NCBI GenBank assembly: GCA_949152475.1
Contig: OX424561.1
Location: 30,312,481-30,376,480, forward strand
Direction of reading: 5' to 3'
Length of the DNA stretch: 64,000 nt
Origin: Terebella lapidaria
Lineage: Eukaryota > Annelida > Polychaeta > Terebellida > Terebellidae
Shown here: one piece after another, positions 1-64,000 of the stretch
How the letters are laid out: each line of letters starts with the position of its first letter
Position numbering within the stretch: position 1 is the first letter of the stretch
Notes under the pieces: model-generated
Told to the model about the DNA's origin: nothing
The model's database searches: none
What the model saw: the letters and a program-made list of their open reading frames with translations, nothing else
Program-made: the position numbers and the translations under genes

Positions 1-2300
1 GATATGAAGATTTCAACATAACATAAGGGACATTTTTAACATAATACTGTTCACTCCTCAAATGTATTATAAGCAGTTTCGCCACTCGGTTGAAGTGGCA
101 TATTCGGTTTTTGTTTTTTTCCGGTTGAAAATTGATCAATAGCTGTTCCCAGTGCAGCTGCATGGTGCAAGAGTTCTGGTGCGCACATGAATGTGTCTAA
201 ATTTGACATTGAAAAACGTATTTTTAAAATGGTTTCGTACAGAACGATCCCCACGCAGTGATGCTAAAGTAACAAAAAGCGCTGAAAAAATATATAAAAC
301 ACACCATCCAATCACTTAAACCTTGTATATGTATGGTAATATTATAGTAATTAAACCCAAAATATTCAATTTGATAATTTTGTTTCGCAAATAACGACAA
401 TATATGGAAATTCATTTCTTTATTTATGTTAACGCAGATGTAAACAATTCGTTCACATCGTGCGTTTTTTGGTATGTTCAAACTCCACTGCGTATTTTGG
501 AGGTTGTAACGGTGCTATATCATCATAAAAAAAGCTAGCAAGAACGAATTTCAGAAACGGATATTCCACTTCAACCTTCGCATGAAACTAGGTACACTAG
601 GATGTACCTTGCATCGCGTACATACTTCCTAGGTGACGCCTCATTCACGTCTTAAAATAAGTTGTACATGTATGCCCATTTCAGCCCATGTAGCGCAGCT
701 TACTATTTCTTCTAAATTCAATGAAGATTAAGAATGTACCAGATTAAATTAAATATGGTATACATTCAGTGGGTGAGTAGTATTAACAGAGTAAGATGCG
801 CTACTTGGGCCATAATTTCACCAAATGTACTATACATGTAGGAACAACTTACACACATTGCTATCATGACGCCAGTGTTCCTTTTGTTAAAATAATACTG
901 GGTTCTATTCCGCTCTCACAATTACCTAATACCAGGGTTTTTCATGGCATCATCGAATGTTCGTGGTATTGGTGGTAATAGGTTGGTATCCTACCACTGG
1001 GGTGTTGAAACTGTTGATGGACCATACAACCCCACAGTTAATGTGCTGGGACCAATCTGGAGTCTATTGCCACCATGAAAAAGATTTAACGTTTTTAGTC
1101 CAGTACACAGTCCCTTCCCTGATAACAATATTACCCACCAAGTTGTTTCTTTCGATGGTTCCCGTCCTCAATCTGGCTTTGTGCAGTTTATTCTCCGCTG
1201 TGTATCACATAAATTATTCACCACTGCACAAAACGTACCGATGCCCACACAGAGAGTCACACGGCGCGTACGTGGGTGTTTTCATCTGCATTATGTTGAT
1301 AGTAATTAATCCAGCTGGCTTTCACTTGACAATCAGATGGATTTCTTTGACTTTGATACCACATATAATTGTATATCGGGGATTTGGCAAACTTTAGGCT
1401 CGAAATGTGGAGAGGGTTCGCCCAGTTGGTTGTTTCTGATATATTTCCAACTAAAACATGCTTATAAATCAAAATTTGGATTTGTGTGGTTGTTTGTTTC
1501 TAATATGTGCCTGGTCGATAGTGTGTATCAGAATATATTGTCTGTCATTTGTCTGTGATTTTCACATGGCTTTGACTTTGATACTTTAGTATCACTCGGA
1601 TTTGACTACTCAAATTCGCTGATATTGTAAAATTCGTCCATGGATTCGGTCTTGATTTATGAATTTGTCTGTTTGTCGGTATCCATTTCTACTTTTGTAC
1701 TGTATTTCCTTCACTGCAATACTATGCCAGTAAATACCAATTCAAAGGATCGCATGCGAGGCATAAAATGTTCCAGATTCTTTTAGATCTTATGTATTCA
1801 TCAACTGGAATGATCTAGGTGATTTAGTGGAATTGGTTCAGGCAACGTGTTCGTTTCACAGAAAATCAAATCACATGTTACATGAAAATCGAATGTTGCA
1901 GTTATATCATAAGATTCATTTAAAATTACTTTCCTGAACGAAAGATATCGTTACCTATTTTTGCAAATGGAAAACTAAAGATTGTTTGTTGTCAGTGACA
2001 CCAGAATCTTTAGTTCACATTTTCTACTTATATTGTAAGATTACGATATTTAGTCGAGATTCGACATTGTTCGACATCAGACATTCACTAGTTTAAACAG
2101 TTCCGACCCGAGTTTCGAGCAGTGTGACCAGTTCTTCAAAAATATGTTGAAAGCTTCACGAAGCCACAATTTGCTTTTGGCTTATATTATTGTTTTCATA
2201 ATTCTCAAATAAGTACATGAATGTATAAGGACTCTCATTGACACCGGAACAGGTGGGTTCCATTTAAGGATGGTGATGAAACGTGGTAGCTAGTTTGTTG
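1..2300. repeat. Large mosaic dispersed repeat, copy at left edge
   Basis: This stretch matches other parts of the window along most of its length. Positions 1-110 resemble 5,430-5,520, 28,760-28,850 and 31,600-31,680. Positions 540-1,000 resemble 28,860-29,120. Positions 1,000-1,560 resemble 29,756-30,250, and 1,735-2,300 resemble 30,330-30,910. The matches are clear by eye but carry many substitutions and small indels, so the copies are old. Open frames here (for example 957-1,397) are not kept in frame between copies, which argues against coding. The family is not recognised and its left end lies outside the window. Confidence 0.7.
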
Positions 2301-3182
2301 AATCAGAAATACATAAGAGAGAGAAATGTACAGCTCTGTTGCACTGATAATGCTGACTGATCTTTACTGCACTGTAACTCGGCATCCCACAGTCCGATTT
2401 GCATGTTTGGACTTAAATGTACGTATTTAAGTCAGTTAAATGTATTCAGAAAAGCAGTCACCAGATGTCAGCATATGCACCCCCTATCTGTCCAAAACAC
2501 ATTTTTTCTGCCTGCCCCTGGTATCCGTCTGACACTGGATCAGTTCTCTCTATCTCCAGTAGGAGACAGCACTGGTGATCATTTGCGGCAGTGTTTACAG
2601 CAGCCTACATCCCCTCTCCATTCTGACCCCCTGTCGGGGATCAGATCACTGGCGAGTTTGGTCGTAATCCCGGCGGGCAAGGAGCAGTGATATTTTGCGA
2701 GGGAGGTGAAGGGAGTGCAGACGGTGGTACGTGTTGTGACCGCGTGCAGTTGTGAAGGGAATTTATACTACACAAATTGTGGTTCTTAGCTACATGTATG
2801 AACCCTCTTTCCCGCTAAATGCCACGGTGTCTCAACGAACGAGATTTATTGCTGTAAGACCCGTTTATAGTGTTTGTTTTGTTTGGTTTTTTCATTAGGG
2901 CTCTAGCATTAGTACCATGTTACCGAAAATACATTTCTCCTGTTATAAACTCGAAAAAATGAGATGAAGTATGACCAGCATTTTTCAAAAACAGGCTTTC
3001 AGTTAACTTTATCTACCTTGAGCATATTTTGTGGAAAAATACAGGAGGCAAAAATGTTGTGTATATGTTTCTCTGCTGCAGCGGACGATATAAGAACATG
3101 AACAATGAAACAATATATTATTCAAAATACTGAATCAGAAGGCATATTAAACTGTTTCTCAAGTCGTGAACACGTTTGGTTC
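2301..3182. other. No gene recognised
   Basis: A 95-codon frame at 2,403-2,690 has no recognised domain and no convincing splice context. No paired repeat within the window was noticed for 2,300-2,900. The last six bases, TGGTTC, are the left target-site duplication of the next element. Confidence 0.4.
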
Positions 3183-4319
3183 TACGGAAGCCCGTAGAGG
3201 CCAGATAATGAAAGGTGTGAAAATATATTTATCTGGCGGCCACCACATGATTATCTTGCGGCCGCCACTTAATTATCTGGCGGCCGCCACTTAATTTTCT
3301 GGTGGCCGCCACTTAATTATCTGCCGGCCGCCACTTAATTATCTGTAGGCCGTGGCTTGAAATATGAGGAGATTCTTGTAAAGCAATATACATATAGCTA
3401 ATTAGGCCCTAGTATCCAAATAGAAGTCTTGACATACTGTATTAATGACAATACTGTTTTTAATGAGACAATGTTATATGGGAAATGGGGGGGGGGGGGG
3501 TTGTTGATATGCAAATTATTCAACAAAACTTAAACATTCACACTTAGCATTATATAGGGATCATCAATGAATTCAAGTTATTTGTTGTGGCCATGGCAAC
3601 TGGGCCCTCTGCAATTATGGTTGCTACCATCGATATATAGGTTAAAGGGATATGTGAACAAATACAAACAGTGCATATTCGATGGTGGTGACAAATATTC
3701 GTCAAATTATCTGATTAATATTGTGTGTTCCTTTTTTTCTTTGTTTTTTCCCCTATGGATTATGTATTGAAAGTTGCCCTACGGTCCATAATACCAATCA
3801 TGAAAATATGTACATTTCATCCCCAAAACAAATAATCGTTAAATTTATTGAGGCATTCTTGGACCATATATGTTACAATATAAATCGGCCTTGACCGATC
3901 AGAGTCAGTTTGCATCTGACTAACGCGCACCACTCCTATGGGAGTTTTCGAACGGGGGGGGGGGGAGGTAGGAGAAGATTTTTAACATGGTAGAAAATTT
4001 TAATTCCCGGGTTAGTAACTTGATAATATCGACTTAGTATATCGATATTGTATCTCAAATGAAATGTAAATTTTATTTTAATAAAATGAATTTCTATGGA
4101 TTGACCAAAATGCTGTGTTAAAGGACTAAATAAGTGGCGGCCGCCAGATAACTATGTGTCGGCCGCCAGATAATTAAGTGGCGGCCGACAGATAATTATG
4201 TGGCGGCCGCCAGATATTTAAATGGCGGCCGCCAAATCATTAAGTGGCGGCCGCCAGATCATTAAGTGGCAGCCCCCACTCAAATATATTTTCACACCTG
4301 GCACTAACGGTATTCCGTA
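3183..4319. mobile_element. Non-autonomous DNA transposon with 22-bp GC-rich subterminal arrays
   Basis: The element is bounded by related inverted ends (TACGGAA... at the left, ...TTCCGTA at the right). It is flanked by direct copies of TGGTTC at 3,177-3,182 and 4,320-4,325, which read as a target-site duplication. Inside each end is a shared inverted AGGTGTGAAAATATATTT. Next to that are arrays of a unit of about 22 bp centred on GGCGGCCGCC: about five to six units at 3,229-3,352 and about seven at 4,130-4,275, in inverted orientation. The middle holds a G-run near 3,487 and another near 3,954 and no transposase frame. The superfamily is not assigned; a six-base duplication with long subterminal arrays is unusual. 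Confidence 0.75.
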
Positions 4320-4367
4320 TGGTTCCATCTAATGTTTGTGTTAGGCATACCGAACTCTGCAGAAAAA

Positions 4368-4825
4368 TCAAGATCAAGCACTTTCCAAACAAATTGAATG
4401 GACAAGTTTCCTGACGGATATATCTGCCAGTCCTGAATACTCCGAGTTGGTTGACAGTAATGAAAATGGAACTCATCGTTTGTGCACAGTGTTGCAAGCA
4501 GTAGGGAAATATGCATTTGTTTTCCTCGAGAAAGACACTGGTATCAGCAGTGTGCCACTCAAACAGATACAAGAACAATCAGATTCTGGACTATTGGTCC
4601 TCGGCAGTGCATGTGTCGGCCAAATGCGAAATCGAGCGAAATACGGGACTTTATTGAAACCTTTGGCACAAATGATAGTCTGCGATAAGAGGTCAATATT
4701 TGTACCGGTTGAGCAAGCTTGTCGAGATGAGGGTGGACTGTATATTTTGCGCAAAGATTTCTCGACAAATGCCTCCGACAATAATTTGCGAATATCGGCA
4801 GACATAGAAAACACGTTGTTACAGT
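4368..4825 (+). CDS. Possible internal exon of an unrecognised gene
   Basis: An open frame of about 150 codons begins after an acceptor-like CTCTGCAG ending near 4,362-4,363 and runs to a donor-like GTGAGT near 4,826. The protein has varied, globular-looking composition. It includes stretches such as GTHRLCTVLQAVGKYAF, VLGSACVGQMRNRAKYG and CRDEGGLYILRKDFS, unlike the low-complexity shadow frames around it. No domain was recognised and no partner exons were found nearby. It could be an exon of a host gene or of an old transposon; it lies just outside the element ending at 4,319. The start is given by the acceptor, not by an ATG. Confidence 0.35.
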
Positions 4826-5239
4826 GAGTAGATATACATATGTCGAAGAGTGTCACGTACATAATCACACACATATAGAAATTGATAATATAATATTTTA
4901 GTGGATAATTATTTGTTTTTATGTGTATTTCAGTGTTGTTATATAGCATTTGAATGTTTATCTTTTAGATGGCCAGGAAAAGTGTTGAAAAACTCCCACA
5001 AAAAACTTCCTATATTTGCGCACTAAATGTTTAATAGAAAATAAAGTTTTGTGCTCCCTGAGAATAAATAGCTATTTCTGTAAATATCCAGTGAAAACTA
5101 CTGCAGCAATTGGAGGCCAGAACCATGATGACACTAACTGCAGTTAGCGCGTCAGTTTACCTGGTGTGAAGTACACCAGTCCCATAAAATTGGAGGATTT
5201 ATGTTCATACGATCGCGTATGCGAGCGCAAATTACTGAT

Positions 5240-5730
5240 AGCCCCACTATGGAACTCCATACTGCTGAACAAAAATCGAGATGACGTGGATAGCATTGTG
5301 ATTTATAGAAATCATTGTGGATAAAAGAACATGACTTCAGAATGTGGACTGAGAGTTTTGACGTCTTTTGTATAATCCTTATTGATAAGGATTTGGTGAA
5401 ACTCGATAATGAGTGTACAAGGCTGATTGATAAGAATATTTAATCATAACATTTTGGGGGCATTTTCAAAACAATACTTTTCATTCCTCAAATGTATTGT
5501 ATAGGCTCTTTCGCCACTCGTTAATATATACTAGTAGTGTTCCTTGCGACCGTGTTATCACAAACATTGATTTCGAGTTTGATCACTGATTCCTATTCGT
5601 AACTCAATGCCTCTGGTTTGCGTTTTACAGGCATGGGTCATCCAGGCCACAGCTTCGAGTGATGATAACATCATTTCATTACTGCTATCATGAAGGATGG
5701 GGTATTACTCGGGCATTTTACGACAGTTTG
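5240..5730. repeat. Mosaic dispersed repeat, second copy (blocks before the tandem duplication)
   Basis: Positions 5,250-5,430 match 28,570-28,780 and 31,380-31,590. Positions 5,430-5,520 match the left edge of the window. Positions 5,550-5,730 match 31,700-31,850 and 35,310-35,420. The order of blocks is the same as at 31,330-31,990, so these are copies of one larger unit. No coding capacity is conserved. The interval 4,826-5,240 before it shows nothing recognisable. Confidence 0.65.
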
Positions 5731-6225
5731 GCTTTGTAACCGAACACTCTATCTCCATAAACCCCCACATAAATGTTTATTATCTAACCTGACCTCCTTG
5801 ATGGTACTCACGTTCTGGAGATATATGACATTTTAAAAAAAATATATAGAATACTTGGTTTGGTTATATTATTCAGATAACATAATATATTCCGCCACAC
5901 ACTTGGTTTGGTTATATTATTCAGATAACATAATATATTTTGCCACACTATGCCATATTCATACTCATGTTCAGTGGACACGCAAACACATAGATGCAAC
6001 ATATTACAGTATCCTTGGAAATTGGGAGGAAGCACGAATCAACATGAATAATGATTATACAAGAACAGTAAATATCAATATATTTTATGTTGAAATGACA
6101 GTGTCATTTGAATCTTTTCAAGACACGAGCATTTGCTTTTGGGTCGAATGAACGTCCAGACAGTTCGTGACTGTCTTGTTAATCGTGATTACAATCTCAC
6201 CCTGAAGTGTTTAATTCTACGAATA

Positions 6226-8464
6226 ATAATAATAATAATAATAATTTATTTTCTATAGCGTAAATCCACAGAGTGCTCTAAAACGCTTTATGTGATGACA
6301 TAGGATATTATGATTACATGGGATAGTATGATTAGACATTAAAATATTCATTGAACAAGTGTGCCTTGATTTGAGACTTGAAAAGTTCTAAATTGGGAGC
6401 AGTTCTTATACTGTGGGGAAGACTATTCCAGAGGCGTGGCCCTGCAACACTGAAGGCACAGGTCTGAACAGCTGATGACCTTGTGAAGGGGATTTGGAGC
6501 AAGGACTGGTCACCGGAACGTAGTCCTCTAGCTGGCTTATATCTGTGGAGGAGTTCATGAAGGTACACCGGGGACTGATTGTTCACTGTCTTGTACACCA
6601 GAGTGAGGATCTTGAATTTGACCCTCTGCTCGACTGGCAGCCAGTGGAGGGATTTGAGCACCGGTGTAATGTGGTCCCTCCTCCCAGTTCCCGTGATCAG
6701 CCTTGCTGCAACGTTCTGGACACGTTGTAACTTGTTAATCAGCACAGAAGGAGCCCCGCACAGGAGAGAGTTACAGTAGTCCAGCTTCGTTGTAATGAAC
6801 GCATGGACTATGCGTTCAAGTGATGGACGGTCCAGGTTCCTCTTGATCTTGAAAATGTTGTGAACATGGGCATAGGCAGATTGACAGACAGCTTGCACGT
6901 GCGCCTGCATGGACGTTGTGGAGTCCATCACGACACCAATGTTTCGAGCGCGGGAAGATGGAGCAACATGATGATCACCGATGTGGATGGACGGAGGTAC
7001 TCTGGTGTGTGCAGATGACTTGGAAGAGATCATGAGAAACTCAGTCTTGTCACTGTTCATCTTTAGTTGGTGTTCTATCATCCACTGTTGTACAGATGCA
7101 ATACATTTCTCGATTTCGACAACAGCACAGTCAATTTCCTTGGGCTTGCATGTAAACTAGATCTGGGTGTCGTCTGCGTACAGGTGATAACTTGTGTTTA
7201 GCTGTCGTAGGAGCTGTCCTAGAGATGCCGTGTAGATAGTAAAGAGGACCGGTCCTAAGATCGATCCCTGAGGCACCCCACAGTCCAAGGACATGGGATC
7301 AGACCTTGCCCCTTGGATTTGGATAGTCTGCTGGCGACTTTCCAGGTAGGACACGAACCACTGCAGCATGGTGCCGCCGATACCAAGATGCTGAAGTGTG
7401 CTGGCAAGGAGCTGATGACTGACCGTGTCAAAAGCGGCCGATAAGTCCAAAAGGATGAGTAGAACTACTTTCTGCTGGGCCACAGCACACACAATGTAAT
7501 TCCGGACACGGACAAGTGCAGTCTCGGTACTATGTCCCTGTCTGTATGCCGACTGGCAAGGTTCGAGTAGGTTGTGATCCTCCAGGTATGTGCTGAGTTG
7601 TGAGACTACAACCTTTTCAAGGACCTTGGAGACAAATGCCAAATTTGATACTGGGCGGAAATTCTTCAGTATGTTGACATCGAGCGATGGTTTTTTTAAC
7701 AGTGGTGTGACAAGTGCTTCCTTGTAACGTGAAGGGAACACGCCACTCAGAAGAGATGCATTGACAATTGCTGTGATCACTGGACCCACTTGATCCAGGA
7801 CTGACTTCACCATTGAAGTCGGCATCGGATCGAGGTCACAGGTCTTGCTTGCCATCGATGTTACTGTTTTTGTAAGTGAGCCAGTCGTGATTGCTTCAAA
7901 ACTTGATATTATACTTGTGGATGGTAGGGATATAAGATCTTCTGTGCCTGGCTGTCGTTGGATGGTATTTCTGATGTTGACGACTTTCTCCACGAAGAAC
8001 TCCCCGAACAGTGTACATAGTTCCAGTGGAGACTTGTTTGCTGGGAGGTCTTGGGTCTTCTCTTTGCCCAGCAGAGTGTTGACCACGGAAAACAAGCGTT
8101 TGGTGTCGCCCTGATTCTCATCAATGACAGCCTTGTAGTGCGCCTGTTTTGCAAGGTCAATGAGTCTGTTCACTATGTCCCTTTTGGCCATATACATCTC
8201 TCTATGGACGGTAAGACCTGTCTTTCGCCAGAGCCTCTCGACCTGTCTCCGATGCTGTTTTGCTTCCCGTATGTTGCTGTCGTACCAATCAGCCTCAGGT
8301 CTGACTGTGATGTTCTTGGTTTTGAGTGGTGCTAGAGTGTCAATTACTTTCCTCAGTTCTGTGTCGTACAGTAGTGTGAGTTCATCCAAAGACAGATGTG
8401 ACAAGTTGGATGAACACAAAGCAGAATTCTCAATCGCTGACGTCAGCATTTCACTTATACGTCA
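6226..8464 (-). mobile_element. L2/CR1-clade LINE, 5'-truncated, one in-frame stop
   Basis: On the - strand one frame runs from 8,449 to 6,332 with a single in-frame TAG at 7,157-7,159. Upstream of the stop is a linker and reverse transcriptase with NFRPVSN, DLSAAFDTV, CGVPQGSILGPVLF and the catalytic YADD just before the stop. Downstream, 6,332-7,081 encodes the thumb and C-terminal region (KMNSDKTEFL..., AARLITG, LHWLPV). The endonuclease and ORF1 are missing, so the copy is 5'-truncated. The 3' end has the short GCTATAGAAAATAAATTATT tail followed by a (TTA)n run, as in L2-type LINEs. GAATA flanks it on both sides, and the right tandem copy has the empty site near 18,460. Low divergence of the frame suggests a fairly recent insertion. 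Confidence 0.9.
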
Positions 8465-8975
8465 GAATAAGTCCAAGTTCTGAGATTATACTACCTTCCA
8501 TATACAGGGTTGGCTAATAAAAAGGGTCCAGAAAGCGATATGCATGTATAATATTTAGTCCAGATATACAGATAATACCAAGAGTAAAACTCTCTTTAAC
8601 ATTAAAAGATTTTCATTATGGCTTAATACACTAGCCATTTCCCTGTAATACTTTCATCATGGCAAATTTCAGTGTTTCAGGACAGATATGGCTCGTTGAA
8701 CATTATTTCAAAAGTAAAGAAAGGAAGTATGAACCATCATGTGTGAACCATCAATTGTCACAACACAATATGATTTTGAAAATCATTCCCATAAAGGCAT
8801 CATAAAACCGAAATGTGTTCAAATTGTGCGGAGATTTCGGTATACTGGGTGCTTTGACTAATCAGGACACCGGTCGTGCAGGTTGACAAATAATTATGAG
8901 GATCTGTCAAGACACTGGTCATCTTTATCATATTTATTGACCATTCATCACTGATGATGTTGTTTGACATTTCCA

Positions 8976-9171
8976 TTTTGACCTCCTGATTGCCATTTAC
9001 GTTTGACCTCCTGATGGCCATTTACGGGGGTTCATGAGTTTCCCTGTCATTTTTGTTTTCTCTCACTTCGTATGCCTGATATGACTTTCTGTCCCCGGAC
9101 TATGAGATTGGATAACGGACCCTGTTTTGTTTGCTCGGAATACTTGATACTGGGTATTGATTCCACGTCTA
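8976..9171. mobile_element. Short retroelement 3' tail, same family as 29,131-29,750
   Basis: About 200 bp present in the left tandem copy and absent from the right copy near 19,037. It is flanked by TTCCA at 8,971-8,975 and 9,172-9,176. It matches 29,560-29,745, where the same tail follows a reverse-transcriptase-like fossil. It is therefore read as a severely 5'-truncated insertion of that family. The first 50 bp hold a 26-bp duplication around CCTCCTGATNGCCATTTACG. Confidence 0.7.
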
Positions 9172-9829
9172 TTCCAACAAACATTTGAATTATTTTAATA
9201 TTAATTAATTAATTATAATTCACGTAACGAGTTCATGTGAGATTGGTCTCGCTCAAGTTGTCAGCTGCGATAATTTACGTTGTAGGACACATCTATTTAG
9301 GATATATATTTTCTCCGAAATAGGCTGCTGCTTGAACGACGACGAAACAACCCACATGAACATGAGAGCGTCAATTAGGGAATCTGCCAGTCGTGATTAG
9401 TATTCTTCGTCTGGATGGTACCCGGCCGGTTCTTCAATGACGATACTTGATGCCGAATTGGTCTGATGATTCTCCCTGTCAACCCATTATGGATACGAAG
9501 TACTTAAACATTAGAAGAGTTTCTGCTTTGGCGGTATTGAGTGCTTACTTGGATCGAACCAGTCCACCAACTTGTTTATATGTACTAGATTTACACCCTA
9601 ATATGGAATATCGACTGTATCCAGGGTTGCATTATCACTCGTAAAATTGATACTCAAACGGTAGTGTAAGTGTTACAAGCACCCAGACTTGACCAGTGTG
9701 ATATGCAGGTTTGTTTCCCATTATCCAAGATGGAATTTTACTGCGATCAATACAAAATAGCCTTGTCAAAATTGAATCATAGCGGTACTGATTCTCAGAA
9801 CAAAAATGAAACACTCCATCATGAGTTAA

Positions 9830-10284
9830 AGCAGCTGCCTTCGAAACCAGTCAATATTTTTTGAAAACTATATTTCATATTAAACATGCTAATCTAACTG
9901 AATGAAACATACATCAAATGTATTGAAAATAACCAGTCCTCAGGGAAATTTTGCTCATTTGAACAGGCGGTTCTCACATAAATATAGGAACTGTATCCAT
10001 CACACGCAAATGTAAACAAAGCATAGAAATGCGAGATAGACTGACAATTCCACGCACATCATGGTGTATCACTGATTATTTTCTCGCAACTACACTATAT
10101 ATGCACATACGAACTTGAAAATGTACTCGATGTGGACTTTTAAGCGTGATTTGAGCATTTGTTTACATTCAGGTTTGATGGATACACTTCGTTTGTTTAT
10201 TCACAAAACCGGTACAAAATGGGCACTAAAACGGATGAAAATTGGTTTTGAAAAAAATATTGCATACATTCGAAGGCAGCAGCT
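9830..10284. mobile_element. Short TTAA-flanked MITE
   Basis: A 455-bp element bounded by inverted repeats (AGCAGCTGCCTTCGAA at the left, TTCGAAGGCAGCAGCT at the right) and flanked by TTAA at 9,826-9,829 and 10,285-10,288. The similarity of the ends extends about 40 bp inward. A TTAA duplication is the hallmark of piggyBac- and Kolobok-type transposition. There is no transposase frame. The right tandem copy has a single TTAA at this place (about 19,696-19,699). Confidence 0.75.
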
Positions 10285-10659
10285 TTAAGATGCAGTGAGA
10301 CCCACCATCTTGGAAGCCATTTTTTGCTCAGGGCAGAACCGCACCAAAAAGGAGTCATTTGTTATGAATTATTGAGTAATACTAGGTCTAAAATTTCAGG
10401 TTGTGGTAGCAGATTAGTCAGTTCTCAACATTTAAAAAATATGTTGGTAACCCATGTTGGTCTGGATCCATCCGGATCAAAACCCAATTTTACGCGTAGC
10501 GGTTCTCAAACTGAGTGAAGACAGGTCCCTAGGGACCTCAGTGTTTAGAAAGTTATATCTGTGTAATATTCGAGCCGAGCCTTACATTTTTGACTTTCTC
10601 TATAGGTACGTGAGAAATTGTCATCGTTCTCACTGCATTTTCAAGAAAACCGCCATTTT

Positions 10660-12581
10660 AGGTTACCGGACCTTTGGTCCGATAACCTATTGCCATGGCG
10701 TTGCGTCCGGCGTCCGTCGTCCGTCGTCCGTCCGTCCGTCCGTTCACATTTTTATCTTTAAAGTTTATGATGGAATATTTCTGAAATTTTGCACAAAAAT
10801 ACCTAAAAATATTTCCAAGGAAGGTTTTTTTTAGTTTTTTGATTTTCCAATTTTTTTCAAAATGGCGGCCGTTTTCGTCGAAAAATGGCCAATTTTGGAC
10901 TTTGACAGTCATTTTCTCAAAATCTTATCAGTAACTTTTTTTCTTATTGATGCATAACACTCCTCTTATGTGCCCCTGTGACATGTATAAATTTCGTTGC
11001 CCTTGAATCGCTCGAAGTGGGCCATTTTGGGCCCAAACTCGGCCCAAATGGGACTCTCCCATGTTAAATTCTCCTATGCTTTATAATGGGACACAATTAA
11101 GCCTAATATCTCACTTAATATTGAGATTAGAGACTAGGAATCAATTGTGCACATATAGGAAATGATATATCCTGAATATTCTGGTGACCTTGAATTTGAC
11201 CTCTGACCTCGGTTTCAAGGTCAGAGGGCCATTTTCGTCGAAAAATGGCAAATTTTGGACTTTGACGGTCGTTTTCTCAGAATCCGTTCAGTAACTATTT
11301 TTCTTATCAATGCATAACACTCCTCATATGTACCCCTGTGACACGTATAAATTTCGTTGCCCTTGAATCGCTCGAGGTAGGCCATTTTGGGCCCAAACTC
11401 GGCCCAAATGGGACTTTCCCATGTTAAATTCTCCTATGCTTTACAATGGGACACATTAAGCCTAATATCTCACTTATTATTGAGATTAGAGACTAGGAAT
11501 CAATTGTGCACATATAGGAAATGATATATGCTGAATATTCTCAGGGTCTTGAATTTGACCTCTGACCTCGGTTTCAAGGTCAGAGCACAAAATGTCTAAT
11601 ATCTTGCTTATTAACGACTTTACAGCTTAGGAACCAATTGTGGACATATAGGAAATGATATATGCCGAATATTCTGATGACCTTGAATTTGACCTTTGAC
11701 CTCATTTTCAAGGTCACACCACAGAATGGCTAATATCTCCCTTATTATCGATTTTACAGCTTAGGGATCAATTGTGGACATATAGGAAATGATATATGCT
11801 GAATATTCTCGTGACCTTGAATTTGACTTCTGACCTCAGTTTCAAGGTCAGAGCACAAAATGGCTAACATCTTGCTTATTATTGACTTTACAGTGTAGGA
11901 ATCAATTATGAACTTATAGGAAATGATATATGCAGATTATTGTCATGACCTTGAATTTGACCTTTGACCTCCTTTTCAAGATCGCAGGACAAAATAGCTA
12001 ATATCTCGCTTATTATCAATTTTACAGCTTAGGAATCAATTATGAACATATAGGAAATGATATATGCTGAATATTGCTATGACCTTGGATTTGACCTTTG
12101 ACCTCATTTTCAAGGTCAGAGAACGAAATGGGTAATATCTCGCTTTTTATCGACTTTACAGCTTAGCAATCAATTGGGGACATATAGAAAATGATATAGT
12201 CTGAACATTGTCATGACCTTGAACTTCACCTTTGACCTAATTTCCAAGGTCACAGGACAAAATGGCTAATGGCTTGCTCATTATGGACTTTACAGCTTAG
12301 GAATCAATTATGAACATATAGGAAATGATATATGCTGAATATTGCTATGACCTTGAATTCGACCTTTGACCTCATTTTCAAGGTCACAGGACATAATGGC
12401 TAATATCTCGCTTATTATTGACTTGACAGCTTAGGAATTAATTGTGGACATACTAGAAATGACATATGCCGAATATTATCGTGTCCTTGAATTGACCAAT
12501 GACGTTTTTTAAAGGTCACGGGACAAAATACTAATATCTAAAATATATATTGTCCGGTAACCTTTCTTAGCCCTTGGGCTA
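10660..12581 (+). mobile_element. Helentron/HINE-like non-autonomous element with 133-bp internal repeats
   Basis: The left end is a hairpin (AGGTTACCGGACC ... GGTCCGATAACCT) followed by a GTCCGTC-rich run. The right end has GTCCGGTAACCT and the small palindrome TTAGCCCTTGGGCTAA before a T-run. Between about 11,160 and 12,540 are about nine degenerate tandem units, eight of them spaced about 133 bp, each with GACCTTGAATTTGACC followed by TTTCAAGGTCA. Terminal hairpins, a central tandem repeat and insertion beside T-runs fit the Helentron-associated (DINE-1/HINE) class, but no Rep/helicase is present and the assignment is inference. Relatives lie at 14,849-15,957, 36,396-36,429, 48,302-49,237 and 60,032-60,418. 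Confidence 0.6.
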
Positions 12582-14532
12582 ATTTTTTCATTTTCAGCAC
12601 GTTTTGGGGGCAACATTGCTGTAACAAATCTGCATTGAAATAGGCGACAATGCATAGTTTGTGGCACTTACTATTAATCCTTGGGATGTGTTCTTCATCT
12701 GTACATATCCATTACAACAGTTGTTCCGTTATTTTGTTCTAAAAACACAATCCAAATGATAACATTTCAAAACAGTTTTGGCAAAACGGCATGTTTGTAT
12801 TCCTAAATCACGTGATCAAGATGATACGTCATTGTATCATTACACATCCCAACAGCTGATCGGTGCCTCATTATAACAGGAATAATAATAGTATTATAAT
12901 CGACTTTTCGAGCTGTAATGGAGATGCTCTAAGTAAATTCAAGTAATACACAGATAAACAACATTTCTTCAATGCCACAATACCGAATAATCTGGGACTA
13001 TTTGCATTGCTGCCGCACACGTAATTGGGCAAGGAATGACTCAGGACTTCTATTCGCCAGATGGCGCATTGAATGTTTCCAGGAATTTCCCAAACAACAA
13101 AAAAGTTTTGAGGCACTGTCGTCAATCAAAACACTTGAGCTAGTCCAAAATGACTGATTTAGATACAGGAATGTTATACGCCAATGAGTTACAACGATCC
13201 AACAACTGTCAACGTCTGCAGGTGAATATATCACGTACGCAACCCATTCCAGGACACATGTGCTTTGCCCTTCAATCCGACTCGGAACCGATCGGAAGTA
13301 AACATTTGTCACAAAAATCACATGCAAGCCCATGTGCATCAACAGCTGACCAGCATGTAAACAACACTGATATGCGGGTCACGTGTGTGGTTAACCCTAT
13401 CATTTGCCATGTCCGGCACATGGGAAGGTCCGATGCCAGCCATTTGTAGAATTTGGTCTGTCAACTCAGGGACATGCACACATTTTGGCCAGTGCAACAG
13501 GTTAGTATTTGTTTATTTTTTATACCAACAAACAGTGTTTGTTTATTATTGATACTGATTAGGACAGGCGGTCTGTTTACACAGAAAAGCACAGGAACTG
13601 AATAATGAACATGTTGTTGATAATTTAAATTGCCGGTACCATACAGTATATGGGTAGACCATCTACTGGTACTAGTATGTCTTAAATTTATTTCCAGAAC
13701 TAGTACTTAGGGATCATTCGTTGATGCATCCAAAATTGCTATTATTCGGTTCATATTTCACTATTTGAACATTCGTTATGAACAAAAAATTGCCCCGAAA
13801 TGTGTCATGAAATATTGACATTAAACTACAACAGCTTCATCGACTCCATGGAAAATGCTGTTGAAATAACTGTACTTCTCGTTATATCGATACTTAGTTC
13901 CTACAACATAGTACCAGCATAGAAAACAGGCAAAACTTTCTAACTAATTATTTAATATCACAGACGAGTACCTGTTCGGTTTGATTCCCATGACACGAAT
14001 AATTGGTTCCTACTTCAGTCATTCCGCCACTACTTAAATTGTGTGTCAAGTTTTGTGTGTCAAAATTGTGTGTCAATATTCCACTGGCGTGCCAGAGGTT
14101 GCAGGTTTCAATCCTACATGTACCCAGTCTAGCATACTGTACACCCAAAATTTACTTACGAATATTTCACAAATTACATGTTCACTTTACTTTTTTATTT
14201 GCAGGCCTCTACCACATGACAATTAGGGGAAGGGGGGGTGTTAAGCCCCCCCCCCCCCCCCCAGGACAATGAACCCCACCCACGTCTCTAAATCCTACAT
14301 CTTGCATCATGCCATGTGAACACATGCAATCACCAGAGCACCAGATTACAGATTCTGTCACCAGATGAAAGAATGGATATTATGGATGTGTTGCTACGTG
14401 TTTTACCCGTATTATTGATGATGTTGATAACAGCTAATCACTGTGATGTGATTTAGCTGTTTGATTGGTGCCACATGAAGTGGATCCCCAGTTGGATATA
14501 CTCACTAGCTGGATAAGTGTGTGCTGCTACAG
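12582..14532 (+). other. Interior of the TTAA element; one exon-like ATG frame at 13,150
   Basis: No recognised gene. From an ATG at 13,150 an open frame reaches a possible donor (CTGCAG followed by GTGAAT) near 13,221, giving a 24-residue start MTDLDTGMLYANELQRSNNC... The overlapping frame continues to 13,449 if not spliced. Around 14,040-14,085 there is a short TGTGTGTCAA repeat, and a C-run lies at about 14,247-14,262. The reading phase of the 13,150 exon does not match the exon-like segment at 14,533 directly, so at least one further exon would be needed to join them. Confidence 0.25.
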
Positions 14533-14669
14533 AGATTGAAATTGTGGGTCTGACTAGCAACATCGTCTCCGAAGCGACGAAGAAAACTGTGTCATGTGTA
14601 TCTACCCAAATTGGACATATCGGCAAGTCGATATGTGCTAAAAGACCTACTCTGTGCTGCAGATATACT
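14533..14669 (+). CDS. Exon-like segment, possible transposase remnant
   Basis: Starts after CTACAG and ends before a strong donor GTGAGT at 14,670. The 137-nt open segment encodes about 45 residues, including EIEIVGLTSNIVSEATKKTV and STQIGHIGKSICAKRP. It sits inside the 7.2-kb TTAA element. No domain was recognised, and only the splice context and residue composition support it. It could equally be a chance open frame. Confidence 0.3.
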
Positions 14670-14848
14670 GTGAGTACTAATTTACATAGATATAATGTGG
14701 CTTGCATACCGAGATGTGAACATTATTATCTGGTTTAGATATCATGTGGAGAGTTTGTATTTCCATGTAATGCCTGGGATGCTACATGTATGCCTCCAGC
14801 AGTTGCATGAACTTTTGCAAACAGGCTGAATTGAATGACAATGTTTTT

Positions 14849-15957
14849 AGGTTACCGGACCTATGGTCTGCGTCGTCGTCAGCGTCGGCGCCGTCCGTCC
14901 ACATTTTTAGCTTACAGGCCCATAAGGGCCGATAAGCTATTGTCGTGGTTTTTCGTGCGTTGTCCGTCGTCGTCGTCCGCCACATTATCTGTTAACATTT
15001 TTTTTTTTTTTTCGGGCTGATGAATTTGTCCATAAATTTGTGTGACTATGTATTGGGTCAATACCCCCAGATGTTTTTTTTTTATTTTTTTTATTGAATC
15101 GATTATGTAGTTTTGGGGTCCATTTTTGTGCCGAAAATGGCTGTTTTTGCATGTTCTTATCTTTAAAAATTATTTTCTCAAAAACTGTCTGATCAGTTTT
15201 GAGATTTCAGTTTCAAATTGTTCCCCTCATGTATATTTATAATGTGTATAAGTTTTGATGCTCTTGAATCGCCGGCCTGCGTGCGGCGGCCATTTTGATG
15301 TTGCTTACGGGGCCCAAATAGGACTTTCCCATGTTAAATTCTCGTATGCTTTATAATGAGCCACAATGTTCTAGATATCTCACTTAATATTGAGATTAGA
15401 GACTCGGAATCAATTGTGGACATATAGGAAATGATATATGCTGAATATTCTCGTGACCTTGAATTTGACCTTTAACCTCATTTTCAAGGTCAGAGCCCAA
15501 AATGGCTAATATCTCGCTTATTATCGGCTTTACAGCTTAGGAATCAATTGCGTACATATAGGAAATGTTGTATGTCGAATACTCTGATGACCTTGAAATT
15601 TACCTTTGACCTACTTTTCAAGGTCAAAGCACAAAATGGCTATTATCTCGCTTATTATCGACTTTACATCTTAGAAATCAATTGTTGACATACAGCAAAT
15701 GATAAATGCTGAATATTCTGTAGACCTTTAATTTGACATTTGATTTGATTTTCAAGGTCACAGGACATGATGATTATTATCTCTCTCATTATTGAATTTC
15801 CAGCTTAGTAATCAATTGTGAACGTATAGGAAATCAAATATGCTGAACTCTCTCGTGACTTTAAGTTTGACCAGTGATCTTATTTCTAAGACCACGGGAC
15901 AAAATATAGCTACTAGTATTATATATTGTCCGGTAACCTATCTTAGCCCTTGGGCTA
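14849..15957 (+). mobile_element. Second Helentron/HINE-like element, with a related start nested inside it
   Basis: Begins AGGTTACCGGACCTATGG and ends GTCCGGTAACCT followed by TTAGCCCTTGGGCTA, as in the element at 10,660. At 14,909 a second, related hairpin start (AGCTTACAGGCCC ... GGGCCGATAAGCT) follows a T-run, as if a sister element had replaced or entered the first. Internal 133-bp units run from about 15,360 to 15,900 (about four, degenerate). No open frame of note. Confidence 0.6.
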
Positions 15958-17518
15958 TTTTTTTCTACATACTTGGGTAAATTGATCCCTGTATTTTGGA
16001 TGTACATGTATTTCCATGCACATTCAATGTCTGTAGTAGGGTTTGATGGTGGCCCAGTCCTGGTATTCCTTGAGCAAATTCATCATGATGTACAGTAACC
16101 ATGATGACAGGGACACTCAGATGAAGGCCAAAATAGTTCATACATTTAATTTTTTGGTGTGTGTATGGCCAAAACAAAAAGTATTGTGAAACATGTACAG
16201 TATGTTAGTTATTAGATGTCTGACCATGTTCATTTCACTTTTTGTGACCATGGTAATTTATATGTACTTCTTCCCATAGTATACAAGTTTCATATGAGCA
16301 TTTGAGTACTGTTTTTCTATTATACAGGAAACTCTTGAAATATTGAACATATATGGTAAATACATTTATTGAGAAACAGCCTGATTGCATCATGACCTAG
16401 CATATTGTCATTATGGTTATGTACAAATGCTGGTATTTTTTATGTCAGTTATTCTGAGCCACTTTCTTGGCAACTAATATAGAGAAAAGAATGAACTGGC
16501 CAATTGGATAAGTGTGTGTGCCTGTGATAAAAGTGAATCAATAAATGAAACTAATGTCAAACAAGTTGTAATCAAGAATTAAATTAACGATGGTTTTAAT
16601 ACTTGTGTTTCATGCTTGGTAGGTAATACTAGGTATATTAATTTACTGAATTTTGTAAATAAAAATTTTTAATTAATCACTTTTATAAATTCCACTTGTA
16701 CACGTTCTTGTATGTGTTGGCATGGCAGAACTGAACCATTTACAATATTAATAATGAAAAATATATATGTTCTGAAAATATGTTGTGTATTCAGATATTT
16801 ATTAGTAGTATTTAACCTCAGTATTGCAGATTAATATGACAGCTTGAGCAGTATACTGACTTGTTCTTGACATGCACATCATGTACTAGTATTTGAGCTT
16901 CTATGAACATGAGGAAAGCAGTGTGCACCTTGCAGGTGTGTTACACATGACTGCACACACAGTCCAGACAGGTGCCTGTAGCATGTGGCACACAAGATTC
17001 CTGTAAACAAAGTATATCTGCTTGTTCTCACTTATTCAACTTATTTGTCATACATCTTCCCCTTCCAGACAATGAATGGATGTTCCATAGGTGTACAAGG
17101 GTTAAAAAAGTAGTCCCCTTGGGAGTGAACCTGTGGCCATGATGGATTTGTTGTTCAGTTCTCACAGCAGAGTCAACTTCAAAAATCCATTGTATGGTTT
17201 TGAGGGGGAAATCTAAAAAAGTAAGGCTCGGCTTATAGACTTGGGTATGTGGCAATTGTTGGAAAAATAGTTAGCAGATTTGTTAATGTATATTTCTATA
17301 TGAACGGTGACGCGTAAAATTGTGTAATTTAACTTTGTCATTTGGCATCCTAAAATTTGATTAAATACTTCAAAATTCTTCTTTAATATAATATTGCTTG
17401 CTCAAATGCTATTTCTAGGCCTTTTTCCCCATATTGGGTTTGATAAAAATAATTTAGTAATATTCAATGCTGCAATATTTACTGTGCTACACAAAAAAAT
17501 GGTGGGTATTTCTGAATC
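15958..17518. other. Right part of the TTAA element, no gene seen
   Basis: AT-rich sequence. The longest frames (for example 15,965-16,177 and 17,028-17,255 on -) show no domain. The last 25 bases form the right inverted end of the 7.2-kb segment. Confidence 0.4.
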
Positions 17519-17970
17519 TTAATCTGTCATGTAAGTATCAATCTATTACCACCAATACAGTCAGATTACGATGATGCCAATAACAAACGTAAAATAGAAC
17601 ATTTTGCAATAGAAACAAAGCCCGACCGAATAATTTATCAAAAGACATACTGTCGTCATCAGGGGCAGACAGTGTGATAAATGTAGTTGTTTCTACTGTA
17701 CACCAGATGGGATAAAATGCATTTAGGTGAAACGTTTAAATGTTAATACATTTCCATTAATACATTGTGTAAATGTACATTGTGTAATTGTGAAATAATA
17801 CATTTACATATTGTCTTGTAAGGAACTTCATCTTCCCCAGCGTTTTGCGGAAAAGTGTATACTTGGTAACCGAATGCAGCTAATCTTCAGTAGAAAAAGA
17901 ACACATCTGGCCTCCTACTTTTTCATGCATTCACAAATACCAATTTGAAGATCTGTTTATATTAAAGCTT

Positions 17971-20105
17971 GCCTTGTAACCGAACACTCTATCTCCATAA
18001 ACCTCCACATAAATGTTTATTATCTAACCTGACCTCCTTGATGGTACTCACGTCCTGGAGATATATGACATTTTAAAAAATATATGGAATACTTGGTTTG
18101 GTTATATTATTCAGATAACATAATATATTCCGCCACATACTTGGTTTGGTTATATTAATCAGATAACATAATATATTTTGCCACACTATGCCATATTCAT
18201 ACTCATGTTCAGTGGACACGCAAACACATAGATGCAACATGTTACAATATCCTTGAAAATTGGAAGGAAACACGAATCAACATGAATAATGATTATCCAA
18301 GAACAGTAAATATCAATATATTTTATGTTGAAATGACAGTGTCATTTGAATCTTTTCAAGACATGAGCATTTGCTTTTGGGTCGAGTGAACGTCCAGACA
18401 TTTCGTGACTGTCTTTTTAATCGTGATTACAATCTCACCCTGAAGTGTTTAATTCTACGAATAAGTCCAAGTTCTGAGATTATACTACCTTCCATATACA
18501 GGGTTGGCTAATAAAAAGGGTCCAGAAAGCGATATGCGTATATAATATTTAGTCCAGATATACAGATAATACCAAGAGTAAAACTCTCTTTAACATTAAA
18601 AGATGTGAAATATTTTTATTATGGCTTGATACACTGCCTATAACCATTTTTATGATATATTGGTTACCATGGAATCACAACTTCAGCAATGTCAAAACTA
18701 GCCATTTCCCTGTAATAATTTCATCATGGCAAATTTCAGTGTTTCAGGACAAATAGGGCTCGTTGAACATTATTTTAAAAGTAAAGAAAAGAAGTATGAA
18801 CCATCATGTGTGAACCATCAATTGTCACAACACAATATGAATTTGAAAATCATTCCCATAAAGGCACCATAAAACCGAAATGTGTTCAAATTGTGAGGAG
18901 ATTTCGGTATACTGGGTGCTTTGACTAATCAGGACACCGGTCGTCCAGGTTGACAAATAATTATGAGGATCTGTCAAGACACTGGTCATCTTTATCATGT
19001 TTATCGACCATTCATCACTGATGATGTTGTTTGACATTTCCAACAAACAATTGTATTATTTTAATATTAATTATTTATAATTCACGTAACGAGTTCATGT
19101 GAGATTGTTCTCGCTCAAGTTGTCAGCTGCGATAATTTAGGATGTAGGACACATCTATTTAGGATATATATTTTCTCCGAAATAGGCTGCTGCTTGAACG
19201 ACGACGAAACAACCCACATGAACATGAGAGCGTCAATTAGGGAATCTGCCAGTCGTAATCAGTATTCTTCGTCTAGATGGTACCCGGCCGGTTCTTCAAT
19301 GACGATACTTGATGCCGAATTGGTCTGATGATTCTCCCTGTCAACCCAATATGGATACGGAGTACTTAAACATTAGGAGAGTTTCTGCTTTGGCGGTATT
19401 GAGTGTTTACTTGGATCGAACCAGTCTACCAACTTGTTTATATGTACTAGATTTACACCCTAATATGGAATATCGACTGTATCCAGGGTTGCATTATCAC
19501 TCGTAAAATTGATACTCAAACGGTAGTGTAAGTGTTACAAGCACCCAGACTTGACCAGTGTGATATGCAGGTTTGTTTCCCATTATGCAACGTTTGGTAA
19601 GATGGAATTTTACTGCGAACAATACAAAATAGCCTCGTCAAAATTGAAGCATAATGGTACTGATTCGCAGAACAAAAATGAAATACTCCATCATGAGTTA
19701 ATCTGTCATGTAAGTATCAATCTATTACCACCAATACAGTCAGATTTTGATGATGCCAATAACAAAAGTAAAATATAACATTTTGCAATAGAAACAAAGC
19801 CCGACCGAATAATTTATCCAAAGACAAACTGTCGACATCAGGGGCAGACAGTGTGATAAATGTAGTTGTTCCTACTGTACACCCGATGGAATAAAATACA
19901 TTTAAGTCATACATTTACATCAATACATTGTGTAAATGTACATTGTGTAATTGTGAAATAATACATTCACATATTGTCTTGAAAGGAACTTCATCTTCCC
20001 CAGCGTTTTGCGGGAGTGTATACTTGGTAATCGAATGCAGCTAATCTTCAGTAGAAAAAGAACACATCTGCCCCCCCCCCCCCTACTTTTTCATGCATTC
20101 ACAAT
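17971..20105. repeat. Tandem duplication, right copy with empty sites
   Basis: Continuous homologue of the left copy. It keeps the uninterrupted site of the LINE (CTACGAATAAGTCC near 18,460), of the retroelement tail (CATTTCCAACAAAC near 19,037) and of the TTAA elements (GAGTTAATCTG near 19,697). It ends where an L1/Tx1-like LINE tail begins. A C-run lies at about 20,070-20,083. Small frames such as 19,309-19,506 and 9,447-9,644 are shared by both copies only because the DNA is. Confidence 0.85.
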
Positions 20106-21377
20106 CCCAATATGCCTAGGATCCCTCAACCCCACTGCTGACATTCCTGATGGTGGACTGAAGATGATCGATTTAGAGACCAAAATAAAATCCTTGAAAA
20201 TAACGTGGCTCAAAAGAGCTGTTACATCTCCATCAGCATCATGGAGGCTCATACTTGACGATTTGGTTGGAGAAATAATCTTTGATTACTTGATCAAATG
20301 CAGAGGGGCCCACAAGCTAGTTGACAAGCTCTTTGAATTTTATGCTGAAATTTTGAGCGACCTCGACACAACAGAAACATCACATGTGATAATTGCACTA
20401 TATTTTGGAAAACAAATGGTATGATAATAGGATACGAAGTGTTGGTGAATTTTTTTCTGCAGGTAAATTTCTTACAATTACATAGATTAATTCTTTATAT
20501 GGCGTTAGATGCACTCTTCTGCAATATAATCAAATAAAACATGCCGTCCAAAATTTGGTGAAAAGTATGCCAAATGAATTTAAAACAGAGAATGTGGAAA
20601 CAGGTATGTATTTTGAATGTGATGGCACAGTACATAGCATATCTAAACTCACTTGTAAAAATTGGATGTATATCGGGAGAAAATCTCAAAATCACGTTCC
20701 CGTTTGTATCTCAAGTTGGGAAAAATGTAATGGGATAGTCTTTGAAAATTTTATAGCGCACCTTTTACATCATGCACGCAAACCTCAATTCAATCTTTAC
20801 AATACCGTGTAATCCATCGCGCTCTACCTTGTAGAAAATGGCTCTATACATGTGAAATTGGTGACTCAAACTTATGCACATACATCCAGTGCAACGGTGC
20901 ATATATAGATGGCATACAACATTTCTTTGTATCGTGCAAACCTGTTAAAATTTTCTGGAATTCTTTTTCTACTTGTTGGAATGCGATGGAAATTTCTGAA
21001 CTGCCCTCAATCGAAGAAGAATTAATAATGTTAGGACTGCCTTGTACATGTGCAGAATCTAGATGTTTGCCCAATGTATGGAAAATAGTATATATACAAA
21101 TGTAAACGAAACAGCAACGCTATACTATTCACAACATATATACGATATTTGAAGGAAAAAAAATCATCTTCAACAATTGATCAGCGAAAAAAAACAATGT
21201 GTAAAGAGAATCGTTAAGTAAATGTAAATACTATGTACTATCAAAACACTTCATATACAAACTGCTCTAATATATATAATGTGAAAACTGCGAATTGCCT
21301 AAACTGTATATGTAACATTTTTGTGCGTGTATTGCACTGTATTTTGTAGAAATAAAGCGTCATATATTAAAAAAAAA
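20106..21377 (+). mobile_element. L1/Tx1-like LINE, 3' fragment
   Basis: The frame from about 20,108 to 20,424 reads through the region after the reverse transcriptase, with the typical GGLKMIDLETKIKSLKITW. A later frame near 20,870-20,940 has a C-x4-C-x9-H-x4-C zinc-knuckle-like pattern followed by FW, as at the C-terminus of this LINE type. Several stops and a frame change separate the two, so the copy is dead. AATAAA at 21,350-21,355 is followed by an A-run at about 21,369-21,377. The 5' part is missing. It lies at the end of the right tandem copy, and the mosaic repeat resumes after it near 21,390. Confidence 0.75.
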
Positions 21378-21389
21378 CAACAACAAAAA

Positions 21390-22445
21390 CTTCTTCATGG
21401 ATATAAACTGACTGAAGCCCCGATTTTCCTACACATTCCCAATATAACATAACTTAGAAGTCTGAGATATGTTGGTAAATTTACGTCCAAAACCAGGTGA
21501 AGTATGTCAAATCAATAGGACTTTTATTGTCCCCGAACTAAAGAGAAACGTGCGTAAACAGGTTGAACTCACAGAATACAATGACTTGTGTCAGGGATCC
21601 TACTATCACGGATAGAACTGATTATATAATAGTCAAAATTGTATGATGAATAATGATCACGCCCACTATTATATATGTTATAAGATGAGGTTTTAGTAAT
21701 GCTGAAATAGACTACAAATTTGTACTCAAATTGTGTACAAACGACCCCATCTAAATATTGCAATACCATTGAATACTATGATGGAATGACTTGTCTCATT
21801 GTGATTCACTTGTGGACAAAGTTAGATTTTGATCATAGACATAGAATAGCTAACCTGCAAACTCAAACTCAGTTACCTCGAACTTCAGAGGAAGAGGGGT
21901 ATTTCATTCCCGGTTTTGATGTTTTCATGGGAAACTGATTGAGCATTTTAAAGTTGGAATCAATTTTAAAATCAGCCAAATTTAGCATTCTTGTTTGTCA
22001 CGCAAACTTGAAAGTACATCTCGGGATAGTCGGGAATATATAGGAAATATGCACAGTTCGACAACAGATACTCAGAGAATTGCCATTAATCGTGCATGAA
22101 AACAGTGAATAGAGAGTGATCGGCCTGCCTACATTGCCGGTTGCCACAATATCTAGACAAATACCAATGACGTCATCAGACTGTGTATAGAACTCGCCCA
22201 CAAGGCGGGCCGCTTTGAGGGAAAAATTGATGCGCCCGAATTCGAATCTTGATTTGGAAACTCAATTTAGGCACATAATACACATTTTCAGACCCAAATT
22301 TGTACGATGTCTCATTCTATAGACAAAATAAAGCTATCGCAGAATGAATAAATTTTGTCAATTCTAAAAGTGATTATAGCTTTAACAGAGCCCTTCCTGG
22401 GACTATGAGTAATCAATAGTCGCCGTCTTTCGAAAGCGCCAATCA
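21390..22445. repeat. Mosaic repeat block, then unassigned sequence
   Basis: Positions 21,400-21,940 match 34,000-34,560, including the shared TTTTGACCATAGACATAGAA-type segment. From about 21,950 to 22,440 nothing is recognised. Confidence 0.5.
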
Positions 22446-24411
22446 CACACTCCGAACCGTATAACCCTACAAATATTTGTAGGGTTATAGCAAGATGGCG
22501 GAAGGTACGTCGCTTCCACGAAATGTGTGTGTATTTCAGCGCTTTTGTCACGGTATTCACATAACCAGTGTTGTGTCGAAGTTCCGTGGTGTTGATTGAT
22601 GGATAATGCGTGGCCGGGTTATGTCTTGAATCTGTCAGAGGTGGGTAAGAGGGAGAAGAAAATATGCGGGTGTATAACCCTAAAGACACAGCTCTCCGGA
22701 AGAATTATAACCCTAACAACCAGCGCGTATAACCCTACCGATGGAGAATCTCAAAAGAAGAAAAATGCGTGTTAAATTTTCTCATTTTATAGCATGTTTA
22801 AGTGTGATTCCAACCAAAATAATAACATGGTGAAACAAAACGATGTAATGTATGTTTTTAGATCTACTTTATAATATTCGTGGTTATGTTTCATCCCCAA
22901 CAAGTCGGCTGTAGATGTGGTAATACTCTTGTTCATTTACTATATTTTACAATTTTATCAGGCGGTCTGACGCCATGTTTTTCAAACACACATAAATTTC
23001 ACATAAATGTTGCTCTATTCACAAACAAGAGTATTCCAAAACAAGAATATTATAACAACATCCATATGTAGGTATAGCAACAGAAGCAACAAATATATCG
23101 TGTTGGTCCTATAATAGTAGCACGGCGAGCCAAAGCAAGACCCCCTGCAGCAGCGCGCGCAAAAATGAAGTCCAACTTGAAGTCAAATGTAAGAAAAACA
23201 CTAAATAATTTACCTATAGCCTTCAATCCCCTTTATTATGATTCAAATAACATGAATGTGTGGATTGGAACACTCCAAGATCTTATTAGAAAGATATGAA
23301 GTGAATGATAAGGTTACAAAAATCGAACATTTTGGGGCAAAAGAGGGGACGCTCTACTATTAGGGCGCGTACTACTCTTAGGACCAATACGGTATGCCTC
23401 TAATATTGCGATGTCTGTACTTAACTGAGACGCGTCAGGATTGTACACTTCAGAAGAGATCTGAGAGACACAATTTTGCACATTTTCTTTCCCCCAAACC
23501 CTCAGACCGGCCATGCTCATCTTGCAATTTGAATAGTATAAATTTTCTGTGACGATATTTGCATTAATTATCATTCTAAAATACGTATGATATCGTATAT
23601 ATTGCTGCTTTGGTGTAAATCATGAGATGAATTGACAAAGTTGAAGAAACCCCATGAAGACACATCCAAAATACATAAAAGTGTATCATGGTACAACTCA
23701 GTAGTGATCTGGAAGACATCAACTTTTCCAATTTGCTTCGGTGTCAGCCCCCCCCCCCCCCCTAAATTTTAAATTGGCTGCTATATTTATCATCGAAAAC
23801 ATGAACGTAAAAAAATGAAAATTGGCGTTTGACTCACAGGTGAAGTATACCAAGTCATAATACGATACCATGTAGCATCACAAAAATATCAGCAAAACAT
23901 TGTAACGAGTTAAAAAATGTAAGTATATGTACATTATATATATACATTCAAACTTGAAACTGTTGTTTGCACCATCAGATTTTCATAATTCATAATGTCT
24001 GCCAAGTTGTCATATGGTCAAAATAAATGGTATCACAATTACTGTACTACTCAAGTGTTCGTTTTTTGCGGATAAAATCTAGGATTTAACTGATTTTTAA
24101 CTGTCACATGTTTCGGCTGGTAGGGTTATATCTGTTCACGGGCGTAGTATCGGTAGGGTTATAGACAACAAACGGTAGGGTTATACATGTTCGAATCTGG
24201 AGATCGAGAAATCCGCCGAAATAAAACACTTCTCAACAAACAGACACGGCCTCAGACACACCAAGATGTGTTTCTTGGAAGGAATAACTCATTTCGTATC
24301 AAAGGTAATTAAATTCCCTTGAAAAAGCCTGAAACAAATCGAAGCTACAAACCTTTCGCCATCTTGGTATAACCCTACATACGTCTGTAGGGTTATACGG
24401 TTCGGAGTGTG
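22446..24411. mobile_element. 2-kb TIR element with TATAACCCTA subterminal motifs
   Basis: Bounded by inverted repeats (CACACTCCGAACCGTATAAC at the left and its complement at the right, about 50 bp with some mismatches) and flanked by AATCA at 22,441-22,445 and 24,412-24,416. The motif TATAACCCTA, or its complement, occurs five times within about 300 bp of each end. The closest pairs form a small palindrome next to each terminus, also containing GCAAGATGGCG or its kin. No transposase was recognised; an 86-codon frame on - (23,314-23,574) is unassigned. A C-run lies near 23,748-23,762. Superfamily unknown. Confidence 0.75.
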
Positions 24412-24594
24412 AATCACTGGTTGGTCGCACGTATCGCGAGATTAACTAAAACCACTGCGTGAGATTCCTGATCAGTAGTTATACAAAAGGGGGAGTAACT
24501 GTCAAATGCACGAAAAAGCGCCGTATTGTACACATTTGTGCACCTACATTATGCATTCCATCGATTTCCCAAAGATAAATCTATGAAAAGATTG

Positions 24595-24771
24595 TGTGGA
24601 AGCACACGTGTGAGCACACAACCCTACAGCTATTGCACTGGGACCAATATGGAGTCTGTTGTCGCCGTGAAAGAATATCCTTTCCAATCTAATACTCAAG
24701 TCCATTCCAAGAGAACCATTAAGCACCAAACTGTCTCTTTTGATGATTCTCGTCCTCGATCTGGTTTTGTG
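24595..24771. repeat. Mosaic repeat block split by the next element
   Basis: Matches 34,860-35,010 and, more weakly, 1,040-1,180 and 29,800-29,950. Homology stops at 24,771 and resumes at 27,811 (TAGCTTGTTTCTC...), so the interval between is an insertion. Confidence 0.7.
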
Positions 24772-25598
24772 TACCGTATTGATCCGCATATAGGCGCATG
24801 CGCCTATAAGTGAATATGCGCCTATATTCGAATATAGGCGCATGCGCCTATAAGTGAGACACTTTATATTTTTTCCACCGAAAACCAATATTCACATATA
24901 GGCGTGTCATCGAAAAAAACCGAAAAACACGTACATGGAATGGATCGCAATATAGAAAACATGTCTATTGTTGTATTACACAGTGCCACTCGCGGGGTAC
25001 ATGAGTACAGAAGAAGAAGATAACGCCATGTTTTAGAAAACATGACAGAAAAAACCCCGGCCCTTTTATGTGTACGTGTTTCCCATGGACTCACAAAACT
25101 GAATTCAATACACAATCAACACATATATGAATAACTCACAACAATACAGTTCATATAAAAAGTCACACAATCAGTCACACCAAAGTAAATGAAACAGGAA
25201 ATCGTGTACACCCTCAGCCAATTTATCTCCCCCAAGTCCACTTAGATGTACGGTATCCTTGCCAGATCGCCAGTGCCAGTCTTTGGACCTAGACGTCGGC
25301 AGCTCTGTTAAAAACATCCTGCTAAATTCCTGCTCCATAAGTCGCCCAAGAATCTGGAAACTATCTTCTAGTTTAAAATCTCACATTCCCAATATGCCCC
25401 AAAACATCACCATAGGTTTAAATATTCACATAGAGGCGGCAGGATTTGATGAATATAGGCCTAAAGTGTATGTGTACAGCCGTTTTACAATGGATAGATG
25501 TCTAACCGTTCCTGCACAGGCCCTAGGCATATGTACAAAATTCCATAGCAGGGCTCATATAAAACTGGAATAAAGGTTATACCTATTGCCGGGTTTTT

Positions 25599-26719
25599 AG
25601 GGGCCGGTCATTATTTACCGGGGGGGGGGGGTTGGATGGTTTTTCCGAGAAATGAGTTTTCTAAATTTGACCCCCCACCGATATCGAAAACCAATCTATG
25701 ACCCCCCACCAAGATCCAAAATAAAAGTATGACCCCCCCCCCCCCCCCCAATCCCCATGTACGAATATAAGGCTATGCTTCACAATTGATGACAATTATG
25801 ACGCACCAGTATCATAATATATATATGATACTTGAATGCTTTTTACGCTTTATTTACATTTCTATTGAAACAATTGTGACTTTTGTCGCAAATTTATGAT
25901 ACTATAAGGTCAGTGAATTTTATGATTTGTGCTCGTCGTGTATCCACCATTCCTTCGCTTCAAGTGTGAATGCCATTACAACAATTATTACTTGTATGCA
26001 TACTATATATGGACACTTAATTATGACAGGTGTTTGAGGGCAAAACCAGACCCACTCAGGTTCCCTCAGTATATTGTACCCCAAAATTCTTCAAAATCAC
26101 CTTAAAAACAACAAAATTTTCTTAAAATCTCAGGTTCCCTCAGTACATTGTACCCCAAAATTCTTCAAAATCACCTAATAACAACAGCAACATTTTCTTA
26201 AAATCTCAGGTTCCCTCAGTACATTGTACCCCAAAATTCTTCAAAATCACCTTAAAAACAACAAAATTTTCTTAAAATCTCAGGAGTCTGGTTTTGCCCT
26301 CATTTGAAATATGCTTCTAGAAGCCAATTGGTTCCTATAAATTGTTGAATAGGAGCGAAATAGGAGCCTTTCGCTCCTGGATAAAATTATAAATTTTGAG
26401 CCCTGATGCACACGGATTGCGGCATCTCTTTGCGGCATGTTGGTGTTCCTGAATGGTACTCTGCGGGATCCGGTTTCAGTGAGATCATGGTTTTACTGAA
26501 AATGTTATGAAATTCCATCGCGTACTCCAATCAGTCCATGTACTGATATTGAGTGGATTGTTTCCACCTAATTATTTAACTATTTTACTATTCAGATTTT
26601 CTCAAAATAACTCAATTCAAACTCTGACCCCCCCCCCCCCCAATAATGTTGAAAATGAAAGTGTGACCTTAGTTTTTACCCCCCCCCCCCCCCCCACCTG
26701 ATAAATAATGACCGGCCCC
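25599..26719. mobile_element. Nested element with GGGGCCGGTCATTATTTA ends
   Basis: Inverted repeats GGGGCCGGTCATTATTTA at about 25,599 and its complement ending at about 26,719. The left flank ends TTTA and the right begins TTAA, compatible with a three-base TTA duplication as in PIF/Harbinger-type elements. Each end continues into long G- or C-runs and CCCCCCACC motifs. There is no transposase frame. Confidence 0.55.
26036..26301. mobile_element. Innermost nested element with three 74-bp tandem units
   Basis: Bounded by GAGGGCAAAACCAGAC at 26,036-26,051 and its exact complement at 26,286-26,301. Inside are about three tandem units of 74-76 bp starting GGTTCCCTCAGTA at 26,059, 26,133 and 26,209. 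The units are nearly identical, so the array is young. Non-coding. Confidence 0.7.
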
Positions 26720-27854
26720 TTAAGTACCCGTGGTCGAAAGCACGGATTCGTCACGGCGGTCTTGGCTATTAAAGGCGATCGCGCTTGTGAAGCAACATAA
26801 TTTCTCATGCTTCAGTTTTGTTATGCTACACGCTTGATCGCCCCACGAAAAATGGCCTAACAGGCCTAATGCAACTGTAATAATTCGAAAAGATAATTTT
26901 AAACTATTCTCTGAAATGCTTACACCTAATGTATCACTGTCACCATATTCTTAGTGATTACTTGTTGGCGTAGTTATATAACGCAGTGATTATATCTGGG
27001 GCGGTTCAAATATGAGAAGTTCCAAAATAACCGGCAGGAGAATCGGTAATTGCACTTGCGAATACCAGCCGAAAACTAATTTGAAACAGCACTTCTCATT
27101 GTCATTCAAATTCTTATTGTTAGTACAGTGATATTAGCAGTGTTTTTAAATCAGTTTAGCGGAAGTTGTCGGCTTTTATTGCAAATTCGCGAAACCAACA
27201 CCAATTTATGCTGAATCTAAGAGAGTCGTCCGAGAGAGTCGGAAGACAGGAGATACATAGGGTGAGGTCAACGACAATCACATATACCCGGCCCTGATGG
27301 GCCGGGAATAAAGTTTAACGGCACTTTGGGCTCAAGAAGGCAATTTCAGTGCCAAACGAGGATATATAAGTAGTATCAAGAATACAGAAGTGTACAGAAG
27401 GTTTCCTCCTAGACATATGCAGATGATACTGGCGCTCGATAATAATGTCGACCTACAGACACGCTGTTAGTGTGTTGTCATCCATTATTCAAACATGTGC
27501 TTATAGATCTATCACGTGATATCACGTGGTATCATTTCACTATGATATCACTTGATTAACTGGTATAGATAACCGTTTGATATATATTTGTCAGTAAAAA
27601 TATAAATACACTATATTTTAATATAAAAATGAGGCCTAAATCTGTGTGATTTGGAGGCCTTTGGGGGTGAGCCTATAAGTGAATATTGGGGTGCGCCTAT
27701 ATTCGAATATAGGCGCATGCGCCTCTAAGTGAGACAGTTCATTTTTCAACTGCACCGGAAAATATGCAATAACTCGCATATAGGCGCATGCGCCTATATG
27801 CGGATCAATACGGTAGCTTGTTTCTCAACTGTGTATCACATGAATTATATACAG

Positions 27855-27981
27855 GGTCGCCAGCTCGATGAGTGGATAACTCCTCTGGCGTCCCGGCTAT
27901 GTACAAACCTAAGTTGAAAGTGTTATGGTATTTCATTTGTTGTTTTTGTTACATTGGTTAAATAAATTCTGTTCTGTTCTG
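27855..27981 (+). mobile_element. Very short LINE 3' tail ending in TTCTG repeats
   Basis: About 125 bp ending AAATAAATTCTGTTCTGTTC, the kind of short-repeat tail made by many CR1/L2-like LINEs. Sequence like TTATATAC flanks it on both sides. It interrupts the mosaic repeat, compared with 1,204-1,240. The sequence just before the tail reads like the end of an open frame but is too short to assign. Confidence 0.45.
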
Positions 27982-28279
27982 TTTATATATACATCACTCA
28001 ATGCAACGTATCTACCTATGCCCAATCAACGAGAATGCTCACATATTGAAGCGGCTTTTTACCCTCGCCCTGATAGGCTGATAGGCTGATGAGAGAAATC
28101 ATGGAATTTGAAAGTGCCACAATGGGAATAAAACATCCATTCACACCCACATTCAAACGAACGAAAGATATCCTAACTCGTTTTCGCCAACATAAAACTC
28201 AAGACAGTCCATGGCAACATAGAGTATCAACTCAAGCTTTCATTCCTCATTTTGTACTCATCTTGTGAGATTATAATTT

Positions 28280-31200
28280 TAGATTTTTATTGCTCGACAC
28301 TGGGCTGAGAATGAATGAATGTTGTCACCATTGTTGTAGGTAACATATTTTTGAAACCTTCACGAGTCCACAACCGCTTTTGTGTTATAATATGAATGTA
28401 TAACGACTCCGGTCGATACTGGAACAACGGATTCCATTTGAGTATTCCATTCGAGGACATAAAACGTGGTTCCACTGGTTGCTGATGATACATTGTGAAT
28501 ATTAATGTTTAATGTCAGGTTGTAGATCATCAGAGGTATTACGGACTTGATATTTAATTTCACGCCACGCTTACCTCGGATCACATACTGCTGAGCAAAA
28601 ATCAAGATGACGTGGATAGCGTTGTGATTTACAGCAATCCCATGTGGAGACAAGAACATGATATTGTGATGTTGTCTGACAGTTACCCTCTTCGGAATGT
28701 TTCTCGGCGATAAGTATTTGGTGAAACTCGAGAATGGGTGTACAAAGCTGATTGATAAGAAAATATTTATTCATTACATAATGGGCATTTTCAAAACAAT
28801 ACTGCTTATCCCTCAAATATAGTATAGGTTATTTACGTCACTCGCAACTCGGTTAACATTTGCATGAAACCACATGTAACTTGCATCAGGTACGGTTCTT
28901 CCAAAGTGAACGCCTTATTCACGTCTTCAAATAAGTTATATATTAATTTCTCCAAATGTAATCTACATGTAGAAAAAACTTTCACACGCATATAATTGTC
29001 TGCCATCATGACACCAGTGTTCCTTTTGTTAAAATGCCGGGTTATATTCCGCTCTCGCAATTGCTTAATTCCAGGGTTTACACATGTCATCGAATTTTCG
29101 CGGTATTGCTAGAAATAGGTTGGTATTATTCACTAATTGTATTATAACTATCTAGACCTTAGTTTAGAGATTGATAATGATTCTAACCTGTCAACTGGAT
29201 TATATGACAAACGTGATGATTTCAATGTTTCCATAGTCAATTTCCCTTTTCTAAGCAGCAACATTCCTGTGTCACCAGCATATGGTGTGTTTGTTTCTCA
29301 GATTATACGCTATTCCAGAGCTAGTTGCAAAACTTTGTTTACCGAAATGCCCAGCTGATCGCTAAAGTGCTGCGACAAGGATATGTTTTACCGAGACTTA
29401 TAGCGGCCTTTAGGAAATTCTATGGACGTCATCATGATCTGGTTGATAAATACACCAAATCCATGAGTGCCATGCAACTGGATCTATTTTAATGTTAATT
29501 TTGGGTAATTAGTGACGGGTGCCACTAGTGGGGCAGGAAATGCTCACGCTTTACGGAACACCTGATTTCACCTCCTAATGGCCATTTTTGGGGGGTTCAT
29601 GAGTTTCCCTGTAATTTTTGCTTTCTCTCACCTCGTATGCCTGAGATGACTTCCTGTCCCCGAACTATGAGATTCGATGACGGACCCTGTTTTTGTTCGC
29701 TCGGAATACTTAACACTGGTTATTGATTCTACGTCTATTAGTACATATGTTCTACCACTCGACCGTTGAAACTGTTGATGGACCATACAACCCCACAGTT
29801 AATGTACTCTGACCACCAATCTGGAGTCAATTACTACTATGAAAAAGATTCACCTTTTTAAATCCAGTACTCAGTCCCGTCCCCGATACCCAATACCCAT
29901 ATTAACCACCAAACTGTTTCTCTTGATGGTCCCCGTCCTCGATCTGGCTTTGTGCAATTTATTTCTCCACACTGTGTATCACATAAATTATTCACCACTG
30001 CACAAAACGTATCTAAGCCCACACAAGGTCTGTTCACTTGGAGCATGGTTTCTGTTTTTATCTGCATTCTGTTCATACCAATTAATTCAGCTGGCTCTCA
30101 GCTGACAATCAGATGAATTTCTTTGTGTGTCTGGGATTTTGCTCGGGATTTTGCTTCAGGCTCGAACTGTGGAAAGGGTTCGCCCTGCTGGACATTGTTT
30201 ATCTATTTCCAACAAACCATGTTTATGAGCCAAAATTTGTATTAATGTAATTGTTTGTTTTTTTATATGTGCTTGGTCAATATTGTGACTATTTTTTATA
30301 TTTCCTTGACTGAAATACTTAGCCGGTAAATCCCAATGTGAATGATCGCATGCGAGGCATAAAATGCATCAGATTGTTTTTAGAACCAATGTCTTCATCA
30401 ACTGGAATTATGGTGGTGATTCATTGGAGTTCTTTCAGGCAATGTACTGGTTTGCTTTTGCGACTGGATGAGACTTTTCATACATAATCTTATCAATTAT
30501 TGTATGAAAATCAAGCGTTGCAAATGGATCAACATATCCAATCCTAATCACATCCCTGAACGAAAGATATCCTTATATGTTTTCGGAAATGGAAAACTAA
30601 AAATTGATTGTTGTCAGTGCGACCAAAGTTTTTATTTCACATTTTTCACTCATGTGTTGTAAGATGACGATGTTTGTTCTGGATCAGACATTGTTCGAAG
30701 TTAGTCATTGGACAGCACCATTAACTAGTGTGAACAGTTCGAAGGTGACCATTGTTTCATCTAAAATATTTTGAAAGCTTCGCGAAGCCACAATTGTTTG
30801 TTTCTCTAAATACTATTCCTATAACTCCCAACTAGTAAGGTATCGAATTGATACCCGAACAGGAGGGTTCCATTTAGGGATGCTCATGAACGTGTTAGCT
30901 GGTTGGTTGAATGCAATGCGATTAATACGTTCAATGTATGTACCAATCTATTAACGCTCATAACCAGATTTTGATGATGACAATAAAAAACCTAATATCA
31001 AAATCTCTCAGAATAGAAACAAAGACATAATTAACGTCCACTAGCAGTGACAACGGCTCAGAGGTAGAAATGTATTGTCAACCTAATACCGATGATAACC
31101 AGATTTTGATGATCCTAAAGAACAACAAAACTACATATGTAGCAGGAAATTAAATTTCAGAATATAAACAAAGCTGGACCATTTATATCTGAAGGCACAC

Positions 31201-34200
31201 TGACGTCATCAGGTGCAGACATTGTGTAATTATAGTTGATTCTACTGTACACCAGTAATGAATGCACAACTACCCAATAACCTTTCAACACAATTTAAAA
31301 AATCGAAACAAACCCCATGAAATAGGTTTCCCCGTGATGTTAGGTTGTATATCATCAGAAATATTACGGGCTTGATACTTAATATCACGCCACGCTAACC
31401 ATGGATCACTCACCCCTGAGCAATATTCGAGATGACGTGGATAGTATTGTGATTTGTAGAGATCCCATGGGGATACAAAAACATGACCTTAGAATGTAGT
31501 CTGAGAGTTTTGCCTTCTTCGGAATTATTCTCGACGATACGGATTTTGTGAAACTCGAGAATGAATGTACAAGGCTATTTTATACGAATAGTTCATTACG
31601 ACATAAGGGGGTTTTCATAACAATACTATCAACAATACTTCATCACTCGCCACTCGGTAAACATTTGCATGGAACTACATGTTCATTACGTAGGACCATG
31701 TGTTTGATTACTCCGATTCCTCCCGGCAACGCAATGCTTCTGGTCTGCATTTTACAGGCCTGCGTCATCCAGGCCACAGCTTTGAGTGATGATAACATCA
31801 TTTCATTACTGCTATCATGAAGGATAGGTTATTACTCCGGCATTTTACGACAGATGAACCGAACACTCCAATCTATCTCTATATACCCAAACATATGAAT
31901 GGTGTATTATGTAATATGACTTCTTTTATGGTAGTCGTAAAGGCCCTAGTGATATAGGACAGTTCTGGAGAACGCGTCTGAAATATTGAGTTTGTTTATA
32001 TTACTTAATGTAATATATATTTTTAGAAATATTCTGTCACACTATACCATATTATACTCACATTGAGAGGGGGCAATCGAACATATATATCATGTAATAC
32101 AATTTTGTTGAAAGTTTAGAGGAAGCATGAATCAACACCAAAGTGAGTATATAAGAACAGTAATAGCAATACAATTGATGCGTTTGTATATAAAAAAACA
32201 TGCATTGGAATAACTCAAATATTTAAAGCTTTTCAAGGAGGAGCATTACCTTTTGGGTCGAGTTATCGTCCAGACAGTTCATGATTGCCTTAATCGTGTT
32301 TACCATCTCATCCTCAAGTGTCTAAATCTATGAATGGGTCCGAGTTCCTAGATTATACTACATTCCATAAACATCGTAGACTATGGAGAAACTGGTATAA
32401 ACGTGAACGGTTCTCTGTGATGCGAAACAATGCAACCTGCATGGAATATTCTGTGAATATGGCGAGTTAATCTGTAATTTCTTATCAGAATAATGTAGTC
32501 TATATCCTTGTCAATCGCCATTTAACCTTATATGTATTCTTATTGTCTGACAGAACATGAACAGTTTTACTCATTTGTCCTTTGTTACGATGGAATCCAC
32601 GACGAGCATCATCACTAACCTCCAAGAACCGATATTTATATAGAGGATTGATTAATTTCACTAACGAGTTCTTAAAATATTCGCAAAAGTCACGCACATA
32701 AAATGCATGTCGTGTTGAGAGAATCTGTAGATAGTCGATAGGATGTGTATGTACAACTTGCAAACTTACAGTAATACTGTGCTACTGTGAAAATGTCACG
32801 TAACGAGTTCATGTGAGATTGTTTTCGTTCAAATTGACATACTTTTTCTCCAAAGTAGACGATGAAGCAACCTACCTGAACACGAGAGCTTCAATTAGGA
32901 GTCTTCTAGCAGTCGTCCTGATAATAGTTATTATTCCTCCGGATGGCACTCAGTTGGTTCTTCAATGGCAATACTTAATGCCAACTTGGTCTGATGGTTC
33001 TCCTTGTCAACCCAATATCTCCTAATGCAATGCCACCGTGGATACAAGGTACATAAACAACAGAAGAGTTTCTGCTTTAAGGCCATGAGTGTTACCTATA
33101 TCGAACCAGTCTACTAATTTATTAATATTTACCAGATCTTAACCATAATATCAAATCCGGAATGTTGACTGTAATGTATATATATGTTCGTGAAATGCTT
33201 TAAGTTTATCCGTTCTGCCGATGTAGCCAGGGTTACAATATCATTCGTAAAATTATACCCCACTTTAGTTATACATGCACCCTGACTTGAACCGTGTGAC
33301 ATGCAGGCATGTCTCCCATCATACAACATTTGGTAAGTCGTAATCACCTCGTCAAAATCGAAACAACGGTAGTGATTCTCAAACAAAAAGAAGTGAAATG
33401 AGAAAAAATGAAATACTTTATCATGAGTTGACAAATACATATTGCCTCCGAAGGAACTCCATCTTCGCCATCGTTGCGCATCAAATATGTAGACCTATCT
33501 TTGGTAACCAAATGCAGCTAATCTTCAGTGGAAAAAGAACACATCGGGCCTCCTACTTTTTCATGCATTCACAAATATATATTTGAATAAATGCTTATAC
33601 TGAATTCACCTCCTAATGTGCGTAGGACGCCCATCTCCCAACTCCAACCCCCGCCCCCCCCCCCCCCTCCACCCCAAAGTTAGCTGATCGCATGTGAGAG
33701 TGATTCAGATTGTGAAGTGTTTACCAAAATGTTGGAACGAGGTTAATTTACTGCAGACGTTTTTATTGCGGAATGTGTCTTAGAGCATGCAACTGTGAAT
33801 TTCCGTGGCCGTTTGATGAAGGAATAGAGAAAGCAATTTTCACAATTCCCTAACGAAACGGCACATTCCAGTATCCAATTTGTAAAAAAAAAGTTGGAAA
33901 ATCTGGTCAAGTTTACATTTCGACGCTTCATGGAATTTTTGACATGATCTTGTACATTTGTGCTCGTGATGTATATTCGGCTAGAATACCCAGGATGCGT
34001 CACCCGGTTCACCCGGTTCAAGAATATCATACTACTTTCATTCTTTATGGATATGAACATGACGAAATCCCCAAATTTGCTGACATTTCCAACATTTTCG
34101 TAAAAATCTGATATAAGGTGGGAAATTGACGTCTGGAACTAGGCGAAGATGTCAATTTACATTAGAACTTCTATCGTTACTGATCTAAGGAGAAACATGT

Positions 34201-36380
34201 GTAAACAGGTTGAACAGTAAGGATACATTTTATTATCACGTTTCATCACGGAGAAACTTATCATATGATAGTACTCGAAATTGTATGATGATAATGACCA
34301 CGCCTATTTTATAATAAATGGGATGGTAATTGTTCTCATTTGTGTATATACAACGCTATCTAAATATTGCAATACCATTGGATAATGTAGAGGAACGACT
34401 TGTGGTATTGTGATTCGCTTGTAGACAAAGGTGGATTTTGACCATAGACATAGAAACGATGGGCCGCAACTCACACTCAGTGTGATCGATTTAACTTGCC
34501 TCCAGAGGCAGAGGGGTATTTCATTTCCGGTTTGGCGTTTTCATGAGCAAACTGAATTGTTAGAATGCGTACCGAATGTAACGTGATGTGATTACCTGAT
34601 ATCTTGTCGTCAAGATTGGAAATGAAAAAGACATTGACAACCATAGCAGGATACTTTTCTTCCTCTGAGAGATTGTTTTCAGAGTTGGCAGTTCATCTCT
34701 TCTATGTCTATTATTTGGAATATATTTAGTTTCTCGACTCTATTTTGCAAGTGTAGTGAGTGGACAAATGCGTACAGTTTTAGTAGTAATTTTATTAATT
34801 CCTGTAATGCTGTAAATGACACCACAAAATAAGAGTATGTGAAATAACACGGGGAAGCATATAACACTACAGTTAACACACATGTACCGATCTGGAATCT
34901 GTTGCCGCCAATAGAAAATATCCTTTCAATTCTACTACTCGAGTCCATTTCCAAGAGAACCATAACCACCGAACTGTTTCTTGATTCTCGTCCTCAGTGT
35001 GGTTTTGTGTAGCTCATCTCTCCACTGCGTATCACTTTAATTATACATCACTGCACACAACGTACGTTGACATGGCTATTTTCCCTGCAATCTGATGAAA
35101 GGCGCTAATTCGGCTGGCGCTCAACTGACAGTCAGGTGGCTGGCTCTGACTTAGATAATACAGGTGATAACTCAGATCATACTTTGATAATAAGGCGAGA
35201 TAATACTTAGATAATACAGGTGAGTTTTGACCACTCAGACTGATTTTGTGAACTGCATCCATACATATGCCTGGTTGTTGTTTTTTTGTGTGTGCTTGAA
35301 ATTGATCTAGTGAATCGGAATGCACATGTATGAGTTTGATCACTCGGACTCCTCTCGGGAACCCAATGCTTCTGGCTTGCATTTTACAGGCATGTGTCAT
35401 CGGCGTTATAGCATCGTCTATCACAAAACATGGGATATTACAGTTTGGATTTGTGTGAAAAATAGCACTACCACCTATCTCTATATATCCTCACAAAATG
35501 GTATATTATCTATTAAAAACCTAATCGATTCGATGGTACTCATAATGTTGATGTCAGGCTACACTCATATTCAGTGGATAGACTATTGAACTTATGTAAA
35601 CGCAGTTTAGTTGAAAGTTGGAAAATCAAGAATCAACACCAAAATGATTACATTTGAACCGTTCATACAAGAAAAAAAACATTAATTGCAAAACAGTATT
35701 ATTGAAAGGATATATGTCACAAAAATATGGTGTTGAGTCAGTTGAATGTTGGGTCAGTTCAAATTCATATTACAATGAAATGAAGCCAGCAAATCTGTCA
35801 AATGATCAAGCATTCCATAATATCAATATGCTGTGAAAACCGTTTTGTTCAGTTCAAATAGAGCTTTCGCACACATAACAAGAACTACACAGTCATCGTG
35901 ATTTATATACACTTTGGATCTTTTCGAGACACGAACATTAGCTTTCGAATCGAGTTACCTTCCAGACAGTTCGTGACTGCCTTGTTATTCTGTATGACCA
36001 TCTTTTCATCGAGTATCTAAACCTAAGTCTGGGTCCAAGTTCTGAGACTATGCCTACATTCAATATACATCGTCAGCTTTGGACTGCTACAGTAATAGTT
36101 TGTGTAAACAAGCACATTTATTCTTATTTATTTTTGTGGTGTAAAACAATGCAACCTGCATGCAATTTTCAATGGTTTCAGCCAACATGCATACACTAAA
36201 AATACATAAATGTACTATAATGTCATTTAGCGTTGTTGATATATTCTTCTCAGGATTTGACGTGCGGTACATAATAAATTTTGCTCAATTCTGATAGTCT
36301 GACTAAACAAGGACATATTGTATGCTCTATTCTGTGTGACTGTCTAAACTATTCGGAGCCTCATCAGTAACATGCAAGTA
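28280..36380. repeat. Mosaic large repeat, near-contiguous run of copies
   Basis: A run of blocks in repeating order. 28,280-28,480 matches 2,120-2,260. 28,490-28,790 and 31,330-31,600 match 5,240-5,430. 28,860-30,910 matches 540-2,300, interrupted by a retroelement fossil. 30,930-31,300 matches 17,530-17,720. 31,690-33,580 matches 5,550-9,800 without its insertions. 33,600-34,560 matches 21,400-21,950 and 39,050-39,290. 34,860-35,300 and 35,310-36,100 begin a further, more diverged round. The repeat order suggests old head-to-tail amplification of a unit of roughly 6-9 kb. No frame is conserved between rounds. Confidence 0.65.
29131..29750 (+). mobile_element. Broken retroelement fossil (Penelope-like or related), 3' part
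   Basis: Absent from the homologous stretch near 985-1,000, so it is an insertion into the mosaic repeat. It shows a stretch of the YDKRDDF / VNFPFL / PAYGV type, known from the end of reverse transcriptase frames of a retroelement class common in marine invertebrates. A non-coding tail of about 200 bp follows; its sister copy is at 8,976-9,171. It lacks the 5' part and is broken in more than one place. Age is moderate. The family assignment is from memory of the motif and is tentative. Confidence 0.5.
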
Positions 36381-38860
36381 TGTTTTTTTTTTTAGGAAAA
36401 AATAACCCAAGGACTAAGAAAAATTACCGGAGATATTTATAATGTTGAGCCACAACTGTTTTTTTTTCTCACCAAAATTTTCGGTCAAATTCAAGGTCGC
36501 CTATCTTGAAGTATTATAGGAATTCACCCCGCACAGCTTCCATTATAAAGGAAAAGGTGCATGGAATTTTCATTATGGCACAAACATTTATTCTCGGCTG
36601 GAAATTACTCAAAACAGTGACTTAATTTTGGAACACACTTTTTGTATCGCCGACCCGTTGGAAAACTCAAAACGGCCGTCATGTGCAGACCGTCTCTATG
36701 TTTTGACATAATTATAGAAGTTGCATAATATTCGATAGATTATTTGTGATACTGGACTTGGAAATTGGTTTGCGGAATACTCTGTATTTAGGTATTGGTT
36801 CCATTTTAATTACCGCATGGATCACATCGCGGTGGTGCAAAGTCGAACTTGACCACTAGATTTCTACTGTTTCAGTCTGTTTTAGTCCGCATGAGAATAC
36901 CGGGGTTTTCCGTAATATGGCCCTGGGCGATCTTTCGGTATACTACACTCAAGTCAAAATTAGTTTAAAATTATCATGTTCTATGTGAAAGAAAAAGCAA
37001 GAGCCACAGTGCTGGCATTTACTGAAACTTAATGTCGTCAAGTTCCGACGTCAACCATACGTTGTCGAGATACAATTTTGAGAATACAGCTACAGTTTTA
37101 GGAATATTTGTACTTAAAATTTGAACCTCCTTAAGTCATTTTGACGACTTTTTTTGACGTCACATGAATATATTGCTTTGATTAACAACTTTTAGAGCTT
37201 CTCTCTAAGTCACCATGGTCACCCTGTTGTTATTTCAATGCCATATATCATTCTTCGATGTGAAAACTCGGCCCATGTCTGATGAAACATTTGGATTTTC
37301 GATAATCGTTCACATTTTATACGATGAATAAAAAAAACTCATATCACCAAAAAAGAAAAAGTGAATCCGAATTATGGCCAATGGGCCATAATAGCTCATA
37401 AAGGCTCATATCAACACCACATCATATGCACCGCACTCATGTGAGCGGTATCAAACCACTATATGTATGTGCTAGCTGCTGGCTTGTATATACCACTATA
37501 TATTTGCTGGCTGGCAAATGCATTGCACGAAAGAGGCCACCTGGGACCAAGGATAGTGGTCTCTCTTGTCAGGTGATCTTCAATACAAGATCCACCATAA
37601 ATGATAGTATATGTACCAATATTTGAATTCTAATATTTAAAAGAAGCATTTTCCCTCATATTTGTGTCAACTCATCACATATTACATGATATTAATTAAT
37701 ATTATAATCTACAATGATTTTCACTCAGTGAGACTCAACTAATAGTAAGTATGTATAAGGGCTGAGTGATGTTATGTAGTGTTCAGCCGCAACTGTTTTA
37801 CCATAATTGCCGTTTTGACCTATCAAGCTTACTGAAGTTCAAATTCATGGTCACCAACTATAAGTGACATCCCATTTGAATCACCAATATTTAAGGTGCA
37901 TCTTGGAGATTTCCAGGAGTTTACTCCGTACAGCGCGCATAATGAAGACAAAAGTGGACAAAATGTCCAAAACAATTTTCAATGAGGGGGTGGGGGGGCG
38001 AACTTTTTGTGACCCCCACAATGACCCCCACACGCAACCGACGGTTCAAGAATAACGAAACTTCACAGACGAACATATGGGGAGTCATATGTCTCAATTA
38101 ATGGAAAAATTACAAAAAAAGATTGCGAGCTGTTTGAATCAGCCCACTAAATCAATTCGGTTTTGATCCCGTTCTCACTTTAAAATTCATATCAGAGCAC
38201 AACTTATCTCAATCTCTTAGTTATGATCCAATACATTGGCGAATATACTAAATGAACGGACATTATATATGGATGGCCTTTATGAATAGTGCACATAAAT
38301 TTTACTTGATTAACGGATTTACATGAAAGTTTACATAGTAACATTCACATATCATTATTGTATTTCAAGCATATTCGATTATAGTGGCTTGAAGTAAAGC
38401 ACCCCAAGTGTGCAAGTGGCCATAAGTTGATTTATCATACGACGTTGGTGTTTAACGCATGCAGATTGGTCAAAACGTTGACACGTGCGCTCCCATAAAT
38501 TTACGTCTTTCTGCAGGTGACCCGCAGAATCTTTTATTGGTCCCTCGAGCAGCCCAATATAACTTCCACGGGTCCGCTGCGATGGCGCCATAGTATGGTT
38601 GTCAGCATTGGTTGCTTTGGATAGGATATTGATGATGTGAAGTATATATTTAAACCTTCATAATTCTTATAATAAAACGAATATGGTGACTAGTCTTCGT
38701 ACAATATCATGTCACGATTAGCCCCGTATCATATACTTCTCCGAAGTGCCATTGAAAGTGATATTGCACTCAACCAATCTCCAGATTTGTATGATTGTCT
38801 ATCGTCTCGGATGAAGCATTATCATTGCAAGCATTACACAGCAAATATTTATCCTCTCTG
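36381..38860. other. Repeat-derived sequence, no gene
   Basis: At 36,396-36,429 is a fragment matching the right end of the Helentron-like family in reverse orientation (AATAACCCAAGGACTAAG then ATTACCGG). Positions 36,440-36,580 and 37,780-37,960 are diverged copies of each other. A G-rich run lies near 37,988-38,000. Short frames here have no recognised domain. Confidence 0.45.
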
Positions 38861-39290
38861 GTAACCGAATGCAGCTGATCTTCTATGGGTGATGGAGAAA
38901 GAACACATTTGGCTTCTAAGTCTTTCATGCATTCGCAAACACCACATTGAATGACTGTTTATATTGGAATAGGTTCAGCCCCTAATTTGCCTGAGAAATC
39001 CCCTACGATTTAATGCTGATCCCATGCGAGACTCATATAGAAAGTGTAATGTTTGCCAAAATATTTGAACTAGGTTAATTTATTTCAGGTGGCTTCTGTG
39101 GTGATACAGTTTTGTGTGCACTCTCATGGCCGTTCACTGACGGAATACAGAAGGCAATATTCAAAATTCCCTGATAAACAGGCAATTTTAAACCACATTC
39201 CAGACTTCTATATCCAATATATCCTTGATATCCAGCCCAGTTTAAAGAAATTATCATATGATAATAGATGATAGAGGTTTCAGTCATGTG
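38860..39290. repeat. Mosaic repeat, last diverged copy on the left side
   Basis: 38,860-38,960 matches 17,860-17,945 and 33,490-33,580 (GGTAACCGAATGCAGCT...). 39,050-39,240 matches 33,720-33,890. Non-coding. Confidence 0.6.
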
Positions 39291-39630
39291 AAAAAATATT
39301 ACAAACGTGTACGTGAATGAGCGTTAACTATACCATCCAATTGATTATAATACAATTGAGTATCTGTATAGAAAAAATTATTTATGTCATGGTGGTCTCT
39401 TTCGACTTGTAGGCATGGGCAGATTTGAATTAATATAATCCCTCGATGCACATCTATATTGTTTCTTGACTGTACCTCGCAACTGTAGTAATCGAATGCA
39501 GACAATTTAATATTGGCCTGAATTGACATAGTGCCAGAGCCCGCATAGTATTTGAAATTGAGTCAAACACAAAGGTAATTAACCATAGACAAAAACGTAA
39601 TTTATAAATTCACGTTAGTAACATGGCGTC

Positions 39631-40710
39631 ACTTAAAATGTATATATCACGAAAATTGGATATTGGTTTTTCTTCTGTATGTGAAAGCACTATTTGAACT
39701 GAACAAAATGGTCTTCACAGCGTATTGATATCATGATTCCTTCCAAAGTTATGACACTTTAAACACATACAAATTTACAGAATCTGACAAATATGACGTC
39801 ATTGACAGGCTGCTTTTTAATTAGGCATTTTAAAAGGAATAATGAGACCGTTTGTATGAATTTTTGTTCACCAAACCCATTTTTTATGCTTTTTAGTTCG
39901 AATAGTCAGTGATTTCAAGAAATTCGGGTTTGCCATGGCAACCAATGTTCTGGCTCGGCCCTTAGCAACCATGTCCTTAGCAACCATGGTTGCTAAGGTC
40001 AATATCTAATTAAAAACAAGATTATACATGTATGAAACCATTTCAGACAACAATATAATGACAATATATTGAGGAATATATATATCATGAAAACACAACC
40101 CTTAGCAACCAATACAGGCTTGGGAAACCAGCAGTAATAGCATCCATTAACTTCCAATGGCTCTAAACGTCAGTGATTTCTCAGGCCTGTATCGGTTGCT
40201 AAGGTGTGTTTTTGAACATTTTAATGATCAATTCCACAAAATATAGTCACTACCCTGTTATCTAAATTGGTTTGATACTTTCATATAGTGTTTTAACTTG
40301 AATACCAGCCTTAGCAACCTGATTTGGCCCAACCTGGTTGCTAAGGGCCAAATCAGCCCATTGGTTGCCATGGCAACCAAATTGATATGCACTCACTGAC
40401 TATTCCTACTGAACGATATATCTGATGAGTTTTGGTGACCAAATATGAGCTTAAATGCTTAATTGTGACATCTTTAATCGCCTAATTAAAAAGCAAGCTG
40501 TCAATGACGTGACACATCTCATTTGCATACTAATTAGCTGACAGATTTTTCAAGACTCTGGAGAAATTTGCCGGATTTTTAGTATTAAAATAACTATAAC
40601 TTTTTAACAAATCGAGATATTAACATTCTGTAAAGACTGTTCTATTCAGCTCAACGAGTGGCTTCAAATAAGCTGATATCATATTTTCGTGATATATACC
40701 CTTTAAATGT
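39631..40710. mobile_element. Foldback element with long diverged inverted arms
   Basis: The two halves are inverted copies over several hundred bases. TATATATCACGAAAAT at about 39,640 pairs with ATTTTCGTGATATATA near 40,680. GACGTCATTGACAGG at about 39,793 pairs with CTGTCAATGACGTGAC at about 40,500. TTTTTAATTAGGC pairs with GCCTAATTAAAAA. The centre is rich in CCTTAGCAACC and its complement and in the palindrome GGTTGCCATGGCAACC. There is no coding frame. Arms this long make a hairpin if single-stranded. Family unknown. Confidence 0.65.
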
Positions 40711-41979
40711 GAACATAACATGCATAACGTGATTAACTGGGAGAAGGTTAAATTATGAATTATGTGACATAAGATGCATAACGTGATTAACTGGGAGGAG
40801 GTTAAATTATGACTTCTCATACCAAGGTGTGTCCATGTTTGGAAAAAAAACACGTGTTACATGTTTTTTTTTCTACCCGCAATTAGATATTTACGGACCA
40901 AAAACTTGCACCGTTTCAACCCTAGCTGAAAATATCTCGTACGTATTGATGCGAGTCAGTGAAAGAGGGTTAGCTGCGGTCTACTCTGGAACACATATAT
41001 ACCACGTCAGATTTACGTCATAAAAATCAAATTCCATAGTCACAAATGGTGTTGCGAACAAAGCATCGGCTAAGAACATCATTAAACGGAATATCGTTAT
41101 CTCAAATTTCAACATATGTGTTAATATATATACTAGCCAGACGCCTCGGGTTTGAGGAATCCGAGACCAATCTGCACCCAAACATCTGCCATTCTTTTGT
41201 GCCTGCAGAATTAGTTCATCCATTCCATTCCTCTCCTCTCCTCTCCAGCAGACGGCGGCGGTATGTCCATCGTCACATGGCATTGATTGGGGAGCGAGCA
41301 GTGCACCGATGAAGGTAGTTCGTGTGCTGGCGGGGACAGCAGAGAGATACTGCTACTGCCGCTGCTGCTACTGCTTCCAGTGCATAGCTGGGGAAGCCGT
41401 GGGGCCGTGTGCCGATGATCAAAAGCGTTGCCTCGTCCGGGGTGCAGGCATTCGCCTTGTTTGAGGCGCCCCCAGCGTGGCATTAATACAGAGAGGGGAA
41501 GAGGGAGGTACTGTTCGTTGCAGGGCGCTGTAGCATCGCAATCAGACCCACTTTACGACAATTCAAAGACAGGAGGGACGAGGAGAGGAAAATAACCCAG
41601 GAGTAAGCCGACTCATGGAATATGGGTGCCTCGTCGTGTGTGATTAATTGGAAACACGACACCATCAACGTAATGGGCCACTGCTTCACGTATATGAATC
41701 AGCACCCACACATGCGTTAATTACGAGGCGTTTGTTTTCTATCACGCAGGCAACGATGTATACAAGGGAATATTAACTTTGGATGGCATCGAGCGAGTCT
41801 TTGTGTTGTAGATGCATTAGACCAGTCGGACTTCTACGCGGATAAGGTTATCACCATGGCAAGACTAGCGATTGTCACGTTCTGACTATGTCTGGAGACC
41901 GAACGAAGAACTCGCCAATCAATTAGATCAACGCATTTCACCTCCCACAGGCGAACAGAGCGGTCAGGCATTTGCTACG
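40711..41979 (+). promoter_or_regulatory. Upstream region of the universal stress protein gene
   Basis: The region starts with two nearly identical 60-bp units (ATAACGTGATTAACTGGGAG at about 40,735 and 40,778). At about 41,210-41,480 there is a GC- and CpG-rich patch, unlike its AT-rich surroundings, followed by ordinary sequence to the ATG at 41,980. It is read as the likely promoter and 5' untranslated region. No TATA box or start site can be fixed, and an untranslated first exon ending near GATGAAG/GTAGTT (about 41,316) is possible. Frames here lack domains. Confidence 0.4.
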
Positions 41980-44900
41980 ATGGCTGGAGTTGTCCTCATT
42001 GCAATAGATGCTAGCTTGCAGGCAGAGTCGGCATTTGACTGTGAGTATTGCTGTCAAAGCTAATGTGATTTACTACATATTGACCGACTTGTTGAGTTCC
42101 AGGTCTCTTGTCGATGAAACAAATGGCACAACTCACACGATGGAACTGGGCATGAAAGCTATTGTGTATGTGTCTCTTGGGTTATCGGAATGCTTTGGGT
42201 TATTTCTTTGTTCGGCTTATGTCTTCATGGCAGTAAACTATCTTTCTGCCTACAATATCGGTGCACTGGGTTGAACATATTGTACATATATGAACCATTC
42301 AAGACTCAATATGGAGTGTAGTCGGTCACGAAATCGGCCATGAAATGGTCGTGCGTGTTAGTGTCAATCGTGGATGCAATATTCCGTTATTGGTGACTGA
42401 CGGGGCAAATCGCGCTGAGATGATAATGGCTGATATTGATTGCCTCGTCAAAGGGTATTATTGTAATCGATAAATGTACTGAATGTGTCAATAATGATGA
42501 TAATGACACAGCAATCACGTTAAAACCAGTGAACTATATATAAATTACTTGGTGACTTTCGCGAATACAAAATCATATAAAAAACAATCTATATATACGT
42601 TTCTGAGCGTGCACTCGCCATGTACGGTAACAGAGGCGGATCCAGGAATTTGAAAAGAGGGGGTCCAACATTATATGGCGTGGGGTCTGGGGCCCGCTGA
42701 AGGGAAACCAGATCCTTTTTTATGTCATGTGGTAGCTTCCTGGCATCTCCTGGGTATAAATCCCACTTCATTCCCCTGGTATATAAACAATTATGGAGTG
42801 AAGCGAGCCTGTCGCCGTCAGGGTCTGGGGCCGCTCAAGAGACCTCGAAGCAAGAGTCTTTTGTTATGTTCAGTGTTAAGTTGATGGCATCTCCTCGGTA
42901 TGATTTCCACTTGAATACCGATCGATCGCCATACTTTCATATTTAATGCCAAAAATAGAAACGAAGCGAGCTCGTCTCAGCTGGGGGATCTGGGGCCTGA
43001 TGAAGAGCCCAGAAGGCAGAGCCTTTTTCATGTTCTAAATTAATTTTATGGCCTTTAATGGGAATAAATTAAACTTTAAACATTCATCGATGAACATGTT
43101 CTGAAAAATTTGTTTAAAAAAAATGTAGAAGGAAAGCTACGCATTCGGGCCAGGGGTCTGAGGCCCGCTGAAGGTCCCCAGAAGTTAGAGCCATTTTTCT
43201 GCTCTGAATTAGATTGTGGCCCTTCCAGGGAATAAATTGCACTTGAAATTTATTGATTACCATGTTCTGAAACATTGTTAAAATAAATTGCACTTAGAAA
43301 TTATTGATTACCATGTTCTGAAAAATTTGTAAAAAGAAAATGTAGAAGAGGAGCTGCACTATTGGGCCGGGAGTCTGGGGCCCGCTAAAGCGCCCCAGAA
43401 GCTAGAACTCCGTTTATGTTCTGTGGTTGCTGAGCGTACTGGTCTGAGTATACATTTCAAACAAACTCACTATGATCAACCTGAACTCAAACATTAAATT
43501 TAAACATATATTTTTCGGTCAGGAGGCCTGAAGCCGCCTATGGGAACTCTAATATATATGTATTTTTTCCGAAAAGGGGGGGGGGGGTTCTGACCCCAGT
43601 AATCCCCCCCCCCCTCTAAATCCGCTACTGCGGTAACAGTGACGCCTGTGTGTACATCACTAAGTGGTTATGAGATTTGTTGCGATTCCTAATTTCGTGG
43701 GACTAAATTTCGCGGGCATTTTACCATGAAGGGATTACCTATAGTTATATAGCCATTCAAAGCACTTGGTCTACCGCTAGTTATATGTTTCTATTTGCAT
43801 CACTAACTCACTGGTTTTTGTCAACATTTTCGATCCAAATATTCATTGCAGGGTATATGAGCCACATACACAAAGATGGGAACGCCATGGTGATCCTGCA
43901 CTGTGTGGATCTTAGTGCACTCACTATGCAAGGTTGGTGAACTGTACAAATAACGAGTACCCACTGTGTTAGAAGTATGGCTTTATTGATCATCCAGCCA
44001 GGTTCGGACAGCTTTAAACGTAATATATTACCGCGACCATGGGAGGAGTCGCTTAGGAAGTACTTTGTAGTCCATCTTTCCTTCGTTATTCTCCTCTGTG
44101 CCTACAATGCTTGAATGATCTTGTTTGGAAGCTGGCGTTGATGCAAGAAGAAGCTTATGAAATCAGTATTATAGATTGTTTCACGTCTTCCATTCAGAAT
44201 ACATATTGGGAACAAAACTGGTATAAATGTTTTGGCTGATCGGATTTCTTTCTCTATCTGGATTCCAGATTCTGAAGAAGACGTAAAACAGCTGTGGGAC
44301 AAACACCGAGGCAAATACAAGGAACTAGAGAGCAAGTACCGCTGGAAACTTAACGAACTCGGGGTAATGTTCAAATTGGATTGTCTATGGAAAGAAAAAT
44401 AATCTTTTGGGGCTCATGTACAGTGCCTGATAAGTGACATTGTAAAAAAAAAACTTATTCATTTCTCGAACTAATCCTGACTGATACATAATCAACACAT
44501 TTTCTGCGTAAATAATGCTATTTACGCGTAAGTAACGTTTTTTTCGCGTAAATAATTTTTTTTATGCGGGAATAACGCTATTTCCGCGAAAACAACGCTA
44601 TTTGCGCAGAAAAAAAACATTATGTACTTCTGCCTTGTGTGAGGCACTTACCAAATACTGCCTACACGTGCTTTTATCTTTTTCTTGGTCGATGGGGGTA
44701 AATAACTTTATTTCCGCGTGAATAACGTTATGCATGTAAATAATAATATATATGCGTAAATAACGTTATTTAGGCAGAAATAACATTATTTACTCCTGCC
44801 GTGTGTGGTATACTAACCAAATACTGCCTGCACGTGCATTTATTTTTCCCTTTGTCCAAGGGGTAAAAACGTTAATTACGCGTAAATAACGTTTTTTTCG

Positions 44901-45556
44901 CGTGAAAAAAACGTTATTTACGCAAAACAAACGTTGTTTATGTGGAAAAAACGTTACTTACACGTAAATAACTTTATTACGCATAAAATACTTTATTTAC
45001 GCAGAAATAACATTATTTACGCGGAAATAACGTTGTTTCTTCACAAGTTGTGTCAATTATGAACATGTCAAGATTACTCCGAAAAATACATAATAAGTTT
45101 TTTCTCTCAGTGTCACTTATCAGCCACTGTACTCATGGTTTCATTCTCGTCTAAAATCGTCTGATAATCTGCTTGCAAATTGGCGCGGAATAGTGATACG
45201 AGAAAGTTTGTCGATAGGAGATTCTCAAGTTGCGGCTGTCGTTATATATAATTGCATGAACATGATAACTGTTTGAAATGGTTTGGAAATTCGTAATTTA
45301 ATTCCGCAATCCTTTATTTGCACAGCTACCAGGGAAAATCCGAACGGAGAGTGGCCGGCCTGGGGAAGTAGTAATTAAGGTTGCAAATGAAGAAAATGCA
45401 AAACTGGTCGTCATTGGATCACGCGGGCTCAGTCGGTTACAACGAACCATGTCAGGGAGTGTTAGTGACTATGTGTTGCACCACGCGAATTGTGCAGTAA
45501 TCATTTGCAAACAGAATGACGACGAAAGGAGCAAGGAAAAAGTGAAACAACCGTGA
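41980..45556 (+). CDS. Universal stress protein, four exons
   Basis: Exons 41,980-42,040, 43,852-43,932, 44,269-44,363 and 45,326-45,556 join in phase to 155 aa, all with GT-AG borders. The start VVLIAIDAS is the first beta strand of the USP fold. WYMSHIHKDGNAMVILHCVD continues it in exon 2. Exon 4 has the nucleotide-binding loop VVIGSRGLSRLQRTMSGSVS, matching G-x2-G-x9-G-S (G110, G113, G123, S124). The length is usual for single-domain animal USPs, which are small cytosolic ATP-binding proteins tied to stress tolerance; the exact role is unknown. The ATG at 41,980 gives the family's normal N-terminus. The C-terminal tail is short and charged. Intron 1 holds a 1-kb DNA element and intron 3 a 0.7-kb one. 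The gene looks intact. Confidence 0.92.
42631..43630. mobile_element. 1-kb DNA transposon in USP intron 1
   Basis: Begins CAGAGGCGGATCCAGGAATT and ends AATCCGCTACTG. CGGTAACAG lies at 42,625-42,633 and 43,631-43,639, giving a duplication of at least CGGTAA. Inside are about five degenerate units built on GGGTCTGGGGCCCGCTGAAG (about 42,680, 42,830, 42,985, 43,155, 43,375). Ends of the CAG-GCGGATCCAGG type are widespread in invertebrate DNA transposons. There is no transposase frame. G- and C-runs near 43,577-43,613 lie next to the right end. Confidence 0.8.
44421..45129. mobile_element. TA-flanked element full of AACGTTATTTACGC motifs, in USP intron 3
   Basis: Inverted ends CAGTGCCTGATAAGTGACA and TGTCACTTATCAGCCACTG, flanked by TA on both sides. 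The interior (about 44,505-45,040) is packed with alternating forward and reverse copies of a motif near AACGTTATTTACGCG. Two longer related spacers contain CCAAATACTGCCTNCACGTG (about 44,650 and 44,815). It has no coding capacity. TA duplication and size fit a Tc1/mariner-type MITE, but the interior is unusual. Confidence 0.75.
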
Positions 45557-45853
45557 TCACCTTTTTGTGGACAATTTTGTATCGAAATGACAAAAGCACC
45601 TAAGGAAATGGCTGTCTTTCATTAATTGTGCATTAACACAAACAGCAATATTGTGAATACCGCCGAATGTATACACGAGCATTTTCACTTTGTATCTACT
45701 CAGTGTGGAATCAATACAATCAATATAATCAATATGGTATCAACTTGATGAGTGAATATTCGAATACACTTTGCAAAAAAACTTGATATGCTTGATGCAC
45801 TCAAACGTCAATGCTTAAATGTCCAGAATGAAAAGCGTGCTTATTCGCATGAC

Positions 45854-45859
45854 AATAAA
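45854..45859 (+). terminator. Poly(A) signal of the USP gene
   Basis: AATAAA about 300 bases after the USP stop codon and about 40 bases before the left end of the P-type segment. Confidence 0.6.
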
Positions 45860-46022
45860 GACGTTTATAGATAACATTCTCGAGCACTTTAGATATTAAA
45901 GGAGGACTTCCTATCAATGTGTATTGGCTTCGACCAATAATTTTACGGTTAAAACTTCCATATAGCCATAGACCTCGAACCCATGGACCGCCAACTTTGA
46001 ATCTCGCGCCTTCATCTTGCGT

Positions 46023-46061
46023 CGCGCATGCGCGAGTAGGAAGAGGGGCAACTCACTTCCG
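46023..46061 (+). promoter_or_regulatory. NRF1-like and ETS-like sites upstream of the transposase gene
   Basis: CGCGCATGCGCG at 46,023-46,034 fits the NRF1 palindrome, and CACTTCCG at 46,054-46,061 fits an ETS site. Both are common in TATA-less, broadly active animal promoters. The transposase ATG is about 400 bp further on; an untranslated exon may lie between. Motif matches only. Confidence 0.35.
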
Positions 46062-46456
46062 TTTTATTTTGTTGCCGTTTGCACTTTTTGCGTCGAAGTT
46101 GTGATTTCGTCTAGTTTCCAGGTAGGATATATACATGCAGTGACTTGTGAATTCCGTTAGATCATGAATATTAAACAGCTGGTGGATAAACTTGAATTTT
46201 CTATCGAAAACACCGGTGCCGGCTCAGCTGTGATCTCACTGTCTCTGGCTCTGCCTCGCCCTCGAGTCCCGTCACGACGAGTGTCCATGCGAGTGTCAGG
46301 CAGATGCCACACTGATCTGAGCTATATCTAGTCAAACTCGAACATTCAGAGCGGCTCACATTCAGCTGATGATCTGTGAGGCAAAATCCTGTGTGCTATA
46401 CAGTGTACTAAACAAAATATGACCGATACTTTTGACAGCTCACCTGGAACTGGAAG

Positions 46457-49400
46457 ATGACGGGTGGAAAGTTTTGTTGCATGGTAGGATGCAGTGCATC
46501 TCAAGCCAGATGCCGAGGCCTATCTTTTCACCGTTTACCGAGCAAGGGTAAGTTATTATTGGTCAAATGCTACATAGATCTATGTCACTAGCTGTTTAAT
46601 AGCAACATGAATACTAGTAACACGATTAAAGTATACCACTTCTTATATGGATGCTAAACTTGTGTACATACATTTTGAAATTCATTTGGTATCAGGTAGG
46701 GATACTGCATATTTGAAAATGTAATCGTTTCGTATTCATTTCCAGAGAAGTCGAATGACTGGTTGGCAAAGATGGTAACGAAAATTTCCAGATGCGACAA
46801 AGGATTCAACCCAAGTACCGCATACATTTGCTCTCGTCACTTCGAAGATTCTTGCTTCTTAACTAGTGAGTACATCAGTATATTTCTAATGTATTCTAAA
46901 AATGAATGTACACAATACAGTAGCACCTCTCTCAAAATGAACCAGGCATGACCAAGGATAAATTAACAAACTGCAATGATACTGATGAAACGGTTTTACA
47001 GAAATGTGGTACATATTTGATCTGCACTGTGGAGCTTAACATTGTATAACTTGTGTACTCTTAAGTATGTTTGTAGTATGATAATGTGATGATTTCGATA
47101 GAGTGAGTGAAGGTTCACTTTTATCATGTTTATACATCAAATGGGGTCTACCCTATATTCCGACACCCCGTTGTTCCGACACCCCGTTGTTCCGACACCC
47201 CAATGTTCCGCTTCCGACACCCCACCGTCAGTGTTAACATCATAAAATACCACCACAAATTTGTCAGTAGATCCGATACGTCACGTAGTCTCATGCGTAA
47301 AATTTATCCAGTACTAGTACTTACTTCCTGGTTTCAGACCCAGTGGATATCATTATATGAGCTTCCTTGCTTATTAGGTGTAAAAAATATGTTGGGTGTC
47401 GGAACAGTGGTGTGTCATCATAGTGTTTTAATACAGTTAGGGGATAATAGGTGTGGGAACAACTTGTTTTAATACAGTTAGGGGATAATGGGTTATGGAA
47501 ACAATGCTTTGATATGTAGTTAGGGGATAATGGGTGTCGGAACAGTGCTTTAATACAGTTGGGGATAATGGGTTATGGAACAGTGCTTTGATACAGTTAG
47601 GGGATAATGGGTGTCGGAACAGTGCTTTAATACAGTCAGGTAGCTGCGAGAAATATGGAATTCCGGGTAGAATCAATTATAAGCAATTATATATAAATAT
47701 GTGATCAACTGACTTGCGGAACATTGGGTGTCGGAACAGTGGGGTGTCAGGACACTGGGGTGTCGGAACAATGTCATTATCCCCATGAAACCAGTTTGGG
47801 AGGGTATTGGCATGTGAATGTCAGTCAGGATTGAAAGTTGGTTTCTTTTCATTTGAGCATGGTTAGTGCTGTAAGTATGAACATCTTTGAGCACACATTT
47901 CATTGCTGTAAATTCATCGACAACTCACCAGAGCCAAGTGGACGTAGACAACTGGTGGAGGGGAGTCTGCCCACAAAAAAATATGCCTGAGAAATCAATA
48001 AACACGCCAAAGACAAAACCTAGAAAAGCCCCAGTGAGATAGTATAGAATAGTTGTTGTAAAACTGTTGTGTTACTCGTTTATTATGTTGTTTATTATAT
48101 TTCCTGTGATCCAATATATATAATTGTTCTCAGTTTGTTTGTTTGAATTTTATATTTGTTTCGACCAGTCTTACTGAGTCTTTGTCAATAACAGTGAATT
48201 CACGGATTACTGTGAATCACAGTCACTGTACATGTCATGCTAATGCTGTCTCCTAAATCTGATGCCCTTACATCCTGTGAGTATCTCAGGCTTGGAAAAT
48301 CAGGTTAACGGACCTATGGTCTGATAACCTATTGGCGACCGTTTTCGTCGAAAAACGCTCTTTTTCTAACGTTGTCGGCCATTTTCTCAAAAACTGATTT
48401 CCTTTTAAAAAGATTCCTCTTATGTACCTTTGTGAAGTGTATAAGCTTTTTTGCCCTTGTAACGCTGATCTCCGTGTGGCGGCCATTTTGAATTTTCACG
48501 GGTCAGCAAAACAAATATTTTTTTGCCCCAAATCGCATTACTATTTTGGGCCATTTCTGGAACAAAACAATTTTTCACCCTTTGAAAAAAAAATTGGACT
48601 TTGAAAATTTTCGGTACTTTTTTCCTTCATAATGGGAGCTGTCGGAACTGTACTCATAGAACGCTTGAAGATGGAGCTTAGAAATTGGCACTTTCAAATG
48701 GGAAGTCATATATGGCAACTTGTGTGGTGACCTCGAATTTGACCTTTGATGACCTTGAAAGGTCTAAATAGTCAGTTTTGGGTCAAAATATGCCCAAATT
48801 TGCTTCTACTGACATAGTTATTGCACATAGAGCTTATGTTTGCATTATTAGTGTATAGGGAGTCCTATATGTGTAACTTGGCCGCTAGGGTTTAAACGCT
48901 TGTACCTGGAGGTTAGGATCATATTGTCAGCTTATAAGAAGTCATATATATATGTTACATCTATTGGTGACCGTGAACTTGACCTTAGACGACCTTGAAG
49001 GCTAAATCTCAAAGTCTAACCTGAAATGTGTACATGTAAATTTTGGCCTCTACAGACAAAATACTTTTTACTAGGACTGATATGTTTGTATTTATGAAAA
49101 TATAGAAAGTTCTATGCTGCACACCTTATGGTAACATTGAAGTCCACAAATATGACCTTGGTTGGTAAATCTCAAGATCATCTGTTACCTGCAATGTTTG
49201 AAACCAAAACTGTCCGGTAACCTATCTTAGTCCTTGTTTATATTGCTCTCAAACGGTCGCTGAGAGCTAAGTTTGTGTTGGACACTTAGAATTGACATGT
49301 ATAATCTGTCAAGTGATGATCTTGAACAAGTGAACGAAGTGGACCACATACTGTAAAGCCCTTTAATTTTGTGGACATTAATGTTCGCGTTTTTGCAAGT

Positions 49401-52400
49401 TGGACATTTTCGTGGACATTTAAGTTCGCGCTTTTGGGATGCTAGTAGATTGTAATACATATAGTGTTCTTGGACTTAATTTGTTCGCAGACATTTATTT
49501 TCGCTTTTTTTGCCAAACCGTGAAATAAGCGAACTTAAATGTCCGTGAATAATTTGCTTTACAGTACTTGTATTTGAATGTGGTTGTGACATAACCTGAC
49601 CAGCAACTGTTTATATGTTAGCGTAAAGCAGCAGCAATGCCAGTTTGGTGACTCACAAACTATCACTGACTCGTCAATTAATTTTTTCTTTGCAGATTGA
49701 TCGTCAAATGCCCTCAAATGTTAGCGATGTGTCAGACGAGCCCGGCGAGGAAACTTCTCCACAACCCTGCACGGGGATTGTCGATTCCGAACTTCAAAAA
49801 TATGCGTCCCTCCCACCACCACCAGGAAAAAGTGATACAAGTACATGCAAATACTATCTTCATGTCGAGTACAACAGACACAATGACCGGATGACATCAA
49901 CTTCAACTGTTCGTGCCCATGCCTGTGAACAGACTGTCAGTGCCAAGGATGCTGGAAATCTATGTAAAGCCTGTAGAGAGTGCAAACGTCTTCTTCTAAT
50001 GAAGCACCTGCGTCACACGATGGCGGACAGAAGTGAACTCAAGCAGAACACTCCCTTGTCTCGAGTCTCAAAAGCAAGGGTTGCCAATGCTTTAAAGCTG
50101 ACCCGTCTGGAGAAACGGCATGTCGAGCAACAGCTGATCAAGATCCGTGCCAAGCTTCGAGAGGAACACGTGGAAGTGTCTGACAGTGCTCATGAACGGC
50201 TTTCCAGCATCATGGACAGTTGTGAGAAGGATTCCTTCGTACAGATGTTCTGGGATGAGCAAAAGAAAGCATTTGAGCGAAAGGCAGGTGGGATGCGTTG
50301 GCACCCCATGATGGTGCGCTTTGCCATCATGCTTCATAGCCAGAGTCCTTCAGCATATCGCTCCATGCGCCAGGTGGGAGTCATCAAACTGCCTTCAGAG
50401 TCCACACTCCGGGACTACACCAACGTTTTGCATTCACAGTCTGGTTTCCAAATCGAAGTGTTTCAGGAACTGAAAAGAATGACCGAATCCCTCGAAGATC
50501 ATGAACGCTGGGTGTGTCTCCTCCATGACGAAATAACAATCAAATCTGATCTGGTCTACGATCGCCGTAACGGTGACCTGGTCGGTTTTGTGGACAAATC
50601 GCAGTGGAAAGACAAAGAGAGTTCAAATCTGGCAACTCACGCCCTCGTTTTCATGATTGTTGGTGTGACAACGAATATCAAGATGAGCATTGGCTACTTT
50701 CCCACACGTACGGCAACAGCGGATGAGATGTTTCCCCATTTCTGGCGAGCTGTGGGCTTAGTAGAATGTGTGTCAAACCTCAAGGTAAGCATTCTTCAGT
50801 TATTACATTTTTGATTATTTTTATGCAGTGAATGTGTCAGAGCCCTAAAGTGTCACTACATTATGTGCATTTCAGGTGATTGCTTCTACTAGCGACAAGT
50901 CTAGTCCGAATCAGCGCCTGATTCGCCTGCATGGACATGCTCACAAGACACCAAACCTGTTTGCTCCTGGGAGAGACATCTATTTCTTCAGCGATGCCCC
51001 CACCTCATCAAAACCGTGCGCAACAACATGTCCAGCTCCGGATTCGGGAAGAACACCAGGCAGCTATGGGTATGTTTTGCAACAAATTAGTATCGCAGGC
51101 CCTAAACTGTCAGTTGATGTAAAATATATAATATGGTCCATTTTTCATGAAACATTTATATCGCTTCCAATTCGTAGAATGATGGCAAGGAGATTCTGTG
51201 GTCACACATTGCTCGTCTCTTCCAAGAGGATTCTGTGCGAGAGCTCCGTCGTACAAAGCTGACTGCAGAACACATATATCTGACACCCCAGTCTGTGAGG
51301 AGAGTTTATCTTGCTGCACAGGTAGGCTAAAAATTGTCAAATTTAGACACCATGTAGTCAGCCATGGGTAGCAATACATTATACATGTACCGGGGTACCT
51401 TAGAATCGTGACATAGATGAAAAATGATGATTCTCATTCTCAAAACTTACTTTGTGAATCGGTCTGATGTGTATATTCTATGTTTTATTTCACAAATCTT
51501 CTAGGTCTTGTATCTTGATATAATTGTAGGATTGTATTGTGAATTTATTCCAAGGCCACTCGGTAAATGGACAGAACCTAATTCCATTGTTTCATTCAGC
51601 CATGCTTGTTGCCCCTTACATGAATATCTACTTGTTTATAGGTTCTTAGCCATTCCGTGGGTTCAGTCATGGAAACGTTTGGACCACAAGATTCCAAAGA
51701 AACGGCGAAGTTCATCCTGTTAATGGACAAATTCTTTGATTGTCTGAATACCCGGTAAATAGCACCTGCACCTCGTACACACACTAAATATCTAGTGTTT
51801 CAATAAACTAATGTGTCAGAGATACTAGGGAGATGCTGATATATATTAATCACCAACAGATCACCAACAGAAGGAATCAAGAAAAACAACAGATACTTGG
51901 CACCCTACACTAGCGTTGAGGATGACAGATTCAGGGTAACTAAATATTTAAGATTGGAACCCTTTGACATTAGATACTAGTTCGTCGTTAATTTATATGT
52001 GAATACTTGATGTTTTACTGTGTTCATTTTTTCTATGCAGTTCCTGAGGGATGATTTCTTGGCATACATTGAGAAATGGCGAGAATCGACACGAAAGAGG
52101 AAGGACTACACTTTGGCTCAGAAAAAAAAGATGTTCCTCAGCGATCAGACATATGAGGGTCTGAAAACCACAGGTTAAAACTCACATGTAGTATTTCTCA
52201 ACTACATAAATTTTCATAATAATGATCATGTACATACATGGCGAGTCATATCTCCCAAACACTGAGAGTAGACCACAACAAATCAGCTGCCAGATGCAAA
52301 CACAGGCCGAAATCAGTGGTATTCTTTTGTGCGTGTTTTCAGTGAATTCAGTTATCGAGGCAACCCAATTCCTTCTGCGGAATGGGGTGAAGATGATCTT

Positions 52401-52813
52401 GACCCATCGATTTAACCAAGACCCACTCGAAGAACATTTCGGACGTCACAGATGTCTCAGTGTTCGAGCAGAAAACCCCACTTTGTGGAGTTATGGGTAT
52501 GTGTAAAATGTGTGAAGTGCGGGAGCACAAAAGAATTATTATCAGCCACATAAAGAGGATTTTATGAGCAGTATATGTAAAATGATGTAAATATATTTTC
52601 AGCTACCAAGAAAACAAGTTGCGGATGTTACGATCTGTGGCATTGTCGATAACCCCTAGAGGAAACATCCGGAGTAAGCGAGCACATAATGAAGTCACAG
52701 TTGACGATACTCCACTGCCTAAAGTTAGACGTCTGAAGGTACACAATCTTATACAGAATGTAACTCATCATCCTAGACGAACATGCCTAGGGACTATTAG
52801 AGATGACCTATGA
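46457..52813 (+). CDS. THAP-domain P-element-type transposase, 11 exons, two frame disruptions
   Basis: Exons 46,457-46,547; 46,746-46,865; 47,932-48,033; 49,696-50,784; 50,876-51,069; 51,178-51,321; 51,642-51,754; 51,860-51,935; 52,041-52,173; 52,343-52,496; 52,604-52,813; about 808 aa. The THAP zinc finger spans exons 1-3 (C8, C12, C59, H62, W36). Exon 4 gives a basic, possibly coiled region, then the RNase H-like core (GMRWHPMMVRFAIMLHSQSP, LLHDEITIKSDLVYD near residue 382). Exon 5 has SSPNQRLIRLH and RDIYFFSDAP. Exon 10 has RFNQDPLEEHFGRHR. All are as in P and THAP9 proteins. Exon 3 needs one A fewer in its A-run (about 47,984) and exon 5 one base more in the C-run after FFSDAP (about 50,996) to keep phase. 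The last 24 codons enter repeat sequence, so the true end may differ. Confidence 0.88.
47155..47785. repeat. Minisatellite-bearing element in transposase intron 2
   Basis: CCGACACCCC is repeated at 47,160-47,223 and in reverse at about 47,720-47,775, like inverted ends. Between them (about 47,430-47,640) are about five units of roughly 40 bp containing ACAGTTAGGGGATAATGGGT. There is no frame of interest. Probably a small non-autonomous element; exact ends are not clear. Confidence 0.5.
48302..49237 (+). mobile_element. Third Helentron/HINE-like element, in transposase intron 3
   Basis: Begins AGGTTAACGGACCTATGGTC and ends GTCCGGTAACCTATCTTAGT. The interior carries GACCTTGA/GACCTTTGA motifs but no regular 133-bp array, so it is a different subfamily from 10,660-12,581. 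The orientation matches the transposase gene. Splice sites of the host intron are not touched. Confidence 0.6.
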
Positions 52814-53275
52814 CCTTGACATCAAATTTTTTGGTGAGTCGCCATTTATCGATTCCGTCGATATTTGGAAACAGTGCAACAAGAGCAAAATGGACCCTAT
52901 TTTCAGACTCGTCGCTCTAGACAAACTTGTTCAAGGGGCATCATGGATGAACTTTGACCTTGCCCTGAAATTTTTCTGCCGTGTCAGCATTTTTGTTTTC
53001 ATCAATATCTCAGGAACAGTTCGTCCTAGAGCAAAATAGACCTTATTATCGGAATCTTCGCCCTAGACAAAAATGTCTGAGGGAACTATTATGGATGAAC
53101 TTTGACCTTGACATAAACATTTTCTGTCATGTCAGCTTTTTTTGGACAAACTTGCCTAAGGGGACTATTATGGATCAACTTTGACCTTGACATAAAAATT
53201 TTCGTGTCAGCTTTTTTTGTTCTCATCTATATTCTTGAAACGAGGTATCGTAGAGCCGGGGGCACACATGTTGCA
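52790..53275. repeat. Tandem repeat of about 120-135 bp between the two convergent genes
   Basis: Three to four degenerate units, each with GACCTTGACAT, then GTCAGC, a T-run, and CTAGACAAACTTG or its variants. The same unit recurs at about 54,230-54,850, on the other side of the last exon of the minus-strand gene. Both tracts end in GTAGAGCC(G/T)GGGGCA followed by an ACATGTT-type end. The transposase stop codon at 52,811-52,813 lies inside the first unit. Confidence 0.6.
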
Positions 53276-53291
53276 AAACATGTTGAAGCAG

Positions 53292-53297
53292 TTTATT
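53292..53297 (-). terminator. Poly(A) signal of the minus-strand gene
   Basis: AATAAA on the - strand, about 20 bases after the stop codon at 53,316-53,318. Confidence 0.6.
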
Positions 53298-53315
53298 CAT
53301 GATTACAGATACATT

Positions 53316-56300
53316 TCATTTAGCTAGCTTGCTTCTCAGAGACTTCTCTTTCTTGAAATCTTGTTTCTTACTCTTCACTTTCTCTACAATACATTTACAT
53401 TTCTGATGTACTCTGACTTTAAAATACAGAGATATGATGTCTGTCAGAACAATTTCTTTGACTAATGTTTCAAATCTGTCTGTGGCACTGTGATAACAAT
53501 CTTGTATGACATCACTTGCCAAACATTCGCGGTTGAAAAGAGTTTTAGACACATTTGTAACAGAATTTGGAAATGAAGTGCGAAATATAGTTTCCAGTTC
53601 TGCAAAAAGAGATTGTCCATCCTTTGAGAGGTTTATTAGCTTCCCTCTAGACTTGGCAGCCACAAGAGTGTCTGTTTGAGGTTCCTCCTCACTTTCCAAC
53701 GCAGTGAATATCTCTCTGTATGTGTCATCTTTATTTCTCTGCTTTAACTTGCAGCAGACGAAGCCTCCAATGTAGTGGGCCACATCCAACTCGGCTTCAG
53801 AGATGGGTGATGTTGAAACTACAGCAGGGCTGGTGGTGGCTTTACAGAATCCTGAAAAGATGTTGGTGCACACCCACATGGTCAGCTGATGGTTGCCAGA
53901 CAGTGCTGTAAGTCCTGGGACTCCCCCTCCCATCAACTTGATGAACGCTGTCTGTGATGCTTCTCGGTTGACCCCCCTCAGCTTTGATGCCATGACAACA
54001 CAACTTTGCAACTGCTGATGCAGGAGTATGCTAAATTGTGATACTGTAAACAAATAAAACATGAGCGTTCATTTACACATTATAGTGTCTTTATAGAGGG
54101 GAAGTCTTGATGAATACGTATTATTGGAGGGGACCACTGTAATAGTCATTAATCCAGTGTGTGCTCACACATAATTAAGGCATTTCGGGAGAAATGGTTT
54201 TAGCAGAATTTTTTTTCTTCTTCCGCCATTTTGGTTTCCTGACGATAACTTTAGATTGCCTTGATGGATCCTTGTCCAATTTTGACCACTATTCAGAAAT
54301 GATATTGGGAAGAATCCTATTGTTTTTGAGCCGGGTCCGAGGTCCATGAGGATGAAATCAAGGCTGATTTTGAGACTGGGTTTCTGGACGATAACTCAGA
54401 AAACATTCAGGCAATGGTTGCATATTCCACCAGGGAAGAACCCTATTGATTTTGGGATCAATCCGTAAAACAACCTTTGACCTAGATGTCAAATAATTTT
54501 TTGCTGCTCCATCCTTGAGGCTTACTGCATATCTCGAAAATGGGACGTCGTAGAGAGAAACGGACTTTATTTTCGGACTCGTTGTATTAGACAAACATGC
54601 CTAGGGGGTATTAGGGATGACCTTTGACCTGAACCTTGAATTTTTTCACTGAGTCGGCATTTTTTTCCTTTTTCGTCGATATCTCGGAAACAGTGCATCG
54701 TAGAGCAAAACGGACTTTATTTTCGGACTCATTGTACTAGACAAACTTGCCTAATGGATATTAGGGATGATCTAGTTTGACCTTAGTCGGTATTTTTCGG
54801 TTTTATCGATATTTTGGAAATGGGGTTTCGTAGAGCCTGGGGCAAACATGTTATAAATATTATAAATTAGCCTTAAAACATAAATGCCTCCAAGGCATCT
54901 TTGGGCCTTGACGTCTAGTTGGTTATGGGTATTGTCACACATTGCGTACATGTACTCGAAATGTTGTTTATAACGAGCCTTGCCGATCATATTGATGTTT
55001 GCATTAGTGGTAAAAGAGATAGCCACATACACTAAGATGTAAAATTACTGAATAAAGGTGACTGACTGCATTCTATTTGTCACAAAAATTGTATTAAAAT
55101 GTATATGCATGTATTGATTGTATTCCTAATGTGTATGAATCTATGGGCATGATGGAATTTGTGTGAATGTAGGAAAATGTCAGGAATTAGAAATAATGTT
55201 AAAACACTATTCATGATATTGACTGAATGAACTTTATTCAAGAACATACTGATTTCATGTTGTTTTGCTGAAAAATATGAAGTGAATCACCTTTGCTTGA
55301 GCAACTGGCCATGTCCTTAGCAGCATCACTAAAACAGAAGTCCTGTGTACATATTTGATCGAGGAGTTCCCTCACATGTTCTTCACATTCAGCTGTCTGC
55401 AAGAGAACAAGTTTAGTAAACTAATCTTAAAACATTCAAGAGATGTATTATTCGAGAATGTTTCATAACTTTTTGAATAAATATATACACTCACAGTTAT
55501 GGTCTTTGTGATAGATGCACTCTTAAACACTTGGTTCTCCACTTCCTCCTCATGATCCAACTCATCGAAATCCAATTCCTAAATGAGTAAAAACCAACAA
55601 TACAATCTCGATAGATACATGTATACACGATAGCATTACTATGCAGTGCTATTCTTGCATTCTGTTCTGGTGTTTGGTTGAGACGTGAATATTGAGATTG
55701 AGGGCTCGCTGGTGGACAATATCACATATGAGTATGAGTTAACACACGATAAGATCTCCAGGCTATCAGGCCGAATATTACCATGCCCTAATGTCTTGAC
55801 ACTGGCCATTCACCTCTTAACCTACAGATTGATCATTCGCAATGGCGGCCTGATCACTTTGGCGGCTTTATCACCTGCACCCCATGGCTAGGATTGGTTA
55901 GATGAGAGTTATTAAATGCCTGTAGGGCCCAAGTATCATATCCTGCGCTTTCCTCTATATTCAATAAGGATTAAAAAGGTGCTAGACGGATTAAATGGTA
56001 TGCTTTCAGTGGACGAGTAGTATTAAGGCGCAGCGTATGATACTTGGGCCGAATGTAGTACACCTATCAGGACGGGGGGGATTGGTGGTAATACACTAGG
56101 GTGTCAGGCTTGCTGTACATGCAAGTTAATTTTGAAAAAAAAAAATAGATTTTTAAACATCATCGAAATAGATTTACTCCGTTTTGAATTGTCAGATCAG
56201 ATCAATTGTTAACTGTTTCCATTTGGCATTAAACAATATTTTTCATCGAAGTCAACACTTCCTATCTTCAGAACAGAAAAAAAATTGGCTATCTATTATC

Positions 56301-56540
56301 GTACGTCTAGAAAATACATACTATACTATACTACATCTACGTACGTATTGACTAGCACGAAATAGGCCTAGGTGAGGCCATCAGATGTAGCATCGTGGGC
56401 GTATTGAACTATCATATGGGGTCGTGAGGACAACATGGTAACATCACAACAGGTAGATATCGCATAATGTGGTTGTGATCATTCGAAACAGTACAATTCA
56501 TTCCCATTGAACTCACCCATACAAATTCCAGATCACTCAT
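53316..56540 (-). CDS. Second gene of the P-type element, unrecognised 313-aa protein
   Basis: Exons on -: 56,540-56,517 (MSDLEFVW), 55,578-55,495, 55,396-55,291 and 54,043-53,316. All borders are GT-AG, phases agree, and the joined frame is open for 313 codons. The N-terminus is acidic (DFDELDHEEEVE). Next comes a short Cys-containing segment (ECEEHVRELLDQICTQDFC). The last exon has MWVCTNIFSGFCKATT, AHYIGGFVCCKLKQRN and a basic Lys-rich tail (KSKKQDFKKEKSLRSKLAK). The YIGGFV...KL stretch faintly recalls the region after the core in P/THAP9 proteins, but no family is assigned. The gene faces the transposase gene, with about 500 bp between stop codons. A partner factor, a repressor or a detached C-terminal module are all possible. 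Intron 3 contains the 54,230-54,850 repeat. Confidence 0.7.
54230..54850. repeat. Second tract of the 120-135-bp repeat, in intron 3 of the minus-strand gene
   Basis: Degenerate units like those at 52,790-53,275, with GATATCTCGGAAACAGTGCA and TTAGACAAACATGCCTAGGG. This repeat family seems to have inserted twice around the last exon, or once before a rearrangement. Confidence 0.55.
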
Positions 56541-56612
56541 GGCACAATATAAAAACTGTGCGAACACTTGAATCGGGCAGAATTCTGTCAAATTTTGACG
56601 TCCAGTGACCAA

Positions 56613-56621
56613 ACCGGAAGT
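56613..56621 (-). promoter_or_regulatory. ETS-like site before the minus-strand gene
   Basis: ACCGGAAGT, a strong ETS match, about 75 bp upstream of the ATG at 56,540. Two full CRE palindromes TGACGTCA lie further upstream, at 56,918-56,925 and 57,016-57,023. Motif matches only. Confidence 0.4.
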
Positions 56622-57253
56622 AAACAACCCCTCCTCTCGCAAAGTCTCGCTGCACGCAAGTTCTCATACAGTGGTAAATGTACGAAACTTCAGAGTTGGC
56701 GGTCCATGGGTTCGATGTCTATGATATAGCAAATATATCTCAATGCATTTGAACGGAGAAGACTTTAAGCTTCGTTCACATATGGAATATGTATATATTT
56801 GTTCAGTACAAACAAATCGTACTGAGGATATAACATCAAAAACACCGAAAATCTGCAAGTTTTTTCCACTCGGCAGTGCATGGCTGACAGAAACGTCATA
56901 CATGACGTAAATTTCTGTGACGTCATTGTTTCGATAGAAGCCTCGACAGGCGGCTCATTTCACTGGAACCAAAGATGCTGGAAGTGATTCGTTGCCCGAG
57001 GCATCATCAAAACAATGACGTCATCGTTTTGACTCATTCATTCTCCCCAGTTGGAGGGCGGGGCCCGCTACTTTAGTTTTTTTTCGATTTTACATTCGAT
57101 AGTAGTTTTAAAAATATGATCTCTTCGATTTTGAATCATCTGAATGAATACTCCGTGTGCGTGAACTCATATGTTACCGAATTGAGTTTGAATTTGATAG
57201 GAAGTCCTCCTTTAAAGGTAATAGGGATATTGGTGGATAATTAGAGAAGTGAG

Positions 57254-57395
57254 TTATTATAGGTAATTGATTGGATACAGTGTTTGAGGCCCTCGGTCGT
57301 GTCTGGGCCGTTGCACGCACGAGCTTGCGAGTGCATCCGCGGCACAGACACGACCGAGGGCCTCAAACACTGTATCCAGTCGATTAACTTATTAT
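57254..57395. repeat. Long perfect hairpin
   Basis: A 34-base arm at 57,272-57,305 (starting TGGATACAGTGTTTGAGG) is the exact reverse complement of 57,345-57,378. The loop is 39 bases and GC-rich. Flanking bases extend the pairing imperfectly by about 12 more. It lies about 40 bp outside the right end of the P-type element. Between it and 57,676 a further pair of short inverted ends (ATTATTATATGCC / GGCATATAATAAT) may mark a small MITE. Confidence 0.8.
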
Positions 57396-57699
57396 TATAT
57401 GCCGCATCATGATGTGCATACCCCTCGGGAGAGATATGATTACAAATGCTGACATTTTATACCCTGAAAGCAAATAATTTTATGGACATTTTCATGTACT
57501 ACAAAACCAAAAAACGTCATTTCACCAGCGCATGAATACGTAAACTTCAAAAGACCTTCGGTTGCTATGCGCGACGCAGGTTGATATGAAGGCGTTCAAT
57601 ACCTCAATATATCGGACCGATTGCACTCTGTGTAATCTATTGTAGCATTTTCGTAGGCATATAATAATATCTTTTATCTTATATGCCACCCGGTCCGTG

Positions 57700-57900
57700 T
57701 ATCACATTTTACTATTTCTTCTAAAATTCGATGAAGATTAAAAATGTGTCAGACGAGACGGAATAAATATAGCATTGATTCAGTGGGTAAGTATGTATCA
57801 ACCTATTACCGCTGATAACCAGAATAACACTAGTATTAGTATAGTACAGTGCGCTACATAGGCCCAACATCCCTTGGATAATTAATTTAGATACCATGAT
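57700..57900. repeat. Fragment of the large mosaic repeat
   Basis: Matches 705-830 (TTTCTTCTAAA...ATGAAGATTAA, CAGTGGGTGAGTAGTAT). A shorter trace lies at 55,980-56,060 inside intron 1 of the minus-strand gene. This shows the family is also present on the right side of the window. Confidence 0.5.
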
Positions 57901-58979
57901 ACTGTTTGCATTCAATGCTCTTCAATTTCCTGTGATATAAATTGATTCGCACGTAAGCGAAGTAGTATGTTATCGGGTAGATTTCAGTGACATGCAACTT
58001 CGTTGAATGCGAATATAGGACTCAATTCACACCTAATGTGAAAATTTTTCATTTGAAAGAATATACATTGCAGAAGATTCTGAAGATGAGTTCAGTATCA
58101 CACATAAAGATGTAATACTAGTAAATGCCAGAAACACGCGCACGCCGTACGTTTTTACAAGCAGGTGACGTGCAATGCGTCTCACCACATGAACGACTCT
58201 GTTTATATAGTGGCCGAGACTCCCCTGCGCCGTGAAGGCAAACATTTTGGGACAATGCCGAGTATGGGCACATTCAGTTTCCCGTGTGGGATAATTTGTT
58301 GGCTTTTTCTCGACATTAATGTAAAGGAAAACCAACAAAATACCCCACATAAAAAAATGTTAAACATTTTTTAAATAAAATTACTCAATGCAATTGTAGT
58401 GCTCGGTAACTATTCAGACCTATTTTGCCAAGACATTTCGCATTGCTCTCATCCATGGGGACAATGCAGAAGACAGATGGGGATTAGCAAGAATTTCAGA
58501 AGTTATACGTGAAAATTGCGGACAAGGAAGCTGTCGTGTATGTCTTGCAATCTGGTATGGATACCCTGAGCCAAGATAAAAAGGAAAACTTTACCGATCT
58601 ACTGAATAGATTGGGCAGCTAGATGAACAACCGGACAATATTCATCAGTTGGATGTTAGAGAAGGACAGACACATGTGCCCGACTTTCGGTGTACAGGCC
58701 CAAAACAAGTTTGTTCCCAAGGGCTGCTATCTACACAGAATGAATGGGACGGAGCATTCATGCTAGTACCAAAGATTTTATATACCAAGATAGTCCACTC
58801 AGGCTAAAACGGAAGCGAATATTTGAACAGTGTCGATCCTGGCGGTGAGACTGAAAGTTGGTATTTCCAATAGTGACGGCGGTTTTCATTCATAAAATGA
58901 CGTTTTGGTCAGAGATATTCATTCATAATAACGCAAATGTAGTAACTCCTCAGTCTGACCGCCAGGGGGATTGTTCGCT
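57901..58979. other. No gene recognised
   Basis: AT-rich sequence with short frames and no domain. The stretch from about 58,420 to 58,760 looks like former coding sequence and may belong to the fossil that follows. Confidence 0.35.
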
Positions 58980-59640
58980 TCGCTTTGGCCTGATTGGGCT
59001 ATCTTGGTATAGAAAATCTTTATGCCTACTCACTGTATCAAGCGAGTCGCTTGCAGACCAAAACAAGTGGCCGCGTGCGCATGGCTGTCGAACCACTCAG
59101 AAAAGAATGGGGTACATTATCGAAAGGTACAAATCGTTTGCATCTTTCTGTCTATAGACCCACCTTGCCATACGTATAAAGATATTGCCATTTTCAAAGT
59201 ACCCCATTGATATTTTTACAATAGGCAACCCTTACAACGAGCAATACCAAAAGCATGTAGCGGTATTCGATCAGAATCACCACACTGTTTGTTGGAGAAC
59301 GAGGCTTCGCAACCTAGCACGACTGGTTCCAATCTAGACATCACAACCTATGGAGATCACATGCATAAGATATTCTGAGTCTCGACTCATCCCAGGGAGG
59401 CTATTAGTATATCCTCGTCCTGACCGATCGATAAACCAAAATGTATGGGCCGTACCCACCAGAAATGAACTTGCTTCTATACTGTCACCAAGGCATTTGT
59501 GCATTGTACTGTTGAACACAACGATCAAGTTTTGTGGGTGATAATTGAACTGTGTTCTCTTTTGGGTATCAAAAAGGACTACACCTTGCAACCTGGGTGG
59601 AAATAGAGTCTATGAAAGGTTTGACAATACATTTCAACAT
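58980..59640 (+). mobile_element. Broken Ty3/Gypsy-like pol fossil (integrase region)
   Basis: Short stretches resemble the integrase core of Ty3/Gypsy elements (a LTDR stretch and a following PTRN-type stretch, about 59,370-59,480). The copy is broken in several places, no LTRs or target duplication were seen, and the limits are approximate. Probably old. The assignment rests on short motifs only. Confidence 0.4.
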
Positions 59641-60031
59641 GCTGGGGAGAGTGACTGGAATTTAGCTAGTCTAATAGGTTGGATCATGTACAAGCAGCGG
59701 CCATGTATATAATTGCACCAAACAATTAGTCTCAAAGTCTCACCCCATTATCTTGTTTCCGGTTGTTATCCAGAATTTCTAGTAAGTTGAAAGAGTGGCT
59801 AAATCTACTGTATTTGTGGTAACAGATTGATACCTACATTACCACCAAGATCCCATGAAGATGTCCAAAGATGAAGTTGCCATTGTAATCCGAGGGCTTG
59901 AGTAGTCAACACCCTCGTTTAGGTCAAGTTTGACCTAGTTCTCGATCCCAGGTTATCCCACTAGTTATGACGGCATAGGCACCTCCAAATATGGGCATGT
60001 GTCATAACGTTCGCCATATACTCGCCAGGTG

Positions 60032-60418
60032 GCCCAAGATCTAAGAAAGGTTACCGGATAATGTATGTTTTATATTTTATATATTATCCACTTCCCCCTA
60101 GACTGTGAGAATGAGGTCACTGCTCAAATTCAAAATCAAGAAAATTTCAGCATTTATCACTTCCTACATGTCCACAATTGATTGCTAAGCTGTAAATTCA
60201 ATAATGAGAGAGGTATTAGCATTTTTTGCCTGTGATCTTGAAAATGACGTCAAAGGTCAAATTAAAGGTCATCAGAATATTCAACATATATCAATTCCTG
60301 TATGTCCACAATTGATTGTGAAGTTGTAAAGTCAGTCATAAACGAGATATTAGCCATTTTGTCCCGTGATCTTGAAAATGAGGTCATAGGTCAATATAAA
60401 GGTCATGACAATATTCGG
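60032..60418 (-). mobile_element. Fourth Helentron/HINE-like element, partial, reverse orientation
   Basis: Starts with the reverse of the family's right end (CCCAAGATCTAAGAAAGGTTACCGG) and holds nearly three 133-bp units with GGTCA motifs. It then stops abruptly at about 60,418, where a different sequence leads into the satellite array. The left hairpin end is missing. Confidence 0.6.
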
Positions 60419-60511
60419 TATATGTTCCATGGTAACGCCCATGAAACTTTTACCATGATAAGAGATAGGCATCAAACAAGGGTATTTTCATGGGTTTTAT
60501 TAGTGATGTTC

Positions 60512-62060
60512 ATGGCATATGTCGTAATGCCACGAGACCACGTCCATGGTCCATGGTCCGCACAGTCTACCCAATGTGACAATAGTGACATGCATGGCAC
60601 CAGAAAGCCAGAGAGGGCTATTTTCAATGCCATCATATGTCACAATGTCACGAGACGTCCACGACTGTGCCATCATGGCATATTAGCTGTCACCATCCGA
60701 ACAGCATGTCCAGCCTGACATGACACCAGAACCCCAGAGAGGGCTATTTTCTATGCCACCAATGTCATCATATGTCACAATGCCACGAGACGTCCACGAC
60801 TGTGGCATCATGGTATATTACCTGCCACCATCCGCATGGCATGTCCAGCCTGACAGGATGACACCAGAGCCCCAGAGAGGGCTATTTTCAATGCCACCAA
60901 TGTCATCATATGTCACAATGTCACGAGACCCCACGACTGTGCCATCATGGCATATTATCTGCCACCATCCGCACAGCATGTCCAGCCTGACATGATGACA
61001 CCAGGACCCCAAAGAGGGCTATTTTCTATGCCACCAATGTCATCATATGTCACAATGCCACGAGACGTCCACGACTGTGCCATTATGGCATATTACCTGC
61101 CACCATCCGCACAGAATGTCCAGCCTGACATGCATGGCACCAGAACCCCAGAGAGGGCTATTTTCTATGCCACCAATGTCATCATATGTCACAATGCCAC
61201 GAGACGTCCACGACTGTGCCATCATGGTATATTACCTGCCACCATCCGCACAGCATGTCCAGCCTGACATGATGACACCAGAACCCCAGAGAGGGCTATT
61301 TTCTATGCCACCAATGTCATCATATGTCACAATGCCACGAGACGTCCACGACTGTGGCATCATGGCATATTACCTGCCACGATCCGCACAGCATGTCCAG
61401 CCTGACATGCATGGCACCAGAACCCCAGAGAGGGCTATTTTCAATGCCACCAATGTCATCACAGTGCCACGAGACACCACGACTGTGCCATAATGGCATA
61501 TTACCTGCCACGATCCGCACAGTATGTCCAGCCTGACATGCATGGCACCAGAACCCCAGAGAGGGCTATTTTCTATGCCACCAATGTCATCATATGTCAC
61601 AATGCCACGAGACGTCCACGACTGTGCCATCATGGCATATTAGCTGCCACCATCCGCACAGCATGTCCAGCCTGACATGATGACACCAGGACCCCAAAGA
61701 GGGCTATTTTCTATGCCACCAATGTCATCATATGTCACAGTGCCACGAGACGTTCACGACTGTGCCATCATGGCATATTACCTGCCACCATCCGCACAGA
61801 ATGTCCAGCCTGACATGCATGGCACCAGAACCCCAGAGAGGGCTATTTTCTATGCCACCAATGTCATCATATGTCACAATGCCACGAGACGTCCACGACT
61901 GTGCCATCATGGTATATTACCTGCCACCATCCGCACAGCATGTCCAGCCTGACATGATGACACCAGAACCCCAGAGAGGGCTATTTTCAAAGCCACCAAT
62001 GTCATCATATGTCGAAATGTCACAAGACACGCACGACTGTGCCATGATGGCACAGTCGTG
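60512..62060. repeat. Satellite array, about 11 copies of a 138-bp unit
   Basis: The landmark GAGAGGGCTATTTT (with small variants) recurs at about 60,611, 60,737, 60,875, 61,011, 61,151, 61,289, 61,427, 61,559, 61,697, 61,835 and 61,973. The usual spacing is 136-140 bp, with units of 126 and 132. Units are nearly identical in the middle. The stretch from 60,983 repeats from about 61,669 almost exactly, a five-monomer higher-order repeat of about 686 bp. Because 138 is 46 codons, frames stay open on both strands across units; this is not evidence of coding. The array ends in a palindrome (62,032-62,060) at the border of the next LINE. Confidence 0.9.
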
Positions 62061-64000
62061 GGGTCGTCGCTGACCACTTCGGAATCTTTTATTTAGAACC
62101 TCTAAAAGTCACAAACACGTCAACGATCACAAAACAAATCAGAATATTCTCAGAATCTAACCTAAACAAGTTCAAACAATCTCTTGCTGATACCGACTTC
62201 CAAGATTCACTAGATGAACCGTGCCCCAACATATCCTACCGTTATTTCATGAATAAATTCACAGAATCATTTGATAACTCATTCCCACTCAGGACTGTCA
62301 GCACTAAATCGAAATTTACGAAAAGAGATCCATGGATAACGAGTGGTCTAATAGTGTCATCTAAACTCAAAACTAAACTTTACGTAAAGAAAATTAAAAA
62401 ACCTACCCAAGCGAATATAGAGAATTATAAGGTATACAACACGTTATACAACAAAATACGACGAATAATGAAGTCCATATACTTCGAAAATATACTTGAA
62501 GGAAATAAGTACGATATAAAAAGAACTTGGTCAATACTGCGAACAGCCATCAATAAAACTAATAGTAAATCTGGTCTTCTTAATTACATGACCATCAATG
62601 ATCAATGCGTAACAGATAAAAAATCTATCGCCAATGCATTTAATGCTTTTTATGTCAACATAGGTATCGAAACCTCTAACAATGTCCCTAAAACAAATGT
62701 AAATTTCATGCAATATATGCCAACTCCCCATCAAAACACTATGTTTATCACCCCTGTGGACACCATAGATGTCGAAAATACAGCACGGAATATGAAGCCA
62801 AAAACTAGCGCGGGGCATGACAATGTATCCACAAAAATATTAAAATTTTCAATCTCAACAATAATAGGACCCATTACGCACATAATAAATCGATCATTGG
62901 TGACCGGGGTTGTCCCTACAGAAATGAAAATTGCAAAAGTTATTCCTATACATAAGGCATCAGACAAAAACTTATTGAAAAACTACAGACCGATTAGTTT
63001 ATTACCAGCTTTCTCAAAACTACTAGAAAAAATAATGTGCAAAAAACTTCTCAGTTTCCTGGAACGCAATAACATCTTGTATAAATACCAATTCGGCTTC
63101 CGACCTAGGCACTCTACAATCCACCCTATTATACACCTACTAAATCACTGTGCCAAAGCAACACAACTTGACAATCCTGAATATACACTAGCTGTTTTCT
63201 GTGACCTGTCAAAAGCATTTGACGTCATTGATCATGAAATACTGATGAAAAAATTATACATATATGGAATTCGCGGGGTGGCTATTGACTGGTTTCGCAG
63301 TTATTTAACAAATCGAACTCAATATGTCAATTACAATGATGCAAGTTCTGATCTCGCCGACATACGCTGTGGTGTCCCCCAGGGGTCTATCCTAGGGCCT
63401 ATCTTGTATCTTATTTATGTGAATGACATAGGCAAACCATCTAATGCGAACATTTTGTCCTTTGCCGATGACACGACACTGTTTTCCTCCCACCGAGACC
63501 TATTTACCCTGCACTCAACAATAAGCGTTGAATTAAATGGCCTATACCAATGGTTCTGCTCTAATAAACTCTCACTCAATGCCAATAAAACCAAATATAT
63601 CGTAATTCGTCCAAAGCAAATGAAGGGGAACATGAGTGAACATGCAATATCAATCGGTAATACTGTATTGAACCGTATAGGAAACGACTGCGAGGAAAAA
63701 TCGGCTAAATTCCTGGGTATTTATATCGACGAATTTTTATCTTGGCAACAACATATATTGAATATTAATAAAAACATATCGCGCGCATTGTTTGCAATCA
63801 ATCAAGCAAAACATGTCCTTCCACGAAATTGTCTCCAAACACTTTATTTCTCATTAGTGCATTCACACCTGTCGTACGGCCTACTTGCATGGGGCAATGC
63901 GCCCAGATCATATTTCTCACGTACAGAGATACTTCAAAAACGGGCAATCAGGATCATAACCAAATCAAAATACAACAGTCACACCGATCCACTGTTCAAA
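62061..64000 (+). mobile_element. CR1/Jockey-type LINE, open frame running off the right edge
   Basis: One frame is open from 62,048 to the window end (about 650 codons). It starts at the last endonuclease motif (ADHFGIFY, compare SDH), so most of the endonuclease is missing on the left. A linker follows, then reverse transcriptase with NYRPISLLPAFSKLLEK, FGFRPRHST, VFCDLSKAFDVIDHEIL, CGVPQGSILGPILYL and the catalytic FADDT (about 63,460). After that come NANKTKYIV, KFLGIYID and LSYGLLAWG, then QKRAIRIITK near the edge. There are no stops or frame changes, so this is a young copy. It differs in sequence from the LINE at 6,226-8,464. Confidence 0.9.

Follow-up and report, generated by a model that had tools for sequence, protein, structure and literature searches.

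The locus raises two questions: whether a single P-superfamily transposon moves both of the convergent genes that lie here, and what the second of these genes contributes to the element. In the window, by which we mean the whole 64,000-nucleotide stretch of Terebella lapidaria DNA that was analysed, a sequence-only reading had placed a THAP-P transposase gene on the plus strand and a shorter gene on the minus strand between inverted ends about 11.3 kb apart, and had suggested that the second gene might act as a partner or a repressor or, alternatively, might have been taken over from another element or from the host. We consider it probable, at about 0.78, that the window carries a two-gene P-superfamily transposon with a split transposase, in which a core protein and a separate C-terminal domain (CTD) protein form one enzyme.

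The transposon spans 45967-56723 and is bounded by 35-bp terminal inverted repeats, the left at 45967-46001 on the plus strand and the right at 56689-56723 on the minus strand (33 of 35 bases complementary to the left); this second inverted pair lies just inside the ends of a MITE. Reading of the flanks gives a 7-bp target-site duplication, ATATAGC, at 45960-45966 on the left and 56724-56730 on the right. When the 761.6 Mb of the genome were searched for the element end with at most three mismatches, 28 occurrences were found, making up 14 inward-facing pairs, while a control pattern had none; chance is therefore excluded. Both genes are inside all 14 pairs, and each of the 13 pairs with both flanks readable is bordered by a duplication, which is 8 bp long in nine and 7 bp in four, as in the window copy. 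These are inverted repeats with the 8-bp duplication of P-superfamily ends, the exception being the four of 13 with 7 bp. Five copies of 8,830 bp are at least 99.96% identical, and in two deep families both genes are likewise enclosed by ends of similar sequence; among four deep-family copies read by eye, three have an exact 7-bp duplication and one has no clean duplication. All copies were taken from one genome, in which a search with the ends and the proteins recovers multiple copies carrying both genes between the same ends. The two genes are thus moved by one element, as the sequence-only reading had supposed.

The 11-exon gene on the plus strand stands as first described: its GT-AG borders were read and its exon lengths measured (coordinates are the element coordinate plus 45966), and the exon phases fit provided that exons 3 and 5 take the lengths of the sister copies. 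The THAP domain begins with the ATG in exon 1 (46457-46547) and continues through exons 2 (46746-46865) and 3 (47932-48033); exon 4 (49696-50784) encodes the HTH and the first part of RNase H with the first catalytic D, exon 5 (50876-51069) the second catalytic D, and exons 6 (51178-51321) and 7 (51642-51754), as judged by the B copy, the GTP-binding insertion domain. Exons 8 (51860-51935) and 9 (52041-52173) are followed by exon 10 (52343-52496), which holds the last part of RNase H with the catalytic E and QDPLEEHFG, and by exon 11 (52603-52738), which encodes the conserved tail YQENKLR...PLPKVRRLK. Past exon 11 the frame stays open as far as a TGA whose last base is 52813; alternatively, AAG/GT at 52738 serves as a donor. 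No CTD follows exon 11 on the plus strand.

The domains of the core were assigned from the window and from a copy of subfamily B. RNase H (PF21787) is above the Pfam cut-off in both, the GTP-binding domain (PF21788) reaches E 1e-16 in the B copy, THAP (PF05485) reaches E 1.3e-8 in the B copy and 5e-5, barely over the cut-off, in window exon 2, and the HTH (PF12017, Tnp_P_element) scores 27.4 bits in window exon 4 for a cut-off of 23. Within the B core, THAP, RNaseH_N and GBD are above the Pfam cut-offs, and the HTH (21.8 versus 23 bits) and RNaseH_C (15.3 versus 24 bits) are below them. The B-copy core aligns to 6p5a_A as far as residue 563 of 569, and counterparts of D230, D303 and E531, counted by hand, are matched in this alignment, the stretch holding the first D being low-scoring by itself; Pfam and this alignment together identify a P-type RNase H with DDE. 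Judged from its sequence, the plus-strand protein keeps the THAP, HTH, RNase H (DDE) and GTP-binding domains and ends where the CTD should follow.

As assembled, the window copy lacks the pair of intact genes expected of an autonomous element, its CTD gene being open and the frame of its core gene being shifted in exons 3 and 5, where homopolymer runs are one base longer and one base shorter, respectively, than in three sister copies. These differences are absent from all three and may be assembly errors. Copy C16 has an exon 4 that is one base short, with its core match split over two frames, and exon 5 of copy C14a came out at 202 bases with the chosen anchors; the B copy C14b, which was read through, has both genes open.

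The four-exon gene on the minus strand, tail to tail with the core gene, was also borne out when its exons were read. Exon 1 (56517-56540) is 24 nt long, as it is in subfamily B, and has its own ATG; exons 2 (55495-55578) and 3 (55291-55396, ECEEHVRELL...FCFSDAAK) lead to exon 4 (53316-54043), which encodes a helical region and then the P-transposase CTD, which includes YIGGFV; the C-terminal end is basic. The whole protein has 313 aa, of which about 150 residues precede the CTD. The AlphaFold model of the CTD has a pLDDT of 84.9 (49-68 in the last 30 residues), and Foldseek ranks the Drosophila CTD chain, 6p5a_B, first with a probability of 1.00 and a target TM of 0.69, the second rank having a probability of 0.21; the E-value of the match is 0.024, and none is below 0.001. 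The predicted fold of the second gene's product is that of the CTD.

Profile comparisons back this assignment. An hhalign comparison of split with fused CTD profiles gives a probability of 97.9 and E 4.1e-13, and profile A1, run against 177,635 PDB sequences, has 6p5a_B as its best match with a whole-sequence E of 0.011, the single aligned stretch having an i-Evalue of 5.2 by itself. Alignment A1 comprises 18 of 20 fetched CTD loci and the window (L034 and L035 were omitted as very like L033), and alignment A2 comprises 16 of 19 fetched fused CTDs and L050 (L076, L078 and L082 were omitted as near-copies). At E of 1 or less, Pfam Tnp_P_element_C matches three of 19 members and THAP9_C one of 19, the window protein matching neither; naming the minus-strand protein by Pfam yielded only COMMD1_N at E 0.08 and 0.07, which is chance level and is superseded by profile and fold. 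The match by sequence is weak, and it is the AlphaFold model and Foldseek, backed by the profiles, that identify the predicted product of the minus-strand gene as a P-transposase CTD.

How general this layout is was assessed across the genome, with CTDs counted by protein queries, since Pfam PF12596 was found in two places only. The searches scored the best 112 of 560, 148 of 148, 150 of 496, 150 of 170 and 40 of 456 candidates, and the core loci, 212 in number, are therefore a sample. Their CTD is a convergent separate gene at 75 loci, 55 have no CTD match within 8 kb, and no other arrangement occurs; at the remaining 82 loci the CTD follows downstream on the core's own strand, an arrangement that sets the fused P-type transposases of this genome (L049, L050 and others), homologous in core and CTD, apart from the split element. 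Among 78 related core loci that score 100 bits or more, a convergent CTD is present within 15 kb in 70 and no CTD match in eight, so that copies of the transposase do not consistently lack the minus-strand gene. The element is not a whole transposase in one gene, its CTD being on the strand opposite to the core.

In trees of both domains a single branch separates split from fused layouts with support of 100/100, in the CTD tree with all 19 fetched fused CTDs and L050 plus 19 A1 rows and one B copy, and in the RNaseH_N tree, whose bootstrap had not settled, with 13 of 15 split rows (L099 and L100 were too short). Core and CTD distances correlate (eight pairs, r 0.876, p 0.0009, Mantel test) across eight split families, two of which were represented by a CTD from another copy: L051 with L038, which are 99.7% identical copies, and L098 with L046, assumed to be one family from their like matches. 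Subfamilies A and B differ at 78-85% of synonymous sites and at 24-29% of the others; the synonymous change is saturated, so no ratio is claimed. For pairs involving copy C16, dN/dS is about 1 in both genes. The two genes have been inherited together, and both have been under long-term constraint.

We propose that the plus-strand gene would supply the catalytic core, ending near the point where P transposases run via a linker into the CTD, and that the minus-strand gene, read from the opposite end of the element, would supply the CTD as a separate protein. Most likely the two proteins would come together, once translated, as a single transposase, in which the core would bind the ends and cut, and the CTD, acting in trans, would hold the target DNA and the transposon the way it does in the strand-transfer complex of Drosophila. 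Probably the clade goes back to a single rearrangement that inverted the CTD exons behind the core, and the element would have been mobile as a whole since. Going further, we lean towards a large old clade with an obligate two-subunit transposase, in which the CTD was detached to become a convergent second gene, the core tail and the N-terminal part of the CTD protein dock, and the two transcripts from opposite ends control activity. Because the second gene is the transposase's own CTD, the suggestion of a partner was right in kind, and that of a repressor becomes less likely.

A regulatory role nevertheless deserves consideration as an unlikely but serious alternative: the separate CTD protein could be, for example, a competitor that limits transposition, with the core working without a CTD. 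P elements splice a shorter, 66-kDa repressor protein, as described in PMC7776569, and the residues ahead of the CTD could serve regulation; yet the core has no same-strand CTD after it in the copies read through (the B copy C14b and families C and D), in the Drosophila complex the CTD makes contact with transposon DNA as well as target DNA, the layout is invariant wherever a CTD was assigned, and both genes are constrained.

Trans-splicing of the opposite transcripts, which would link core and CTD already in the RNA, is considerably less probable. This was considered because the phases fit in A and B, where the likeness of the cores stops at AAG/GT, a possible phase 0 donor, and CTD exon 2 begins in phase 0; it is disfavoured because the core frame of the deep families C and D closes with a stop codon immediately behind the conserved tail. 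CTD exon 1 also begins with an ATG in A, B, C and D, which again speaks against joined transcripts.

Capture of an unrelated gene from the host or another element, the alternative that the sequence-only reading had left standing, is very improbable: no Pfam family matches the window's CTD protein above its cut-off, as might be expected of a captured gene, but the fold and profiles of this protein fit the transposase's own CTD, and a separate count finds a convergent CTD at 78 of 103 core loci and another orientation at none. Among 120 merged CTD loci, 44 are no core's nearest partner within 15 kb; the apparently lone CTD at C13:28802050 is part of a nested element that has its core, and the apparently lone CTD genes that were read have a convergent core nearby in four of four cases, 39 others being outside this count. 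Fold, profiles, layout counts and the reading of lone CTDs together lead us to reject a captured host gene.

Least credible of all, and refuted, is the reading that the 11.3-kb structure, from 45896 to 57215, is itself the transposon, as first read: its 22-bp inverted pair (45896-45917 and 57194-57215) is perfect, but these ends belong to a TTAA MITE, the P-type ends sit inside them, and intact MITE copies elsewhere span the junction. The pair begins and ends with TTAA, and the 22-bp end has 571 genome matches with at most one mismatch (271 on the plus strand, 300 on the minus strand); among the matches listed, 14 of 20 inward pairs closer than 2 kb span only 528-577 bp. Joined with a single 7-bp repeat, the left arm (71 bp, 45896-45966) and the right arm (492 bp, 56724-57215) make a 556-bp MITE, and ATATAGC is single-copy in uninterrupted MITEs. 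The 181-bp MITE junction was searched with the best 40 of 456 candidates scored and 42 matches listed; 36 of these 42 hold the full 181 bases, uninterrupted, at 97-99% identity, four are short by 1-5 bases at one end and two are short. With TTAA at both ends, inverted ends, a short length and many copies, the outer element is a TTAA MITE, and the P-type transposon jumped into a common MITE of about 556 bp.

The split-transposase element is like the Drosophila P element and its transposase DmTNP (PDB 6P5A) in its THAP, HTH, RNase H (with the D230/D303/E531 counterparts), GTP-binding insertion and CTD fold, in its terminal inverted repeats and in a target duplication of about 8 bp; it is unlike DmTNP, one protein ending in the CTD, in that a separate opposite-strand gene encodes the CTD, and its duplications measure 7 or 8 bp. 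The core domains come in the same order in THAP9 and zebrafish Pdre2, the THAP9 transposon, and the Pdre2 end starts with CATA, as here, whereas the CTD is in the same protein and the inverted ends are 13 bp with 8-bp duplications. Transposition in the P superfamily is GTP-dependent and involves a 17-nt staggered cut.

Two proteins from one DNA transposon, as here, are also known from MuDR (mudrA and mudrB), and PIF and Pong (PIF/Harbinger) have two frames per DNA transposon; MuDR and PIF/Harbinger are other superfamilies with other second proteins. RAG2L is not known to be a domain that separated from RAG1L. RAG-like transposons (RAG1L-RAG2L) share with the present element two convergent, tail-to-tail genes between the same ends, as set out in PMC7204232; they differ in their proteins and in 5-bp duplications, the core here being of P type and the duplications 7-8 bp.

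The P transposases described in the passages of PMC7776569 and PMC10983969 considered here are single proteins, and no two-gene P element turned up among the titles and abstract openings given by searches of open-licence papers only. Within that literature the layout is therefore new for the superfamily, as had been anticipated, although the second gene is no foreign one but the transposase's CTD. A single-gene transposase is a trait of the described members and not part of the catalytic definition, so the element counts as a P-superfamily variant. If nature has divided the transposase close to the linker, a stretch that lacks order in the Drosophila structure, the CTD would be shown to be a true module, and core and CTD would be available to biochemists as separate proteins. 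The near-identical copies, together with one read through with both genes open, suggest that the proposal is testable. If it is true, the element would join RAG1L-RAG2L as a two-subunit cut-and-paste transposase made from convergent genes, with the origin of its second subunit known.

The perfect 22-bp inverted pair at 45896-45917 and 57194-57215, with TTAA at its start and end, had been taken in the sequence-only reading as the ends of an 11.3-kb P-superfamily transposon carrying two convergent genes; these ends belong instead to a target MITE. The 22-bp end has 571 matches at up to one mismatch in the 761.6-Mb Terebella lapidaria genome, and among the matches listed 14 of the 20 inward pairs no more than 2 kb apart span 528-577 bp. 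Nested within lies a second inverted pair, 45967-46001 and 56689-56723 (33 of 35 bases complementary), abutted on the outer side at both ends by ATATAGC; once the inner element and one ATATAGC are taken out, a 556-bp MITE remains (45896-45966 plus 56724-57215). The 181-bp MITE junction is uninterrupted elsewhere in the genome: among the 42 matches listed, 36 run the full 181 bases with 97-99% identity, four are missing 1-5 bases at one end, and two are short. Because of these inner ends with their ATATAGC repeats and the uninterrupted junction elsewhere, we conclude that a 10,757-bp element jumped into the MITE; the span first proposed was thus correct within half a kilobase, although its ends were the target's. 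A 50-nt inverted repeat (57261-57389; 92% complementary, 29 nt separating the arms) adjoins the right end of the MITE, and upstream of the MITE is an exon-like frame, 45302-45556 (GKIRTESGRPGEVVIKVANEENAKLVVIGSRGLSRLQR), which may resemble a universal stress protein.

A 30-position pattern of the inner end, allowing three mismatches, has 14 sites per strand in the genome, with 0 in the control, and the 28 sites can be joined into 14 inward-facing pairs, one of which lies inside another. A core transposase exon and a minus-gene exon occur on opposite strands in all 14, bearing out the idea that several copies carry both genes between the same ends. Wherever both flanks were read (13 pairs), exact target duplications are present, 8 bp long in nine pairs and 7 bp in four. 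The copies sort into subfamily A (n = 4, including the window) and subfamily B. Five B copies, each 8,830 bp long, are at least 99.96% identical end to end yet differ in their duplications, which marks them as recent transpositions of the unit with both genes. Not every B copy is intact: C6, at least, has decayed, its core exon being broken by stops. At G000:C13:28786749-28804416 a second full B element is nested within a B element.

The + strand gene, hereafter the core gene, and its four-exon - strand neighbor were correctly recognized from the start: the exons of the 11-exon core gene, with GT-AG borders, and those of the minus gene were found, the two genes lie tail to tail, and B has the same 11 core exons. 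Against three sister copies the window core has one-base homopolymer differences in exons 3 and 5, both of which shift the frame and could be either true decay or assembly error; in sister copy C16 exon 4 is one base short, and in C14a exon 5 is 202 bases with the anchors used. B copy C14b has an open core frame of 788 aa, in which THAP, RNaseH_N and the GTP-binding insertion pass Pfam cut-offs and HTH (21.8 vs 23 bits) and RNaseH_C (15.3 vs 24) fall under them; HTH passes in window exon 4 (27.4 bits). A stretch of core intron 2 (47158-47768), the intron that separates exons 2 and 3, has inverted arms of 43 nt and direct repeats of ~40 bp containing GGTGTCGGAACA, and looks like an insertion.

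The minus gene has its own ATG and encodes 313 aa in the window; its exon 1 is 24 nt in A and B. Nineteen members from this genome went into a profile, which had two matches at E ≤ 10 among 177,635 distinct PDB sequences; the better is 6p5a_B, the chain that holds the C-terminal domain (CTD) of the Drosophila P transposase (E 0.011 for the whole sequence; its one aligned stretch has an i-Evalue of 5.2 alone). Single-member Pfam scans at E ≤ 1 found Tnp_P_element_C in 3/19 and THAP9_C in 1/19 (best E 0.0026), and the window protein matched neither at that threshold. The AlphaFold2 model of the minus protein is helical (mean pLDDT 84.9, pTM 0.63); its C-terminal part, long and basic, is also predicted to be helix, with confidence falling toward the end (49-68 over the last 30 residues). 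Foldseek against 350,542 PDB chains put 6p5a_B at the top (probability 1.00, E 0.024, target TM 0.69, 25% identity); the second match has probability 0.21, and none reaches E 0.001. In single-frame transposases of this genome RNase H is followed by a homologous segment: split and fused CTD profiles match each other with probability 97.9 (E 4.1e-13, 134 columns), common columns include YI.G, K, GL, E..FR and R.H, and the fused profile finds 6p5a_B at E 3.2e-5. Repeat units of ~145-150 bp occur between the genes (52763-53277) and in CTD gene intron 3 (54520-54857).

The B core aligns with 6p5a_A (569 residues) as far as residue 563 and stops 41 residues past the end of the alignment. By count against this chain it has counterparts of D230, D303 and E531, as numbered for Drosophila P transposase in excerpts of a review (PMC7776569), the first-D stretch being low-scoring alone. 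The core lacks the CTD; the core and minus genes are thus counterparts of the two chains of 6p5a, and the break between them falls by the linker of the Drosophila transposase, described in the same excerpts as flexible and disordered (PMC7776569). Split cores of families A-D share a ~45-residue conserved tail after RNase H, YQENxLRLQR..A.S..PKGN.., with a basic end; in C and D, the deep families, a stop codon follows it at once (YQENQLRLQRSLAFSFNPKGN...SPLKKIKR). This tail is a candidate docking site.

When A is compared with B, differences affect 85% of the synonymous against 24% of the other sites in core exon 4, and 78% against 29% in CTD exon 4. Since the synonymous sites are saturated, constraint on both genes is of long standing. 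Within subfamilies the counts are low: dN/dS is 0.15-0.20 for the core and 0.31-0.33 for the CTD in three A pairs that leave out C16, 0.14 and 0.32 for the core in two B pairs and 0.63 and 0.41 for their CTD, and 1.03 and 1.17 in the pair that includes C16.

Across the genome, 122 and 150 core matches (best-scored candidates) merged into 212 loci, which were paired with the nearest CTD match within 8 kb from split-query and fused-query searches. The CTD lies downstream on the same strand in 82 and on the opposite strand in 75, with no other relation; the 55 loci lacking a CTD match within 8 kb may reflect decay, truncation or another lineage. With the window's two proteins only and a 15-kb limit, 78 of 103 core loci have a convergent partner, none is otherwise oriented and 25 have none; at ≥100 bits the figure is 70/78. 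Four CTD genes with no nearby core match all proved, on further reading, to have a convergent core. In unrooted trees, one with 13 split and 20 fused RNaseH_N rows and one with 20 and 20 CTD rows, a single branch divides the layouts with support 100/100, a separation that sampling favors because rows were chosen by similarity to either layout. Core and CTD travel together: their domain distances correlate over eight split families (r 0.876, p 0.0009). Families C and D, whose CTDs are ~25-28% identical to the window's, hold both genes within ends starting CATAGACATTTAGCCCAGGGACTGCCGACT and CATGGACATAAAAGAGAGGGACCGCTAGCT; an exact 7-bp duplication flanks three of the four copies with flanks read, but not the fourth (C1:20.0M). 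Genes or elements with a THAP domain are plentiful here; the best 150 of 624 candidate places were scored, and those listed exceed the Pfam cut-off.

The Drosophila P element has the fused layout, as do the same-strand loci here, and a fused core, the only one compared, scores higher against 6p5a_A than the split B core (135 vs 63 bits), which suggests that the split layout is derived; the trees are unrooted. Excerpts of the review (PMC7776569) and of a zebrafish paper (PMC10983969) treat P transposase as one protein with its CTD. Beyond the homology, layout, co-mobility and constraint demonstrated for the two genes, we infer that the core assembles with the CTD protein and needs it; the best explanation is a single transposase to which the CTD protein is added in trans, the main rival being a regulatory role for the CTD protein. 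Convergent two-gene elements also occur among RAG-like transposons (PMC7204232). No two-gene P element was found by title or abstract start in the open-licence papers searched, and we rate the split-transposase element as a new form within the P superfamily.
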